A DNA stretch of 64,000 nt from Bordetella genomosp. 10 (GTDB lineage: Bacteria; Pseudomonadota; Gammaproteobacteria; Burkholderiales; Burkholderiaceae_B). The stretch covers positions 2,046,001 through 2,110,000 of the forward strand of contig NZ_NEVM01000005.1 of assembly GCF_002261225.1 (NCBI RefSeq), read 5' to 3'. Positions 1 through 64,000 of this stretch are shown here, one piece after another (position 1 is the first letter of the stretch; each line of letters opens with the position of its first letter). The notes beneath the pieces are model-generated. The model worked only from the letters and a program-made list of their open reading frames with translations. It was not told the origin of the DNA and ran no database searches. The translations under genes were made by a program, and so were the position numbers.

Positions 1-1
1 G

Positions 2-913
2 CACATGAGTTTTTCTCGCGCCGCCGACGAGCTGAACGTGACGCAGAGCGCCGTCAGTCGCCAGATCAAGGTCCTGGAAGATTTCCTCGGGCAGGCGCTA
101 TTCGTGCGGATGACGCGGCGCGTCGAGCTCACGCCGTATGGACACACCTTCCATGCCGCCGCCACGGCGGGGCTGGATATCATCGCCAAGGCCACGGCCC
201 AGGCCCGCCCGCAGGCCCGCTCGCTCTTGAAGATCAGCCTGCCCCAGTCGCTGGCCAGCCTGTGGCTGATGCCGCGCCTGTCGTCGTTCACCGAGACGTA
301 CCCGCACATCGACGTCCGTGTCTTCACGTCCATGCATCCCGCCGATTTCGCCCACGAAGACATCGATGTCGCCATCCGGCTGGGCCGGCTGCCGGGCAAG
401 CGCTACACGCGCCTCCAGCCGCGCGTCCCGCATGAGCTCGTGCGGGACTGGCAAGGCGTCAGCGCCTTCTATCTGTGGGACGAGGTGCTGACGCCGGTAT
501 TGAGCCGCAAGCTGTTGAGCCAGAGCGCACCGCTGCGCACGCCGGCGGACCTGCAACACTACAAACTGCTGCACGTCGCCCTGCGCCCGGATGCCTGGAC
601 GGACTGGTTCCGCACCCAGGGCGTGGCCTACCGGGGCGGCGACTCCATGGAGTTCGGCCATTTCTTCATGACGCTGGAAGCGACCCGGCGCTGCAGCGGC
701 GTGGCCCTGGCGCCCAAGCTCTTCATCGACCACATGGAAAGCCACGACGAGCTGGTCTGCCCATTTCCCTCGGAAATCAAGAGCGCGGGGGAATACTATT
801 TCCTCTGCCGGGAAAGCCAGGCGAACGAGAAGAATATCCGCCTGTTCCGCAAATGGCTGCTGGCCCAGGGCGACCAGCACCGCAGCGAAACCGCCTCGCG
901 GTCCGGCGGCTGA
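2..913 (+). CDS. LysR-family transcriptional regulator, 5'-truncated by window edge
   Basis: A DNA-binding regulator with an N-terminal winged HTH and a periplasmic-binding-protein-like effector domain. The frame is open to the window edge. The first ATG (position 5) falls inside the HTH (residues SFSRAADELNVTQSAVSRQI), and LysR proteins normally have about 15 further residues before this motif, so the true start lies upstream of the window. The visible part is 302 residues, close to the usual 300-310 total. The RAADELNVTQSAVSRQI segment and the later 'MTLEATRRCSGVALAP' region resemble the GcvA/AmpR subgroup. The target genes are unknown because the upstream neighbour is not visible. Confidence 0.9.
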   Translation, partial: HMSFSRAADELNVTQSAVSRQIKVLEDFLGQALFVRMTRRVELTPYGHTFHAAATAGLDIIAKATAQARPQARSLLKISLPQSLASLWLMPRLSSFTETYPHIDVRVFTSMHPADFAHEDIDVAIRLGRLPGKRYTRLQPRVPHELVRDWQGVSAFYLWDEVLTPVLSRKLLSQSAPLRTPADLQHYKLLHVALRPDAWTDWFRTQGVAYRGGDSMEFGHFFMTLEATRRCSGVALAPKLFIDHMESHDELVCPFPSEIKSAGEYYFLCRESQANEKNIRLFRKWLLAQGDQHRSETASRSGG

Positions 914-1001
914 ACGCCACATGCCGGCAACCCTGCTCCCGATCCTGTATTCCTTCAGGCGCTGCCGCCCGGCGCCGCCCAAGGGCTATGGGCCTTGAAC
1001 T

Positions 1002-1235
1002 TCATGCCTGGCCGGCCGCCTGGACGACGATGCGCACGTTGCCGCAGGTCACCGCCTGGCCGGCCCGGATCTTCGCCGTCTTGCGCGTCTCCACCGCGCC
1101 GTCCACGCGCACCATGCCATCCGCCACCATGGCCTTGCCCGCCCCACCGCTGTCGCTGATGCCGGTGACCTTGAGCAACTGGTTCACTTCGATGTAGGAC
1201 GCGCCGGGCGCGAGTTCGAATTCTATGGTTTGCAT
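1002..1235 (-). CDS. RNA-binding S4-domain protein (YbcJ-like)
   Basis: A 77-residue protein that is almost entirely one S4 RNA-binding domain: 'EVNQLLKVTGISDSGGAGKAM' followed by 'VRVDGAVETRKTAKIRAGQ', the typical two-helix plus beta-hairpin S4 signature. Members of this small YbcJ-like family are cytoplasmic and are thought to bind structured RNA, perhaps on the ribosome. I chose the ATG at 1235, just before the domain. The same frame stays open upstream, but that extension is Arg-rich and has no family resemblance. The gene is convergent with the LysR gene. Confidence 0.85.
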   Translation of the reverse strand: MQTIEFELAPGASYIEVNQLLKVTGISDSGGAGKAMVADGMVRVDGAVETRKTAKIRAGQAVTCGNVRIVVQAAGQA

Positions 1236-1392
1236 GAAGAGGTGCGAGGGAAAAAGCCGGAATGCGGAAGGGCGTAGGAAAGGACGTAGTTTACGCGCGC
1301 GGGCGCACCGGGGCGGCAAGCCTCGGCACCCGCGCTGAAGCCGCTCCTGCCCGGCCGCGAGCGAAAAGGCCGGGCCCCGCGCGTTCCGGCGC

Positions 1393-1620
1393 TCACGCGA
1401 GATCGACCGGGCCCGCGGGCGTCCCCTTGCGCTCATCGATATCCGCCTTCGCCGGCGCGGCGTCGTCTTTTTCGGAAGGACCCTCCTCGGCGGGAGGAGC
1501 ATCCTCCCCCGCGGGATAGACGTCGGGATCTTCCGGCAGCGGGTCGGGCTTCATGCCGGGGACGATAGGATCAGTACCCAGTACATCGGGATTGTCGGTT
1601 TTGCCAGGTTGCGTAGCCAT
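1393..1620 (-). CDS. small acidic Pro/Asp-rich hypothetical protein
   Basis: A 75-residue protein of low complexity, rich in Pro, Asp, Glu and Ala, with segments such as 'PIVPGMKPDPLPEDPDVYP'. It starts MATQPGK and has no signal peptide, membrane segment or recognisable domain. It is probably disordered. A purine-rich stretch (complement of gctctcccttg at 1623-1633, giving AAGGGAGAG) lies just upstream of the ATG and could serve as the ribosome-binding site. I recognise no function. A comparable Pro/Asp-rich small reading frame lies at 13572-13799. Confidence 0.5.
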   Translation of the reverse strand: MATQPGKTDNPDVLGTDPIVPGMKPDPLPEDPDVYPAGEDAPPAEEGPSEKDDAAPAKADIDERKGTPAGPVDLA

Positions 1621-1736
1621 GGTGCTCTCCCTTGCGCCGCGAAAGGCGGCGTTTCAGGCAGATAAGCGCAAAGGCGATGCCCGGCGGAAATCCCGCGTTG
1701 AAATCCCGCATGGAAATCCTGCGCGGGATGCCCTGC

Positions 1737-3542
1737 TTACTCGCTTCGCGGCGCCATCGGGTAGTCGTTTTCCGGCGCCATCGCGGCGTCCGGCCGCAAC
1801 CAGAAACGCTCCCGCTTGTGCTCTTCATCGAAATGGCTGGCCGAAGGCTTGAGCAGGTCGCTGCGCGTGACGATGCCCAGCAGGCGCCGGCCGGCCAGGT
1901 CCTGGACCACGGCCACGCGCTCCAGGCCGCGCGAGGCCAGCCGCGTGGCGACCTGGCGGCAGGTTTCCTGCGGCAAGGCCAGCGCGAGATCGCGCGGCTC
2001 CAGCACGTCGCCGATGCGCTGGTCCAGCCCATCCAGGCCGGCCCGCGCCTGCATGGCCAGGACGGCGGCGCGGTCGACCAGCCCCAGCACGGCGCCCTCC
2101 TCCACCACCGGATAGGCGCGCCACTGCTGGCCCGCGCCGAAGGGGCCGGCCATCACGGCGCGCAAGGTCATCGACGCATCGATGGCGGCCGGGTCCCGGG
2201 TCATGACCTCGTCCACGTGATGCCGCTCCAGCGGATCCACGCCGTATTCGCGGAAAATATGGTGCCCGCGGCGCGCGATCTTCTCGGTCATGATGGAGCG
2301 GCGCATGGTCACCGTGACGAAGCCGTGGGCCGCCAGCGTCGCCGCCAGCAGCGGCAGGAAGGCGTTCGAATCGTGCGTCACGCCGAAGGCGAAGACGATG
2401 GCCGTCAGCGGCGCGCCCAAGGTGGCGCCCAGCGTGGCGGCCATGCAGACCAGCGGCCACAGCGTGGGATCGCCGCCGGGCAGGATGGGACTGAGCACGA
2501 CGCCAAGCCTCGCGCCCAGCATCAGCAAGGGCGCGAGCACGCCGCCCGAGGTCCCCGAGCCGAGCGCCACCACCCAGATCGCGGCCTTCACGGCCAGCAG
2601 CGCCAGGGCGGCCTGCAAGACAATGTGCTGATGCAGCAGGTCGTCGATGACGTCATAGCCCACGCCCAGCGCGCGCGGCTCCAGCAGGCCGCCGATGCCG
2701 ATGACCACGCCGGCCAGCGCCGGCCACCACATCCAGTGCACGCGCAGGCGGCCGAACGTGTCTTCCGTCTTGTACAGCGCCAGCGACAAGCCGGCGGCCA
2801 GCGCGCCGGACAGCAGGCCGGCTACCAGGCAGGACAGCAGCGCCGTGGCGCCGGGCATGGCGGTCTGCATGGCGAACAGCGGATCCGACCCGAACACCAG
2901 CATGCGGGCGAAACCCGCCACGGCGCAGGCCAGCGCCACCGGCAGCAGGCTGCGCGGACGCCATTCGAACAGCAGCAGCTCGACCGCCAGCAGCACCGCC
3001 GCCACCGGCGTGCCGAACACCGCCGTCATGCCGGCGGTCGCGCCCGCCACCAGCAAGGTCTTGCGCTCGGCCGCGGTCAACGCCACGCATTGGCCGATCA
3101 ACGATCCCAACGCGCCCCCCGTCATGATGATGGGGCCCTCGGCGCCGAAGGGACCGCCGCTGCCGATGGCCACGCCCGACGACAAGGGCTTGAGCACCGC
3201 CACCTTGGGCGACATGCGGCTCTTGCCGAACAGGATGGATTCGATGGCCTCGGGAATGCCATGGCCGCGGATCTTGTCGGAGCCGAAGCGCGCCATCAGG
3301 CCGACGATCAGGCCGCCCGCCACCGGCACCAGGACCACCCAGCCGCCCAGCGTATTCAGCGCCGGCGAGCGCTCGGCGAAAGAGAAGGCGCCGTAGAAGA
3401 ACAGGTTGGTGCAGAGGTGGATCAGCGCCAGCAGCACGAAGGCCGCGCCGGTCGCCAGCACGCCGATCAGCACGGCCAGCCCCATCATCAAGGGAAGCCT
3501 GCCGTTGACGGCAAAGTCGCGTTTATGGGAATGGTGGTTCAT
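1737..3542 (-). CDS. ClC-family chloride channel/transporter with two C-terminal CBS domains
   Basis: An inner-membrane chloride channel or Cl-/H+ antiporter of about 600 residues. About ten hydrophobic segments occupy the first 430 residues. Ion-path motifs are visible: GHGIPEA near residue 95, corresponding to the GxGIP selectivity loop with His in place of the Ser of E. coli ClcA, and 'GGPFGAEGPIIM' near 130 with the gating-type Glu. The C-terminal cytoplasmic part carries two CBS domains ('EVMTRDPAAIDASMTLRAVM' and 'GIVTRSDLL' regions), likely nucleotide-sensing. I chose ATG 3542 (MNHHSHKR); an in-frame ATG at 3566 is also possible. It lies downstream of the MarR gene on the same strand. 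Confidence 0.92.
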   Translation of the reverse strand: MNHHSHKRDFAVNGRLPLMMGLAVLIGVLATGAAFVLLALIHLCTNLFFYGAFSFAERSPALNTLGGWVVLVPVAGGLIVGLMARFGSDKIRGHGIPEAIESILFGKSRMSPKVAVLKPLSSGVAIGSGGPFGAEGPIIMTGGALGSLIGQCVALTAAERKTLLVAGATAGMTAVFGTPVAAVLLAVELLLFEWRPRSLLPVALACAVAGFARMLVFGSDPLFAMQTAMPGATALLSCLVAGLLSGALAAGLSLALYKTEDTFGRLRVHWMWWPALAGVVIGIGGLLEPRALGVGYDVIDDLLHQHIVLQAALALLAVKAAIWVVALGSGTSGGVLAPLLMLGARLGVVLSPILPGGDPTLWPLVCMAATLGATLGAPLTAIVFAFGVTHDSNAFLPLLAATLAAHGFVTVTMRRSIMTEKIARRGHHIFREYGVDPLERHHVDEVMTRDPAAIDASMTLRAVMAGPFGAGQQWRAYPVVEEGAVLGLVDRAAVLAMQARAGLDGLDQRIGDVLEPRDLALALPQETCRQVATRLASRGLERVAVVQDLAGRRLLGIVTRSDLLKPSASHFDEEHKRERFWLRPDAAMAPENDYPMAPRSE

Positions 3543-3593
3543 CGTGAGCCGGCGATCGGAAATCAAGGAATCGGGAATCTGGGAATCTGGGCA

Positions 3594-4004
3594 TCAAAGA
3601 TCGATCTGCGGCACCGAGAAGGCGCCGCGCAGCGACTTGAGTTCGGCGCGATGCAACGCGGCCAGCCGGACGAGCAGGCGCTCGCCCGCTTCGAGCAGAT
3701 GCACCTCGACCTGGCGGCGGTCGTGCGCCCCCGGCCGACGTTCCACCAGCTTGTGGCCTTCGCAGCGCGTGACCAGGGCCACCACGCCGTGGTGTTGCGC
3801 CTGCAGGCGTTCCGCCAGCTCGCCCACGGTCGCCCAGTCGCGGCCCGGAAAGCCCTTGATGTGCAGGAGCAGGAGGTATTGCAGCGGGGTGATCCCGGCG
3901 TCCTGCGCCGCACGCTCGGAAAAGCGTTCGAAGCGGCGCATCTGGTAGCGGAATTCGGAGAGCTGCTCGAAGTCGGCCTTGCGAAGATTCGAGGGGGTGG
4001 TCAT
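3594..4004 (-). CDS. MarR-family transcriptional regulator
   Basis: A 136-residue winged-helix regulator. The core is 'ITPLQYLLLLHIKGFPG', then the recognition region 'ELAERLQAQHHGVVALVTRCEGHKLVERR' and the wing 'DRRQVEVHLLEAGE', the canonical MarR layout. Such dimers usually repress their own gene and neighbours and release DNA on binding phenolic or acyl-CoA ligands. A strong palindrome lies 48-68 bp upstream of the start (4052-4072). The gene follows the catabolic operon at 4107-10461 on the same strand with a 102-bp gap, so it may respond to a metabolite of that pathway. ATG 4004 is chosen because it begins the family-like N-terminus (MTTPSNLRK). Confidence 0.9.
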   Translation of the reverse strand: MTTPSNLRKADFEQLSEFRYQMRRFERFSERAAQDAGITPLQYLLLLHIKGFPGRDWATVGELAERLQAQHHGVVALVTRCEGHKLVERRPGAHDRRQVEVHLLEAGERLLVRLAALHRAELKSLRGAFSVPQIDL

Positions 4005-4051
4005 TGAAAATGGGGGCAGGCCGGGGAAGCCGTTTCCAGGCAAAACGGCAA

Positions 4052-4072
4052 ATATATCACAACATGATATAT
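4052..4072. promoter_or_regulatory. AT-rich palindrome, likely MarR operator
   Basis: Perfect inverted repeat ATATATCA-caaca-TGATATAT in an otherwise very GC-rich region, between the stop of the thiolase-like gene and the start of marR. AT-rich palindromes of this size just upstream of the regulator gene are typical MarR autoregulatory operators. The run may also contain -10-like elements for the marR promoter. Confidence 0.6.
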
Positions 4073-4106
4073 ATCCCGGACCGTCCCCCCACGGCCCCCA
4101 GGGCGG

Positions 4107-5264
4107 CTAGATCGTCCCCGCGCCGCCCAGGATCACGGTGTACTGCGAGGACAGCACGCCGCCGTTGCCGTGCGCCAGCGCGATTTCCGCGTCCGCCACC
4201 TGGCGCGCCCCGCATTCGCCGCGCAACTGGCGAACGGCCTCGACCAGCAGGAACAAGCCGTACATGCCGGGATGGCAGTAGGACAGGCCGCCGCCGTTGG
4301 TATTGACGGGCAGTCCGCCGCCCGGCGCGATATGGCCGCCGCTGACGAAAGCGCCGCCCTCGCCCTTGGCGCAGAAGCCCAGGTCTTCCAGGAAGAGGAT
4401 CGTATTGATGGTAAAGGCGTCGTAGACGCCGACCACGTCCACGTCGCGCGGTCCTATGCCGGCCTGCGCATAGGCCAATTCGCCGGCGCGGCCGGCGCCC
4501 GTGCGCACCAGATCCGGCATATTGGAGATCGACAGGTGCGTGGTCGCGTGCCCCGCGCCCAGCAGATACGCCGGCGCCTTGCGCAGGCCGCGCGCCCGTT
4601 GCGCCGACGCGATCACCAGCGCCCCGCCGCCGTCGCTCACCAGGCAGCAGTCGCGTATCGTCAGGGGATGGCTGACCATGCGCGAGGACAGCACGTCCTC
4701 GACCGTCAGCGGCGTTTTCTCCCAGGCCGCGGGATTGAGCAAGGCCCACTGCCGCGCCGCGACGGCGACTTCCGCCAGTTGCTCCCGCGTGGTGCCGAAC
4801 TCGTGCATGTGGCGGGCGGCGGCCAGCGCGTAGGCGGTCGGCGGCAGGAAAGGCTTGAAGGGCGCCTCGTAGGGATTGCGCTCGCCCGGGCTGGTGTTCT
4901 TGCGCCCCAGCGACCGCTGCGTGCTGCCGTAGGCGACCACGGCCACCTGGCACACGCCCGCCTCGACGGCCTCCACGGCGCGCGCCAGATGCCCCATGAA
5001 GGACGAACCGCCGGTCGAGGTCGAATCGATGTGGGCCTCGGGAAGGCGCAGGTACTCCGCCAGCGCCAGGCCGGCCATGCGGCTCTGCGTGGTGGCGCAG
5101 AACAGGCCGTCCACGTCGCGCAGGGACAGGCCGCAATCGGCCAGGGCCCGCTGCACGCCCTGCGCCATCAGGTCGATAGGGGAAAAGCCCGGGCCGACTT
5201 CGCCCAGGTCCGACTCGGCCACGCCGACAATGGCGGCGCGGCCACGTTGCAGGGATACCGTCAT
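4107..5264 (-). CDS. thiolase-superfamily protein (SCP-x/Ltp2-like, lacks nucleophilic Cys)
   Basis: A 385-residue thiolase-fold protein of the lipid-transfer/SCP-x type. Where thiolases carry the acyl-accepting Cys, this protein reads 'DSTSTGGSSFMGHLARA' (residues 80-96) with Ser/Gly only. The C-terminal thiolase CxG motif is 'GNGG'. 'GVYDAFT' and 'GGGLSYCHPGMYG' are retained, including the His of the HPxG loop. Loss of Cys with conserved Tyr/His is what is known for Ltp2-type retro-aldolases, which cleave beta-hydroxy acyl-CoA side chains of steroids in complex with a DUF35 protein. A DUF35 gene lies 1 bp upstream and MaoC next, matching that arrangement. The aldolase role is an inference. 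Confidence 0.82.
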   Translation of the reverse strand: MTVSLQRGRAAIVGVAESDLGEVGPGFSPIDLMAQGVQRALADCGLSLRDVDGLFCATTQSRMAGLALAEYLRLPEAHIDSTSTGGSSFMGHLARAVEAVEAGVCQVAVVAYGSTQRSLGRKNTSPGERNPYEAPFKPFLPPTAYALAAARHMHEFGTTREQLAEVAVAARQWALLNPAAWEKTPLTVEDVLSSRMVSHPLTIRDCCLVSDGGGALVIASAQRARGLRKAPAYLLGAGHATTHLSISNMPDLVRTGAGRAGELAYAQAGIGPRDVDVVGVYDAFTINTILFLEDLGFCAKGEGGAFVSGGHIAPGGGLPVNTNGGGLSYCHPGMYGLFLLVEAVRQLRGECGARQVADAEIALAHGNGGVLSSQYTVILGGAGTI

Positions 5265-5265
5265 A

Positions 5266-5667
5266 TCACTCCGCCGGGATGAATACAGGATAGGGATCGT
5301 CGTCCTCGGTGTCCGGCGCGTGCACGCGCAAGCGCACGCGCAGGCCGATGGCGACGTCGGAAGCGGGCAGGTCCTCGACCCGGCTCATCAGGCGAAAGCC
5401 CTCGTCGCAGTCGATCAGCGCGACGTTGTAGGGCTCGCCCTTGCGCGGGTGGACGACGGACGTGCTGTACACCGTCCCCAGGCCGCTGCTGACGCGCCAC
5501 TCCAGGCAATCGTCGCCGGTATAGGGGCACAGCACGCGGGGAAAGAACACCGCCTTGTCCGCGCCGCGGCTGTATTGATAAGCCAGGCGGCCCGCGCGCA
5601 GGTGCTCGACGTAGATGGCGTAGGGCGAGCGGCCGCCGGACGGAGCGCCCTGGGCTTGCGCCGTCAT
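5266..5667 (-). CDS. DUF35 / OB-fold acyl-CoA-associated protein
   Basis: A 133-residue protein: N-terminal helix ('SPYAIYVEHLRAGRLAYQY'), a short ribbon ('FFPRVLCPYTGDDCLEWR') and an OB-fold ('GLGTVYSTSVVHP...YNVALIDCDEGFRLMSRV'). This is the DUF35 layout of partners of thiolase-like and MaoC-like enzymes. Only two Cys (47 and 54) remain of the usual four-Cys zinc ribbon, so metal binding is doubtful. The ATG at 5667 overlaps the stop of the upstream MaoC gene (ATGA), and the thiolase-like gene follows after 1 bp. This implies translational coupling and probably a physical complex. Confidence 0.85.
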   Translation of the reverse strand: MTAQAQGAPSGGRSPYAIYVEHLRAGRLAYQYSRGADKAVFFPRVLCPYTGDDCLEWRVSSGLGTVYSTSVVHPRKGEPYNVALIDCDEGFRLMSRVEDLPASDVAIGLRVRLRVHAPDTEDDDPYPVFIPAE

Positions 5668-6134
5668 GGCTGCGCCTCCTTCGCGTACATCACCGAAATC
5701 GTCTCGGCCACCATCGCCGGACGCGACATGCCTTCGATCTCGATGCGGTTGCCGAAGGTCAGCCGCGCGCCGCCGTCGACGGGGTCGTAGGCGTCCAGGG
5801 TGCGATGCAGGCGGACGCGCGCGCCGCACTGCACGGGCGCGGTGAAGCGCACTTTGTTGGACCCGTAGTTGATGCCGCGCGAGCGTTGCCGCACGCGGCA
5901 GATCCCGGCGCCGAGAAAGGTGACCAGCGACAGCGTCAGCATGCCGTGCGCGATGGTCTTGCCGTCCGGCAGCTCGCGACGGGCGCGTTCCACGTCGACG
6001 TGGATCCAGTTGTCGTCGCCCGAGACGGCGGCGAAGGCGTCGATGCGCGCCTGGTCGATCTCCAGCCAATCGCTGGTCCCCAGCGACTGGCCGACGTAGC
6101 GCTGCAGGTCATAGGGTGTATCCACTTCAAGCAT
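5664..6134 (-). CDS. MaoC-like (R)-specific enoyl-CoA hydratase
   Basis: A 156-residue single hotdog domain. The hydratase-2 motif is intact: 'DDNWIHVDVERARRELP' (His45/Asp47 region), then 'GKTIAHGMLTLSL' with His63. This predicts hydration of a trans-2-enoyl-CoA to the 3-hydroxyacyl-CoA. Gene order MaoC, DUF35, thiolase-like with ATGA coupling suggests that the product passes directly to the downstream proteins. In steroid degraders a MaoC/DUF35/Ltp2 set removes a propionyl side chain by hydration and retro-aldol cleavage; a similar role on an unknown substrate is inferred here. Confidence 0.9.
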   Translation of the reverse strand: MLEVDTPYDLQRYVGQSLGTSDWLEIDQARIDAFAAVSGDDNWIHVDVERARRELPDGKTIAHGMLTLSLVTFLGAGICRVRQRSRGINYGSNKVRFTAPVQCGARVRLHRTLDAYDPVDGGARLTFGNRIEIEGMSRPAMVAETISVMYAKEAQP

Positions 6135-6148
6135 GATGCTCCTCCTCG

Positions 6149-8543
<2,395 letters not shown>

Positions 8544-8546
8544 CGT

Positions 8547-9446
8547 TCAATCCAGGTCGTTGCCTTTCATGTCGGCGTTGCGGCGGGCGCGGCGCGCCAG
8601 GTCCAGCAGCACCGGACCGATGCGCTCGGGATCGTCCACCGGCTCGGCCTCCGGCCCGCGGTGCCACCCTTCCATGGCCGACAGATGGCCGCCGCCCACC
8701 TCGAACACGCGCCCGGTCACCTCGGCGCTGGCGGCACTGGCCAGCCAGACGACCACGGGCGCGATCCAGCGCGGATGCCGCGCGGCGATTTCTGCTTCCG
8801 TGCGCTCGCGCAGGTTCTCCGTCATGCGGGTCTGCGCGTGCGGCGAGATGGCGTTGACCGTCACGCCATAGCGTTTCAGCTCGCGCGCCGCGATGATCGT
8901 CAGCGCGGCGATGCCGGCCTTGGCCGCGCCATAGTTGGTCTGGCCGATGTTGCCGTAGAGGCCGGAGGACGACGAGGTATTGATGATGCGCCCGTCGACC
9001 GGCTCGCCCGACAGCTTCTGCTGGCTGCGCCAGTGCACGGCGGCATGGTGCGCCGGCGCGAACGTGCCCTTCAGGTGCACGTTGACGACGGCGTCCCACT
9101 CGCTTTCCTCCATGTTCACCAGCATCCGGTCGCGCAGGATGCCGGCGTTGTTCACCAGGGCGTGCAGGGCGCCGTAATGCGCGACCGTGCTTTCGATCAT
9201 GTGCCGCGCGCCGTTCCAGTCCGCCACGTCGTCGCCGTTGGCCACCGCCTCGCCGCCGGCGGCGCGGATCTCGTCCACCACGGATTGCGCCGCCGACAGG
9301 TCCTGGCCGACGCCGTCGCGCGACACGCCCAGGTCGTTGACCACCACCTTGGCGCCGTGCGCCGCCAACTGCAGCGCGTACTCGCGGCCGATGCCGCGCC
9401 CGGCGCCCGTCACGATGACGACGCGGCCCTCACATAGCTTGCTCAT
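8547..9446 (-). CDS. SDR-family (3R)-hydroxyacyl-CoA dehydrogenase-like oxidoreductase
   Basis: A 299-residue classical short-chain dehydrogenase: 'TGAGRGIG' (13-20), 'NNAG' (99-102), Ser near 160, Tyr172 and Lys176 ('YGAAK'). Residues 'VVNDLGVSRDGVGQ', 'NNAGILRDRML' and 'SGLYGNIGQTNY' closely follow the dehydrogenase unit of peroxisomal-type multifunctional enzyme 2, including its steroid-acting relatives. This predicts NAD+-dependent oxidation of the 3-hydroxyacyl-CoA made by the MaoC hydratase. A longer C-terminal tail (about 50 residues after the fold) may be involved in complex formation. Confidence 0.9.
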   Translation of the reverse strand: MSKLCEGRVVIVTGAGRGIGREYALQLAAHGAKVVVNDLGVSRDGVGQDLSAAQSVVDEIRAAGGEAVANGDDVADWNGARHMIESTVAHYGALHALVNNAGILRDRMLVNMEESEWDAVVNVHLKGTFAPAHHAAVHWRSQQKLSGEPVDGRIINTSSSSGLYGNIGQTNYGAAKAGIAALTIIAARELKRYGVTVNAISPHAQTRMTENLRERTEAEIAARHPRWIAPVVVWLASAASAEVTGRVFEVGGGHLSAMEGWHRGPEAEPVDDPERIGPVLLDLARRARRNADMKGNDLD

Positions 9447-9567
9447 TCCATCCTCCTGGGAAATTCAAGGGTTTTCGGTTTCTTGTGCGTCGCTGCCTGC
9501 GCATGGCGTCTCGCGCATGGCTGCTTTTCTTCCACGCAACGCCCTGCACGCATCATGTCGGCCCCGT

Positions 9568-10461
9568 TCATGCCGGGTCGGGCTGGCCGAAGACCGGCGC
9601 GCGCTTTTCGACGAAGGCGGCCGCGGCCTCGCGGTGGTCGGCGGTCTGGGTGCAGCGCACGTGGCGCCAGCACTCGCGGTCCAGCATTTCCGGCAGGGAC
9701 AGGCCGGCGGCGTCGTTCAGGTTCGCCTTCATGTGCGCGATGGCGACGCGGGGGCCGTCGGCCAGGCGGCGCGCGACGCCCATTACCGTACTTTCCAGCG
9801 CATCCGGCTCGGACACCGCATTGACCAGCCCCAGCGCCAGCGCGGCGGACGCGTCCAGCATGGGCGACGTGAAGTAAAGCTCGCGCGCCTTGGCCATGCC
9901 GACCAGACGCGGCAGGAAATAATGCCCGCCGAAATCTCCCGGCAGCCCGACGTCGACGAAACCGGTGCGCAGCCGCGCCGTCGTGTCCGCATAACGCAGA
10001 TCGCAAGCCAGGGCCAGGCTGAGCCCGGCGCCCACCGCCGGGCCGCGCAGCATCGCGATGGTGGGCTTGGGCATGGTGTGCAGTAACTCGCAGATGCCGG
10101 TACGCCGCCGCAGGGCCGCCATCTTCTGTTCAAAGGACAGCGCCGGCGCCCCTGCGGACGAACCCTGATCGCCGCCGCCAGCACTGGCAGCCATGCGCGA
10201 CACATCGCCACCCGCGCAAAAGGCCCCGCCCGCGCCGGTCAGCACCACCGCGCCCACATCGTCATCGGCGGCCGCCGCGCCCAGTGCCCGCAGCAAGGCC
10301 GCATACAGGCCGGGACTGAGCGCATTGCGGCGCGCCGGCCGGTTCAAGGTCAGGACGAGCAGGCGTCCCTCCTGCCTTTGCAGCAATTCCTGGCTGGCTG
10401 CTGCATCCCCCGTCTCCGCGACGGAGGGCGCGGCGCTCGTCCGCGTCTCGCTGTGCTTCAC
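9568..10461 (-). CDS. enoyl-CoA hydratase/isomerase family protein
   Basis: A 297-residue crotonase-fold protein. It has the oxyanion-hole segments 'GAFCAGGDVSRM' and 'GPAVGAGLSLALACDLRYA', and 'VGLPGDFGGHYFLPRLVG' where the second catalytic acid is Asp/Gly rather than the Glu of classical hydratases, as in PaaG-like isomerases or ring-cleaving members. The first 25 residues are non-conserved; the ATG at 10461 is taken because no better start is apparent. It is the first gene of the minus-strand catabolic operon, 121 bp before the SDR, and divergent from an IclR regulator that probably controls it. Confidence 0.88.
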   Translation of the reverse strand: MKHSETRTSAAPSVAETGDAAASQELLQRQEGRLLVLTLNRPARRNALSPGLYAALLRALGAAAADDDVGAVVLTGAGGAFCAGGDVSRMAASAGGGDQGSSAGAPALSFEQKMAALRRRTGICELLHTMPKPTIAMLRGPAVGAGLSLALACDLRYADTTARLRTGFVDVGLPGDFGGHYFLPRLVGMAKARELYFTSPMLDASAALALGLVNAVSEPDALESTVMGVARRLADGPRVAIAHMKANLNDAAGLSLPEMLDRECWRHVRCTQTADHREAAAAFVEKRAPVFGQPDPA

Positions 10462-10494
10462 GCTGTCTCCTCGGCCTCTCGTTTCTTCGTCCTT

Positions 10495-10529
10495 GCCGCG
10501 ACGCGAAGGCAGTCGCGCGGCCTTTTTTT
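10495..10529 (+). terminator. orphan plus-strand intrinsic terminator
   Basis: GCCGCGAC, a 9-nt loop, then GTCGCGcGGC (one bulge) followed by seven T at 10523-10529. No plus-strand gene ends here; it lies in the 256-bp gap between the divergent enoyl-CoA hydratase and IclR genes. It may end an antisense or small RNA. Confidence 0.4.
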
Positions 10530-10717
10530 ATCCTAGGGGAAGACGATGATCGCGTGCGCGGCGCGGCCGCATTAAAAGGTCCACATACCGAGATACCGAT
10601 GGCCCGACATCCGCCGCCCCGCCGTATTCCGGTTACAAGTGACCTCGGCGCCAACGCCGGCCAGGTCCAACATATAGAAGAAACGCAGCGCCACCCATGC
10701 GACGCGGAGACAGAACC

Positions 10718-11557
10718 ATGAGTCCCAGCATTCCCACGCCCTCGGCCAGCGCGGCCGCGGGCACCCAGACCTTGCACCGCGCGGTGGCGCTGCTGCGCCT
10801 GATCACCGCCAACAATCGCAGCGGCAGCCGCCTGGTGGACCTGTACCGCCGCACCGGCCTGGAACGCCCCACGGCGCACCGCATCCTGCAAGGCATGATC
10901 GCCGAGCAACTGATACGGCAGGACAGCCGCAGCAAGCGCTACTACCTGGGTTCGCTGCTGTACGAAATGGGCCTGGCCGCGGCGCCCAAGCTGGCGCTGC
11001 GCGATATCTGCCATCCCTACCTGGAGACCCTGGCGGAGCAGACCGGCGACACCGTCTTCATGACCGTGCGCTCGGGCTTCGACGGCGTCTGCGTCGCGCG
11101 CGCGGATGGTTCGTTCCCGATCAAGATGTTCGTGCTCGACGTCGGCCGGCACCGTCCGCTGAACGTCGGCGCGGGCGGCCTGGCGGTGCTGAGCGCGCTG
11201 CCCGACGACGAGATCCAGCGCATCTGCCGCGTCAACGTGGCGCGCACCCAGCGCAAGAACCCGCGCTTCACCGACGCGCAACTGCGCGCCAGCATCGCCG
11301 CCACCCGCCGGCGCGGCTACGCCACCAACAAGGTCATGGACAACCCGCCCGTGCATTCCGTCGGCCTGGTGGTCCGCTATCCGGACGGCACCCCGGCCGC
11401 GGGCATCAGCGTCTCGACGCTGGCCTCGCGCCTGGGCAAGGACCGCCTGGAGATGGTCGTGCGCTGCCTGGGCGACGCGGTGGAATCGATCGAGGCCGAC
11501 CTGCGCCGCCACCTGGCCCGCGACGAGGTGGCGCGCGCCGAACCGGAAACGGCGTGA
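10718..11557 (+). CDS. IclR-family transcriptional regulator
   Basis: A 279-residue regulator with an N-terminal winged HTH ('ALLRLITANNRSGSRLVDLYRRTGLERPTAHRIL') and the IclR effector domain ('GDTVFMTVRSGFDGVCVARADG', 'HRPLNVGAGGLAVLSALPD', 'SVGLVVRYPDGTPAAGISV'). ATG 10718 is preferred over the in-frame ATG at 10697 because GGAGA precedes it at proper spacing. The gene is divergent from the 4-10 kb catabolic operon and upstream of a Bug receptor, so it may control either or both. A 19-bp palindrome (11684-11702) lies between it and the Bug gene. Confidence 0.92.
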   Translation: MSPSIPTPSASAAAGTQTLHRAVALLRLITANNRSGSRLVDLYRRTGLERPTAHRILQGMIAEQLIRQDSRSKRYYLGSLLYEMGLAAAPKLALRDICHPYLETLAEQTGDTVFMTVRSGFDGVCVARADGSFPIKMFVLDVGRHRPLNVGAGGLAVLSALPDDEIQRICRVNVARTQRKNPRFTDAQLRASIAATRRRGYATNKVMDNPPVHSVGLVVRYPDGTPAAGISVSTLASRLGKDRLEMVVRCLGDAVESIEADLRRHLARDEVARAEPETA

Positions 11558-11683
11558 ACGAGCCGCGCGGTCAAAGAGGCCAAGGGGGCAAAGCGGGCAA
11601 AGCGGACAAAGCGCGCATGGCGCCGCGGACGCGGAACCAGCGCCCGGCAAGCGGCCGCGATACGGAAATGCCCCGCTTCGTGA

Positions 11684-11702
11684 AAGTCCAATTTATGGAC
11701 TT
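11684..11702. promoter_or_regulatory. inverted repeat, candidate IclR operator
   Basis: AAGTCCA-attta-TGGACTT, perfect 7-bp arms, 141 bp upstream of the Bug receptor start and downstream of the iclR gene. IclR regulators bind short palindromes of this size. GGTCCA half-sites also occur at 10578-10583 and 10664-10669 in the iclR/catabolic-operon gap. Confidence 0.4.
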
Positions 11703-11813
11703 GAATTTGCACCCCACGCCGCGCGCGCCCGTTCGCAACCGCCCTTGAGTCCTTAGACTTTTTTTCGTATCCCGCCGCCGCCGCGCGGCGGGACGCACAC
11801 CCACAAGAAAGAT

Positions 11814-11831
11814 ACCGCCCCGCAGGGCGGT
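11814..11831 (+). other. GC-rich hairpin abutting the Bug receptor ribosome-binding site
   Basis: ACCGCCC-cgca-GGGCGGT is followed immediately by GGAGGA (11832-11837) and ATG at 11843. A stable stem touching the Shine-Dalgarno could limit or tune translation initiation. A second GC hairpin (11771-11792) precedes it. Confidence 0.4.
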
Positions 11832-11842
11832 GGAGGACGATA

Positions 11843-12823
11843 ATGACACCCCTGATTTCCCGACACCTGGCCCGCATGGCCGCGGGCCTCGCCCTGGGCG
11901 TGTGCGCGGCCGCCGCGCACGCCGACTATCCCGATCACCCCATCCAGGCCATTTCGCCCTATGCCGCGGGCGGCGCCAACGACTTCCTCACCCGCCTGAT
12001 GGCGCAGCACATGGGCACCGTGCTGAAGACCACCATCGTGGTCGAGAACAAGGCCGGCGCCAACGGCATCGTGGGCGCCGGTTTCGTCGCCAAGTCGGCG
12101 CCGGACGGCTACACCCTGCTCATGGGCAACAGCGCGACCCACGGCACCAATCCGACCTTGTACAAGCAGATGCCCTACGACCCGGACAAGGATTTCGCGC
12201 CGGTGGGCATGGTGGCGTCGGTGCCCATCGTGCTGGCCGTCAACGCCAAGCTGGGCATCGACAACATCGCCGGACTGCTGGCCTATGCGAAATCCCATCC
12301 CGGCAAGCTGGCCTTCGGCAGCAGCGGCGTGGGCGGCACCGGCCACCTGTGCGGCGAGGCCTTCAAGGCGGAAACGGGGCTGGACATGGTCCACGTTCCC
12401 TACAAGGGCGACGCCCCGGCCGTGGCCGACGCCATGGGCGGGCAAGTGCAGATGGCCTTCGTCGGCGTGGCGTCGGCGGCGCCGCTGCTGGCATCGGGCA
12501 AGATCAAGATCCTGGCCGTGGCCAGCGCCCATCGCTCGGGCTCGCTGCCCAACGTGCCCACCATGGCCGAGGCCGGATACAAGGACATCCAGTTCGCCCA
12601 ATGGTATGCGCTGGTCACCCGCGCGGGCACGCCGGCGCCGGTCATCGAGAAACTGAACGCGGCGACCAAGGTCGTCCTGGCGCGCGAGGACGTGAAGAAA
12701 AGCCTGGCGACGCAGGGCGCCGATCCGGAGTACATGACGCCGGACCAGTTGCGCACTTTCTATCGTTCCGAGATCAAGCGCTTCGCGGACATCATCACGC
12801 GGCTGGGGATCAAGGCGGAATAA
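11843..12823 (+). CDS. Bug-family periplasmic solute-binding receptor (TctC-like)
   Basis: A 326-residue secreted receptor of the Bordetella-uptake-gene family. The signal peptide covers residues 1-27, ending in AHA before DYPDHPIQAISPYAAGG. Family landmarks: 'PYAAGGANDFLTRLMAQHM', 'VENKAGANGIVGAGFVAK', 'DGYTLLMGNSATHG' and 'AFGSSGVGGTGHLCGEAF'. These proteins bind carboxylates in the periplasm; most, as here, have no adjacent TctAB membrane components. A strong GGAGGA site sets the start. The IclR regulator upstream is the likely controller. The ligand cannot be read from the sequence. Confidence 0.93.
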   Translation: MTPLISRHLARMAAGLALGVCAAAAHADYPDHPIQAISPYAAGGANDFLTRLMAQHMGTVLKTTIVVENKAGANGIVGAGFVAKSAPDGYTLLMGNSATHGTNPTLYKQMPYDPDKDFAPVGMVASVPIVLAVNAKLGIDNIAGLLAYAKSHPGKLAFGSSGVGGTGHLCGEAFKAETGLDMVHVPYKGDAPAVADAMGGQVQMAFVGVASAAPLLASGKIKILAVASAHRSGSLPNVPTMAEAGYKDIQFAQWYALVTRAGTPAPVIEKLNAATKVVLAREDVKKSLATQGADPEYMTPDQLRTFYRSEIKRFADIITRLGIKAE

Positions 12824-12937
12824 GCCTGATACATCTGGCATCAAGGTGCAGGGCAGGAAGCGGGGCGGGATGAATAGAATGTCCGCTCCCGCCGCCGGCC
12901 TCCGGGCCGGTCCCTAGGAACGCCCTGGCCTGCCCCG

Positions 12938-13528
12938 ATGAAACCGAGTCCGCTGTCCTGCCTTGCCCTGCTCCTGGCCCTTGCCGCCGGCCCCGCCGCG
13001 GCGCAGGTCGCGAGCCCCTCGTCCGAGGGGCCGGATTTCGGCAAGTGGGAAACCAGCGTCCTCGGCGGCTCGGGCAAGGAAGTGGTGCGCGCCGCCACCT
13101 GGAGCGCGAGCAACAAGACCCTGCTGTCCTACGACTTCTACGTCGACGACTGCCGGGGCGTGAGCTTCTCCATGGCATGGATACGCGCCCAGCCGGCCGA
13201 TCACGACCTTTACCTGAACCACGTGGCCACCACGCTGCAGGTCGACGCGCATCCGGCGATTCCCTTCCTGAGCACCTACCAGGTCGCGAAAGGCGAGATC
13301 GCGTCCGTGCTGACGCTGGCCGAGATCGACGATTTCACGGCGGCCATCGAGCAGATGGAGCAAGGCCGGACGGTGCGCATGCGGGTACCGTGGGACGTCG
13401 AAACCCGCGCCAACGACATCCTGGAGGACTATCCGCTGGACGGTTTCGCCGCGGCGCTCGCCTGGGCGCGCAAGACCTGCTGGGACATCGCGGGCCATCG
13501 TCCGGGCAAAAGCCAGCCGCTGCCCTGA
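12938..13528 (+). CDS. exported hypothetical protein
   Basis: A 196-residue protein beginning with a clear signal peptide (MKPSPLSCLALLLALAAGPA, cleavage near residue 22). The mature part has two Cys that could pair ('DDCRGVSFSMAW' and 'ARKTCWDIAGH'), mixed alpha/beta character and no domain I recognise. It is expected to be periplasmic or outer-membrane associated. It stands alone, 114 bp after the Bug gene, with no clear terminator between, so co-transcription is possible. Confidence 0.75.
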   Translation: MKPSPLSCLALLLALAAGPAAAQVASPSSEGPDFGKWETSVLGGSGKEVVRAATWSASNKTLLSYDFYVDDCRGVSFSMAWIRAQPADHDLYLNHVATTLQVDAHPAIPFLSTYQVAKGEIASVLTLAEIDDFTAAIEQMEQGRTVRMRVPWDVETRANDILEDYPLDGFAAALAWARKTCWDIAGHRPGKSQPLP

Positions 13529-13571
13529 GCGCCGGCGGCGCGGCAAGGCCGGCGAGACGCCGCGCCAGCCG

Positions 13572-13799
13572 TCACATCCGCACCGGCCGCGGATCCACGG
13601 GAGGATCGCCCGCCGGCGGCTCGCCCTCGGGAGGATCGCCCTCCGGCGGCGGCGCCTCGTCCGGATCGGGCGGCGGGCTTTGCGGACCGCCCGGCGGCGG
13701 CACGCCGGGATCGGCGTCCGGCGGCTCGGGCGTGATGTGGGCGCGGTACGGGACGGGCTGGATATCGGCGGGAAGCAACAGGCTCATCATGGCGGGCAA
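13572..13799 (-). CDS. small Pro-rich hypothetical protein
   Basis: A 75-residue reading frame whose second half is almost only Pro, Asp, Glu and Gly in short PPxGDPP/PPEGEPP-like repeats. The N-terminus 'MPAMMSLLLPADIQPVPYRA' looks like a genuine start, with an alternative Met at residues 4 or 5. It has no signal peptide or domain and is probably disordered. It is convergent with the exported hypothetical and divergent from the epimerase gene. Codon use is very GC-biased, so chance coding cannot be excluded. Confidence 0.45.
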   Translation of the reverse strand: MPAMMSLLLPADIQPVPYRAHITPEPPDADPGVPPPGGPQSPPPDPDEAPPPEGDPPEGEPPAGDPPVDPRPVRM

Positions 13800-13884
13800 G
13801 GGTCCGGTCGGACGGCGTTTCTCGGTTGGGGATGCCCGGCGGCCGCAAGCGCCATGCCGACGCGCCTATCCCTATAATCCAGCG

Positions 13885-14847
13885 ATGACCGACACCGCCA
13901 CCCCGCGCCTCACCCCCCTGCGCCTTGCGGCAGGCCCCGCCACGCTGGAACTGCTGCCCGCGCTGGGCGGGACCATCCTCCGCTACGACTGGCACGGCGT
14001 GCCCGTGCTCCGTCCCACCGACGGCATTCCCGAACAATCGCGGGTGACGGCCTGCTACCCCCTGGCGCCTTATTCCAATCGCATCGCCGGCGGCCGCCTG
14101 GCCTTCGGCGGCCAGTCCTGGGACATTCCGCGCACCGCGGACAACCATCCCTTGCCCATACACGGCCTGACCTGGCAGCGGCCCTGGACCGTGACGCGCC
14201 ACGACGCGACGCACGCCTGCATGGAACAGAGCTACGAGGTGCCGGACGCGCGGACGCCGGATGCCCCCCTGCCCTGGCCCTTCCCCTTCCACGCGACGCA
14301 AACCTTCGAGCTGGACGAGGACGCCTTGCGCATGACGCTGGCGCTGCGCAACACCGGCAGCACGGAGCAGCCGGCCGGGCTGGGCTGGCATCCCTATTTC
14401 CCGCGCACGCCGCAAACGCGCGTGCGCGCGCAGGTCAGCCACATGTGGGTCAACGACGACCAGAGCCTGCCGCAAGAATTGCTCGACACCGGCGGCGCCG
14501 TGGGCGACGGCTTGCCGGCGGCGCAAGTCGACCTGGACAACGTATTCAACGGCTTCGCCGGACAGGCCAGCGTCGCCTGGCCGGAGCGCGGCATGGCGGT
14601 GGACCTGGAGGCCGAGCCGCCGCTGGGCCACCTGGTGATCTTCACGCCGCCGGGCAAGCCACACATCGCGGTGGAGCCGGTCAGCAATATGACCGACGCC
14701 TTCAACCGCTACGCCCGGGATCCGGCGCCCGAACTGATCGAGCTCGCCCCCGGCGTGCGCCAGGACCGCGCCACCGGCACCCTGCTGCTGGCCCCCGGCG
14801 CGCAGGCGAGCGCCACGCTGACCCTGCGGCCGCGCCGGCTGCGCTGA
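13885..14847 (+). CDS. aldose 1-epimerase family protein
   Basis: A 320-residue beta-sandwich mutarotase-type enzyme that would interconvert alpha and beta anomers of aldoses. 'ALGGTILRYDW', 'YPLAPYSNRIAGGRLAFGG' and 'NHPLPIHGLTWQRPW' are family landmarks. Catalytic positions are present: His in 'PIHGL', His in 'GLGWHPYFPRT' and Glu in 'AVEPVSNMTDAF'. The start at ATG 13885 fits the N-terminus (MTDTATPRLTPL). It is followed at 16 bp by an uncharacterised gene. The substrate cannot be assigned. Confidence 0.9.
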   Translation: MTDTATPRLTPLRLAAGPATLELLPALGGTILRYDWHGVPVLRPTDGIPEQSRVTACYPLAPYSNRIAGGRLAFGGQSWDIPRTADNHPLPIHGLTWQRPWTVTRHDATHACMEQSYEVPDARTPDAPLPWPFPFHATQTFELDEDALRMTLALRNTGSTEQPAGLGWHPYFPRTPQTRVRAQVSHMWVNDDQSLPQELLDTGGAVGDGLPAAQVDLDNVFNGFAGQASVAWPERGMAVDLEAEPPLGHLVIFTPPGKPHIAVEPVSNMTDAFNRYARDPAPELIELAPGVRQDRATGTLLLAPGAQASATLTLRPRRLR

Positions 14848-14863
14848 CCCGCCCGGAACGCGC

Positions 14864-15463
14864 ATGGACGACGCCGTACTCGCCGCGATCAAGCGCTGGC
14901 CCGACGTGCCGGCGGTTTCCGGCTGGCTGTCGCTGGACGAGCGCGGCCGCTGGCGGCTGCATCCCAACGGCGATGCCGGCCAGGGCGGCCCGGGCGAAAG
15001 CATCGCGAGCCCCGCCATCCTCGCCTTCATCGACCGCAACTACGCGCGCGACGACGAGGGCCGCTGGTTTTTCCAGAACGGCCCCCAGCGCGTCTACGTG
15101 CGCCTGGACGCCGCGCCCTACATCCTGCGCGTGAGCGCGGACGGCGCCGGCCTGCAGACCCACACGGGACTGGCGGTGCGCCGGGTGGCCGCGTGGTGGC
15201 TGGACGAGGACGGCCGGCTCTATGCCGACACCGACGCCGGCCCCGGCATGCTCGACGGACGCGACATGCCGCGCGTGCTCGACGCCCTGGCCCTGGAAGA
15301 CGGCACGCCGGCCCTGGAAAGCCTGGCGACCCTGCCCCTCCAGGGCACGCTGAAGGTCTGCTACCGGCCGGCCTCCGCCACGGCCCGGCCGGCGTCCGCG
15401 CCCCTGACTCACGCCACCCGCGACCGCATTGCCCAGGCGCTGGGCTACGCCGTCGGCGCTTGA
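14864..15463 (+). CDS. conserved hypothetical protein (DUF2946-like)
   Basis: A 199-residue soluble protein without a signal peptide. Its N-terminal pattern 'IKRWPDVPAVSGWLSLDERGRWRL' and 'FIDRNYARDDEGRWFFQNGPQRVYV' match what I remember of a Burkholderiales family annotated DUF2946; the assignment is from memory only. The middle contains beta-strand-rich segments ending in 'GTLKVCYRP'. The function is unknown. It sits between the epimerase and a LysR gene, all on the plus strand. Confidence 0.75.
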   Translation: MDDAVLAAIKRWPDVPAVSGWLSLDERGRWRLHPNGDAGQGGPGESIASPAILAFIDRNYARDDEGRWFFQNGPQRVYVRLDAAPYILRVSADGAGLQTHTGLAVRRVAAWWLDEDGRLYADTDAGPGMLDGRDMPRVLDALALEDGTPALESLATLPLQGTLKVCYRPASATARPASAPLTHATRDRIAQALGYAVGA

Positions 15464-15494
15464 AGCGCGACCGCTCCCGCACCGAGGACATTCC

Positions 15495-16394
15495 ATGGAC
15501 ACGCACGGCGCGATGCGCACTTTCGCCAAGGTGGTCGAACTGGGCTCGTTCGCCGCGGCGGCCGACAAGCTGGACCAGGCCCGCTCGGCGGTCACGCGCC
15601 AGGTCGCGTTCCTCGAACAGCGCTACGGCGTGCGCCTGCTCAACCGCACCACGCGCAAGCTGGGCCTGACGGACGCCGGCCAGGCCTTCTACGACCGCAT
15701 CCGCCCCATCCTGGCCGACCTCGACGACCTGGAGCAGGCGCTGCAGGCCGAGGACAGCCGCCCCAGCGGGCGCCTGCGCGTGGCCGCCCCGGTCTCCTTC
15801 GGCGTCCGCCACCTGGGCCCCGCCATCGCCGACTACATCGCCGCCTATCCCGACGTCTTCATCGACCTGGACCTGAACGACCGCGTCGTCGACCTGGTGG
15901 AGGAAGGCTACGACGTCGCCGTGCGCATCGGCAGCCTGCCGGACTCCACGCTGGTGGCGCGGCCGCTGGCGCCGCAGGCCCTGAAGGTCTGCGCGTCGCC
16001 GGCCTACCTGGCGGCCCACGGCGAACCGCGCCACCCGGAGGACCTGAAGCGCCACCGCTGCCTGCAATATGCATATTCCCGCACGGGCAACGAATGGCGT
16101 TTCGAGAAGGACGGCCAGACCCATGCCGTGCGGGTGCCGACCTTCCTGCGCGCCAACAACGGCGACATCCTGCGCACGGCGGCCGTGGCGGGCCACGGCA
16201 TCGTCCTGCAGCCGGGCTTCCTGGTCGACACCGACATCGACGCCGGCCGGCTGGTGCCGCTGCTGCGCGACTACAGCCATGCGCCCATCGCCATGTACGC
16301 CGTCTATCCGCACCGCCGCTACCTGACGGCCAAGGTGCGCACCTTCGTCGCCTTCCTGGAGGCGCGCTTCTGTCCCGCCGCCCCGGATCGCTGA
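15495..16394 (+). CDS. LysR-family transcriptional regulator
   Basis: A 299-residue LysR regulator: HTH 'TFAKVVELGSFAAAADKLDQ' followed by 'RSAVTRQVAFLEQRYGVRLLNRTTRKL', then the substrate-binding domain ('GRLRVAAPVSFGVRHLGPAIADYIAAYPDV'). The DNA-binding part matches the large AaeR/DsdC-like group that regulates divergent or distant oxidoreductase genes. ATG 15495 (MDTHGAMRTF) is the standard family start; the frame extends upstream without similarity. No obvious target is adjacent. Confidence 0.92.
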   Translation: MDTHGAMRTFAKVVELGSFAAAADKLDQARSAVTRQVAFLEQRYGVRLLNRTTRKLGLTDAGQAFYDRIRPILADLDDLEQALQAEDSRPSGRLRVAAPVSFGVRHLGPAIADYIAAYPDVFIDLDLNDRVVDLVEEGYDVAVRIGSLPDSTLVARPLAPQALKVCASPAYLAAHGEPRHPEDLKRHRCLQYAYSRTGNEWRFEKDGQTHAVRVPTFLRANNGDILRTAAVAGHGIVLQPGFLVDTDIDAGRLVPLLRDYSHAPIAMYAVYPHRRYLTAKVRTFVAFLEARFCPAAPDR

Positions 16395-16451
16395 GACGCT
16401 TGCCGCCCGAATGACGCGCCGCGGCGCGCGCCACCCGTTAGAATCGGCGTC

Positions 16452-17030
16452 ATGAGTGCAAATCCCATCACCTATTTCCCCGCCCCGCGCCTCTCGCGCT
16501 ACTGTAGCCAGTGCGGCGCCCCCACCGTCCGCCGCGTCCCCGAGGGCGACAACCGCGAGCGCGACGTCTGCGACAACTGCGGCGCCATCCATTACCAGAA
16601 CCCGCGCCTGGTGGTGGGCACCGTGCCCGTCTGGGAAGGCCGCATCCTGCTGTGCCGCCGCGCCATCGAGCCGCGCTACGACACCTGGACGCTGCCGGCC
16701 GGCTTCATGGAACTGGGCGAGACCACCGCGCAAGGCGCGGCGCGCGAAACCCTGGAGGAATCCGGCGCGCGGGTGAAACTGGGCGGCATCTTCACCATCA
16801 TCGATGTCCCGCAGGTGGACCAGGTGCACGTCTACCACCTGGCCGAAGCGCTGGGGCCCGAACTCGATCCCGGCCCGGAAAGCCTGGAGGCGCGCTACTA
16901 CGACGAGGCGGACATCCCCTGGGACAATCTCTCCTTCCGCACCGTGGTGACGACCCTGCGGCACTACCTGGAAGATCGCCGGCGCGGCACGTACGGGCCG
17001 CACTACTACTCGCTCGATACCTCCCATTGA
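16452..17030 (+). CDS. zinc-ribbon Nudix hydrolase
   Basis: A 192-residue protein with an N-terminal zinc ribbon (Cys18, Cys21, Cys40, Cys43) and a Nudix box at residues 84-106 ([11 protein letters not shown] then [12 protein letters not shown]), with the REtLEE metal-binding glutamates intact. It is predicted to cleave a nucleoside diphosphate linked to another moiety, such as ADP-ribose, NADH or FAD. It is coupled by a TTGA overlap to aat and forms a plus-strand run with aat, bpt and pyrD. Confidence 0.92.
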
Positions 17031-17791
17031 AACTGCCCTGGCTGGAACCCGATACGCCGCTGCCGCCCGCCGAGTCCGCCCTGCGCGATCCCGACGGCCT
17101 GCTGGCCGCGGGCGCCGACCTGTCGGTGGCGCGGCTGCGGGAGGCCTACGGCAAAGGCATCTTCCCCTGGTATTCCGATGGCGAGCCGGTGCTCTGGTGG
17201 AGCCCGGACCCGCGCATGGTGCTGGCCTGCGCCGACTTCGTCGAATCGCATTCCCTGGCCAAGCGCCTGCGGCGCATGGCGCGCGAGGAAGGCACGCCCG
17301 CGGCGACCGTCGAGGTGCGCGTCGATACGGCCTTCGAGCAGGTGCTGCTGGCCTGCGCCGCGCCGCGCGGACAACAGCACGGCACCTGGATCACCATGGA
17401 GATGCGCGAGGCCTACCTCGCCTGGCATCGCGCGGGGGCGGCGCACAGCATCGAGACCTGGATCGACGGGCGCCTGAGCGCCGGCCTCTACGGCATCAGC
17501 CTGGGCGGCATGTTCTTCGGCGAGTCGATGTTCACCCGCGTCACCGACGGCTCGAAGATCGCGCTGGCCCACCTGGTGCGCTTCCTGGTCCGCCACGAGG
17601 TCCCCTGGATCGACTGCCAGCAGCAGACGCGCCACCTGGCCAGCCTGGGCGCGCGCGCCATCCCGCGCGCGCGGTTCGTGGCCGAAGTACAACGGCTGAC
17701 GCAACGCGCCACGCCGCCGTGGCGCCCGGGGCGGCTCGACACCCAGGGCCGCCTGCATCCCCGTCCCGCGCCTGCGGGCGATCCGGTTTAG
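17027..17791 (+). CDS. aat: leucyl/phenylalanyl-tRNA--protein transferase
   Basis: It transfers Leu or Phe from aminoacyl-tRNA to N-terminal Arg or Lys of proteins, marking them for ClpAP (N-degron pathway, cytoplasm). It is 254 residues. Signature segments are '[29 protein letters not shown]', here given in two halves: '[12 protein letters not shown]' and '[21 protein letters not shown]', then '[16 protein letters not shown]' and '[17 protein letters not shown]'. The best start is TTG at 17027, overlapping the Nudix stop as TTGA; no ATG fits. bpt follows after 49 bp, placing both N-degron transferases together. Confidence 0.95.
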
Positions 17792-17840
17792 GCGTTATCA
17801 TGTTCCTACGCAGCCGGCCACGGCCCGGTTGCGGCCGCAC

Positions 17841-18587
17841 ATGAGCCAGCTCAAGGAACTTCCGTTTTCCACTCTGCAGTTCTATGCGACAGCGCCCTAT
17901 CCGTGCAGTTACCTGTCCGGACGCCAGGCCCGCTCGCAGGTGGCCGCCCCTGGCCACCTGATCAATGCTGGCACCTATTCCCAACTGGTCGAACAAGGCT
18001 TTCGCCGCAGCGGCCTGTTCACCTACCGGCCGCATTGCGACGGCTGCAACGCCTGCATCCCGGTGCGGATCGACACGGCCGCCTTCGCGCCCAACCGCAG
18101 CCAGCGTCGCGCCTGGCGCGACCACGCCGACCTGCAATCCTTCGTGGCCGAGCTGGCCTGGTCGCCTGAACACTATTCCCTGTACACGCGCTACCAGCAG
18201 GGCCGCCACCCCGGCGGCGGCATGGACGAGGACAGCCGCACCCAATACGCGCAATTCCTGCTGACCAGCCGCGTGAATACCCGGCTGGTGGAATTCCGCA
18301 CGCCGGCGGGCCAACTGGCGATGGTCTCCATCATCGACGTGCTGGACGAAGGCCTGTCCTCCGTCTACACCTTCTACGACCCGGACATGCACGGCAGCCT
18401 GGGCACCTACAGCATCCTGTGGCAGATCGAGCAATGCCGCACGCTGGACCTGCCCTGGCTCTACCTGGGCTACTGGATCGAGGCCAGCCGCAAGATGGCC
18501 TACAAGGCCAACTTCCAGCCGGCCGAGTTGCTGGTCAACGGCCTCTGGCAGCCGGCGCGGGAAAGCGAAGGGGCGGCGCGGCCGTAA
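17841..18587 (+). CDS. bpt: aspartate/glutamate leucyltransferase
   Basis: A 248-residue arginyltransferase-like enzyme (Bpt/Ate fold) that adds Leu to N-terminal Asp or Glu of proteins. The N-terminal Cys segment '[20 protein letters not shown]' and '[16 protein letters not shown]' are the family's substrate-recognition motifs, and '[20 protein letters not shown]' is the C-terminal hallmark. I chose ATG 17841 (MSQLKELPF), the conserved family start, over an upstream TTG. It works together with aat to feed substrates to ClpS/ClpAP. Confidence 0.95.
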
Positions 18588-18651
18588 GCTGGGCCCGGCC
18601 CCGCGCCGAAAGGCTCGCCGAGCCCACGCTCTGCCTCTACAATTCGCCCCC

Positions 18652-19701
18652 ATGCCTATCCTCTTTCACGCCTATCCCCTGGCCCGCGCGGCGCTCTTCG
18701 CCATGGACGCGGAAACCGCGCATGAAGTGACCTTGAAGTCGCTGCAGCGCGCCTACGAATGCGGCGCCACGCGCTCGCTGCTGCACGCCGCGCCGCTGGC
18801 GCCGGCCGACCTGATGGGGCTGCGGCTGAGCAACCCCGTCGGCCTCGCCGCCGGGCTGGACAAGAACGGCGCCTACGTGGACGCGCTGGGCAACCTGGGG
18901 TTCGGCTTCATCGAAGTCGGCACGGTGACGCCGCGCGCCCAGCCGGGCAATCCCAAGCCGCGGCTGTTCCGCCTGCCGCGCGCCGAAGCGCTGATCAACC
19001 GGCTGGGGTTCAACAACCAGGGGCTGGACGCCTTCATCGCCAACGTCACGCGCAGCAAATGGCGCGCGAATGGCGGCATCCTGGGCCTGAACATCGGCAA
19101 GAACGCCGATACGCCCATCGAGCGCGCCGCCGACGATTACCTGATCGGCCTGTCGGGCGTGTATCCGCATGCCGATTACGTGACGGTGAATATTTCCTCG
19201 CCCAACACCAAGAACCTGCGCGCCCTGCAGAGCAGCGACGAATTGGGCGGCCTGCTGGCGCAATTGCAGGAGCGCCGCAAGGAACTGGCCGACACCCACG
19301 GCCGCCAGGTGCCCTTGGCCGTCAAGATCGCGCCGGACCTGACCGCCGAACAGGTCGACGCCATCGCGGACACCCTGCCCCGCTACGGCGTGGATGGGGT
19401 CATCGCCACCAATACCACCCTCTCGCGCGACGCCGTGACCGGCCTGCCGCACGCGCAGGAGACGGGCGGCCTGTCGGGGCCGCCGGTGCACGAACTGTCC
19501 CTGGCTGTCATCTCCCGCCTGCGCGAGCGCCTGGGCAAGGACTTCGCCATCATCGGCGTCGGCGGCATCGTTTCCGGCCGCCAGGCGCGCGAGAAAATGG
19601 CGGCGGGCGCCAATGCGGTGCAAATCTATACGGGCCTGATCTACAAGGGCCCCGCCCTCGTCCGCGAATGCGTCCAGGCCGTCGCCACGCGCGGCGCCTG
19701 A
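18652..19701 (+). CDS. pyrD: dihydroorotate dehydrogenase (quinone), class 2
   Basis: The fourth step of de novo pyrimidine synthesis: oxidises dihydroorotate to orotate at the inner membrane using FMN and ubiquinone. It is 349 residues. It has an amphipathic N-terminal extension typical of class 2 ('[20 protein letters not shown]'), the '[13 protein letters not shown]' loop, '[11 protein letters not shown]' with the catalytic Ser, and '[11 protein letters not shown]' plus '[11 protein letters not shown]' for FMN phosphate binding. It is followed by a strong intrinsic terminator. Confidence 0.97.
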
Positions 19702-19735
19702 CAGGCAGTACGGCGAGAAGCACGAGGCGACGAAG

Positions 19736-19769
19736 AAAAGCCCCCGCGCCGCATGGCGTGGGGGCTTTT
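19736..19769. terminator. intrinsic terminator after pyrD
   Basis: aaaagcccccgcgcc-gcat-ggcgtgggggctttt: a 15-bp stem with one G-T pair and runs of A and T on the two sides, so it can act on both strands. It ends the Nudix-aat-bpt-pyrD run. Confidence 0.85.
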
Positions 19770-19796
19770 TCTTTCACCGGGGGCGGCGACAAGGCA

Positions 19797-19824
19797 AAAA
19801 AAAGGGGCCGCCCAAAGGCGGCCC
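19797..19824 (-). terminator. intrinsic terminator after the phasin gene
   Basis: GGGCCGCC-caaa-GGCGGCCC (19805-19824), followed on the minus strand by CC and then seven T (complement of the A run at 19797-19803). It lies about 95 bp beyond the phasin stop. Confidence 0.8.
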
Positions 19825-19918
19825 AATTTCCAGCTCTGCTCAAACTCTACAAAGCATACCCCTGCTCAAGCGGCCGGCCAAGCGAGGGTCTCCCCGTACC
19901 CGGCCGTGAAAAACCGGC

Positions 19919-20509
19919 TTAAGCTGCGGCGGCAGCGCGACGGCTGCGGGGCGAGGCGACCTTGTTGGCAACGTCGGCGGCATCCGAAGCAGCCTTGAAG
20001 GTCGCGTTGGCGGCGGCATTCAGGTTGGACTCGGCCACTTCGGCGGCCTGCTTGGCGGCCTTGGTGAGCGAATCGAAAGCGCTGGTGGCGGTAGCCAGCG
20101 AGGACTTGACCAGGGCGACAGCGCCTTCCGAACCGGTCGGGGCGTTCTTGGACCATTGGTCGATGGCTTCCGAAAGCTGGCTCTGGCCTTCGGCGATCTG
20201 CTCTTCGCCCAGCTTGACCAGTTCGGTCTGCACGCCGGTGACGATGTCATACACGTGCTTGCCGTAGGCCAGGGCCTTTTCCGCGCCCGGTTGCACCAGG
20301 CCGGTCGAGAAAGCCACGGCTTCCTGGGCATCCTTGACGTCGGTGGCTTGCTGCGAACGCAGGGCAACTTCATCCAGGCTGGCCTTGACGACCTTCAGGT
20401 TCAGGTCGATCAGCTTTTCGAAACCGGCGAACAGCGCGGTTTGAGCGGCGATGAAGGTGTTCAGTTGGGCTTTTTGGCGGGCCAGAACTTGTTGCGGAAT
20501 GGCGGTCAT
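19919..20509 (-). CDS. phaP: phasin family protein (PHB granule-associated)
   Basis: A 196-residue, helical, Ala- and Lys-rich protein that coats polyhydroxybutyrate granules. It shows the phasin pattern: 'QQVLARQKAQLNTFIAAQTALFAGFEKLIDLNLKVVKASL' region (QKAQLNTF, FAGFEKLIDLNLKVVK) and an amphipathic coiled-coil-like middle. The C-terminus is basic (RSRRAAAAA). ATG 20509 has AGGAG at ideal spacing. It is expressed from a near-consensus sigma-70 promoter with two TGC-rich palindromes (see 20681-20750) and terminated at 19797-19824. It indicates that the organism makes PHB. Confidence 0.93.
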   Translation of the reverse strand: MTAIPQQVLARQKAQLNTFIAAQTALFAGFEKLIDLNLKVVKASLDEVALRSQQATDVKDAQEAVAFSTGLVQPGAEKALAYGKHVYDIVTGVQTELVKLGEEQIAEGQSQLSEAIDQWSKNAPTGSEGAVALVKSSLATATSAFDSLTKAAKQAAEVAESNLNAAANATFKAASDAADVANKVASPRSRRAAAAA

Positions 20510-20680
20510 GAACGAATCTCCTGTGTGGGACATCACGGGTCCCTGATGTGTGTGTAGATGTCCGTCTGGGTTCGTGTGCCGATGCACGACGAAAAGCCGG
20601 ACAAAACAATTACTTGAGTACTACGTAGCCATCGAGGGGTGGCGCCCCGTGACCCGCGCCCTACTGCCGGTCGAGTCGTC

Positions 20681-20695
20681 TGCTGCACTGCACAA
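20681..20695 (-). promoter_or_regulatory. candidate PhaR operator 1
   Basis: Minus strand TTGTGCAGTGCAGCA, an imperfect palindrome at the predicted phasin transcription start. It nearly repeats the site at 20736-20750 (consensus TTGTGCAnnGCAnCA). PhaR repressors are known to bind TGC/GCA-rich sites at phasin promoters. Confidence 0.45.
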
Positions 20696-20700
20696 TTGCC

Positions 20701-20728
20701 ATTTTAAGCACGTGCAATTTGATGTCAA
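20701..20728 (-). promoter_or_regulatory. sigma-70 promoter of the phasin gene
   Basis: On the minus strand TTGACA (20728-20723), a 16-bp spacer and TAAAAT (20706-20701). The -35 is consensus and the -10 matches 5/6. It lies about 195 bp upstream of the phasin ATG. Confidence 0.7.
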
Positions 20729-20735
20729 GCACATT

Positions 20736-20750
20736 TTGTGCATCGCAACA
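20736..20750 (+). promoter_or_regulatory. candidate PhaR operator 2
   Basis: Plus strand TTGTGCATCGCAACA, just upstream of the -35 element and matching site 1 at 12 of 15 positions in opposite orientation. The pair flanks the phasin promoter core. Confidence 0.45.
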
Positions 20751-21010
20751 AAGAGATACCCGCGCTGTGTGGCAAAAACCACTTCCCTCACATGGCATTT
20801 CGGCTCGCCTCCTACGCAGGCCGGCTTTGTTACGGTTCTGATGCAACATGGGGAAACACCTGGGATGACACCGTTGCCTTTCTTACTTAGACTCGTTTAA
20901 AAATACCGAACACAAAAAGAAGAAGCATAGGGAGGCATGATGGGACGCCCCGTTCCCGCATGGACAGCCCGCTTGCAGCGAATGACGAAATAAACCCTGA
21001 GGAGACGTCA

Positions 21011-21991
21011 ATGGTTTTTCGTGCCCGTCCGGTTTCCGCGCTGCTTGCGGCGGCTACTTTCTGTTGCATGGCTGGCGCGGCGCATGCCGCCTATCCGGAT
21101 CATGTGGTCAATATGGTGGTGCCGTTCGCCGCCGGCGGTCCCACGGACAACGTGGCGCGCTCGCTGGCCGAAGCCATGCGCCCCACCCTGGGCCAGACGG
21201 TGATCGTCGAGAACAAGGGTGGCGCGGGCGGCACCATCGGCACCACCTACGTGGCGCGCGCCGACCCGGACGGCTATACCGTGCTGCTGATGCACGTCGG
21301 TTTTTCCACCGCGCCGTCCCTGTACAAAAACCCGGGCTATGACGCGCTGAAGAGCTTCGAGCCCATCGGGCTGGTGGTGGACGTGCCGATGACCGTCATC
21401 GCCCGCGACAATTTCCCGCCCAACACCATCCAGGAGCTGGCCAAGTACGTCAAGGAAAACAAGGACAGCGTCACGCTGGCCAATGCCGGCATCGGCGCCG
21501 CCAGCCACCTGTGCGGCACCATGCTGAGCGAAGCCTTCGGCGTGCAGTTGCTGACCGTGCCGTACAAGGGCACCGCGCCGGCCATGAACGACCTGCTGGG
21601 CAAGCAGGTCGACCTGATGTGCGACCAGACCACCAACACCACGCAGCAGATCGCGGCCAAGAAGGTCAAGGCCTATGCCGTGACCAGCCTGCAGCGCGTG
21701 CCGACCCTGCCCGACCTGCCCACCATGAACGAGTCCGGCTACAAGGGCTTCGAAGTGGGCATCTGGCATGGCATGTGGGTGCCGAAGGGCACGCCCAAGC
21801 CGGTCGTGGACAAGCTGGTGAAGAGCCTGCAGGCCGCCGTCAACGATCCCAAGTTCCAGGAACGCATGACCGGCCTGGGCGCCACCGTGCTCGTGAAGGA
21901 AGCCAATCCGAAGGCGCTGGACGACAAGGTCAGGCAACAGGTGCCGCAATGGGCGGAACTGTTCAAGAAAGCGGGTGTAGAAAAACAATAA
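21011..21991 (+). CDS. Bug-family periplasmic solute-binding receptor (TctC-like)
   Basis: A 326-residue secreted receptor: signal peptide MVFRARPVSALLAAATFCCM through AHA, then AYPDHVVNMVVPFAAGGPTD. Landmarks are 'VENKGGAGGTIGTTYVARADPDGYTVLLMHVG' (in part VENKGGAGGTIG and DGYTVLLMH), 'NAGIGAASHLCGTMLSEAF' and 'LTVPYKGTAPAMNDLLG'. I chose ATG 21011 with GGAGA upstream; earlier in-frame Met codons lack the signal-peptide layout. It is monocistronic and ends at a strong terminator (22026-22053). The ligand is unknown, probably a carboxylate. Confidence 0.93.
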   Translation: MVFRARPVSALLAAATFCCMAGAAHAAYPDHVVNMVVPFAAGGPTDNVARSLAEAMRPTLGQTVIVENKGGAGGTIGTTYVARADPDGYTVLLMHVGFSTAPSLYKNPGYDALKSFEPIGLVVDVPMTVIARDNFPPNTIQELAKYVKENKDSVTLANAGIGAASHLCGTMLSEAFGVQLLTVPYKGTAPAMNDLLGKQVDLMCDQTTNTTQQIAAKKVKAYAVTSLQRVPTLPDLPTMNESGYKGFEVGIWHGMWVPKGTPKPVVDKLVKSLQAAVNDPKFQERMTGLGATVLVKEANPKALDDKVRQQVPQWAELFKKAGVEKQ

Positions 21992-22025
21992 ACCCGATCG
22001 ATCGGCCCCTCGTCGGGCCGTGTGG

Positions 22026-22053
22026 AAAGCCCGGCTTGCCGGGCTTTTTTTTT
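22026..22053 (+). terminator. intrinsic terminator after the second Bug gene
   Basis: aagcccggc-tt-gccgggctt (22027-22046) followed by a T run to 22053, 35 bp after the Bug stop. Confidence 0.9.
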
Positions 22054-22086
22054 GCCGCCGGGCCGCCAAGAGAGGCCCACCCCCTA

Positions 22087-22113
22087 CCCGCTACGCGGGC
22101 CCCCTCAAGGGGG
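22087..22113. repeat. REP-like pair of short GC palindromes
   Basis: CCCGC-tac-GCGGG directly followed by CCCCCT-ca-AGGGGG, in noncoding sequence between two terminators (gap 21992-22345 has no gene). Back-to-back GC palindromes ending in CTCAAGGGGG recur in Alcaligenaceae intergenic DNA as far as I remember. No second copy was noticed in this window. Confidence 0.4.
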
Positions 22114-22131
22114 CGGCGTTGGCGGACCGGC

Positions 22132-22188
22132 AAAGCCGGCTCCGCTACGCCCTGGATGGGCATCGAGGCTTGCGGCCGGCTTTTTTTT
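22132..22188 (+). terminator. second, imperfect intrinsic terminator
   Basis: AAAGCCGGC-t-CCGC pairs with GCGG-CCGGC, one bulge, over a 26-nt loop, followed by eight T (22181-22188). It is a backup stop for read-through from the Bug gene, or the end of the REP-like unit. Confidence 0.5.
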
Positions 22189-22345
22189 CGCCAACGTGTA
22201 CGAATTCCACTGGATTCCGCTCGATCGAGCATTGATCGCCGGGACATAGCAAGTTGATATGGCGCGCCCTGGCAATGGTATTGGATCGCGCGCGGCCATG
22301 CGCTTAGTATGGCGGCAACCATGGAGCCCCAAGAGACTCACAGCG

Positions 22346-23335
22346 ATGGCTATAAAAACGGCGCCGGGACACGCCTTGACGATTGCCGCGGCCATGGCGG
22401 CCGCCACGCTTATCCCCGCTGCTTCACTCGCGCAGAGCAAGCCCTGGCCCGACCATGCCGTGCGCATCATCGTGCCGTTTGTCGCGGCCGGGCCCACCGA
22501 CGCGCAGGCGCGGTGGGTGGCGCAGCAGCTCAGCGCGGCGACAGGGCAGTCCTTCATCGTGGAGAACCGCGGCGCGGCGGGCGGCACGCCCGGCACGCAG
22601 TACGTGGCCAAGAGCCCACCTGACGGCTACACCTTGCTGGTAGCCAATCCCGGTCCGCTGACGGTCGGCCCGCAATTGCGGGATACCGGCTATACGCTCA
22701 AGGATCTGGCGCCCATCACCCTGCTGTCCAAATCGCCGAGTTGCGTGGTGGTGAAGCCGGCCATCCCCGCCAAGACCTTCAAGGAGTTCGTCGCGCTGGC
22801 CAAGAGCAAGCCCGGCCAGATCAATTACGGCAGCGCGGGCCTGGGCACCGTGGGCCAGCTCACGACGGAGCTGATCGCCCAACAGGCGGGAATCAAGCTC
22901 AACCACATCCCTTACCGAGGCGCCGCGCAGGTCACGACGGATCTGCTGGGCGGCGCCATCGACATGAACGTCATGCAGATCGGCACCTGCGTGCCGCTGG
23001 CCAAACAGGGAAAGCTGCGCGCCCTGGCCGTGACCTCCCTGACCCGCTATCCGCAGTTGCCTGACGTGCCGACGCTGTCCGAATCGGGCCTGCCGGGTTT
23101 CGAGTTCAACAACTGGAATGGCGTACTGGCTCCGGCCGGCACGTCGCCCGAGATCCTGAAAAAAATCAGCGACGTGCTGGGGAAAGCCTTGGCTACCCAC
23201 GAAGCGCGAAGCTGGCTGGCCTCGCAGGGGTACACCGCGGGCCACGAATCGCTGGCGAGTTTCGGCACGCTTCTGGCCGCCGAATCCGCCCGCTGGGGCA
23301 AGCTGATCCAGGTCGCCAATATCAAACCGGAGTAA
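22346..23335 (+). CDS. Bug-family periplasmic solute-binding receptor (TctC-like)
   Basis: A 329-residue secreted receptor. The signal peptide is MAIKTAPGHALTIAAAMAAA through SLAQ, then SKPWPDHAVRIIVPFVAAGP. Further motifs are 'VENRGAAGGTPGTQYVAK', 'DGYTLLVANPGPLTVG' and 'INYGSAGLGTVGQLTTEL'. ATG 22346 gives the cleanest signal peptide; an upstream in-frame ATG at 22298 is possible. Only 7 bp separate it from a hydrolase gene, so receptor and hydrolase form an operon, suggesting uptake and hydrolysis of one substrate. The IclR gene beyond is the likely regulator. Confidence 0.92.
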   Translation: MAIKTAPGHALTIAAAMAAATLIPAASLAQSKPWPDHAVRIIVPFVAAGPTDAQARWVAQQLSAATGQSFIVENRGAAGGTPGTQYVAKSPPDGYTLLVANPGPLTVGPQLRDTGYTLKDLAPITLLSKSPSCVVVKPAIPAKTFKEFVALAKSKPGQINYGSAGLGTVGQLTTELIAQQAGIKLNHIPYRGAAQVTTDLLGGAIDMNVMQIGTCVPLAKQGKLRALAVTSLTRYPQLPDVPTLSESGLPGFEFNNWNGVLAPAGTSPEILKKISDVLGKALATHEARSWLASQGYTAGHESLASFGTLLAAESARWGKLIQVANIKPE

Positions 23336-23342
23336 GCGGCAC

Positions 23343-24566
23343 ATGAACACGCAGATTGCCTCTCCGTCCAAAGACACAGGTCAGCCCGCCACCGTCGCGG
23401 GCAAGAAGGACGCCGCGTATTTCCAGTACTTCCCCGGCAACTACCGCTGGTCCTCCGGCATGATCAACATGATGGGCGTGGCGCCCTATGGCGGCAGCGA
23501 CATCAGTGAACTGCATCGCATAGGCCTGATGCTCAAAGGCAAGGACGGCACCGACGACCAGGCATGGTTCGAGGCGTGCGTGGCCATGGGAGATCGCATA
23601 CGCGAGCAGGCGGAAGGCTTCGACGCCAAGGGTTATCGCCACTCGGCGGCGCATTCCTATCTGCGCGCCTGCAATTACTACCAATTCGGCGAACGTTTCC
23701 TGACACCGAAAACGGCGCGGTCGGACCAGGCCTACAAGACGGCGATGAAGTGCTTCAAGCGCCATCTCGAACTGGGCGACATCAAGGGCGAAGTCGTGGA
23801 AGTGCCCTACGACAATGGCCAGAGCATGCCCGCTTACTTCATCCATGCGCAGAACCCACGCAGCGAGCGCGTGCCCTGCATGGTGTTCTTCGGCGGCCTG
23901 GACATCACCAAGGAAATCCAGTTCACGCGCGGCGTGCCCGATCTGATCAAGCGCGGCATCTCATGCCTGGTGATCGATGGCCCCGGCACCGGCGAAGCGA
24001 TCCGCTTTCGCGAACAATTCCTGCGGCACGATTACGAGGTGCCGGGCAGTGCCTGCATCGATTACCTGCAAACGCGAGCCGACGTCGATCCCGGGCGTAT
24101 CGGCATCGTCGCCATGAGCCTGGGCGGCTACTATGCGCCGCGCGCGGCGGCCTTCGACCATCGCTGGGCGTGCTGCATTGCGTGGGGCGCGCAATGGGAT
24201 TACCACGCCGTGTGGAAGAAGCGGATCGACGCCGCGCTCAAGGCCAGCATGTCCGTGCCAGGACATCACATCCTGTGGATATTCGGCGTGGACAACTACG
24301 ACGACGCGCTGAAAAAGCTGGAGCCCTTCAAACTGGATGGCGTCGTCCAGAAAATGACCTGCCCCTTCCTGATCACCCACGGCTCGGAGGACGAACAGGT
24401 AACGATGGCCGACGCACACAAGCTGCTGGCGTCATGCGGCTCCAAGGACAAGACCCTGCGTGTCTACACGCCCGAAGAAGGCGGCGCGCAACATTGCCAG
24501 CGGGATTACCTGCCGCTGGTCGTCGCCGACATGTGGAATTGGGCGGGAGACCGCCTGTTCGCCTGA
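23343..24566 (+). CDS. alpha/beta hydrolase (DUF1100/2,6-dihydroxypseudooxynicotine hydrolase-like)
   Basis: A 407-residue cytoplasmic hydrolase with a helical N-terminal cap of about 150 residues and a C-terminal alpha/beta domain. The nucleophile elbow is 'GIVAMSLGGYYAPRAA' (Ser in MSLGG), the acid is probably Asp in 'THGSEDEQVTM', and the His is in 'GGAQHCQRDYLP'. The cap plus catalytic layout resembles FrsA-like/DUF1100 enzymes, including C-C bond hydrolases of heteroaromatic catabolism. It is coupled to the upstream Bug receptor gene and convergent with the iclR gene (6-bp gap). The substrate is unknown. Confidence 0.88.
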   Translation: MNTQIASPSKDTGQPATVAGKKDAAYFQYFPGNYRWSSGMINMMGVAPYGGSDISELHRIGLMLKGKDGTDDQAWFEACVAMGDRIREQAEGFDAKGYRHSAAHSYLRACNYYQFGERFLTPKTARSDQAYKTAMKCFKRHLELGDIKGEVVEVPYDNGQSMPAYFIHAQNPRSERVPCMVFFGGLDITKEIQFTRGVPDLIKRGISCLVIDGPGTGEAIRFREQFLRHDYEVPGSACIDYLQTRADVDPGRIGIVAMSLGGYYAPRAAAFDHRWACCIAWGAQWDYHAVWKKRIDAALKASMSVPGHHILWIFGVDNYDDALKKLEPFKLDGVVQKMTCPFLITHGSEDEQVTMADAHKLLASCGSKDKTLRVYTPEEGGAQHCQRDYLPLVVADMWNWAGDRLFA

Positions 24567-24572
24567 TCCCCG

Positions 24573-25442
24573 CTACGCGGCCTGCGCGCCCTTGGGCGTC
24601 AGGGCCAGGTCGGCAGAGGCGGAAGCGGAGCCCGGCGCCGGGGCTTCGAACCCCAGCGATTCGGAAATCTGCGCGGCGGTGTCCTTCAGCCGCTGTATCC
24701 ACTCGTCCTGCAGCCGCTCGGCCGGCGCGGAGATCGACAGGCCGGCCACCAGCTTGCCGGTATCGTCGTAGATGCCGGCGGCGATGCAGCGCACGCCCAG
24801 CTCCAGTTCCTCGTTGTCGCGCGCGTAGCCGTGCCGGCGCACCAGCGCCAGCTCGCGCTCCAGGGGCTCCAGCTCGGTCAGGCTGTTGCGCGTATGGCCC
24901 GCCAACCCCGTGCGCAGCGCATAGGCGCGCACCTGGCGCGCGTCGATGGTGGACAGGAACAGCTTGCCCGTGGACGTCAGGTGCAGCGGCGCGCGGCCGC
25001 CGATGGCGCGCACCACCTGCATGCCGGAACGCTCGCTCCAGGCCCGGTCGATATAGACGATTTCATCGCCCTGCTGCACCGACAGGTTGACGGTCTGCCC
25101 GGTCAGCCGGTGCAGGAGGCGCATGGGCGAGAGCGCGGCCTCGCGCACGTTCAGGCGTCCCTTGACCAGCGACCCCAGTTCCAGCAGCCGCATGCCCAAC
25201 TGGTAGACGCCGTTGTCCACCCGCTCCACATAGCGCCCGACGACCAGGTCGTTCAGGATGCGGTGCGCGGTGGAAGCATGCAGCCCCGTGGTCGCCGCCA
25301 GCTCCTTCAGGCTGACCGGCTCCGGCTGGGCGGCCAATGCGTCGAGCAGGGACATGGCCCGCTCCAGAACCTGGATGGCAATAGTGGTATGGACGCCCGC
25401 CACGGGCGCCATCCCGGTGCTATCAGTCGTAGAACGCCTCAT
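24573..25442 (-). CDS. IclR-family transcriptional regulator
   Basis: A 289-residue regulator: HTH 'PVSLKELAATTGLHASTAHRILNDLV' and effector domain 'GQTVNLSVQQGDEIVYIDRAW', 'GGRAPLHLTSTGKLFL' and 'LGVRCIAAGIYDDTGKLVAGLSI', an intact IclR layout with the conserved Cys. ATG 25442 (MRRSTTDST) is used; the frame stays open further upstream over the promoter region without similarity. It probably controls the adjacent convergent Bug-hydrolase operon, possibly with other targets. Confidence 0.92.
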   Translation of the reverse strand: MRRSTTDSTGMAPVAGVHTTIAIQVLERAMSLLDALAAQPEPVSLKELAATTGLHASTAHRILNDLVVGRYVERVDNGVYQLGMRLLELGSLVKGRLNVREAALSPMRLLHRLTGQTVNLSVQQGDEIVYIDRAWSERSGMQVVRAIGGRAPLHLTSTGKLFLSTIDARQVRAYALRTGLAGHTRNSLTELEPLERELALVRRHGYARDNEELELGVRCIAAGIYDDTGKLVAGLSISAPAERLQDEWIQRLKDTAAQISESLGFEAPAPGSASASADLALTPKGAQAA

Positions 25443-25549
25443 GGAATCCACACCCTTCTCGCGCCGAGATCGCCGCAAGGGATTTTGCGGCGTCGCAGCA
25501 TTTTTATCGTTCCCGTATTGTGAAATACGAACGGGCTTTTGACAACCGC

Positions 25550-26356
25550 TCAATCCGGGGCGGTCATCCGTCCCCCCAGGCGCTGCGCCTCCTCGCGCAG
25601 GAAGGCCAGGGCCGCCGCGGCGGCCACCGGCTCGCCTTTCACGCCCAATTCGATGTGCGGGCGCTCGCCGCGTTCGCCCACGCTGGGCAGGCTGAAGGCG
25701 CGCACCTCGGGCCAGCGTGCCTGCACGGCTTCCATGGCGGGGGTGATGCGCGATTCGGGCAGGCCGTAGACCAGGAAGGAATGCTCGGCATGGCTGACCT
25801 GGTGATGCAGGTGGCGATACCGGTTGTCCAGGGTCCACTCCAGCATGGGCCAGGCCATGACGGGAAAGCCCGGCACGAAAGTATGGTCGCGGATGAAGAA
25901 ACCGGGAATGCGGTTATACGGATTGGGCACGATTTCGCTGCCGACGGGAAATACCCCCATCTGCAGGCGCTGCTGGTTTTCCGGCGTGCTCATGTCGGCG
26001 CTGCCGCGGCCCTCGGCGGCCATGTCGGCGCAGCGCAGGGCGATCTGCTCGGCCGCCTCGGGATGCAGGGCCAGGGGCAGGTCCAGCGCCGCCGCGGCGG
26101 CCTGGCGCGTGTGGTCGTCCGGCGTGCCGCCGATGCCGCCGCAGGAAAAGACGATGTCGCCGGTGGCGAAGCTGTGCCGGTACGCCGCCACCAGCGCGTC
26201 CCGCTCGTCGGACAGGATCTGCGCCCAGGCCAGCTTCAGGCCGCGCGCCGACAGCAGCTCGACGACCTTGGAAAAGTGCTTGTCCTGCCGCCGTCCGGAG
26301 AGGATTTCATCGCCGACGATGATCAGTCCGATGCGTCGCGCGTTTGCTGTCGCCAT
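25550..26356 (-). CDS. CinA N-terminal/MoCF-biosynthesis domain protein
   Basis: A 268-residue cytoplasmic protein of the molybdopterin-binding (MoCF) fold: 'RIGLIIVGDEILSGRRQDKHF', 'SCGGIGGTPDDHTRQA' and 'NRIPGFFIRDHTFVPGFPVMAW'. It corresponds to the N-terminal half of CinA-like proteins without the amidase domain. Related proteins act on pyridine-nucleotide or molybdopterin-like substrates. ATG 26356 has AGGGA at better spacing than ATG 26362. The next gene upstream, EI24-like, is on the same strand with a 48-bp gap. Confidence 0.9.
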   Translation of the reverse strand: MATANARRIGLIIVGDEILSGRRQDKHFSKVVELLSARGLKLAWAQILSDERDALVAAYRHSFATGDIVFSCGGIGGTPDDHTRQAAAAALDLPLALHPEAAEQIALRCADMAAEGRGSADMSTPENQQRLQMGVFPVGSEIVPNPYNRIPGFFIRDHTFVPGFPVMAWPMLEWTLDNRYRHLHHQVSHAEHSFLVYGLPESRITPAMEAVQARWPEVRAFSLPSVGERGERPHIELGVKGEPVAAAAALAFLREEAQRLGGRMTAPD

Positions 26357-26404
26357 GTGCATTCCCTGAAATGATGAAGGCTGAAAACAAAGAGGCCGGC
26401 GGCG

Positions 26405-27223
26405 TCAGGACACGTCGATGACGTCGATGACGGTTTCCTGCCGCAGCCGTTGTAGCGCATCCAGCCCGTAATGGGCGAATACCAGCGCGGAAAACACCGG
26501 CAGGAAGATCCATGCCGGCGGCAGCAGGTTGATCAACGCGCAGATGAAGCCCAGCGACCAGAAGCCCATATTGTGACGCCGCAGCAGCAGCTCGCGCTCC
26601 GCCGGCGTGGCGTGCTCGACGATGGCGTCGATACGCATCATCCGCGAAAACGCGAAGGCCCACCAGAAGATATGCAGCAACAGCGCCATCGGCGGCACCA
26701 GCCACAGCGGCAGCGTCAGCACCCAGCCCACGCCGAAGGCCAGGCTGACCCACAAGGCGTTCCATACGCTCACGGCGGTGGCGTGGCGACCCCGCGGCGC
26801 CACCGTCTTGTATTCGCGTTCGCCGACGTGGCGCAGCACCAGCGGCATGACGAATACCGCGGCGATCGCCAGCCCCAGGATGCCCGACAGCGGCAGCAGG
26901 ATGGCCGCGGCCAGCACCGGCACCAGGTAGACCTTGAGCGAGAACAGGCCGACGCTGATCAGCCAGTCGTCGACGCTGTTGATGACGTGCCATTGCGACG
27001 CCTCGTCGCGCAGCCATCCGGTCAGCGGCGCCCAGCCGAACCACAGCAGCAGGATGCCGCCGGCGAGCGCGATGAGGAAAGGCAGCAGCACCGCGAACAG
27101 CATGCTGGGGTGGCATTGCGACACCGTGGCGCGCTTGAAGGCGCGCGCGATCCCGGCCATGCCGGCGCTGGGCGCCGGCGCGCCGAGTCGGGCCGGCACG
27201 GAGGAAGAAGGTCTGGTCATCAT
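26405..27223 (-). CDS. EI24-domain membrane protein (CysZ-like)
   Basis: A 272-residue inner-membrane protein with about six hydrophobic segments, e.g. 'FAVLLPFLIALAGGILLLWF', 'VYLVPVLAAAILLPLSGILG' and 'LPLWLVPPMALLLHIFWWAF'. The 'VWNALWVSLAFGVGWVLTLPLWL' region and 'ILEHATPAERELLLRRH'-like loop match the EI24/CysZ family; CysZ members carry sulfate. Function here is not established. The upstream region holds a relic of an IS200/IS605-type right end (27259-27345). Confidence 0.85.
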   Translation of the reverse strand: MMTRPSSSVPARLGAPAPSAGMAGIARAFKRATVSQCHPSMLFAVLLPFLIALAGGILLLWFGWAPLTGWLRDEASQWHVINSVDDWLISVGLFSLKVYLVPVLAAAILLPLSGILGLAIAAVFVMPLVLRHVGEREYKTVAPRGRHATAVSVWNALWVSLAFGVGWVLTLPLWLVPPMALLLHIFWWAFAFSRMMRIDAIVEHATPAERELLLRRHNMGFWSLGFICALINLLPPAWIFLPVFSALVFAHYGLDALQRLRQETVIDVIDVS

Positions 27224-27258
27224 GTAGGAAAGCCTCGCGGGAGATCGCGGGTATGATA

Positions 27259-27345
27259 GTTGACATCCTCCCCGGCCAGACGTTCGGAGACGCCCAGGGC
27301 GCGCATCGCGGCATCCCGCCGCGATGCCTTGCTTCGATGGGTTCC
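27259..27345 (-). mobile_element. relic of an IS200/IS605 (tnpB-type) right end without tnpB
   Basis: Starts with GTTGACATCCTCCC (27259-27272), identical to the outer end of the tnpB element at 47607-47620. At the same distance (51 versus 52 bp) a 36-bp segment (27310-27345) aligns without gaps to 47659-47694, sharing GGCATC at the start and GCTTCG and TGGGTTCC at the end. Between them GGCGCGCATCGC resembles GGCGCTCATTGCA. No tnpB remains; the thioredoxin ATG begins 28 bp beyond. Confidence 0.65.
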
Positions 27346-27372
27346 CCCCGCTGGCGGCACTGCCTCGCCGAT

Positions 27373-27792
27373 ATGTCCGCTTCCTCGACCTCCACCGCCC
27401 CCCTGCCCGTCCCGGCCAGCCTGGCCTTCGAACCGGACCACCCGGCGCTGCGAGCGCGGCTGCGCGACCCCGGCACGGCCCTGGTCGCCTGCTTCTGCGC
27501 CGCCTGGTGCGATACCTGCCGCGAATACCGCCCCAAGCTGGACGAACTGGCGGCGCAATGGCCGCAATACGCCTTCGCCTGGATCGATATCGAGGATCAC
27601 GCCGACCTGCTCGGCGACGAGGATGTGGAGAACTTCCCGACGATACTCGTCCAGATGGGCGACCGGACCGTCTTCTACGGCCCGATGCTGCCGCATATCG
27701 GCCATCTGGAACGCTTGCTGGGCACGCTGGACGACAGCAGCCCGGCGGTGACGACCCAACTGCCCGACGTGCGGGCGCTGCTGGGCCGTTGA
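27373..27792 (+). CDS. thioredoxin-family protein
   Basis: A 139-residue thioredoxin fold with active site AAWCDTCREY (CDTC rather than the usual CGPC), a conserved 'FAWIDIEDHADLLGDEDVENFPTILV' region including the cis-Pro before TILV, and no signal peptide, hence cytoplasmic. The CxxC makes it redox-competent; the Asp-Thr dipeptide suggests a potential different from thioredoxin 1. ATG 27373 is preferred because upstream codons run into the IS relic. The IS relic may supply or disturb its promoter. Confidence 0.9.
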   Translation: MSASSTSTAPLPVPASLAFEPDHPALRARLRDPGTALVACFCAAWCDTCREYRPKLDELAAQWPQYAFAWIDIEDHADLLGDEDVENFPTILVQMGDRTVFYGPMLPHIGHLERLLGTLDDSSPAVTTQLPDVRALLGR

Positions 27793-27811
27793 GCCGCCGT
27801 CCTCAGGATGC

Positions 27812-29293
27812 TCAGGACGGCTTGCGATTGCCGCCCAGTAGCACGGCCACCTTGCGCTTGGGCGCGCCCGCGCGCTCCTGGGTGTCGGGCTTGTCGGCTT
27901 CGGCCTGCAGGGCCGAGGGGCTGGGCTCGTAGGGGCGGAAGAAGAAATCGTCCACCGGCGGCCGCGCCGGGGCGTCGTTGTAGCGGCGCCGGCCGGACGA
28001 ACCGCGGCTGTCCCGGTCTTCGTGGCGGTCACGGCCGCCGCGGCGTTCGCGGCTGCTTTCGGGCTCGCCGCCCCGGCCATGGCTGCGCGCCAGCAGATCG
28101 GCCGGCACGTCGAGATGGCCGCGCGGCACCTGGCGCTTGATCAGTTTTTCGATGTCCAGCAGGAATTTTTCCTCGCTGGGCGTATACAGGGCGATGGCCT
28201 CGCCCGACGCGCCGGCGCGGCCCGTGCGGCCGATGCGGTGGACGTAGTCCTCGGCGTTGTACGGCAGGTCGTAATTGATGACGCAAGGCACGCCGGCCAC
28301 GTCCAGGCCGCGCGCGGCCACGTCGGTGGCCACCAGCACTTCCAGTTCGCCGGCCTTGAAGGCTTCCAGCGCCTTCATGCGGTCGGCCTGGCTCTTGTCG
28401 CCATGGATCGATTCGGCGCGCACGCCGTCGCGTTCCAGTTGGCGCGCCAGGCGGGCGGTGCCGATCTTGGTGTTGGAGAAGACGATGACCTGGCTCAGGT
28501 TGCGCGACTTCACCAGGTGCACCACGGCCGCGCGCTTGCCTTCCGAGGTCATCGGATAGGCGATCTGCGTGACCGTGTCGGCCGTGGCGTTGCGCGCCGC
28601 GACCTCGATTTCCACCGGGTCGTTCTGGAAGGAACGCGCCAGCTTGCGGATCTCGTTGCTGAAGGTGGCCGAGAACAGCAGGTTCTGGCGCTGCTTGGGC
28701 AGCAGGCGGATGATGCGATCGAGATCGGGCAGGAAGCCCATGTCCAGCATGCGGTCCGCCTCGTCGAGCACCAGCACCGAGACCTGGCCCAGGTTGACGT
28801 TCTTCTGCTCGACGTGATCGAGCAGGCGTCCGGGCGTGGCCACCAGCACCTCGCAGCCATTGCGCAGCGCTTCCTTCTGCGGGCCGATGTCGACGCCGCC
28901 GAACACCACCGCCGAACGCAGCGGCGTGCGCACGCTGTAGCGCTTGACGCTCTCGAAGACCTGGTCGGCCAACTCGCGCGTGGGGGTGAGCATCAAGGCC
29001 CGCACCGGATGGCGCGCCGGCGAGGCGCTGGTATTGGCCAGCGGCATCAGGCGATGCAGGATGGGCAGCGTGAACGCGGCCGTCTTGCCCGTGCCGGTCT
29101 GCGCGGCGCCCATCACGTCGCGGCCCGACACGACCACCGGAATGGCCTGCGCCTGGATGGGCGTGGGCGTGGTGTAGCCGGTGTCGGCGATGGACTGCAG
29201 CAGCAGCGGGTGCAGGCCGAAGTCCGAGAAAGTGGGCGCGGGCGTGGCGGCGTCTGCCGGCGTAGGCGCGGCGGGAGAGGTGGAGTCTGTCAT
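27812..29293 (-). CDS. DEAD-box ATP-dependent RNA helicase (RhlE-like)
   Basis: A 493-residue helicase with the full motif set: Q motif 'YTTPTPIQAQAIP', Walker A 'AQTGTGKTAAF', 'PTRELADQV', 'VLDEADRMLDMGF', 'LLFSATFS', 'VATDVAARGLDV' and 'HRIGRTGRAG'. The C-terminal 120 residues are Arg/Glu/Gly-rich and disordered, as in RhlE proteins acting on ribosomal RNA or in cold adaptation. ATG 29293 (MTDSTSP) is used; the open frame upstream is GC-rich shadow. It is convergent with the thioredoxin gene at 19 bp. Confidence 0.95.
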   Translation of the reverse strand: MTDSTSPAAPTPADAATPAPTFSDFGLHPLLLQSIADTGYTTPTPIQAQAIPVVVSGRDVMGAAQTGTGKTAAFTLPILHRLMPLANTSASPARHPVRALMLTPTRELADQVFESVKRYSVRTPLRSAVVFGGVDIGPQKEALRNGCEVLVATPGRLLDHVEQKNVNLGQVSVLVLDEADRMLDMGFLPDLDRIIRLLPKQRQNLLFSATFSNEIRKLARSFQNDPVEIEVAARNATADTVTQIAYPMTSEGKRAAVVHLVKSRNLSQVIVFSNTKIGTARLARQLERDGVRAESIHGDKSQADRMKALEAFKAGELEVLVATDVAARGLDVAGVPCVINYDLPYNAEDYVHRIGRTGRAGASGEAIALYTPSEEKFLLDIEKLIKRQVPRGHLDVPADLLARSHGRGGEPESSRERRGGRDRHEDRDSRGSSGRRRYNDAPARPPVDDFFFRPYEPSPSALQAEADKPDTQERAGAPKRKVAVLLGGNRKPS

Positions 29294-29508
29294 CAGGATA
29301 GGCGATACCGGGCCACGTGCAAGGCACGAAACTGGCAAAAGGTCAGGCCCGGATTGCTGTGGAATGCGTAATTTTAGCGCAGGTGGGCGTTTCTGCCGCG
29401 TCCGGGTCCCAAGCGGCGGGATCCCGCGGGGGATTTCGCCGGCGCCGCGGCCCCCCTCTCCGCCCCCTCTCCGCCCCGCCAGCCGGGCCGCCCGCCCGGC
29501 GGCCGCGC

Positions 29509-29847
29509 CTATCCCGCCACCCAGCGCAGGCCCCACAGGGCCAGCATGCCGGCGACGATCACCAGCACCGCGCTGCGCGTGCGGAAATAGACCAGCGCGG
29601 CCACCACCGCCGCCAGCAGGCGGGCGTCGAAACGGGGCCCTTCCCCGGGCGTCCAGGGCAGGATTTCCGGCACGATGATGGCGGTCAGCGCCGCCACCGG
29701 CGCGAAACGCAGCGCCCGGCGCAGGCCGTCGGGCAGCGGCAGGTAGTCCCCGAACACGGCGAAACCGGCCCGCGTCAGGATGCTGCAGACGGTCAGCAGC
29801 CCGATCGCGGCATAGACGTACAGCTCGTACTGCGAAAAATCCGGCAT
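29509..29847 (-). CDS. azlD: branched-chain amino acid exporter small subunit, AzlD
   Basis: A 112-residue membrane protein with about four hydrophobic segments ('YVYAAIGLLTVCSILTRAGF', 'FAPVAALTAIIVPEIL', 'LLAAVVAALVYF', 'AVLVIVAGMLALWGLRW'), the AzlD profile. Its ATG overlaps the azlC stop (ATGA), the usual azlCD coupling. Together they form a two-component exporter of branched-chain amino acids or analogues. Confidence 0.9.
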   Translation of the reverse strand: MPDFSQYELYVYAAIGLLTVCSILTRAGFAVFGDYLPLPDGLRRALRFAPVAALTAIIVPEILPWTPGEGPRFDARLLAAVVAALVYFRTRSAVLVIVAGMLALWGLRWVAG

Positions 29848-30626
29848 CACGCGCTCCTGCGCCAATGGCGCTCGGCCAGCATGCCGGCCGCCACGCCGGC
29901 GAACACCGCCAGCGCCAGGCCCAGCCGCAGGGGCAGCGCCTGGCCGCACCAGGCCACCACCCCGGCGGCCAGCATGGCTACCCGCATCGGGCGGGCGCCG
30001 GCCAGGGGAATCGTCACCGCCAGCAGGGCCAGCACGGCGGCGAAGTCCAGCGACCAACTGGTGGGCACCATGGCGCCCAGGTAGATGCCCAGGATCGAGG
30101 AGGCCTGCCAGACGACCCAGCCCGGGGCGATGACGCCGACGAAGAACCAGATCTGTTCCCGCGTGCCCCGTTCGGCCGCCTCGCCGTAGCGGGGCATGAA
30201 CAGGACGAACCCCATGTCGGTCGTGAAATAGCCCAGCGCCAGGCGGCGCGGCCAGCTCAGGTGGCGGATATAGGGCTGCAAGGCGGCGCCGAAGATGACG
30301 AACCGCAGGTTGACCACGCAGCCGGCGGCGAAAATCAGCCAGAGCGGCGCGCCGGTGGCGATCAGCGGCAGCGAGGTGAGCTGGGCCGAGCCGGCGTAGA
30401 GCAGCAGGGTCATCGCCAGCGCCATGGATTCGGTCAGCCCCGCCTTGACCATGGCCACCCCGGTCACCAGGCCCCAGGTTGCGGTGGCGATCAGCGAGGG
30501 CACGACGGCGCGCAGCCCCTCCTTCATGGCCGCCAGGCGCTCCTGGCGGATCAGCGCGATGTCAGGATCGGAAAACGCCGGTTCGGAGGACAACGGGCTA
30601 CCTGTGACGAGGGAATTCCGGCGCAT
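29847..30626 (-). CDS. azlC: branched-chain amino acid exporter large subunit, AzlC
   Basis: A 259-residue inner-membrane protein with the AzlC pattern: 'KEGLRAVVPSLIATATWGLVTGVAMVKAGL' region, 'LLYAGSAQLTSLPLI' and 'GCVVNLRFVIFGAALQPYIRHLSW'. ATG 30626 (MRRNSLVTG) is chosen; an internal Met (MKEGLRAV) is an alternative. It is divergent from ilvE over a 109-bp gap with a symmetric palindrome, so export and synthesis/degradation of branched-chain amino acids are probably co-regulated. Confidence 0.92.
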   Translation of the reverse strand: MRRNSLVTGSPLSSEPAFSDPDIALIRQERLAAMKEGLRAVVPSLIATATWGLVTGVAMVKAGLTESMALAMTLLLYAGSAQLTSLPLIATGAPLWLIFAAGCVVNLRFVIFGAALQPYIRHLSWPRRLALGYFTTDMGFVLFMPRYGEAAERGTREQIWFFVGVIAPGWVVWQASSILGIYLGAMVPTSWSLDFAAVLALLAVTIPLAGARPMRVAMLAAGVVAWCGQALPLRLGLALAVFAGVAAGMLAERHWRRSA

Positions 30627-30680
30627 GCCGGAGGAATCGACTTGGTGCAAGGACGTCGGACAGCCGCACCGGGATAGTGC

Positions 30681-30710
30681 GTATTGTAGCCGCGCCAATT
30701 GATACAATAC
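30681..30710. promoter_or_regulatory. divergent azlC/ilvE promoter palindrome
   Basis: Perfect 8-bp arms GTATTGTA (30681-30688) and TACAATAC (30703-30710). Each arm contains a TACAAT -10 hexamer reading outward: plus strand 30703-30708 towards ilvE, minus strand 30688-30683 towards azlC. The arrangement could be both a pair of back-to-back promoters and an operator. Confidence 0.5.
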
Positions 30711-30735
30711 GGCCCATTCTTTGTGGAGAGCTACC

Positions 30736-31656
30736 ATGTCGATGGCGGACCGAGACGGTTTCATCTGGTATGACGGCAAGCTGGTGCCCTGGCGCGACGC
30801 CACCACCCACGTACTGACCCACTCCCTCCATTACGGCCTGTCGGTCTTCGAAGGCGTGCGCGCCTACAAGACGGACGAAGGCACCGCCATCTTCCGCCTG
30901 AAGGAACACACCCGCCGCCTGTTCAACTCGGCGCACATCTACCAGATCCCCATGCCGTACGACCAGGCCACGGTGGAGGCCGCGCAGTGCGAAGTGGTGC
31001 GCGCCAACAACCTGGAATCCTGCTACCTGCGGCCGCTGGTCTTCTACGGCGCGGAAAAGATGGGCGTCTCGCCCAAGGGGGCCAGGGTGCACGTGGCCAT
31101 CGCGGCCTGGCCCTGGGGCGCCTACCTGGGCGAGGAAGCGCTGGCCCAGGGCATCCGCGTCAAGATCTCGTCCTTCGCGCGCCAGCACGTCAACGTGACC
31201 ATGCCGCGCGCCAAGGTCGCCACCACCTACGCCAACTCCATCATCGCCAACGCCGAAGCCCTGCAGGACGGCTATGACGAGGCCCTGCTGCTGGACACCG
31301 AAGGCTTCGTGGCCGAAGGCGCCGGCGAGAACGTCTTCATCGTGCGCGACGGCGTGCTGTGCGAACCGGAAATCGCCTCCGCGCTGACCGGCATCACGCG
31401 CTCCACCATCCACGCGCTGGCCGCCGACCTGGGCATCCCCATCCGCACCAGCCGCCTGACGCGCGACGATATCTATATCGCCGACGAAGCCTTCTTCACC
31501 GGCACCGCCGCCGAGGTCACGCCCATCCGCGAGGTCGACAACCGCACGATAGGCAGCGGCCGCCGCGGCCCCATCACCGAACGCTTGCAGAAGGCCTTCT
31601 TCGACGTGGTCCAGGGGCGCGACTCCAAGCACAAGGACTGGCTCACCAAGGTCTGA
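30736..31656 (+). CDS. ilvE: branched-chain amino acid aminotransferase
   Basis: A PLP fold-type IV transaminase of 306 residues, last step of Leu, Ile and Val synthesis. 'GFIWYDGKLVPWRDATTHVLTHSLHYGLSVFEGVRAY' in parts ('THSLHYGLSVFEGVRAY'), the PLP-lysine region 'PRAKVATTYANSIIANAEAL', and 'GFVAEGAGENVFIV' are class IV signatures. ATG 30736 follows GGAGAG at the right distance; ATG 30721 is less likely. It is terminated at 31662-31688. Proximity to azlCD fits branched-chain amino acid homeostasis. Confidence 0.95.
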   Translation: MSMADRDGFIWYDGKLVPWRDATTHVLTHSLHYGLSVFEGVRAYKTDEGTAIFRLKEHTRRLFNSAHIYQIPMPYDQATVEAAQCEVVRANNLESCYLRPLVFYGAEKMGVSPKGARVHVAIAAWPWGAYLGEEALAQGIRVKISSFARQHVNVTMPRAKVATTYANSIIANAEALQDGYDEALLLDTEGFVAEGAGENVFIVRDGVLCEPEIASALTGITRSTIHALAADLGIPIRTSRLTRDDIYIADEAFFTGTAAEVTPIREVDNRTIGSGRRGPITERLQKAFFDVVQGRDSKHKDWLTKV

Positions 31657-31661
31657 CCGGC

Positions 31662-31688
31662 GCGGCCCGCCGCGGGCCGCCCTTTTTT
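31662..31688 (+). terminator. intrinsic terminator after ilvE
   Basis: GCGGCCCG-ccg-CGGGCCGC followed by CC and six T (31683-31688), just after the ilvE stop. Confidence 0.8.
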
Positions 31689-31746
31689 CAACCGGCGCGC
31701 GCCGCGCGCGCCAACGGCTTTGCCCTTACCCATTTCAGGAATCATC

Positions 31747-31962
31747 ATGACCGCCGCCGCCGCAACCGCTCGCCAGCACGAAACCATCGAGGTCGGTGCG
31801 GAAGACCTGCCCGTCTTCTGTCCCGGCCCCAAGGCCCCGCTGTGGAGCATGCACCCGCGCGTCTTCCTCGACGTCGCGCACACCGGCAGCGCACGCTGTC
31901 CCTATTGCGGCGCCGAATACCGCCTCAAGCCCGGCACGGTGCTGACCGGGCACGGCCACTGA
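31747..31962 (+). CDS. CHCC zinc-finger protein
   Basis: A 71-residue protein of the zf-CHCC family: Cys25 ('VFCPGP'), His36 ('SMHPRVF'), Cys51 and Cys54 ('ARCPYCGAEYRL'). The same zinc fold occurs in the mitochondrial complex I subunit NDUFS6; bacterial members are small cytoplasmic proteins of uncertain role, often near ilvE in betaproteobacteria. AGGAATCATC precedes the ATG. It is followed by the SnoaL-like and hydrolase genes on the same strand. Confidence 0.9.
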   Translation: MTAAAATARQHETIEVGAEDLPVFCPGPKAPLWSMHPRVFLDVAHTGSARCPYCGAEYRLKPGTVLTGHGH

Positions 31963-32027
31963 TTCGTTTACCGGAGCACTGGACGACGCGCGCCGCGCGC
32001 CCCGCGGCCCATTGTTTTGGATAGCTC

Positions 32028-32450
32028 ATGTTCGCCACGCCCGACGAAGCCGAACACGCCTTCTACGAAGCCCTGGAACAGGCCGATCCCGTACGCCTGA
32101 TGCAGGTATGGGCCGACGATGAGGAAATCGTCTGCATCCATCCCGGCGGCTTGCGCGTGGTCGGCCACAGCGCCGTGCAGGAATCCTGGCAGCAGATCCT
32201 GTCCTCCGGGCCGCTGCGCCTGCACCCCATGCGGCCGCTGGTCCTGATGAGCATGATGAGCGCCGTGCACGTGCTGATCGAGCAGATCGCCACGTCCGAC
32301 CATCCCCAGGCATCGTTCGCCAACTGCTACGTGACGAACATCTACCACAAGGGCCCCACCGGCTGGCGCATGGTCATGCACCACGCCTCGCCGGCGCCCG
32401 CCGAGGCCGGCGTGCTCGATCTGCACGACGTCCCGGACATGCTGCACTAG
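32028..32450 (+). CDS. SnoaL-like/NTF2-fold protein
   Basis: A 140-residue single domain with the cone-shaped NTF2-like fold expected from 'EHAFYEALEQADPVRLMQVWADDEEIVCIHPGG' (in part ALEQADPVRLMQVWADDEE and CIHPGG), 'HSAVQESWQQIL' and 'NIYHKGPTGWRMVMHHAS'. Related small proteins are ketosteroid isomerase-like or merely ligand-binding. No catalytic role can be assigned. It is 16 bp upstream of a hydrolase gene. Confidence 0.85.
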   Translation: MFATPDEAEHAFYEALEQADPVRLMQVWADDEEIVCIHPGGLRVVGHSAVQESWQQILSSGPLRLHPMRPLVLMSMMSAVHVLIEQIATSDHPQASFANCYVTNIYHKGPTGWRMVMHHASPAPAEAGVLDLHDVPDMLH

Positions 32451-32466
32451 ACGAACGGACCCGCCA

Positions 32467-33567
32467 TTGGCCAACGCTCGCCTGGACACCACGCCCTGCC
32501 CCGTGCCCGCCTGGCTGCCCGACGGGCACAGCCAGACCATTTACGCCGCCACGCTGGCGCAGTACCACCGCATCGCCTTCGTGCGCGAGCGCGTGGAGAC
32601 GCCCGACGGCGACTTCGTCGATTTCGACTGGACGGGACCCGGGCTGTTTCCCCACAAGGCGCCCGACAACCAGGGCGGCATCGTCACCCCCGCGGTCGCC
32701 AGCGTGCCCACGGCCGCGGCCCGCTGGGTCACCGACGCGGACTGGGCGTCGCTGCCGCAGACGCCGGGCACGCCGGCCCTGGTGCTGTTCCACGGCCTGG
32801 AAGGCGGCAGCATGAGCCGCTACGCCCAGTCGATCTCGCACCACTTCCGCGCGCGCGGCTGGATCGTCGCCATCGCCCATTTCCGCGGCTGCTCGGGCGT
32901 GCCCAACCGGCTCGCGCGGGCGTATTACTCCGGCGATTCGGACGAGGTCGGCTTCATGCTCAACAGCGTGCGCGCCCGCGTGCCCTATGCGCGCTGGCAT
33001 GCCGCCGGCGTGTCGCTGGGCGGCAATGCCCTGCTGAAGTACATCGGCGAACAGCAGAAGCAGGTCGAGTGGCTGGCCGCGTGCGCCGGCATTTCGGTGC
33101 CGCTGGACCTGGTGGCCGGCGGCAACTGCCTGTCGAAGGGCTTCATCAACCGCCGCATCTACAGCGCCTATTTCCTGCGCACCATGAAGCGCAAGGTGCT
33201 GGAGAAGGCGCGGCGCTTCCCGGGCTCCATCGACGTCATGCGCATCGCCCATGCGCGCGACCTGCGCGACTTCGACGACGCCTACACCGCGCCCATGCAT
33301 GGCTTCCGCAACGCCCTGGATTACTGGACGCGGGCCTCCAGCAAGCCCTGGCTGTCCAGCATCGCGGTGCCGACGCTGGTGCTGAACGCGCGCAACGATC
33401 CCTTCTTCCCCGAGCCGGCCTTGCCGGGACCGGCGGACTGCTCGGCCTCCGTGCTGCTGCACCAGCCGGCCACGGGCGGACACGCCGGTTTTCCGACCGG
33501 CGCGTTTCCGGGACACCTGGGCTGGCTGCCGCAGCGCCTGGGCCGCTTCTTCGAAACGGGGATGTAG
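32467..33567 (+). CDS. alpha/beta hydrolase, YheT/UPF0017 family
   Basis: A 366-residue hydrolase: 'PAWLPDGHSQTIYA' and 'DFVDFDWTG' at the N-terminus are the YheT hallmarks, then oxyanion 'LVLFHGLEGGSMSRYAQ', nucleophile 'GVSLGGNALLKYIG', acid in 'LNARNDPFF' and His in 'GGHAGFP'. The family includes EMBO-type esterases of medium specificity; substrate unknown. The start is TTG at 32467, since the family N-terminus begins right there and no ATG precedes it; the ribosome-binding site is weak. A 60-residue loop (about 62-90) is longer than in E. coli YheT. Confidence 0.88.
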   Translation: MANARLDTTPCPVPAWLPDGHSQTIYAATLAQYHRIAFVRERVETPDGDFVDFDWTGPGLFPHKAPDNQGGIVTPAVASVPTAAARWVTDADWASLPQTPGTPALVLFHGLEGGSMSRYAQSISHHFRARGWIVAIAHFRGCSGVPNRLARAYYSGDSDEVGFMLNSVRARVPYARWHAAGVSLGGNALLKYIGEQQKQVEWLAACAGISVPLDLVAGGNCLSKGFINRRIYSAYFLRTMKRKVLEKARRFPGSIDVMRIAHARDLRDFDDAYTAPMHGFRNALDYWTRASSKPWLSSIAVPTLVLNARNDPFFPEPALPGPADCSASVLLHQPATGGHAGFPTGAFPGHLGWLPQRLGRFFETGM

Positions 33568-33577
33568 GCCCCGCGAA

Positions 33578-35095
33578 TCAGCCCTTGAAGCGCTGCAAGA
33601 GGCGGCGCTGTTCTTCCAGGCTGTCGCGGACTTCCTTGATCTGGACGTCGATCTGCGACTGTTCGTAGAAATCGCGGGAGATGTCGCGCGCCTGGCGCAG
33701 TTGCGCCTCGGCCGCGGGCAAGGCGCCGATGGCCACGTAGTAGCGCGCCATTTCGCGGCGCGCGCCGACGCGGTCGCCGGTGCTCTCCTCGCTTTGCGCC
33801 AGCATCTGGTGGAAGGTCGGCTCGTCGACGCCCCATTGCTTGATGCGCTCGCGCAGGAAGGCCTCGGCCTGGTCATGGCGGCCGGCCTTCTGCAAGGCCT
33901 GCACGTACGCCATGCCGATGGCGTAGCGGTCCGGATATTTCTTCCAGGCGGCCTCGGCCAGCGCCAGCGCGCGCGGCACGTCCTTCTGCGCGACGGCCAG
34001 GTCGATGGCCAGCTTCGCCAGTTCGGGCGACGAGCGGCCGTCGGCGCTGGCCTGATCCAGGTTCCTGGCCGCGGCGGTCAGGTTGCCGCGCTGCAGCTCG
34101 CCGTAGGCCAGGCCATAGAACGCCGCCGACTGGCGCAGCCCCGTCAGGGTGCGCGATTCGTCCTGCAACTGCTGCGACGCGGTGCGCAGGCTGATCGCGT
34201 CCTTGCCCTGCACCACGCGCATCTTGGCGCGCAGATACCAATAATCGTCGCTATCCACGTGATGCACGGCCGGCATGCTGCGCACCCGGTTCTGGATATC
34301 GGACATGCGATCGATGGACAAGGGGTGGGTCGACGCCCACGCGCCGCCGCCCGTGCCTTCGTTCAGGCGCGAGGCGTTCATCAAGCGGGCGAACATGCGC
34401 GACATGCCGGCCGGATCGAAGCCGGCGCCGGTCAGCATCTGGAAACCGGCGCGGTCCGCCTCGCGTTCCGCGTCCCGCGAGAAGCCCAATTGCCGGTCGA
34501 TGGCGGCCGCCTGGCCGAACGCGGCCACCCCCATCGCCAGGTTGCCGCCGCCGCCCGCCAGCGCCGCGAGCAGCGCGCCGGCCAAGGAGGCCAGCGCAAT
34601 GGCGCCGTTCTGGCTCTGCTGGGTCATGCCGCGCGCGATGTGGCGTTGGACGACGTGGCCGATTTCATGGCCCAGCACGGCGGCCAGTTCGGATTCGCTG
34701 TCGGTGGCGACGATCAGGCCGGTGTTCACGCCGATGAAACCGCCAGGCATGGCAAATGCATTGATCTCGGGATCGCGCACGCCGAACAGCTCGATGTCCG
34801 GGACGGCGCCCGGCGAATACTGCACGAGCTTGCGCCCCAGCGCGGTCAGGTACTGGTTCAGCTCGGGATCGTTGATGTAGGTGGGATCGCGCCGGCCTTC
34901 CGCCATGATGGCCTGGCCCAACTGTCTTTCCACGTAGGGAGAAAGATCGGCGCTCGAGGCGGCGCCCATCGACGGCAATCCGACAGGCTGGGCCCGGACG
35001 GCCGTGACGGCGCCCATGGCGACTGATGCACTAAGCAACAGGATTAACGGCTTGCATACCCAACTTGGGGTCGATGTCTTATCCCAGCGTTTCAT
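33578..35095 (-). CDS. periplasmic M48 metalloprotease with TPR domain (BepA-like)
   Basis: A 505-residue exported Zn protease/chaperone for outer-membrane proteins. The signal peptide spans about residues 1-35 (hydrophobic '[17 protein letters not shown]', ending VRA). Zinc site: HEIGH at 143-147 and the downstream Glu in '[12 protein letters not shown]'. The C-terminal half is helical TPR repeats ('[19 protein letters not shown]', '[13 protein letters not shown]'). The layout matches BepA (YfgC), which assists LptD and BAM assembly. ATG 35095 starts the signal peptide; the open frame further upstream is antisense to galU and rejected. Confidence 0.93.
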
Positions 35096-35167
35096 GCGAT
35101 TATCATAGTCGAGCCGATCAATATACCGCTTTCCTTTAACAGATCCGATTATCACTTCGAGGTTCCA

Positions 35168-36013
35168 ATGCGCCCTATCAGAAAAGCCGTGTTTCCCGTC
35201 GCAGGGATGGGCACCCGCTTCCTGCCAGCCACCAAGGCCATGCCCAAGGAAATGCTCCCGGTCGTCGACAAGCCGCTGATTCAATACGCCGTCGAAGAGG
35301 CTGTCGCAGCGGGTATCACCGACCTGATTTTTGTGACGGGGCGAAACAAGCGCGCCATCGAAGACCACTTCGATTCCGCGCCGGAACTGGAATCCGACCT
35401 GGAGAAAAAGGGCAAGGTAGAGCTGCTGAACATGGTGCGCGGCATTCTGCCGGCCGGCGTGAACTGCATCTACATCCGCCAATCGGCGCCGCTGGGCCTG
35501 GGCCACGCCGTGCTCACCGCGGCCCCGGCCGTGGGCAACGAGCCCTTCGTCGTGGTGCTGGCCGATGACTTGATCGACGCCGACACCCCCGTGCTCAAGC
35601 AACTGGTCAACACCGCCATCAAGTACGACGGCAGCGTGCTGGGCGTGCAGGACGTGCCCCGCGAAGAGACCAAGAAGTACGGCATCGTGGCCGCCACGCG
35701 CGTGGACGACCGCACAGAGCGGGTCAACCACATCGTCGAAAAGCCCGAGCCGGCCGATGCGCCGTCGACCCTCGCCGTGGTCGGCCGCTACGTGCTGGAA
35801 GCGGAAATCTTCGATCACCTGCGCTCGACCAAGATGGGCGCCGGCAACGAGATCCAGTTGACCGACGGCATCGCCTCGCTGATGCGCGAGCGCGCGGTGT
35901 TCGCGCATCGCTACGAAGGCATCCGCTACGATTGCGGCAACAAGTCCGGCATGTTCCAGGCCACCGTGGCGCTGGGCCGCAAGTACCACGACCTGACGCC
36001 CGACGAAGAATGA
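35168..36013 (+). CDS. galU: UTP--glucose-1-phosphate uridylyltransferase
   Basis: Makes UDP-glucose from UTP and glucose-1-phosphate for LPS, exopolysaccharide and osmoprotectants. It is 281 residues. Signature '[20 protein letters not shown]' and '[19 protein letters not shown]' for nucleotide binding, '[15 protein letters not shown]', '[11 protein letters not shown]' with the metal Asp, and '[11 protein letters not shown]'. It is divergent from the BepA-like gene over a 72-bp gap. Confidence 0.97.
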
Positions 36014-36023
36014 AGCGCGGCGG

Positions 36024-36045
36024 TTCCGCGGCAGCCGCCGCGGAA
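36024..36045. terminator. strong hairpin between convergent galU and ctaG
   Basis: TTCCGCGGC-agcc-GCCGCGGAA, a perfect 9-bp stem right after the galU stop. There is no T run directly after it, so it may act as an RNA stabiliser or a weak terminator. Confidence 0.45.
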
Positions 36046-36076
36046 CATCGTCATGCCAGGGCCGGCCGGCCCATGA

Positions 36077-36946
36077 TCACGCGCCCGCCGGGCGCGTTGT
36101 CTTTTTCCCCGCCGCAGGCGCCGGCCGCCGCCTGCGCTCCGGCAGGCGATGCTTGCCCGACAGGCGCATCAGGGTGCCCAGCGCAATCAACAGGCCGACG
36201 ACCTCGACCAGCGCGGCCGGGATCCACATGGTCAGGCCGCCTATGCTCTGGTCCATCAGGGCCGGCATGGCGATGGCGCGGCCGCAGAGTTCGAACAGGG
36301 GATAGAGATCCCGGCTGGTCAGGGCGATGTAGGCGCCCGCCACCATTTGCGGCGCCATGGTGAAAACGGGAGAAAGCACGCGTCCGCCCGGCGACATCGC
36401 CGCCGGCGGCGCGGGCCGGCGATCCAGCACCAGATTCCAGTAGAGGAAGCCGCTGATCACCACGGACCAGTTCATCAGGCGATAGAGACGCCAGTCCAGC
36501 ATGGAATAGAACTGCACCGTCGGCAGCAGCCAGACCAGCACCAGGAAGACGAACAGCGCGGGAATGAAATACTTGTTGGTGAGAACGGCGATCAGCAGGC
36601 GCCCCGCGTTCCCCGCATTGAACCGGCGCAAGGCCGCGCGCCAGGCCAGCGGCAGCCCGGCGCGCATGGCCGATCCCGGATAGGCGCCCATCAGCAGCAG
36701 CGGCCCCAGGTGATGCAGCACCAGGTGCTGGGCGCGGTGAATGAAGAACATGCGCTCGGCGTAGTAGTCCAGCCGCGTGTGCAGGGACAGGTAAAGCAGC
36801 ACCCAGCCGGTCCAGAACAACGCCTTGCGCGCGCCGCTGACGCGGTGCGCCCGCCCGCCGCGCACGAACAGCACCGCGGCGGCCAGGAACAGCGCCACCA
36901 ACGTGGGGGAAAACTCCCAGGGCACCAGCCAGTCCAGCAATTCCAT
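36077..36946 (-). CDS. ctaG: caa3-type cytochrome oxidase assembly protein CtaG
   Basis: A 289-residue polytopic membrane protein of the caa3_CtaG family. Landmarks are the His-rich segment 'MFFIHRAQHLVLHHLGPLLL', 'FNAGNAGRLLIAVLTNKYFI' and 'PALMDQSIGGLTMWIPAALV'. These proteins are associated with copper delivery to cytochrome oxidase and with copper tolerance. The C-terminal 30 residues are Arg/Pro/Lys-rich and cytoplasmic. No oxidase subunit genes are adjacent here. Confidence 0.9.
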   Translation of the reverse strand: MELLDWLVPWEFSPTLVALFLAAAVLFVRGGRAHRVSGARKALFWTGWVLLYLSLHTRLDYYAERMFFIHRAQHLVLHHLGPLLLMGAYPGSAMRAGLPLAWRAALRRFNAGNAGRLLIAVLTNKYFIPALFVFLVLVWLLPTVQFYSMLDWRLYRLMNWSVVISGFLYWNLVLDRRPAPPAAMSPGGRVLSPVFTMAPQMVAGAYIALTSRDLYPLFELCGRAIAMPALMDQSIGGLTMWIPAALVEVVGLLIALGTLMRLSGKHRLPERRRRPAPAAGKKTTRPAGA

Positions 36947-37066
36947 GAAGATCCTTGCCGAGCGGTGGGCGAACGGCCGTCCATGCCTGACAGGACCAGG
37001 CCGCGCCGCCCAGGGGCCGCACGACGCGGCCCGCTGCCGGTCGATTGTAGACCGTGCGCCCGGGGC

Positions 37067-38257
37067 TCAGAAACGATGCTGCATGCCCACCGCCACGCGG
37101 GTGGTGTGCGACCCCTGCGGATCGAACTGGTTGTCCAGCGTGTAGCGCGAGGCGTAGCCGACGAAACCGTACAGGCTGGTGCGCGGCGACAGCACATGGA
37201 TATAGCCCAGCGTGCCCAACTGGGCGCTGCGCGCGCGCCGGCCGTCGTCCCACGTCCACGACGGCCGCGCCGGCGACCATTGCAGCACGATGCTGTCCGC
37301 GCCCACCGGCACGGTCAGGCCCACGAACCAGGCATCCGCGTGGCCGCCGTCGACGAAGGCACGCGGCCCCGCCGCCACGCCCAGCGCATCCGGGTCGCCG
37401 CCGTCCAGGCCGACGTAGCCGTTGCTCTGCCGCGACCAGCCCAGCGCCACCTTGGCGACCTCGAAGTCATAGGCCAGCCCCAGTTGCACCGCGCGCGGCC
37501 GCGCCCGCGTGGCGACGGCGCTGCCCAGCCGCATCTCGTCCCAAGTGGCCACGGCCAGCCATGGCCCCTGTTCATACTTGAGCCCCGCGCTGGCGGCGCG
37601 GTTGTTGGCGCCGGTGGCGAAGCCGCCCGGCCTGGCGGCGTCGAAGGAATAGCCCAGGCCCAGCGTCCAGCCGGCGAAGGAGGGCGACACGTAGTTCACC
37701 ATATTGTCGAACTGGAAATTGTCCGAGGCCTTGAACGTGGCGCCCAGGCCCATCTCCTTCCAGCCGGCCTGTTCCAGTTCGTTGCCGAAGGACTGTCCGA
37801 TGGTGTACTGGCGGCCGAAGGTGAGGCGTCCGTATCCGTCCTGGGCCAGGCCTACCCAGGACTGGTAGTTGAACAGGCGGCCGTCCTGGTCGTCGACCTG
37901 GCCGTTACTGGGGTTGAATCCACTCTCCAGGCCGAACAGCGCGCGCCAGCCGCCGCCCAGGTCTTCCCGGCCGCGCAGGCCCCAGACGGAATCCGTTTCC
38001 CCGCCGTTGACCAGGCCGTTGCGCGTGCCGCTTCCCGATACGTGGGTCGTGCCCACGCCCAGGTCGACGATGCCGTACATCGTCACCCCGGGCCCTTCGT
38101 CCGTGCCGGCCCGGGCTTGCGTGTGGGTAAAAAAAAGCGCAAAAAAAACCGCTCCGTAGGAAAACGGAGCGATATAGCGGGCGGACTTTTGCTTGAACAG
38201 CTTCAACGAGGTGGCTTTGGACAATTCGGCGGCTCCGTGTTCGGCGCCGGCATGCAT
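37067..38257 (-). CDS. Gram-negative general porin (beta-barrel, Omp_C type)
   Basis: A 396-residue outer-membrane trimeric porin of the betaproteobacterial type. 'VTMYGIVDLGVG' marks strand 1, 'SVWGLRGREDLGGGWRALFGLESGFN' the classic loop, and the chain ends in Phe ('TTRVAVGMQHRF') for BAM recognition. The signal peptide is unusual: n-region 'SLKLFKQKSAR', core 'YIAPFSYGAVFFALFFT', end TQARA. Its codons form an intrinsic terminator on the coding strand (38129-38171). The ATG at 38257 adds 18 non-signal residues, so a downstream TTG (38224 or 38206) could be the true start. The small ACT-like gene lies 7 bp upstream. Confidence 0.9.
   Translation of the reverse strand: MHAGAEHGAAELSKATSLKLFKQKSARYIAPFSYGAVFFALFFTHTQARAGTDEGPGVTMYGIVDLGVGTTHVSGSGTRNGLVNGGETDSVWGLRGREDLGGGWRALFGLESGFNPSNGQVDDQDGRLFNYQSWVGLAQDGYGRLTFGRQYTIGQSFGNELEQAGWKEMGLGATFKASDNFQFDNMVNYVSPSFAGWTLGLGYSFDAARPGGFATGANNRAASAGLKYEQGPWLAVATWDEMRLGSAVATRARPRAVQLGLAYDFEVAKVALGWSRQSNGYVGLDGGDPDALGVAAGPRAFVDGGHADAWFVGLTVPVGADSIVLQWSPARPSWTWDDGRRARSAQLGTLGYIHVLSPRTSLYGFVGYASRYTLDNQFDPQGSHTTRVAVGMQHRF
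38129..38171 (-). terminator. terminator-like structure inside the porin signal-peptide codons
   Basis: On the minus strand CGCTCCG (38171-38165), 8-nt loop, CGGAGCG (38156-38150), then G and eight T (38148-38141), and four bases later another eight T (38136-38129). It is a perfect intrinsic terminator by sequence, yet encodes Ala-Pro...Gly-Ala-Val-Phe-Phe-Ala-Leu-Phe-Phe of the signal peptide. Confidence 0.6.
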
Positions 38258-38264
38258 TGTCTCG

Positions 38265-38600
38265 TCATGCGGCGGCGCGGCGTTGATCTCCGAAACGTAC
38301 GGAACAAATCGCCGGATTGTCTCTCAACTGCCGGGCCTGCGACATGAGCACCCCGCGCATGTCCGCCGGGCAATTCACGGTAATGCAGGCCGAAGCCAGG
38401 GCCTGGTCGTGCCCCTGATCCACCTGCATCTGGGCGACGTTCAGGCCGGCCGCCTTGAAGTCCAGGCAGATCTGCTTGCGCACGGCGCCCAGCGCCTCGC
38501 GCGCACAGACCACGGTCAACCTCGAACTCGCGCGCCGTCCGGCCAGCGTGGCCGGACGATCTACACCGGCGCGCCGAAGAAACAAGTCGAATATACGCAT
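38265..38600 (-). CDS. small protein resembling the C-terminal ACT-like domain of MgtC
   Basis: A 111-residue protein with a very strong ribosome-binding site (GAGGAGG, 6 bp before ATG 38600). After a basic N-terminus ('MRIFDLFLRRAG') it has a beta-alpha-beta-beta-alpha-beta pattern: 'SRLTVVCAREALGAVRKQI', 'GLNVAQMQVDQGHDQALAS' and 'QARQLRDNPAICSVRFGD'. This resembles the cytoplasmic ACT-like tail of MgtC/SapB proteins, here without the membrane part. Resemblance is by eye only. The porin gene follows 7 bp later. A long leader with inverted repeats precedes it. Confidence 0.7.
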   Translation of the reverse strand: MRIFDLFLRRAGVDRPATLAGRRASSRLTVVCAREALGAVRKQICLDFKAAGLNVAQMQVDQGHDQALASACITVNCPADMRGVLMSQARQLRDNPAICSVRFGDQRRAAA

Positions 38601-39185
38601 GATGACCTCCTCTCGCACGAGCGGGATGGCATACGTCAAAAACCAGCCTGGCCAGCCTGGAGGCGTCGCGCACGCGCAAGACATGCGGGACCCGCGGGCG
38701 GGCAAGGCGGAAACTCAGGCGGAATGGCGCGGAGGAAATCGTTACGGGAAAGCGTTGGTTGGCACAGACGGCACGCGCATTCATTTGCGCGCGGCCCCGC
38801 ATACGACATTTGGACACCGCACCCTGCAAAACAGGGCGCGGCAGAGGTGAATCTGCGTAAACCCTGTCAGGCAGCGACGCCGACACTAGGTCGACTGTTA
38901 CTGTCGCCGGAATCGGTATTCACGTAGCAACCCCTGGATATGAAGAAGCCATCAGTTTACTCGGGTTTGTCCCTAGGAACAAGGCTGTTGCGGGACAAAA
39001 GCGTGGGAAAACAAGCGCCTGCGACAGATGACATGTCATATGGCTGACCCCTGCCCGACGCCCGCGCGCCTGGTCGCTGGCAGTGGAGCTCCAGCCCATG
39101 ACCTTCGGCTCATCCGGCGCGGGATCGTCCGGGGGGCATATCCGGAAGCCGGGACAGGCGGGAGCATCCGGACCTGCCGGGCCGC
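38601..39185. other. 585-bp gene-free region upstream of the ACT-like gene
   Basis: No convincing gene. On the minus strand it is a possible long structured leader: CCCTG-ttttg-CAGGG near 38820-38836 and nested GGCGAC/GTCGC pairing near 38873-38911. A perfect inverted repeat TTTGTCCC/GGGACAAA (38966-38973 and 38992-38999) could be an operator. On the other side it contains the 3' flank of the cation exchanger gene. Confidence 0.55.
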
Positions 39186-40196
39186 TCAGGCGTGCAGGTG
39201 CCAACCCACGTAGCCGGCGAACAGCGCGTACAGGCCGCCCACCGCCGACAGCGCCCGCAGGTTCATGGTCTCGCGGCGGAAGCGCAGCCACAGCAGGCCG
39301 ATCGACAGCATGGTGACCAGGCCGGCCGCCATCAGCGTGTCGTCCAGCAGCCACGGCGTCATCATGATGCCCATGGCGCTGGGGATGGTGGCCTGGATCA
39401 TCATGGCGCCGGAGATGTTGGCCAGCGCCAGCCTTTCCTTGCCCTGCCGCACCCAGATCAGCGCATTCATGATTTCCGGCAGTTCGGTCGCCACGGGCGC
39501 CAGCAGCAAGGCGGCCACGTGGGGCGTCAGGCCCAGCATCAGGCCGATATCCTCGATCTGGGCCACGAAGACGCGCGACGCGCCGGCGATCGCCGCCAGG
39601 GCCAGCACGGTCTGCAGGCAGGCCCAGCCCATGGTGGGCTCGGCGTCGCGCGGCCGCAGCTTGAGCGGCTCCAGGTCGCCGGCTTCGGCGCGATCGTCCT
39701 CGGCCAGCAGTTCGCGCCGCACGTACAGGCCGTAGGCCGCCAGGAAAGCCAGGCCCAGCCAGGGCTTCCAGGCGAACGCGACCAGCCCGAGCGCCAGCTT
39801 GAAGACGAAGATCCCCATGAACCAGCCCTGGTCGCGGGCCAGCTTGCGCTGGTCCGCGTTCATACAGGTCACGCATTCGGCGGCGGGCTGGCGCCGGCGC
39901 TGCCTTATCAATCCCAGTCCCACCACCGCGTAGGCGACCGTGGCCAGCACCAGCGGGCCGCCCATGACGGCGCCCACGCCGATGTCCTTGTGGTCCGGCG
40001 TGCCGCCGAAGGCCACGGCCATGAAAGTCACCGCGCTTTCGGGCAAGGCCGTGCCGAAGGCCGCCAGCACGGTGCCGACGGCGGTCGCGCCCAGGTTCAG
40101 GCGCTGCCCGACCCATTCGACGCCGTTGACGAAATATTCGCAGGCCAGGTAGATGATCGCGGCGGACGCGCAGAACAGCAGCAAGGTGGACAACAT
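39186..40196 (-). CDS. CaCA-family cation exchanger, probably Mn2+ (or Ca2+) export
   Basis: A 336-residue inner-membrane exchanger with ten or so hydrophobic segments and the two inverted alpha-repeats: 'VLAAFGTALPESAVTFMAVA' near residues 43-62 and 'LLAPVATELPEIMNALIWV' near 225-245, both with the ion-binding Glu. Family members exchange Ca2+ for H+ or Na+. A yybP-ykoY riboswitch in the leader (40271-40412), which senses Mn2+, makes manganese export the better functional guess. A central hydrophilic loop holds two Cys (ECVTCMN). Confidence 0.92.
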   Translation of the reverse strand: MLSTLLLFCASAAIIYLACEYFVNGVEWVGQRLNLGATAVGTVLAAFGTALPESAVTFMAVAFGGTPDHKDIGVGAVMGGPLVLATVAYAVVGLGLIRQRRRQPAAECVTCMNADQRKLARDQGWFMGIFVFKLALGLVAFAWKPWLGLAFLAAYGLYVRRELLAEDDRAEAGDLEPLKLRPRDAEPTMGWACLQTVLALAAIAGASRVFVAQIEDIGLMLGLTPHVAALLLAPVATELPEIMNALIWVRQGKERLALANISGAMMIQATIPSAMGIMMTPWLLDDTLMAAGLVTMLSIGLLWLRFRRETMNLRALSAVGGLYALFAGYVGWHLHA

Positions 40197-40270
40197 GGAA
40201 TGACGACAGCCGGACGAGCGGATTACCCAAGGCGCGACGACGCGGCTCGCCCGGCTGGGTAGCGCGTCGT

Positions 40271-40412
40271 GGCCAAAGGTCTCGCCTGGCTGGGCCGCCC
40301 GCGAACGGGGAAAATCCCGCGGCGGATGGCTGCCGTTTGCGCCATGGGGTCATGGACCGCCAAGCGTGTTGACGCAAACTCCTTGGGGCAAGGATGGCTA
40401 CTCCCCAATGAA
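40271..40412 (-). ncRNA. yybP-ykoY (manganese) riboswitch
   Basis: In the leader of the cation exchanger gene, the minus strand carries the conserved yybP-ykoY blocks in order. These are GGGGAGTAGCC (complement of 40397-40407), a P2-type stem with TTGCCCCAAGG, the GCGTCAACA loop segment (near 40366-40374), and GAGACCTTTGG (complement of 40273-40283). The spacing (about 140 nt) and position (75 nt before the ATG) fit. This class binds Mn2+ and turns on exporters. The closing P1 stem looks weak by eye. Confidence 0.8.
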
Positions 40413-40547
40413 CACGGCGCGGATTGTATCAGCACGGGATGACGAGTCGGGGGAAATTTCCCGTTTTGCCCTGGGGTAGCCCGGCGGCAAAAAAAGCAGA
40501 TAAAGTTACCCCACTCCCTTTTTTTCGCGTCCTCGCGCGCCCACGAC

Positions 40548-41903
40548 ATGAGCCTACCTCCCGTCGATCTCACGCCCCATATCGAACGGCGCCAGCGCCT
40601 GCGGGACTACATGCGCTCGCAGGGCGGCGGCATCGCCGTGCTGGCGACCGCGCCGGAAACGACGCGCAGCCGCGACTCGGAATTCCCCTATCGCTTCGAC
40701 AGCGACTTTTTCTACCTGACCGGCTTCACCGAGCCCGAGGCGTGGCTGGTGTTGCTGGCCGGCGAGCGCGAGGCCAGCATCCTGTTCTGCCGCGAACGCC
40801 ACGAAGAACAGGAAACCTGGACCGGCCACCGCTTCGGCCCCGAGGCCGCCGCGGCGCGTTTCGGCTTCGACGAGGCGCACGCCGTCGAACGCCTCGATGA
40901 ACTCCTGCCGTCCCTGCTGCTGAACCAGCCCACGCTGTTCGCGCCGCTGCAAGCCGGCGGGGCCGTGGGCGAACGGCTGTCGCGCGCCCTGGAAACGGCG
41001 CGCCAACAGGCGCGCGGGCAGCACCAGCCGCCCAGGCGCCAGATCGATCCGCGGCCGCGGCTGGCCGATATGCGGCTGATCAAGGACCCGGCCGAAATCG
41101 CCCTGATGCGGCGCGCCGCGCGGATCTCCGCCGGCGCCCATGCGCGCGCCATGCGCCACGTGCGCCCCGGCATGCACGAATACGAGATCGAGGCCGAGCT
41201 GCTGCACGAATTCCGCCGCCACGGCGCGCAATCGGTGGCCTACAACAGCATCGTCGCCGCCGGCGCCAACGCCTGCACCCTGCACTACCCCGCCGGCGAC
41301 GCCGTCCTGCGCGACGGGCAGTTGCTGCTGATCGACGCCGGCTGCGAGTACGACGGCTATGCCGCGGACATCACCCGCACCTTTCCCGTCAACGGCCGCT
41401 ACAGCGGGCCGCAGCGCACGCTCTACGACCTGACGGTGGCGGCGCAGGACGCCGCGTGCGCCGCCATCCGGCCGGGCGCCAGCTTCAACGACGGCCACGA
41501 GGCCGCCGTGCGCGTGCTGGCGCAGGGCATGATCGACGAAGGCCTGCTGCAAGGGTCGCTGGACGGGGTGCTGGAGTCCAAGGCCTACACCCGCTTCTAC
41601 ATGCACCGCACCGGCCACTGGCTGGGCCTGGACGTGCACGACGTCGGCGACTATCGCGAGTCGGGCGAGTCGGGCGCCCCGGACGACGCGGGCGACCGCC
41701 CCTGGCGCACGCTGGAGCGAGGCATGATCCTCACCGTCGAGCCCGGCATCTACGTGCGCGGCGCCGCCGACGTGCCGGAGGCCTTCTGGGATATCGGCAT
41801 CCGCACCGAAGACGATGCGCTGGTGACGGACGAGGGCTGCGAACTGATCACGCGCGGCGTGCCGGTGCATGCCGGGGAAATCGAGGCGCTGATGCGGGAG
41901 TGA
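40548..41903 (+). CDS. pepP: Xaa-Pro aminopeptidase
   Basis: A cytoplasmic dinuclear metallopeptidase that removes N-terminal residues preceding Pro. It is 451 residues: an AMP_N domain ('IAVLATAPETTRSRDSEFPY', 'SDFFYLTGFTEPEAWLVL') and a pita-bread catalytic domain. Metal ligands: Asp in 'LIDAGCEYDGY', Asp in 'AADITRTFPV', His in 'MHRTGHWLGLDVHDVG', Glu in 'TVEPGIYV' and Glu in 'IRTEDDALV'. It starts a plus-strand stretch and is convergent with the TM2 gene. Confidence 0.95.
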   Translation: MSLPPVDLTPHIERRQRLRDYMRSQGGGIAVLATAPETTRSRDSEFPYRFDSDFFYLTGFTEPEAWLVLLAGEREASILFCRERHEEQETWTGHRFGPEAAAARFGFDEAHAVERLDELLPSLLLNQPTLFAPLQAGGAVGERLSRALETARQQARGQHQPPRRQIDPRPRLADMRLIKDPAEIALMRRAARISAGAHARAMRHVRPGMHEYEIEAELLHEFRRHGAQSVAYNSIVAAGANACTLHYPAGDAVLRDGQLLLIDAGCEYDGYAADITRTFPVNGRYSGPQRTLYDLTVAAQDAACAAIRPGASFNDGHEAAVRVLAQGMIDEGLLQGSLDGVLESKAYTRFYMHRTGHWLGLDVHDVGDYRESGESGAPDDAGDRPWRTLERGMILTVEPGIYVRGAADVPEAFWDIGIRTEDDALVTDEGCELITRGVPVHAGEIEALMRE

Positions 41904-41994
41904 GCGGGGACCGCGCGCCGCCACGCCGCCGCGCCAATGCCGCCGCGCTGGCGCAGGCATCGCGACCGACGGCGCCGACTACAGCACTACGGCA

Positions 41995-42444
41995 CTACAG
42001 CACGTAGCCGTCCAGCCATCCCATGGCGGACCACACGTACACCACCACCATGGCGATGCCGAACATGGAGCAGACCGCGCCGACCAGGGTGGCGACGATG
42101 GCCAGCGCCACTTCGCGCCAACCGGTGCGCGATGACGGCGGCAGGCCCGGGTTGTAGTCGCGATCGAATTTCTCGTCGCTGCGCAGGCAGAACACGACGC
42201 TCTCGATGAAGCCGTCGATCATGGGAATGAAGAGCAGGAAGAAGGCCGGATTGTCGTACCACACCGGGAACAGCCGGGTGGCGACGAGGCAGGCCACCGC
42301 ATAGGCCGTCACCCAGGCCGCGCCGCGCCGGCCCACGTACCACCAGTGCGCGCCCACGAAACCCAGGCACAGCGCCAGGGACGCGGCGCGCAGCTTGGTG
42401 CGCGAACGGGGAAGGGGCGCGGGCAGGACGATCTCGTCGGTCAT
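41995..42444 (-). CDS. TM2-domain-containing membrane protein
   Basis: A 149-residue protein with three or four hydrophobic segments. 'LALCLGFVGAHWWYVGRRGAAWVTAYAVA' in part (LGFVGAHWWYVGRRGAAW) is the TM2 signature, where a GxHxFYxG-like turn joins two membrane helices. A later segment 'VALAIVATLVGAVCSMFGIAMVVVYVW' in part ends the chain at the membrane. The function is unknown. Start is ATG 42444 (MTDEIVLP) or ATG 42450. It is divergent from the UbiH-family gene with about 40 bp between. Confidence 0.82.
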   Translation of the reverse strand: MTDEIVLPAPLPRSRTKLRAASLALCLGFVGAHWWYVGRRGAAWVTAYAVACLVATRLFPVWYDNPAFFLLFIPMIDGFIESVVFCLRSDEKFDRDYNPGLPPSSRTGWREVALAIVATLVGAVCSMFGIAMVVVYVWSAMGWLDGYVL

Positions 42445-42482
42445 GGGCATGGAGTGTAGAGCCGCGGCGCTAGAATCGCCAC

Positions 42483-43847
42483 ATGAGCAAACCCGATTTC
42501 TCCGTCGCCATCCTGGGGGCCGGCCCGGTGGGCTGCGCGCTGGCGCTGATGCTGGCGCGCCATGCCGCCGATCCTTCCTCCATCCTGCTGGTGCGGGCCG
42601 CGGCGCCGTCATCCCAAGCGGCGTCGCCCGCCGCCCAAGGCGTGTCGCCTGTCCCACCCATTGCGTCGCCTTCCTCGTCGCCTTCCTCCCAGGCCACGCC
42701 GCCGGCCCCGGGCGCGACCACCGGCCCCACGCCGGGCTCGGTGGTCGCGCCCATCGCGGCGCCCGCCAGCGCGCCGCTCGCCGCGCCCGCGATTCCCGCC
42801 CTGCCGGCCAGCGCCGCGCCGGCGGCGCCGGAGGCCGACGCCCGCGTGCTCGCCCTGAACCACGGCAGCCACGTGCTGCTGGAATCGCTGGGCGCATGGC
42901 CGCGCGAAGCCGCCGACATCCGCACCATCCACGTGTCCCAACGCGGCCGGCTCGGCCGCACCGTGATCCGCGACAGCGACTTCGACGTGCCGCGGCTGGG
43001 CGCGGTCACGGCATACGCCACGCTGCACGCCGCGCTGATGCGCCAGGTCGAACGGGCCGGCATCGCCGTGCGCGCCCTGCCCGGCGCGCGCCTGTCCGCC
43101 CAGGACGCCGACGGCGCCACGCTGGCCGACGCCGGCGGCGCCACCCTGCGCTGCGGCGTGGCGGTGCAATCGGACGGCGCCGGCGCCAACGACATCCGCC
43201 GCGAATATGGCCAGCATGCGGTGCTGGCCACCGTGCGCGCCTCGCTGCCGCGCGACGGCTGGGCCTTCGAGCGCTTCACCCGCGAGGGCCCGCTGGCCCT
43301 GCTGCCCCATCCCGCCGCGCCCGGGACCTACGCCGTGGTCTGGTGCTGCGCGCCGGAACGCGCCCAGGCCCTGGCCGCGCTGGACCAGGCGGCGTTCTCC
43401 GCGGCGCTGACGGAAGCCTTCGGCGACCGCCTGGGCGCCCTCGCCTGCGTGGCGCCGCGCCACGTCTTCCCGCTGTTCCTCAGTGCCCGGCGCGCCCTGG
43501 TGAACGGCCGCGCCGTGGCCGTGGGCAACGCCGCGCAGACCCTGCATCCGGTGGCCGGCCAGGGGCTGAACCTGGGACTGCGCGACGCGGCCCGGCTGGC
43601 CCAGTCGCTGGCGCCCTGGCTGGAGCGGCCTGCCGCGCCGCCCACGGAGGCGCTGGCCGGCTTCGCCCGCGCCCGGCGCGACGATCGCTGGCTGACGGCC
43701 GGGCTGACCGACCTCATGCCGCGCGCCTTCGCCACCGGCCTGGCGCCGCTCGAACACGCCGGCGGCCTGGCGCTGCTGAGCCTGGACTTGTTACAACCGC
43801 TGCGGACGCCGCTGGCGCGGCACCTGCTCCAGGGCCTGCGCGCCTGA
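42483..43847 (+). CDS. UbiH/UbiF/VisC-family FAD-dependent hydroxylase with Pro/Ala-rich insert
   Basis: A 454-residue flavoprotein monooxygenase of ubiquinone biosynthesis type. 'VAILGAGPVGCALALMLAR' binds FAD, 'VQSDGAGANDIRREYGQ' is a modified DG motif, and 'VAVGNAAQTLHPVAGQGLNLGLRD' is the FAD-ribityl motif typical of UbiH-like enzymes. Residues about 40-118, directly after the second beta strand, are an 80-residue Pro/Ala/Ser stretch absent from known relatives, so the NAD(P)H/FAD Rossmann part is interrupted by a disordered loop. Which ring position it hydroxylates cannot be told. Confidence 0.88.
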   Translation: MSKPDFSVAILGAGPVGCALALMLARHAADPSSILLVRAAAPSSQAASPAAQGVSPVPPIASPSSSPSSQATPPAPGATTGPTPGSVVAPIAAPASAPLAAPAIPALPASAAPAAPEADARVLALNHGSHVLLESLGAWPREAADIRTIHVSQRGRLGRTVIRDSDFDVPRLGAVTAYATLHAALMRQVERAGIAVRALPGARLSAQDADGATLADAGGATLRCGVAVQSDGAGANDIRREYGQHAVLATVRASLPRDGWAFERFTREGPLALLPHPAAPGTYAVVWCCAPERAQALAALDQAAFSAALTEAFGDRLGALACVAPRHVFPLFLSARRALVNGRAVAVGNAAQTLHPVAGQGLNLGLRDAARLAQSLAPWLERPAAPPTEALAGFARARRDDRWLTAGLTDLMPRAFATGLAPLEHAGGLALLSLDLLQPLRTPLARHLLQGLRA

Positions 43848-44006
43848 GGGCCCGATGAAGGAACAATGAAGGCCCGGTGAAGGGTCAACGAAGGGCCAAT
43901 GAAGGGCCCGACGAGGCGCCGATGAGAGGCCCGCGCAGGGGCGGTTTTCCTGCCCCTGGATACCGTGCAATCCGGGGTCGGATCGGCGCGGTTAAAATCC
44001 CCGCCC

Positions 44007-45032
44007 ATGCGTATCGGCTCCTGGACTCTCCCCAACAATGTGCTGGTCGCGCCCATGGCGGGCGTGACGGACCGGCCATTCCGCCAATTGTGCAAGCGGC
44101 TGGGGGCGGGCTATGCCGTCTCGGAAATGGCCGCCAGCAACCCGCGCCTGTGGGACAGTGTCAAGACCTCGCGCCGCCTGAACCACGAGGGCGAGATCGC
44201 TCCCGTGGCGGTGCAGATCGCCGGCGCGGATCCCGCCATGATGGCCGAGGCCGCCGTTTTCAACGCCGCCAAGGGCGCGCGCATCATCGATATCAACATG
44301 GGCTGTCCGGTCAAGAAGGTGTGCAACCTGGCGTCCGGCTCGGCCCTGCTGCGCCATGAAGACCTCATCGCCCGCATCCTCGACGCGGTGGTGCAGGCCT
44401 GCCGTCCGCTGGACGTGCCGGTGACGCTGAAGACCCGCACCGGCTGGGACCGCGAGCACCGCAATGCCCTGCGCATCGCCCGCCTGGCCCGGGACAGTGG
44501 CATCGCCGCCCTGACCCTGCACGGCCGCACCCGCGCCGACATGTACACCGGCCAGGCCGAATACGACACCATCCGGGAAGTCAAGGCTGCCATCGATATC
44601 CCGGTGGTCGCCAATGGCGACATCGACAGCCCGGAGAAGGCGCGGCACGTTCTCGACTACACTGGCGCCGATGCCGTCATGGTCGGCCGCGCGGCGCAGG
44701 GCAAGCCGTGGATTTTCCGTGAGATTGACTACTATCTGCGTACGGGCGATAAACTGCCGCCCCCGACCTACGGCGAAATGCGCGACCTGCTGCTGGAACA
44801 CCTGGACGACCACTACCGGTTCTACGGGGAGCACACCGGCGTGCGCACGGCGCGCAAGCACATCGGATGGTACGTCGACGGCCTGCCTGGCGCCGACGCC
44901 TTCCGCGCTCACATGAACCAGATCGACGGCACCGGCGCGCAGGCAAGCGCCGTGGCCGACTGGTTCGATCGTTTCGCCTGCGATGCGCGGCCCGCCGAAA
45001 CCCTCGGCGAGCAAACCTTGCTGGCGGCGTGA
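44007..45032 (+). CDS. dusB: tRNA-dihydrouridine synthase B
   Basis: An FMN enzyme that reduces uridine in the tRNA D-loop; 341 residues. 'VLVAPMAGVTDRPFRQLCKRLG', given in parts as APMAGVTDRPFRQL, then 'IDINMGCPVKKVCNLASGSA' with the catalytic Cys, and 'VVANGDIDSPEKARHVLDYTGAD' in part for FMN phosphate. ATG 44007 (MRIGSWTLPN) is the conserved start. It is followed 44 bp later by fis, the conserved proteobacterial dusB-fis operon. Confidence 0.96.
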   Translation: MRIGSWTLPNNVLVAPMAGVTDRPFRQLCKRLGAGYAVSEMAASNPRLWDSVKTSRRLNHEGEIAPVAVQIAGADPAMMAEAAVFNAAKGARIIDINMGCPVKKVCNLASGSALLRHEDLIARILDAVVQACRPLDVPVTLKTRTGWDREHRNALRIARLARDSGIAALTLHGRTRADMYTGQAEYDTIREVKAAIDIPVVANGDIDSPEKARHVLDYTGADAVMVGRAAQGKPWIFREIDYYLRTGDKLPPPTYGEMRDLLLEHLDDHYRFYGEHTGVRTARKHIGWYVDGLPGADAFRAHMNQIDGTGAQASAVADWFDRFACDARPAETLGEQTLLAA

Positions 45033-45076
45033 TCGAACCTTATCCCGCCGTTTCACATAAACAAAAAAAGTTGTGC

Positions 45077-45319
45077 ATGATGAGTAAAAAAGATGTCCTG
45101 GAAGAATGCGTACGCGCCAGCCTGGAGCGCTACTTCGAAGACCTCGGCGATTCCGAGCCCCACGACATGTGGGAAATGGTGATGCGCTGCGTTGAACGCC
45201 CGGTCCTCGAAGTCGCGCTGGAACGCGCGGGCGGCAACCAGTCGCGCGCATCGGAAATGCTGGGCATCACCCGCAATACGCTGCGCAAGAAGCTGCTTGC
45301 GCATAACATCCAGGTCTGA
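45077..45319 (+). CDS. fis: Fis-family nucleoid/DNA-binding protein
   Basis: An 80-residue Fis homologue: a C-terminal HTH 'VLEVALERAGGNQSRASEML' then GITRNTLRKKLL is the Fis signature. Betaproteobacterial Fis is shorter than the 98-residue enterobacterial form and lacks the N-terminal invertase-activating arm. The start is ATG 45077, immediately followed by a second ATG at 45080. It is downstream of dusB and probably co-transcribed; purH follows after 61 bp. Confidence 0.95.
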   Translation: MMSKKDVLEECVRASLERYFEDLGDSEPHDMWEMVMRCVERPVLEVALERAGGNQSRASEMLGITRNTLRKKLLAHNIQV

Positions 45320-45380
45320 ACCGCTTTCCACCCATCCCTGAAACGGATCCGCCGCGGCCCGCCGCGCGTCCCGCCCGCCC

Positions 45381-46970
45381 ATGAAAATCGAAACCGCCCT
45401 GCTCTCGGTCTCCGACAAGACCGGTATTGTTGAATTCGCCCGCGCCCTCGCCACGCGCGGCGTGCGCCTGCTGTCCACGGGAGGCACGGCGAAGCTGCTG
45501 GCCGAAGCCGGCCTGGCCGTGACCGAAGTGGCAGCCCACACCGGCTCGCCGGAAATCCTCGACGGCCGCGTCAAGACGCTCCATCCGAAGATCCACGGCG
45601 GCCTGCTGGCGCGCCGCGACAGCGCGGAGCACCTGGACACCATCGCCGCGCACGGCATCGACCGCATCGACATGCTGGTGGTCAACCTCTACCCCTTCCG
45701 CGAAACGGTGGCCAAGCCCGACTGCACCTTCGCCGACGCGGTGGAGAACATCGACATCGGCGGCCCGGCGATGCTGCGCGCGGCCGCCAAGAACCACGGC
45801 ACCGAGGCCGGCGGCGTGACGGTGGTGATCGACCCCGCCGATTACCCGCGCGTGCTGGCCGAACTGGACGCCACGGGCGCCACTTCCTACCCCCTGCGCC
45901 TGAACCTGGCGACCAAGGTCTACGCCCACACCGCCGCCTACGACGGCGCCATCGCCGCCTACCTGAGCAGCCTGGCCGACGCCGCGCCGGCCCAGGACGC
46001 CACGCCGGCGCGCAAGGAATGGCCCGACACCCTGACCATCCAGGTCAAGCAGGAACAGGCCCTGCGCTACGGCGAGAACCCGCACCAGTCGGCGGCCTTC
46101 TACGTCGACCCGCAGCGCCAGGCCGGCCTGCTGGGCAACTACCGCCAATTGCAGGGCAAGGAGCTGTCCTACAACAACATCGCCGACGCCGATGCCGCCT
46201 GGGAATGCGTGCGCAGCTTCGACAGCGCCGCCTGCGTCATCGTCAAGCATGCCAATCCCTGCGGCGTGGCCGTGGCGGGGCATGCGCTGGACGCCTACCG
46301 GCAAGCCTTCAAGACCGACCCCACGTCGGCCTTCGGCGGCATCATCGCCTTCAACCGTCCGGTCGATCTCGCCACGGCGGAAGCCGTCAGCGAGCAATTC
46401 CTGGAAGTGCTGCTGGCCCCCGCCTACGACGGCGCGGCCCTCGCGCTGCTGGCCAAGAAGAAGAACGTGCGCGTGCTGGAAGTGCCGACCGGCGTCGGCC
46501 AGAACGCCTTCGACGTCAAGCGCGTGGGCGGCGGCTGGCTGGTGCAGTCGCCCGACACGGGCAGCCTGACCGAGGCGGACCTGAAGGTCGTCACCAGGAA
46601 GCAGCCCACGGAACAGCAACTGAAGGATCTGCTGTTCGCCTGGAAGGTGGCCAAGTACGTCAAGTCCAACGCCATCGTGTTCTGCGCCGACGGCATGACG
46701 CTGGGCGTCGGCGCCGGCCAGATGAGCCGCATCGATTCCGCGCGCATCGCCTCGATCAAGGCCGAGAACGCCGGCCTGTCGCTGCGGGGTTCGGCCGTGG
46801 CGTCGGACGCCTTCTTCCCGTTCCGCGACGGCCTGGACGTGGTCGTGGCGGCGGGCGCCGGCTGCGTCATCCAGCCCGGCGGCAGCGTGCGCGACGACGA
46901 AGTGATCGCCGCCGCGGACGAGCATGGCATCGCCATGGTGCTGACCGGCATGCGTCACTTCCGCCACTGA
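45381..46970 (+). CDS. purH: bifunctional AICAR formyltransferase/IMP cyclohydrolase
   Basis: The last two steps of IMP synthesis; 529 residues. The N-terminal IMP cyclohydrolase (1-200) shows '[21 protein letters not shown]' in part, '[15 protein letters not shown]', '[15 protein letters not shown]' and '[17 protein letters not shown]'. The C-terminal formyltransferase has '[20 protein letters not shown]', '[11 protein letters not shown]', and '[20 protein letters not shown]' near the end. Its TGA overlaps the ruvC ATG by one base. Confidence 0.97.
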
Positions 46971-47515
46971 TGCGCATCCTCGGTGTCGATCCCGGCCTGC
47001 GCCGCACCGGCTTCGGCGTCATCGACACCGACGGCGCGCGCCTGCGCTATGTCGCCAGCGGCACCATCGTCGTGCCGCCGGCGGCCGCGCTGGCGCAGCG
47101 CCTGAAGGTCATCCTCGACAACCTGCGCGAGGTCGTGCGGGACACGCGGCCCGACGTGGCCGCGCTGGAAATCGTCTTTCTCAATACCAATCCCACCTCC
47201 ACCCTGCTGCTGGGGCAGGCGCGCGGGGCGGCGCTGTGCGCGCTGGCGGACTGCGGCCTGGACGTGCACGAGTACACCGCCTTGCAGATCAAGAAATCGG
47301 TGGTGGGCACCGGCCGCGCGGCCAAGGAACAGGTGCAGGCGATGGTGCGGCACCTGCTGTCGCTCGACGGCCTGCCCGCGCCCGACTCCGCCGACGCGCT
47401 GGCCTGCGCCATTTCGCACGCCCACGTCGGCCCGCTGGCCGACCGTCTCTTATTGATGAGCAAGAAAAGCAAAGGCAGCCGCGCGCGGTTGCGCGGCGGC
47501 CGGCTGACGATCTGA
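46970..47515 (+). CDS. ruvC: Holliday junction resolvase RuvC
   Basis: A 181-residue endonuclease that cuts Holliday junctions bound by RuvAB. '[19 protein letters not shown]' carries the first Asp, '[23 protein letters not shown]' the Glu, and '[16 protein letters not shown]' the C-terminal acidic pair. It starts at the A shared with the purH stop (TGATG). Normally ruvA follows; here a tnpB element and an Rsb-type remnant separate them. Confidence 0.96.
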
Positions 47516-47606
47516 AGTGTCCCGCCGGCGCGCGCATACAACGAACAAGCCCCTCCCCCACGGCGTGGATAGAACTACAGGTTGCGGAATCGAACAGCAA
47601 GGGCCT

Positions 47607-47760
47607 GTTGACATCCTCCCACGTCTAAAGACGGAGGATTCCTACGGCGCTCATTGCAGGCATCGCGCCCGAACAAGCCGCTTCGGTGGGTTCCTGCTTT
47701 ACCGAGGCTGCACGCATGGCCTTTGCAGGCTTTGCGTGGCTGACATCCTCTCCACAGGCT
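47607..47760 (-). ncRNA. putative omega RNA (right-end guide RNA) of TnpB
   Basis: TnpB guide RNAs are known to come from the 3' end of tnpB plus the right end, with the guide just outside the element. The tnpB stop (TAG, 47627-47625) sits in the loop of the right-end hairpin, so coding and scaffold overlap. The guide would begin at 47606 and read AGGCCCTTGCTGTTCG on the minus strand. The scaffold also holds a near-copy of the right-end motif (GAGGATGTCAGC, 47740-47751). The 5' boundary is a guess. Confidence 0.55.
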
Positions 47761-48977
47761 AGCCGGGCGTGTCCCGCCCTTAAAACATTGATGGCGCCGA
47801 CCTCATCGGCATTGGCTTCGTGACCGCATTGCACGCACTTGAACTGCGATTGCGTCTTGCGGTTGTCCGCCGATACATGGCCGCAACATGGGCAGGTTCG
47901 GCTGGTGTTTTGCGGCGGCACGGCAATGAGTATCCCGCCATTCCAGGCCAGTTTGTATTCCAGTTGCCGCCTGAACTCGAACCAGCCCTGAGCCAGGATG
48001 GCTTTGTTCAGTCCCGATTTGGCCTTGACGTTCCTGCCCGGAGCCTCTGCCGTGCCGGCGGCCGATCTGGACATGTTCTTAACCTGCAAGTCCTCGATGC
48101 ACACCATCGCGTGGTTTTGGCTGATCGTGGTCGTGGCCTTGTGCAGGTAATCTTTGCGGCAGTTGGCAATCCGCGTGTGTATAGATCGAACCTTCCTTTT
48201 GGCTTTGTGCCAGTTCTTGCTGAACTTCTGTTTTCGGCTCATGGCTCGCTGGTAGCGGCGCAGGCGGATTTCGTGCTGTTTGAAGCTCGCCAGCGGTTCC
48301 AGAAACGTACCGTCCGAGAACGTAGCTAAGTGAGTAACACCCATATCGATGCCGATGGCCGATGTGGCCCGCGGCACAGCTTGCACCATTTCGCGCTCTG
48401 TCTGAATGCTCACAAACCATTTGCCGCCCGATCGGCTCACCGTAGCATTGCAGGGCTTGCCCAGAACCGCCCGGGACAAACGCAAGCGCATCCAGCCCAG
48501 CTTGGGCAGGAAGATTCGGTGATTGGTCTCGTCGAGTTTGAATTGCTTGGCGTCGGGATAGCGAAAGCTCTCCCTGAGGCCTTTCTTCTTGAAGCATGGA
48601 AAGGCTGCCCGCCGGGCAAAGAAATTCTTGTACCCCCGCTCCAGGTCCTTGAGCGCATGTTGCAACGGATGCACAGGCGCATCCTTGAGCCACGGGGTTT
48701 CGGTTCCATTGCGCCAAGCCGTCAGGTGCCTTGCCATCGCCACATAGCCGATGAATTTGCCGCCCGCTTCGTAGTTGGCTTTTTGCAGCGCCAGCGCCCT
48801 GTTGAACACGAACCGGCACGCGCCAGCGAAGCGGCGCATCTGGCTCGCTTGCTGACCGTTGGGACGCAGTTCGTATTTGAAGGCTTGGAGGCGTTGCACA
48901 GGCACAGCATGGTTTGGTCCATGAGTAGCGACAACATTCGTCGCGGCAGACATTGCGTATTCCTTATGCAGGTTCAT
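47625..48977 (-). CDS. tnpB: RNA-guided endonuclease TnpB (OrfB)
   Basis: A 450-residue TnpB with all nuclease residues: RuvC-I Asp211 ('AIGIDMGVTHLATF'), RuvC-II Glu295 ('MVCIEDLQVKNM') and RuvC-III Asp391 ('EANADEVGAINVL'), plus a zinc ribbon (Cys362, 365, 381, 384). The N-terminal WED/REC part starts 'QRLQAFKYELRPNGQQASQM'. ATG 48977 or ATG 48953 could start it. TnpB nucleases cut DNA next to a TAM using the element's right-end RNA and favour element retention. The frame looks full-length and undamaged, so it may be active. Confidence 0.92.
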   Translation of the reverse strand: MNLHKEYAMSAATNVVATHGPNHAVPVQRLQAFKYELRPNGQQASQMRRFAGACRFVFNRALALQKANYEAGGKFIGYVAMARHLTAWRNGTETPWLKDAPVHPLQHALKDLERGYKNFFARRAAFPCFKKKGLRESFRYPDAKQFKLDETNHRIFLPKLGWMRLRLSRAVLGKPCNATVSRSGGKWFVSIQTEREMVQAVPRATSAIGIDMGVTHLATFSDGTFLEPLASFKQHEIRLRRYQRAMSRKQKFSKNWHKAKRKVRSIHTRIANCRKDYLHKATTTISQNHAMVCIEDLQVKNMSRSAAGTAEAPGRNVKAKSGLNKAILAQGWFEFRRQLEYKLAWNGGILIAVPPQNTSRTCPCCGHVSADNRKTQSQFKCVQCGHEANADEVGAINVLRAGHARLACGEDVSHAKPAKAMRAASVKQEPTEAACSGAMPAMSAVGILRL

Positions 48978-48990
48978 TTTGTCTGTGTAA

Positions 48991-49436
48991 CCCGCGCCGC
49001 CTCAATGTATTCACCGCAGAGATATTGAACGACCTACGGCCTATCTTCGCAAGGTTCGCGCTGCCCATGCCGCACTGAAATCGACCCGCGGCGCGGTGAT
49101 GGCGGTGGCGGTCATCCGGCCCGTCCTCGGCAGTTTCGAATTCGCCGGCATCGGTAATATTTCCACGGTGTTGATCACGCCGGACGAGCTGCGCCGCCTG
49201 CCCTCGACCGACGGCACGGTGGGCTACAGCGTCCGCACCATACGAGAACAATCCTATCCCTGGGTCCCGGGTTCGATCCTTGCTTTGAGCACGGACGGCC
49301 TGTCCACGCGCTGGAACCTGGCCGCGCACCCGGGCTTGCATCGGCGCCATCCGGCGCTGATCGCCGGCGTCATACACCGCGATTTTTCCCGCACCAACGA
49401 CGATGCCACCATCGTGGTCGTGAAGGATGAACAAGC

Positions 49437-49440
<4 letters not shown>
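48991..49440 (+). pseudogene. 3' remnant of RsbX/SpoIIE-type PP2C phosphatase gene
   Basis: The frame is open from just after the tnpB element and encodes the C-terminal half of a PP2C-type phosphatase: 'RAAHAALKSTRGAVMAVAVI', 'FEFAGIGNISTVLI', 'LALSTDGLSTRWNLAAHPGL' and 'RDFSRTNDDATIVVV', with late metal-binding Asp residues kept. The first half and any start are missing; an in-frame TAA (48988-48990) lies at the element junction. A short product from GTG 49096 is conceivable. Its TGA overlaps the kinase ATG (ATGA), the original operon coupling. Such phosphatases belong to RsbR-S-T-X partner-switching modules. Confidence 0.8.
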
Positions 49441-51122
<1,682 letters not shown>

Positions 51123-51243
51123 GCGCGCGCCCCGCGCATCCGCCCGTCCGCCCATCCACGGCCGGCAACGGTAGAATGCTCGCCTGACGACGGCGGCCCG
51201 CGTCCGCCGGCCGCTCCTCCCCTACTCGCACGCTATCCGCAAC

Positions 51244-51816
51244 ATGATCGGAAGACTCACCGGCACCCTGGTCGAAAAAACACCCCCGACGATCTGCGTC
51301 GACGTCAACGGCGTCGGCTACGAGGTCGACGTGCCCATGAGCACGCTGTACGCGCTGCCCGAGCTGGGCGCGCGCGTCAGCCTGCATACCCACCTGGCCG
51401 TGCGCGAGGACGCGCACCTGCTGTACGGTTTCGCCAGCACGGCCGAACGCGCCGCCTTCCGCCAGTTGATCAAGGTCAGCGGCATCGGCGCCCGCACCGC
51501 GCTGGCGGTGCTGTCGGGCCTGTCGGTGGCGGATCTCGCGCAGGCCGTCACGCTGCAGGAATCGGGCCGGCTGACGCGCGTGCCGGGCATCGGCAAGAAG
51601 ACCGCCGAGCGCCTGCTGCTGGAATTGCGCGGCAAGCTGGGCGCCGACATCGGCGTGAGCCCGCAACAGGCGCCGGACAGCCAGTCGGACGTGCTCAACG
51701 CCTTGCTGGCGCTGGGTTATTCGGAGAAGGAATCGCTGTCCGCGCTCAAGGGCCTGCCGGCGGGCGTGGACGTGTCGGAAGGGATACGGCTGGCGTTGAA
51801 GGCGCTGGTTCGTTAA
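51244..51816 (+). CDS. ruvA: Holliday junction branch migration protein RuvA
   Basis: A 190-residue junction-binding subunit. '[20 protein letters not shown]' then GVGYEVDVP is domain I, '[23 protein letters not shown]' and '[22 protein letters not shown]' in part are the two helix-hairpin-helix motifs, and the C-terminal domain ('[14 protein letters not shown]') contacts RuvB. It is separated from ruvC by 3.7 kb and from ruvB by two opposite-strand genes, so ruvCAB is not one operon here. The stop codon lies in a 14-bp tandem duplication. Confidence 0.96.
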
Positions 51817-51831
51817 TGCTGGTTCGTTAAT
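51804..51831 (+). repeat. 14-bp perfect tandem duplication across the ruvA stop
   Basis: GCTGGTTCGTTAAT occurs twice in direct tandem (51804-51817 and 51818-51831). The first copy holds the last codons and TAA of ruvA; the second repeats the same end out of use. It looks like a recent slippage event. Confidence 0.85.
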
Positions 51832-51890
51832 CGGCGCTGGCAGGGATACGCTTCGCTGCCGGACTACCCTGCCCGGACGGGAAAACCGCC

Positions 51891-52823
51891 CTAGAAATAC
51901 ACGCCCGCGTGGCGGCCGAGATAGCCCGGCGCCACGGCGTCCAGCGAGGCCGGCACCACCCCCAGTTCGGGCGCCATGGGGCCCGACGCCACATTGTCCA
52001 CGCGCAGGCTGTCGAGGTTGTCGGGCGTCATCAGCGGCGTTCCGGGCAGCATGGCCAGCAGGCCCGCCTGCAGGCGCCCCAGGCCGTCCGGCACCCGGCA
52101 CACGAGGCGCGGATGGCCGCTCCAGCGCGCGCACAGGCCCGCGACTTCGCCCAGCGTGTAGACCTGCGGACCGGCCAGCTCGTAGGTCTTGCCCGCGGCG
52201 TGCGGGTTGGCGATCATGGCCGCGATGGCGGCGGCCACGTCCGCCACGTGCACCGGCTGCACGCGCGCTTCGGCGCCGGCCAGCGGCAGCACCGGAAAGC
52301 GGCGCGCCAGGCGCGCGAACAGGTTCGTGAAGTTATCGTCGGCGCCGAAGATGATGGACGGCCGCACCAGCGTCCAGGCGGGTTCGGCGGCATCGGCCCA
52401 GGCCTGGCGCACCGCGGCCTCGCCGTCGCCCTTGGAACGCAGGTACATGCTGGGCCCGGCGCTGTCGGCGCCCAGCGCGCTCATCTGCACGAAACGCCGC
52501 ACGCCATGGCGGCGGCAACTGGCGGCGACGCGCTGCGGCAAGGTGACGTGGGCGCGGGCGAAGGCGGCGCCGTAAGGCTTGCCGCGATCGCCGTGCAGGA
52601 TGCCGACCAGGTTGACCACGGCGTCGCAGCCCTCCACCAGGCGGTCCAGGGTGGCGTCGTCGTGGATGTCGGCCTGGAACAGCGTGACCGTCGGCAGCAC
52701 CAGCAGGTCGCGGCCGTGCGCGTAGCCGCGCGTCGGAACCCGCACCGAGTGCCCGGCCTTGGCCAGCGCCGCCGCCAGGTGACGGCCCACGAAACCTGTA
52801 CCGCCCAGAATGAGGATACGCAT
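51891..52823 (-). CDS. complex I NDUFA9-like NAD(P)-binding epimerase family protein
   Basis: A 310-residue atypical SDR. 'MRILILGGTGFVGRHLAAAL' binds NAD(P), 'GCDAVVNLVGILHGDRGKPY' and 'RRFVQMSALGADSAGPSMYLRSKG' in part are the family's YxxxK region (MYLRSKG), and 'TLVRPSIIFGADDNFTNLFARL' follows. This pattern matches the NDUFA9/ubiquinone-associated epimerase-like family found in betaproteobacteria. Its substrate is unknown. ATG 52823 has GGAG at suitable distance. It lies between ruvA and ruvB on the opposite strand. Confidence 0.9.
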   Translation of the reverse strand: MRILILGGTGFVGRHLAAALAKAGHSVRVPTRGYAHGRDLLVLPTVTLFQADIHDDATLDRLVEGCDAVVNLVGILHGDRGKPYGAAFARAHVTLPQRVAASCRRHGVRRFVQMSALGADSAGPSMYLRSKGDGEAAVRQAWADAAEPAWTLVRPSIIFGADDNFTNLFARLARRFPVLPLAGAEARVQPVHVADVAAAIAAMIANPHAAGKTYELAGPQVYTLGEVAGLCARWSGHPRLVCRVPDGLGRLQAGLLAMLPGTPLMTPDNLDSLRVDNVASGPMAPELGVVPASLDAVAPGYLGRHAGVYF

Positions 52824-52887
52824 CTTTGCTCCGCCAGAGTACGCCAATCCGCACAGCATACGACAGCAAGGCCGGCGTACGGCGCGT

Positions 52888-53856
52888 TCAGCCCGCCAGG
52901 TAGCCGCCGTAGGCCTTCAGGTCGACGTTGCCGCCGCTGATGATGACGCCGACGCGGGCGCCGGCGGCGACGGGATGCACCTTTTGCAGCACCGCGGCGG
53001 CGCCCAGGCAGCCCGTCGGCTCGACGACCATCTTCATGCGCTCGGCGAAGAACTTCATGGTCGACACCAACTGGGCATCGCTGACCGTCAGGATGTCCTT
53101 AACCTTGTCCTGGATAATGGGAAACGTCAAGTCGCCCAGAAAGGGGGTCAAGGCGCCGTCGGCGATGGACTTGGGCGGCTGGATCGCGACGATCTTGCCC
53201 GCCCGCAGGGATTGCTGGCCGTCGTTGCCCGCCTCGGGCTCGACGCCGTACACCTGGCAGGACGGGCTCAGGGCCGCCGCCGACAGCGCGGAGCCGGACA
53301 GCAGGCCGCCGCCGCCGAGGCAGACGAACAGGTAGTCCAGTTGCCCCACGTCCTCGAACAATTCCTTGGCGGCGGTGCCCTGACCGGCGATGACGTCGGC
53401 ATGGTCGTAGGGCGGGATCAGGGTCGCGCCGGTCTCGGCCTGCATGCGCCGGGCCACGGCCTCGCGGTCTTCCTTGTAGCGGTCGTAGGTGACGACCGTG
53501 CCGCCGTAGCCCTCGGTGGCGGCGCGCTTGGCCGCCGGCGCGTCCAGCGGCATGATGATGGTGGCCTTCACGCCTTGCAGCCTGGACGCCAGGGCGATCG
53601 CCTGGGCGTGGTTGCCGGAGGAGAAGGTCAGCACGCCCCTGGCGCGCTGCTCGGGCGTCAGCCTGGCGATGGCGTTGTAGCCGCCGCGGAACTTGAAGGC
53701 GCCCATGCGCTGGTAGTTCTCGCATTTGAAGAACAGCTTGGCTCCGGCGATGGCGTCCGCGGTGGAGGACGTCAGCACCGGCGTGCGGTGGGCGACTCCC
53801 TGGAGCCGCTCGCTGGCGGCAACGACGTCATCATAGGTGGGCAAAGCGGTCGACAT
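52888..53856 (-). CDS. threonine/serine dehydratase-like PLP enzyme
   Basis: A 322-residue fold-type II PLP enzyme that would deaminate Thr to 2-oxobutanoate or Ser to pyruvate (or act as serine racemase). 'YQRMGAFKFRGGYNAIARL' has the PLP Lys, 'LTFSSGNHAQAIALASRLQG' in part is the Asn loop, and 'VCLGGGGLLSGSALS' holds the phosphate. It lacks the C-terminal ACT domain of biosynthetic IlvA, so it is likely catabolic and not Ile-inhibited. ATG 53856 (MSTALPTYDD) is the family-like start. The same strand continues to the epimerase gene. Confidence 0.92.
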   Translation of the reverse strand: MSTALPTYDDVVAASERLQGVAHRTPVLTSSTADAIAGAKLFFKCENYQRMGAFKFRGGYNAIARLTPEQRARGVLTFSSGNHAQAIALASRLQGVKATIIMPLDAPAAKRAATEGYGGTVVTYDRYKEDREAVARRMQAETGATLIPPYDHADVIAGQGTAAKELFEDVGQLDYLFVCLGGGGLLSGSALSAAALSPSCQVYGVEPEAGNDGQQSLRAGKIVAIQPPKSIADGALTPFLGDLTFPIIQDKVKDILTVSDAQLVSTMKFFAERMKMVVEPTGCLGAAAVLQKVHPVAAGARVGVIISGGNVDLKAYGGYLAG

Positions 53857-54056
53857 GGCGATTCCTGGATAAGAACAATGGCGGCATGCGCGCCGGCGGC
53901 GACGGCGGCGGCCGGGCAACGCGCGGAAGGGCCCCGTGGAATCCGCGGCGGCAAGGCCGCCGGGCGGCGCGGGGACACGGCATGATAGTCCACCCGGGGC
54001 GTCTCCGGTAACGCCCCCTGGTGGTACGATTGGACGGCTTTCCACCTGCTCGAACC

Positions 54057-55124
54057 ATGGCCATCCAGTCCGATTCCCTCAGCTCCCGTCCCGACGCCGC
54101 CCGCCTGGTCGCGCCGCAGCCCGTCTCGCCCAACGAGGAGTCGGTCGAACGCGCCCTGCGTCCCAAGATCCTGCGGGAATATGTCGGCCAGGCGCGGGCG
54201 CGCGAGCAACTGGAAATCTTCATCGCCGCCGCCCGCCAGCGCGGCGAGGCGCTGGACCACGTGCTCCTGTTCGGCCCGCCCGGCCTGGGCAAGACCACGC
54301 TGGCCCACATCATCGCGCACGAAATGGGCGTGCAGTTGCGCCAGACCTCGGGCCCGGTGCTGGAACGCCCGGGCGACCTGGCGGCGCTGCTGACCAACCT
54401 GGAAAAGAACGACGTCCTGTTCATCGACGAAATCCATCGCCTGTCGCCGGTGGTCGAGGAAATCCTCTACCCCGCGCTGGAGGATTTCCAGATCGACATC
54501 CTGATCGGCGAAGGGCCGGCCGCGCGCAGCGTCAAGCTGGACCTGCAGCCCTTCACCCTGGTCGGCGCCACCACGCGCGCCGGCATGCTGACCAATCCGC
54601 TGCGCGACCGCTTCGGCATCGTGTCGCGCCTGGAGTTCTACAACGCCGAGGACCTGGCCCACATCGTCACGCGCAGCGCATCCTTGCTGCAGGCCACCAT
54701 CACGGCCGACGGCGCCAGCGAAGTGGCGCGCCGCGCGCGCGGCACCCCCCGTATCGCCAACCGCCTGCTGCGCCGCGTGCGCGACTATGCGGAGGTGAAG
54801 GCCAAGGGCGTCATCGACGGCACGGTGGCGGGCAGCGCCCTGTCGATGCTGGAGGTCGACCCGCAGGGCCTGGACCTGATGGACCGCAAATTGCTCGAGG
54901 CCATCGTGCACAAGTTCGACGGCGGCCCCGTGGGCGTCGACAGCCTGGCCGCCGCGATCGGCGAGGAACGCGACACCATCGAGGACGTGATCGAGCCCTA
55001 CCTGATCCAGCACGGCTACCTGCAACGCACCCCGCGCGGCCGCATGGCCACGCAGACCACCTGGCGGCACCTGGGCCTGACGCCGCCCGCCGGCGCCACC
55101 GCCGCGACCGGCGATCTTTTCTAG
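54057..55124 (+). CDS. ruvB: Holliday junction branch migration helicase RuvB
   Basis: A 355-residue AAA+ motor. Walker A '[20 protein letters not shown]', Walker B '[20 protein letters not shown]', sensor 1 '[20 protein letters not shown]', and the C-terminal winged helix '[20 protein letters not shown]'. It drives branch migration with RuvA. ATG 54057 ([10 protein letters not shown]) is the family start. It stands alone on the plus strand between the dehydratase and recQ genes. Confidence 0.97.
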
Positions 55125-55125
55125 A

Positions 55126-55167
55126 AGATACGGCTGCCAGATACGGCTGCCGTCAGACACGGCTGCC
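55126..55167 (+). repeat. three 13-bp direct repeats between ruvB and recQ
   Basis: agatacggctgcc at 55126-55138 and 55139-55151, then agacacggctgcc at 55155-55167. It fills the 48-bp gap between the convergent ruvB and recQ genes. No terminator is seen there. Confidence 0.8.
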
Positions 55168-55172
55168 GGCGG

Positions 55173-56996
<1,824 letters not shown>

Positions 56997-57151
56997 GGGA
57001 AAAAGCCGGGAGCATCATGAGGGGCATTCTAATGGATGCGCGGGGCGGCGGTTCCGGCGTTACGCAAAAACATCCGCCCCCCGGGACGGCGGAGTCCGGG
57101 GCGCCCACGCCGCGGCGGACGTCCGGAAATCCGGGGCCGGCCGCCGGCGCC

Positions 57152-58663
57152 TCAGCGGCCCAGCGGCAGGGACAGGTTCATGTTGACGGCGTATTCGCCC
57201 GTGACCACGTCGCGGTCCGCGCCCAGGGCCAGGCGGACATTGGGAGCCAGCAACATGCTCTGCGACAGGCCGAAGTGGCGTTCGGCCAGGACGCCGTCGG
57301 CATCGCGCACCCCGTAATAGGTGCCGGTGAGCGTGCCCCAGCCGCCCATGGGCAAGCCGGCGGACAAGGTGTTGCGCGACTGCCGCGTATCGATGGGACC
57401 GGTGGAATAGGTGGACAGGTCGTTATAGCCGGCCTGGGTCTGTTCGTTGGCATAGCCCAGCGTGATGCCGGACCAGACGTCGACCTTGTAGCCCAGCCGG
57501 TAGCGCCAGCTTTCCGCCTCGTCATAGCGGCTTTGCGTGGCGCCGGCGTTCAGCGTGCCCCATTGCCCGATCGAATAGGTCGACCCCAGGCCGGTGGCGC
57601 TCAGGGCGCGCGCGCTTTGCGCCTGGCCTTCGACCGTCCAGTCCTTGGTGACGCCGTAGCGCAGCGCGCTGCTGCCGGCCGCCGAGCCATAGGCGATGCC
57701 GCCCTGGGTGGCCGACGTATCGGTGTAGTCCAGGTGGCCGAACATGGACGAATAGCCCAGCTTGCCTTCCGCCACCGGGGCGTCGGCGGCGGCCGTCAGG
57801 TTGGAAAAACCGAAACCGCCTATCGTGGCCGCGCTGCCCCAGGCGGGGGTGTACGTCGATTGCGACCCCAGCGAAAGGGAAGGCCCTTCGACGGAGCGAT
57901 AGGTCAGGCTGCGATCGCCTTCCTCGATGCCGCCCACGGTCGAGATGCCGGCGAACCAGGGCTTGGGCGCGCCCAGGGGACGGGCCCATTTGACCTTGCC
58001 GGGGGTCCCCGGGGCCGGCGGCTCGTAGCTCAAGGCGTAGCGGGATGCGGCGGGCGCCATGAGGTCGTCGGGAAGCGCGTCCTGCGCCTGGGCGGCGGTG
58101 TTGCGGCACTGCACAGGGCTGGCGATTTGCGAGGCCGCGGGATCGACCGGCTGCGCGGCCAGTCCGGGATCGGGCCGGCCCAGCACCGCGGCCAGGGGAT
58201 CGTCCGCCGGCGCCGTTCCGTTTGCTCCATTCGCCCCGTTCGTTCCGTTTGCTCCGTTCGCGCCGCTTGCCACGTTCGCCCCATCCGCAGCATTCCCGGC
58301 ATTCGCCGCGTCGACCGCCCTTGCCGCGCGCGCCGTGGCGTCCGCGCCCGGCGCGGCCGGCTGCGTCGCGGCGGGCAGCGTAATCCGTCCGGTCCCGCTG
58401 CCTGCGTCATTCACCGCGGCGGCCACCGACTCGGCCGTGGGATCGGCCGCGGGCGCGCAAGGCGGCAATTCCGCCGTCAACATCACCGAATTGCCCACCT
58501 GGACCGGCAAGGGCTGGGCGGGCGCCAAGTTGCCGATGGTGGCCGCGACATACTGGGGCGGCGCGGCGACGGACAGCGCGGGCACGGCCAGCGCCAGGCC
58601 GCCGGCCAGGCGGGCCAGCCGCGCGCGCCGGAGACGGGCAGGTGCGTACGCAGGAGGAAACAT
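57152..58663 (-). CDS. usher-like outer-membrane beta-barrel protein with collagen-like repeat
   Basis: A 503-residue exported protein. The signal peptide is residues 1-35 (basic start, 'LAGGLALAVPALSVAA'). A disordered Ala/Pro/Asn-rich region (about 70-180) follows, with GANGANGTNGANGANGT-type repeats. The C-terminal 300 residues alternate as outer-membrane strands: 'LRYGVTKDWTVEGQAQSARA', 'YSIGQWGTLNAGATQSRY', 'YRLGYKVDVWSGITLGYANE', ending 'YAVNMNLSLPLGR'. These strands resemble the pore of fimbrial ushers, but plug, chaperone-binding and fimbrial genes are absent. ATG 58663 is preferred; a TTG at 58687 also exists. Confidence 0.75.
   Translation of the reverse strand: MFPPAYAPARLRRARLARLAGGLALAVPALSVAAPPQYVAATIGNLAPAQPLPVQVGNSVMLTAELPPCAPAADPTAESVAAAVNDAGSGTGRITLPAATQPAAPGADATARAARAVDAANAGNAADGANVASGANGANGTNGANGANGTAPADDPLAAVLGRPDPGLAAQPVDPAASQIASPVQCRNTAAQAQDALPDDLMAPAASRYALSYEPPAPGTPGKVKWARPLGAPKPWFAGISTVGGIEEGDRSLTYRSVEGPSLSLGSQSTYTPAWGSAATIGGFGFSNLTAAADAPVAEGKLGYSSMFGHLDYTDTSATQGGIAYGSAAGSSALRYGVTKDWTVEGQAQSARALSATGLGSTYSIGQWGTLNAGATQSRYDEAESWRYRLGYKVDVWSGITLGYANEQTQAGYNDLSTYSTGPIDTRQSRNTLSAGLPMGGWGTLTGTYYGVRDADGVLAERHFGLSQSMLLAPNVRLALGADRDVVTGEYAVNMNLSLPLGR
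58214..58264 (-). repeat. 9-bp-unit coding repeats (Gly-Ala-Asn)
   Basis: Degenerate tandem 9-bp units encode GAN/GTN triplets of the outer-membrane protein's disordered region. The unit keeps the frame, so length changes would not break the gene. Confidence 0.6.
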
Positions 58664-58928
58664 GGTGAATGTGATGAGTAACGGCAAGATGGCAGCGAAA
58701 TAACGACCGGACCCTGGTCAAAGACGGGGCGCGGAAACGGGGATTTTAGGCTGCTTGCTGCGGCACGGAAACGCCTGTGCCCCCATCGTCGGAAACAAAC
58801 CATGACCGTGTCGCGACGCCGCCACCACCCCGCCCCGGCACGGGCGAAAGCCAAACGTCAAATACCGTATATTTCAGTCGATTTCCCGCCTCTTGCACAG
58901 GAAGCCGGACCATAACAATATGGGCGCC

Positions 58929-59636
58929 ATGGATACGTCTACCCCCCACACCAAGCTGTTGGTCATCGATGACGACCCTGCCCTGCGCCAATTGCTGGCC
59001 GACTACCTCAACCGGCACGGCTACGACACCCTGCTGGCGCCGGACGCCAGCGACCTGGCCGCGCGCATCGCGCGCTACGCGCCCGACCTGCTGGTGCTGG
59101 ACCGCATGATGCCGGGCGGCGACGGCGCCGATGCCTGTCGGCGCCTGCGCGAACAGGGGGAAGACATTCCGGTGATCCTGCTGACCGCCCGCGACGAGGC
59201 GGTCGACCGCATCATCGGCCTGGAGGCCGGCGCGGACGACTACCTGGGCAAGCCCTTCGACCCGCGCGAACTGCTGGCGCGCATCGAGGCCGTGCTGCGC
59301 CGCAAGCGCGGCCCCTCGGCGCTGACGCGCGACGCGCCGGTGACCTTCGGCCCCTTCACCTTCGACCCCACCACGCGCCAGTTGCTGCGCGAGGACACGG
59401 TGGTCAAGCTGACGGGCGGCGAGATCAACCTGCTGGAAGCCCTGGTGCGCAACGCCGGCAAGCCCCTGTCGCGCGAACGGCTGCTGGCGCTGGCGCGCGA
59501 CGACGACGCCGGCGAACGCAACGACCGCGCCATCGACATCGCCATCCTGCGCCTGCGCCGCGCCATCGAGGACGATCCCAAGCAGCCTCGCTGGATCCAG
59601 ACGGTGTGGGGCATCGGCTATCGTTTCTCGCCCTGA
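58929..59636 (+). CDS. OmpR-family response regulator
   Basis: A 235-residue two-component regulator: receiver ('KLLVIDDDPALRQLLADYLN', phospho-Asp in 'DLLVLDRMMPGGDG', Lys in 'DDYLGKPFDPRELLARIEAV') and an OmpR-type winged helix ('LTGGEINLLEALVRNAGKPL', 'WIQTVWGIGYRFSP'). The start is ATG 58929 or in-frame ATG 58920. The kinase gene begins 6 bp after its stop. It resembles OmpR and may regulate porins or envelope genes, possibly the divergent outer-membrane protein. Confidence 0.94.
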   Translation: MDTSTPHTKLLVIDDDPALRQLLADYLNRHGYDTLLAPDASDLAARIARYAPDLLVLDRMMPGGDGADACRRLREQGEDIPVILLTARDEAVDRIIGLEAGADDYLGKPFDPRELLARIEAVLRRKRGPSALTRDAPVTFGPFTFDPTTRQLLREDTVVKLTGGEINLLEALVRNAGKPLSRERLLALARDDDAGERNDRAIDIAILRLRRAIEDDPKQPRWIQTVWGIGYRFSP

Positions 59637-59642
59637 TTACGC

Positions 59643-61208
59643 ATGTCCTTTTCGCTCCGCAAGCTGCTGCCCCGTTCACTGCGCGCGCGCCTGACGCTGC
59701 TGGTGCTCGGCTGCGTGCTGCTGGCGCAGGCCGCCACCCTGGTGGTCGGCGCCCACTACCGCGACCGCTATCTCGAGGAAGTGGGGCTGGACTACATCGC
59801 CACCACCATACGCACCTTGCGCGCGGCGCTTTCGGAAATTCCGGCGGAAGACCGCGCCGACTTCGTGCGCGACGCCTCGCAAGGCCAATGGCACCTGTGG
59901 GCGCGCACCCTGCCGGCCGAAGCGCAGATACAGCGCTTCAACTGGGGCGGGCTGCCACCGCCGCCTCCCCCGCCGCCGCCCGAGGCCGATCCGCAAAACG
60001 CGCCCAACGCCGGCCGCCAGCCCGGACCGGGCGGCGCCGCGGGCGCCAATAACCCCGCCGGCCCCGCCGCGGGCCAAGGCCAACGCCCGGGCGGCGAGGA
60101 CCGGGGCGGCGGCCGCGATCGATTCCGCGACCGCCGCGGCGGCGCCGACGGCGACACCCGCAAGGACCTGCGTGAACTCGTGCGCCAGCTCAACCGGCGC
60201 CTGAACGACGGCACCCGCGTCGCCCTGTCGCGCGGCCCCACCGCCGAAGTCTTCATTTCCCTGGCCAACAACCCGACCAGCGAGGACGCGCCGCGCCTGC
60301 GCGAATGGCTGGTCATTCCCGTCGACCGCCTCGACCCGCCGACTCCGACGCCGCTGATCGTCGCCTGGCTGGGCGGCCTGGGCCTGGTGCTGCTGCTGGC
60401 GGCGGGTTTTTCCTGGACCATCACGCGCCCCATCACCCGCCTGGCCCATGCCGCCGACCAGTTGGCGGCGGGACAGCCGCAGCGCGTGGAGCCCGCCGGC
60501 CCCCACGAGACCCGCGTCCTGGGCGAGCGCTTCAACGCCATGCTGGACGCCCTGGCCGAATCGGAATCGGTGCGCCGCACCCTGCTCGCCGGCCTGCCCC
60601 ACGACCTCAAGGGGCCCTTGTCGCGCATGTGGCTGCGCATCGAAATGGCCGACGACCCCGTGCTCAAGGAAGGACTGCGCAAGGATTTGCAGGACATGCA
60701 GCACATGGTGGACCAGTTCATCGGCTTCGTGCGCGGCACCGATCCGGCCGGCTACCGCTACGCCCCCATCCCCCTCGCGGAATGGGTGGTGGAGCGGGTG
60801 CATAACTGGGCGGGCGCCGGCTCGCCGGTGCAGTTGACCATGGCGCCGGACACCGCCATGACCCTGCAAGGCGACGCGGTGGCGCTGGCGCGGCTGCTGG
60901 ACAACCTGATCGGCAACGCCCTGCACCACGGCGCGCCGCCGGTCGAGGTGACGCTGGAGAAGCGCGACGGCGAGGCCGTCCTCACCGTGGCGGACCATGG
61001 CCCGGGCATTCCGCCGGAGCGGCGCGCGGAAGCCTTGCGCCCCTTCGCCCGGCTGGACGACGCGCGCACCCGCAGCGGCAACGTCGGCCTGGGGCTGGCG
61101 CTGGCCGAGGCCATCACCCGCGCCCACGGCGGCCGCCTGACCCTGGGCGCCGCGCCCTGGGGAGGATTGAGCGTGGAAATCGTCCTGCCGCTGCAAAACG
61201 GAGAATAG
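59643..61208 (+). CDS. EnvZ-like sensor histidine kinase with Pro/Gly-rich periplasmic insert
   Basis: A 521-residue inner-membrane kinase: TM1 about 16-37, periplasmic domain 38-235, TM2 about 236-258, HAMP ('TRPITRLAHAADQLAAGQPQ'), HisKA with His320 ('LLAGLPHDLKGPLSRMWLRI') and HATPase ('DNLIGNALHHGAPPVEVTLE', 'VADHGPGIPPERRAEALRPF', 'GNVGLGLALAEAITRAHGG'). The kinase core follows EnvZ. Residues 104-172 of the sensor domain are low complexity, starting with nine or ten Pro in a row and then Gly/Asn/Arg-rich, which is unusual in a periplasmic sensor. Confidence 0.92.
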   Translation: MSFSLRKLLPRSLRARLTLLVLGCVLLAQAATLVVGAHYRDRYLEEVGLDYIATTIRTLRAALSEIPAEDRADFVRDASQGQWHLWARTLPAEAQIQRFNWGGLPPPPPPPPPEADPQNAPNAGRQPGPGGAAGANNPAGPAAGQGQRPGGEDRGGGRDRFRDRRGGADGDTRKDLRELVRQLNRRLNDGTRVALSRGPTAEVFISLANNPTSEDAPRLREWLVIPVDRLDPPTPTPLIVAWLGGLGLVLLLAAGFSWTITRPITRLAHAADQLAAGQPQRVEPAGPHETRVLGERFNAMLDALAESESVRRTLLAGLPHDLKGPLSRMWLRIEMADDPVLKEGLRKDLQDMQHMVDQFIGFVRGTDPAGYRYAPIPLAEWVVERVHNWAGAGSPVQLTMAPDTAMTLQGDAVALARLLDNLIGNALHHGAPPVEVTLEKRDGEAVLTVADHGPGIPPERRAEALRPFARLDDARTRSGNVGLGLALAEAITRAHGGRLTLGAAPWGGLSVEIVLPLQNGE

Positions 61209-61234
61209 CCCGGCAGCGCCGCGCCGCCCTCCCC

Positions 61235-62392
61235 TCAGGACTTGCCCGTCGCCGGCGCGGCGGGTGCAGCCGCGGCCGGGCTCGAACCGCCGGCGCCGCC
61301 ACCCGTGCCCGGCGCGGAGGCGACGGCCGCGGAGGCCGCCGCCGGCAAGGCCAGCCGGGGCGGCTTTTCCTTGCCGAACACGGAGCGGTAGGAAAGGATG
61401 TTGAACACCAGGATCAAGGGGATCGCCACCACGGCGCCGGCCAGCACCAGCCGCAGGGACCCGGGGGAAGCCGCGCCGTCCCAGATCGTCATGTCGTCCA
61501 GGATGAGATAGGGAAACAGGCTATAGGCCAGCCCGCCCATCATCAGCAGGAACAGGCAGACGCACAGGACGAAGGGGACCCAACTGAAACGCTCGGCCCG
61601 CGTCGGCAGGCGCGCCAGGACCATCTCGGTCGTCACGAATCCCAGCAGCATCGCGCCCCAGGTGGAAACGGCCAGCCCCAGGTGCGACAGATTGCTCCAT
61701 TTATAGAAGATGCCGGCGTTGGCCAGGCCCAGCGTCACCGCGATCGCCACCATGCCCGCGGCGGCCCAGCGTATGGCATGGCGCGCCCAGTTCACGGCGC
61801 GCCGCTGCAGGTCGCCCTCGACCCGCATCACCAGCCAGGTCGAGCCCAGCAGCACGTAGCCCGCCACCGCGCACAGCCCGACGAACACGGAAAAGAAGGT
61901 GTAGCCCGGCAGGCCCTGGTAGTTGGTGGCGATGCGCCCCAGCACCATGCCCTGGCCGAAGGCCGTCATCAAGGAACCGGCCCAGAAGGCGAACAGCCAG
62001 CGCGGCTTGTGCTCGTTGCGGGCGCGGAAGCGGAACTCGAACGACACGCTGCGCAGCACGGCGCCCAGCAGCATCAGGGTCAAGGGCGTATAGAGCTGCC
62101 CCAGCACCACGCCCCAGGCGAAGGGAAAGGCCGCGGCGAACAGTCCCACCCCCAGCAGCAGCCAGAACTCGTTGGCGTCGCGCCAGGGGCTGAGCAGCGT
62201 CATCATGCGGCCGCGCTCGGCCGGCGGGGCCAGTTGCAGCAGCATGCCCACGCCCAGGTCGAAGCCGTCGAGCACCGTGCCGGCCAGGATGAGGACGAAG
62301 AGCATGGCCATGAAGGCCAGCGGCATCCAGAAACCAGGGTCTTGCGGATTCAGGCCCAGCGATGCGGCAAGCGAGGTAAAAGCGGAAATCAT
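61235..62392 (-). CDS. cydB: cytochrome bd-type oxidase subunit II (divergent CydB)
   Basis: A 385-residue membrane protein with about eight helices. 'LAGTVLDGFDLGVGMLLQL' and 'SPWRDANEFWLLLGVGLFAA' are the CydB landmarks, the latter with Arg where canonical CydB has the Trp before Asp-Gly/Ala-Asn-Glu. The last 45 residues are Ala/Gly/Pro-rich and probably disordered. ATG 62392 overlaps the cydA stop (ATGA), so the two subunits are made together. Its partner has lost canonical haem ligands (see next entry), so it may not be part of a standard oxidase. Confidence 0.88.
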   Translation of the reverse strand: MISAFTSLAASLGLNPQDPGFWMPLAFMAMLFVLILAGTVLDGFDLGVGMLLQLAPPAERGRMMTLLSPWRDANEFWLLLGVGLFAAAFPFAWGVVLGQLYTPLTLMLLGAVLRSVSFEFRFRARNEHKPRWLFAFWAGSLMTAFGQGMVLGRIATNYQGLPGYTFFSVFVGLCAVAGYVLLGSTWLVMRVEGDLQRRAVNWARHAIRWAAAGMVAIAVTLGLANAGIFYKWSNLSHLGLAVSTWGAMLLGFVTTEMVLARLPTRAERFSWVPFVLCVCLFLLMMGGLAYSLFPYLILDDMTIWDGAASPGSLRLVLAGAVVAIPLILVFNILSYRSVFGKEKPPRLALPAAASAAVASAPGTGGGAGGSSPAAAAPAAPATGKS

Positions 62393-63732
62393 GCGGGGGC
62401 CCTGGCGAATTTGCGCACCGGCACCACGCCATAGCGCGCGGCATGGAACAGCATGCTGACGAAGGCCCACAGCAGCAGGCCGTACAGCAGCACGTAGCCC
62501 ACGGTGCCGTACAGGAGGCCGCGGCCCGTGGCCGGCCCCAATATCTCGGTCTGCGTGATCGCGCCGTTGACGATATAGGGCTGGATGCCGACCAGGGTCA
62601 TCACCCAGCCCGCCAGCAGCACGATGGCGCCGGAGAAGGTCAGCGCGCTGAGCACCCGCAGCCAGCCGCGCGGCAGCACGGCGGGATCGAGCCCGCGCTT
62701 GCGCAGGCGCAGCAGGGTGGCCCAGGCGGCCAGGAACATCAGCCCCCACATGATCACCATCACCCGCAGCGACCAGAACGTGAGCGCGACCGGCGGCTGC
62801 ATGCCGGAATAATTCTCCAGCGCCAGCAGCTTGCCCTTGACGTCACGGCCCAGCCAGCGCTCGCCGGCGCCGGGGATGGACACGCTGGCCAGGTTGCTGC
62901 TGGTTTCGGCGTCGGGCATGGCGAACAGGACCAGGTCCGGGCTGTCGCTGTCGTGCCAGAAGCCGACCGCCGCGGCGGCCTTGGCCGGCTGGTAATGCGC
63001 GATCATGAGGCCCGCCTTCATCCCCGCCGGGGCCAGCGCCAGGATGGCCAGGCACGCCACCACCAGCGCCGCGCGAAAGCCCAGCCGTTCGCCGTCGTCC
63101 AGGGGACGCCGCAGGGCCTGCCAGGCGGTAATTCCCATGACCATGAAGGACACGGTCAGGGCCGCGCACAGGAGGTTGATGCCCAGGGTCAGCTTCAGCG
63201 AGGGATTGACGAGCACGGCCATCCAGTCGAACACCTGGTAGCGGCCGTCCACCGCCACCGCGCCGTCCGGCGTCTGCATCCACGACACCAGCGCCAGCAC
63301 CCAGAAGACCGCCACCAGTTGCCCCAGGGCGACCATGAAGACCGACAGCGTGTGCACGGCCTCGGACACGCGCCGCTGGCCGAACAGCATCACGCCCAGG
63401 AAGCAGGATTTCAGCGCGAACACCGACAGGACCGCGAAGCCCAGCAAGGGGCCGGCGACGTTGCCGATGCGGTCCATCAGGCCGGACCAGATGGTGCCCA
63501 CCTGCACCAGCACCGGCACGGCGGCGGCCAGGGCCAGCACGAAGGCCAGCGCGAAGATGCGCACCCAGAACCGGTAGGCGGCGGTCCAGCCCGGATTGCC
63601 GCTGAAACGGGCCTTCAACTTGAAGAAAAGCAGCAGCCAGGACAAGGCCAGCCCCAAGGCCACGAAAAGCGCCAGGAAACCGAGACAGACCGTGAATTGC
63701 ACCCGGCCCAGAAGTAAAGGGGGAAGGATCAT
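62389..63732 (-). CDS. cydA: cytochrome bd-type subunit I homologue lacking canonical haem ligands
   Basis: A 447-residue membrane protein that aligns along its length with CydA ('GRVQF' start, 'LFGQRR', 'SWMQTP', 'GITAW', 'RVMV', 'AGWVM'). Compared with E. coli CydA as I remember it, His19 is Leu20, His186 is Ile185 and Glu445 is Leu380, while Met393 (Met325, in SLRVMV) is kept. Proton-path Glu99 and Glu107 are Ala100 and Lys108. The GRQPW motif is GIQPY and the Q-loop is shorter. This is a bd-superfamily scaffold without a canonical haem d/b595/b558 set. A quinol oxidase role is therefore doubtful. Confidence 0.88.
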   Translation of the reverse strand: MILPPLLLGRVQFTVCLGFLALFVALGLALSWLLLFFKLKARFSGNPGWTAAYRFWVRIFALAFVLALAAAVPVLVQVGTIWSGLMDRIGNVAGPLLGFAVLSVFALKSCFLGVMLFGQRRVSEAVHTLSVFMVALGQLVAVFWVLALVSWMQTPDGAVAVDGRYQVFDWMAVLVNPSLKLTLGINLLCAALTVSFMVMGITAWQALRRPLDDGERLGFRAALVVACLAILALAPAGMKAGLMIAHYQPAKAAAAVGFWHDSDSPDLVLFAMPDAETSSNLASVSIPGAGERWLGRDVKGKLLALENYSGMQPPVALTFWSLRVMVIMWGLMFLAAWATLLRLRKRGLDPAVLPRGWLRVLSALTFSGAIVLLAGWVMTLVGIQPYIVNGAITQTEILGPATGRGLLYGTVGYVLLYGLLLWAFVSMLFHAARYGVVPVRKFARAPA

Positions 63733-63986
63733 GATGCGCGCTAGTTTAGAGCGACTTGGCGGAATCGGCGCGGAGGCTTCGTCCAGGACAGGTTTCGGGA
63801 AGTTTCATCGGGCGCAAGCCCCCCGCTCATCGCCTGGAAGCCCCGGCGCGAGCAGTCCCGGCGCCGGCGGACATGGCGCCGCCAGCGCGATTTGCGCCCG
63901 CCCGGGCGGCCGATTCGGACCCCGGCGGGCCCGAAGGACGCGGACGTGGCAAAATTGTCCTTTTGCCGCCGCCCCGACGTAACAGC
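63733..63986. other. cydA upstream region
   Basis: 254 bp without a convincing gene. It holds the cydAB promoter region and the 5' region of a possible plus-strand gene. No clear FNR-like palindrome was recognised. Confidence 0.5.
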
Positions 63987-64000
63987 ATGACGACCGCCCC
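63987..64000 (+). CDS. possible start of a plus-strand gene, cut by window end
   Basis: ATGACGACCGCCCC at the very end of the window (Met-Thr-Thr-Ala...) could open a gene divergent from cydAB. Only 14 bases are visible, with no clear ribosome-binding site. Confidence 0.25.

Follow-up and report, generated by a model that had tools for sequence, protein, structure and literature searches.

A cytochrome bd-like CydA/CydB pair with lost haem-ligand and quinol-site residues in Bordetella and Achromobacter

Introduction

In E. coli cytochrome bd, a polar path at the CydA/CydB interface, the H-channel, leads from the cytoplasm to haem d, and its residues have been named (PMC6853902; PMC13189123, section 9). 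The same section describes Glu107 as the terminal proton donor of canonical bd, conserved in more than 90% of CydA homologues. Other branches of the superfamily, namely OR-N, OR-C and archaeal CydAA', have altered quinol sites or a paralogous CydA (PMC10839748, PMC13189123).

In Bordetella, one account ranks the cydAB3 locus among the high-affinity bd oxidases (PMC11257404), and another calls it a second bd, without laboratory expression (PMC12914433). According to PMC11257404, a B. bronchiseptica strain with cyd3 alone could not be made, as would fit a complex that is no oxidase; cco-, cio-, ctaD2- and cyo2-only strains were likewise not obtainable, and the low transcription of cyd3 in the laboratory could also explain the failure of the cyd3-only strain. 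Genome annotation and papers alike count the locus as a terminal oxidase, cydAB3 being one of the eight oxidase loci ascribed to B. bronchiseptica. Here we describe this locus as encoding a bd-like CydA/CydB complex in which, as judged from aligned sequences, the predicted fold, the partner subunit and the polar A/B path are kept, while the residues binding haems b558, b595 and d, together with one quinol-site residue, are lost in the window and in most of its clade.

Locus architecture and identity

The window (the whole stretch of DNA analysed, 64,000 nucleotides) carries the cydA-like and cydB-like genes between a two-component system and a divergent tRNA synthetase gene (Table 1). The CydA homologue matches Pfam PF01654 (Cyt_bd_oxida_I) over its full length with 339.2 bits (cut-off 26.2), and the CydB homologue matches PF02322 (Cyt_bd_oxida_II), also over its full length, with 216.4 bits (cut-off 35.6). 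The bd fold of subunit I was predicted with high confidence, and the initial annotation was right both that this fold is retained and that cydB is coupled to cydA by an ATGA overlap. The profile of CydB proteins from the clade defined below matches 6rko_B (E=4.6e-23), and CydB predicted alone gave a pLDDT of 72.3.

Table 1. Coordinates of genes and key codons in the window
Feature	Coordinates	Strand	Remarks
OmpR-type response regulator	58893..59636	plus	Pfam; in the place of B. pertussis BP3222 (gene order, PMC5020355)
Sensor histidine kinase	59643..61208	plus	Pfam HATPase_c and HAMP; in the place of B. pertussis RisK, BP3223 (PMC5020355)
cydB-like gene P0002	61235..62392	minus	385 aa; overlaps cydA by ATGA (62389-62392)
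CydB Arg123 codon	62024..62026	minus	E. coli Lys109, H-channel; 73/73 clade
CydB Glu119 codon	62036..62038	minus	E. coli Asp105, H-channel; 73/73 clade
CydB Arg71-Asp72 codons	62177..62182	minus	E. coli Trp57-Asp58; 73/73 clade
cydA-like gene P0001	62389..63732	minus	447 aa; start 63732, stop codon ending 62389; bd-fold subunit I
CydA Leu380 codon	62593..62595	minus	E. coli Glu445
CydA Met325 codon	62758..62760	minus	E. coli Met393; retained here, in only 8/90 clade sequences
CydA Ile185 codon	63178..63180	minus	E. coli His186
CydA Lys108 codon	63409..63411	minus	E. coli Glu107
CydA Ala100 codon	63433..63435	minus	E. coli Glu99
CydA Arg58 codon	63559..63561	minus	E. coli Lys57, H-channel; Arg in 90/90
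CydA Leu20 codon	63673..63675	minus	E. coli His19
Glu/Gln-tRNA synthetase gene (called glnS), first codons	63987..64000	plus	divergent; cut at window end

The arrangement is stable: across 72 clade loci, cydB lies next to cydA in every case, glnS is present in 71 (divergent and adjacent in 68), and a RisK-type kinase occurs in 62. The same tRNA synthetase gene, identified by Pfam, takes the same position in locus L001. A printed primer for risK deletion (PMC5020355) matches exactly in one of 268 genomes, G088, and falls within the cydB of its clade locus; BP3224 corresponds to BB4011 (PMC1891110). Synteny and this primer place Bordetella cydAB3 (BB4012-4011; BP3225-3224) in the clade. Gene order and primer thus identify the two as the same locus, and only the functional label differs, a label that the sequence does not support.

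The neighbouring kinase raises the possibility that the complex is a membrane sensor feeding RisK, which controls RisA, required in turn by most virulence-repressed genes of B. pertussis (PMC5020355). We regard such a signalling role as improbable, since the kinase and cydAB operons are convergent in the window and hence not co-transcribed, the kinase is missing from the fetched stretch of 10 of the 72 loci (some of these stretches being short), recQ intervenes in Achromobacter, and the entire glnS-to-ruvB block is syntenic.

Loss of haem-ligand and quinol-site residues

Residues were numbered by E. coli K-12 CydA (NC_000913), aligned to the window CydA. Compared with E. coli bd-I and bd-II (6rko, 6rx4, 7ose, 7oy2), the window replaces H19 by L20, E99 by A100, E107 by K108, H186 by I185, E257 by V256, E445 by L380 and R448 by I383, and it retains M393 as M325 and R391 as R323. 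The residues named in the initial annotation (L20, A100, K108, I185, L380, M325 and its Arg) are all correct on this alignment. The loss of three of four ligands that it described is real, but when Glu99, which faces haem d, is counted, the tally becomes four losses among the five usual positions.

A total of 113 CydA sequences were aligned and divided by residue 107 into 90 with lysine (the clade) and 23 with glutamate (canonical); lysine in 90/90 therefore follows from the definition, and one clade locus found later, L144, has arginine. Glu99, His186 and Glu257 occur in none of the 90 Lys107 proteins, whereas all ligand sites are intact in 23/23 Glu107 proteins, and this coupling of residue 107 with ligand loss or retention is far beyond chance. 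The remaining positions are kept by a minority: H19 in 16/90, E445 in 11/90 (Glu445 or Asp445 in 19/90) and M393 in 8/90, so that the b558 ligand Met393, correctly reported to survive in the window, is not a feature of the clade, while its counterpart His186 is absent throughout. The active-site haem residues His19, Glu99 and Glu445 are all gone from the window protein. Neither His19 nor Glu/Asp445 is found in 69/90 clade sequences, and 63/90 have lost all five usual ligand positions, these being occupied mostly by L, V, I, M or F. Lys252 and Glu257 belong to the quinol site; Lys252 persists in 64/90 sequences, that of the window among them, whereas Glu257 is lost in all 90, and the earlier idea of a quinone device is not supported. 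The literature searched gave no publication describing such losses for these proteins, and the Murali 2021 classification may include such sequences.

With its ligand sites lost, the complex is judged unlikely to reduce O2, in keeping with the suggestion of a role apart from O2 reduction, and we infer that members of the window type are haem-free and do not act as oxidases. One alternative, which we consider unlikely, is a haem protein that is reduced or has new ligands; it would hold haem through other residues (e.g., H127/H430) or, where these are retained, through His19 and Glu445, and carry out redox chemistry with another electron donor. Substitute ligands, whose discovery would have spoken for it, were sought by listing clade positions with His, Met, Cys, Tyr or a charged residue at 85% or more. 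Histidine reached this level in clade CydA only at H127 (89/90) and H430 (85/90), and at no position in clade CydB; the conservation of both favours a haem protein with new ligands, but they also occur in canonical proteins (21/23 and 6/23, respectively). The only His mostly missing from canonical proteins is thus H430, and as a family-wide substitute ligand it was set aside. The listing gave no new His/Met or His/His pair, and in clade CydA no new pair of His or Cys residues shared across the family, although the H127/H430 pair could still act as one; methionine is enriched in the clade at CydA M133 and at CydB M23 and M257.

The 14/90 sequences that keep H19 together with Glu/Asp445 favour a reduced haem protein, as does the existence of OR-N, a bd-like family differing in quinol and haem sites (PMC10839748). 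Against it, H19 and E445 were lost on several branches and the vacated positions mostly hold L, V, I, M or F. Part of the clade, namely members with H19 and/or Glu/Asp445, may nevertheless hold one or two haems.

Selection and constraint

Purifying selection acts on both genes of the clade: dN/dS was 0.098-0.169 for cydA in 9/9 pairs and 0.045-0.132 for cydB in 7 pairs, bearing out the initial claim that selection maintains the pair and that it has not decayed. Gene loss through host restriction is well known in B. pertussis. Of 14 strains of this species compared, 7 carry a broken cydAB3 (PMC11257404). Transcription of the locus in the laboratory is low (PMC11257404), and in genome G088 cydB is split over two frames. 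That the pair is a useless paralogue in the course of being lost is nonetheless highly improbable and was rejected on the dN/dS values: selection data from outside B. pertussis contradict it, and against it also stand a probable copy in at least 146 of 268 family genomes and 91 CydB columns that are at least 97% invariant.

Mean pairwise identity in the clade is 47.3% for CydA vs 55.7% for CydB, with CydB higher in 568/630 pairs; the canonical proteins give 58.5% vs 54.1%, with CydB higher in only 10/78 pairs. Of the columns invariant in 14 canonical sisters, the clade retains 35/119 in CydA and 41/78 in CydB, where 11 more have switched. By these alignments constraint is inverted, and CydB, once the accessory half, is now more constrained than CydA.

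An FNR box with up to 2 mismatches was found within 180 bases 5' of cydA in 1/56 loci, compared with 16/280 shuffled sequences (a few starts may be misplaced). The E. coli cydA upstream region, the one canonical gene compared, has a perfect FNR box, and the clade upstream sequences therefore give no sign of FNR control.

The former H-channel and a proposed function

Contacts of the H-channel were assigned to the clade proteins from the E. coli papers by alignment. On this basis the former channel is nearly invariant and more basic in the clade. In CydA, K57 has become Arg in 90/90 (canonical Lys in 19/23) and E107 has become Lys (canonical Glu in 23/23). In CydB, D58 is kept in 73/73 and the adjoining W57 is Arg in 73/73 (canonical Trp in 14/14), while D105 is replaced by Glu (canonical Asp in 12/14) and K109 by Arg (canonical Lys in 14/14), each in 73/73. 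CydA K53 and D119 are likewise Arg in the clade (90/90 and 86/90), but they vary among canonical proteins (Arg in 8/23 and 3/23) and give no clean signal. Arg-rich cytoplasmic faces are widespread in membrane proteins (the positive-inside rule), which counts against the reading proposed below.

Lys108, Arg54, Arg58 and Arg120 of CydA, with Arg71, Asp72, Arg114, Glu119, Arg121 and Arg123 of CydB, would form a strongly basic cytoplasmic half-channel, in which a Lys-Asp pair would stand where the proton donor Glu107 once served haem d. At such a site an anion could be bound or let through, or protons could cross with the Lys/Asp pair as their gate, and the emptied haem cavity, aliphatic at the old ligand positions, might act as gate or sensor. 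Window-type members are most likely haem-free bd-fold complexes that handle ions or anions. The explanation we favour overall, with somewhat better than an even chance of being right, is a former bd complex that in window-type members is haem-free and not an oxidase, with the H-channel as its present active part. The mechanism taken by itself, that the H-channel is the active part, is a tentative proposal to which we give a little less than even weight.

If the complex is haem-free, Bordetella and Achromobacter have one oxidase fewer than their respiratory inventories list, and a match to the CydA/CydB domains does not suffice to call oxygen respiration. The locus would also offer a natural dissection of cytochrome bd, in which the proton channel and partner subunit were kept and the haem-binding residues discarded.

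Origin and distribution of the clade

A tree of 69 CydA rows, computed with 10 trait columns omitted and including canonical Burkholderiales but no OR-N or OR-C sequences, places the Lys107 proteins in one clade with 100/100 support, beside the canonical short-Q-loop bd sisters L103 and L104, whose ligand sites are all intact. The placement of the protein, first given as unknown, can now be stated, and the tree indicates that its ancestor was a bd quinol oxidase of the canonical short-Q-loop kind. Canonical Burkholderiales short-Q-loop bd (L101-L104, L121-L130) shares the CydA/CydB pair and superfamily fold with the clade at 34% mean identity in each subunit; unlike the clade, it has intact haem, quinol-site and Glu107 residues, and glnS adjoins it in 0/14 loci of the fetched stretches. 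The CioA-type and bd-I-type CydA (L058-L065) that Bordetella and Achromobacter carry in parallel belong to the same superfamily, have all ligands and fall on separate branches.

OR-N and OR-C bd-like oxidases keep two active-site haems without a quinol site. Compared by description only, they differ from the window and from 69/90 clade sequences, which lack the active-site ligands, whereas the 14 with H19 and Glu/Asp445 could fit; the clade itself branches beside sequences of Burkholderiales quinol-oxidase type.

Mapped on the tree, E99, E107, H186 and E257 each changed 1 time, and H19, E445 and M393 each changed 5 times. Glu99, Glu107, His186 and Glu257 thus appear to have been replaced once and His19, Glu445 and Met393 several times, and the living intermediates would make the order of loss readable from sequence. 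A further reading, which we hold with more doubt than belief, is that the bd fold was converted a single time into a haem-free complex that works through the former H-channel, as a basic conduit or sensor for anions or protons with a Lys/Asp gate and with CydB leading. It would then be the first non-redox member of the bd superfamily known to us, spread over a family that includes the agent of whooping cough.

Within the family of Achromobacter and Bordetella, the clade locus keeps a constant place next to glnS. In a phylum sample of 378 genomes, 29 of the best 30 loci had the canonical residue at every one of the 10 sites, the exception being from Achromobacter (G001); in an order sample of 399 genomes, the best 30 loci comprised 23 canonical and 7 Lys107-type, each of the latter coming from a genome that the family set already included. 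No Lys107-type locus from outside this family was therefore found among the best 30 loci of either sample.

Catalytically dead paralogues frequently regulate live relatives, and the complex, or its CydB, might pair with or regulate the cell's own canonical bd oxidase, as the presence of a canonical CydA in 5/5 genomes searched first would allow. We think such a pseudo-enzyme partnership quite unlikely, because CydB is dedicated and adjacent in 72/72 clade loci, and because 7 of 9 re-searched genomes (eight chosen for their apparent lack of a canonical gene, plus G088; assemblies of unstated completeness) had no separate canonical CydA. Six of those seven gave a single CydA match, and G213 gave two, on separate contigs, that look like parts of a single gene; G230 has an extra, unexplained fragment, and in G088 a canonical copy is present. 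The genomes from which the nearest sisters, L103 and L104, were taken also hold a member of the clade.

Ligand positions in CydA and its relatives

In alignment with E. coli K-12 CydA from NC_000913, whose numbering is used here, the window's CydA homologue (P0001) carries L20 at H19, A100 at E99, K108 at E107, I185 at H186, V256 at E257, L380 at E445 and I383 at R448, and retains M393 (M325) and R391 (R323). All residues named in the initial annotation are correct in this alignment, and the coupling of cydB to cydA that it described is present. We take H19 to be a haem ligand and K252/E257 to be quinol-site residues of CydA. H186 and M393 coordinate b558, whereas E445 and E99 lie at b595 and d, in the description given by PMC6853902.

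Features of the cydAB region in the window
Feature	Position	Strand	Remarks
cydA-like ORF	62389-63732	minus	447 aa; PF01654 match over full length
cydB gene	62392-61235	minus	ATGA overlap with cydA
Ala/Pro/Gly-rich C-terminal tail of CydB	end near 61235-61340		long; also in L001 CydB
Conserved CTCTACACTA / CTCTAAACTA-like element	63742-63751	minus	upstream of cydA
511-aa ORF	57152-58687	minus	long Ala/Asn/Gly-rich stretch

A genome scan with six exact P0001 peptide patterns, biased to close kin, yielded 56 loci, and two protein searches (best 120 of 399 and best 120 of 240 relatives above threshold) together listed 179 proteins, all of which were aligned. The final alignment of 113 CydA sequences comprised the window, E. 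coli, 86 genome loci (the 56 from the scan and 30 others), 8 canonical references and 17 proteins chosen from the 179. Position 107 is Lys in 90 of these, Glu in 23 and no other residue in any; the Lys107 split uses this position itself, so its 90/90 there holds by definition, and L144, a locus found later at the same syntenic place, has Arg. Within the Lys107 set, E99, H186 and E257 are absent from all 90 sequences, while H19 is present in 16, E445 in 11 (Asp in 8), M393 in 8 and R391 in all 90. H19 and Glu/Asp445 occur together in 14/90 and are both missing in 69/90, and all five ligand positions are gone in 63/90. The Glu107 sequences are canonical at E99, H186, E257, H19, E445, M393 and R391 in 23/23 cases. 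The CydB tail is missing partly or wholly in 71/73 clade members.

Phylogeny and order of loss

The tree was built from 69 of the 113 CydA rows, with ten trait columns excluded and near-copies (85% or more) removed. The 50 Lys107 rows form one side of a branch with support of 100/100 and a long stem (0.84); nearest to them outside the clade are the canonical short bd oxidases L103/L104, followed by other canonical short-Q-loop Burkholderiales proteins, then CioA-like references and then bd-I. The proposed comparison with CydA families, made here with bd-I and CioA-like references, places the ligand-poor set as a single clade beside canonical short-Q-loop proteins, and these sequences indicate that the clade derives from a working oxidase. 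L103 and L104 are further, fully canonical enzymes in the Bordetella-like genomes G105 and G102, alongside a clade member.

A minimum of one change each is required on the tree for E99, E107, H186 and E257, and of five each for H19, E445, M393 and K252 and four for R448. With one change each, the b558 ligand H186, E99, the proton donor E107 and the quinol-site residue E257 changed on the stem; the remaining ligands, with several changes each, were lost later and more than once. The earliest branches within the clade form an open fork. Living intermediates of ligand loss are present: L119 combines K107 with H19, M393, E445 and R448, L052 and its kin have H19 with Asp445/R448, and many relatives of L056 have H19 and E445, L056 itself having Gln at that site.

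Distribution, synteny and identity with cydAB3

In 268 genomes of the Achromobacter family, P0001 gave at least 150 matches, four of which were canonical when read (G105:C22, G102:C8, G220 and G148); a probable clade member is present in at least 146/268, with sequences read for part of these. Among the best 30 loci from a 399-genome sample of the order, 7 were of the Lys107 type, all in genomes of this family, and 23 were canonical; among the best 30 from 378 genomes across the phylum, 29 loci proved canonical and the remaining one came from Achromobacter itself. As named from Pfam matches of one example each, glnS accompanies 71 of 72 clade loci (divergent and adjacent in 68), min genes 70, recQ 63 and a histidine kinase 62; none of these was found in the fetched stretch of 14 canonical sister loci. 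The genomic position appears ancestral, and inheritance of the gene seems to have been vertical. Relatives of the 511-aa ORF, for which no Pfam match at E 0.001 was found, lie near recQ in 36 of the 56 scan loci. In 13/72 clade loci (L039, L041, L042, L044-L048, L105, L107, L115, L117 and L118), cydAB is followed on its downstream side by a gene for a ClC-type chloride channel with a CBS domain, as named from Pfam in one example.

In B. pertussis, BP3222 (OmpR-like) adjoins BP3223 (RisK) (PMC5020355), BP3224 is the counterpart of BB4011 (PMC1891110), and bp3224-3225 is described, in the excerpt of PMC12914433, as a second cytochrome bd operon without expression under laboratory conditions. BB4012-4011 is cydAB3, classed as a high-affinity bd oxidase (PMC11257404) and again called a bd-type oxidase (PMC13367067). 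Attempts to obtain a B. bronchiseptica strain with cyd3 alone failed, as they did for cco-, cio-, ctaD2- and cyo2-only strains, and low transcription is another explanation (PMC11257404); the failure is compatible with a non-oxidase without being proof of one. One primer given in PMC5020355, the downstream one for risK, has an exact match in 1/268 genomes, the B. pertussis-group genome G088 (locus L132), within cydB. There the gene order is glnS-cydA-cydB-kinase-regulator, and the CydA falls within the clade (L19, G99, K107, L186, D445). The cydB of G088 is split across two reading frames, in agreement both with the frameshift reported in half of the strains in a B. pertussis comparison (PMC11257404) and with the C/G tract listed as 9 in BP3224 vs 6 in BB4011 (PMC1891110). 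The clade locus can accordingly be identified with Bordetella cydAB3.

Selection, constraint and the H-channel

The pair had been proposed to be under selection rather than decayed, and dN/dS bears this out, at 0.098-0.169 for cydA (9/9 pairs) and 0.045-0.132 for cydB (7 valid pairs, with 2 others invalid and left out). When the invariant columns of 14 canonical sisters were checked in 73 clade sequences, 35/119 were kept in CydA and 41/78 in CydB, and 2 and 11, respectively, had switched to another fixed residue; clade columns at least 97% invariant number 52 in CydA and 91 in CydB. Pairwise identities were taken over the tree rows with both genes read (36 clade and 13 canonical sequences). 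Clade means are 47.3% for CydA and 55.7% for CydB, with CydB higher in 568/630 pairs, and canonical means are 58.5% and 54.1%, with CydB higher in 10/78. The two subunits have swapped constraint roles.

The H-channel is a polar path at the CydA/CydB interface. Its water chain has been given as D119A, K57A, K109B, D105B and Y379B to D58B (PMC6853902), and its residues as K53A, K57A, D105B, D58B, E107A and E74A (PMC13189123). No counterpart of Y379(B) was found in the clade or in the canonical sisters. CydB W57 adjoins D58 and is absent from the residue lists in the excerpts of both papers.

Residues at H-channel and neighbouring positions
Position	Lys107 clade	Canonical set
CydA K57	R 90/90	K 19/23
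CydA E107	K 90/90 (set by split rule)	E 23/23
CydA K53	R 90/90	mixed, R 8/23
CydA D119	R 86/90	mixed, D 3/23
CydA E74	L 86/90	S 16/23, E 5/23
CydB D58	D 73/73	D 14/14
CydB D105	E 73/73	D 12/14
CydB K109	R 73/73	K 14/14
CydB R100 and R107	R 73/73	R 14/14
CydB W57	R 73/73	W 14/14

The path, seemingly unneeded for catalysis now, is conserved at least as strictly as in canonical proteins and carries more positive charge. Because of this, we find ion or anion handling likelier than a quinone device or a relic. Ligand loss, clade, synteny, selection and cydAB3 identity are established at the level of sequence; it is strongly inferred that window-type members lack both haem and oxidase activity, whereas the 14/90 keeping H19 and Glu/Asp445 may differ in this. 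Our best guess, a tentative one, is that the window-type complex serves as an ion or anion conduit or sensor.

Upstream element of cydA

The CTCTACACTA / CTCTAAACTA-like element also lies upstream of cydA in L001, L005, L006, L030, L041, L052 and L056. It ends about 9 bases 5' of the cydA start in 7 of 8 upstream stretches inspected, and lies further up in L040. It resembles a -10 box, so near the ATG that the cydA transcript may be leaderless.
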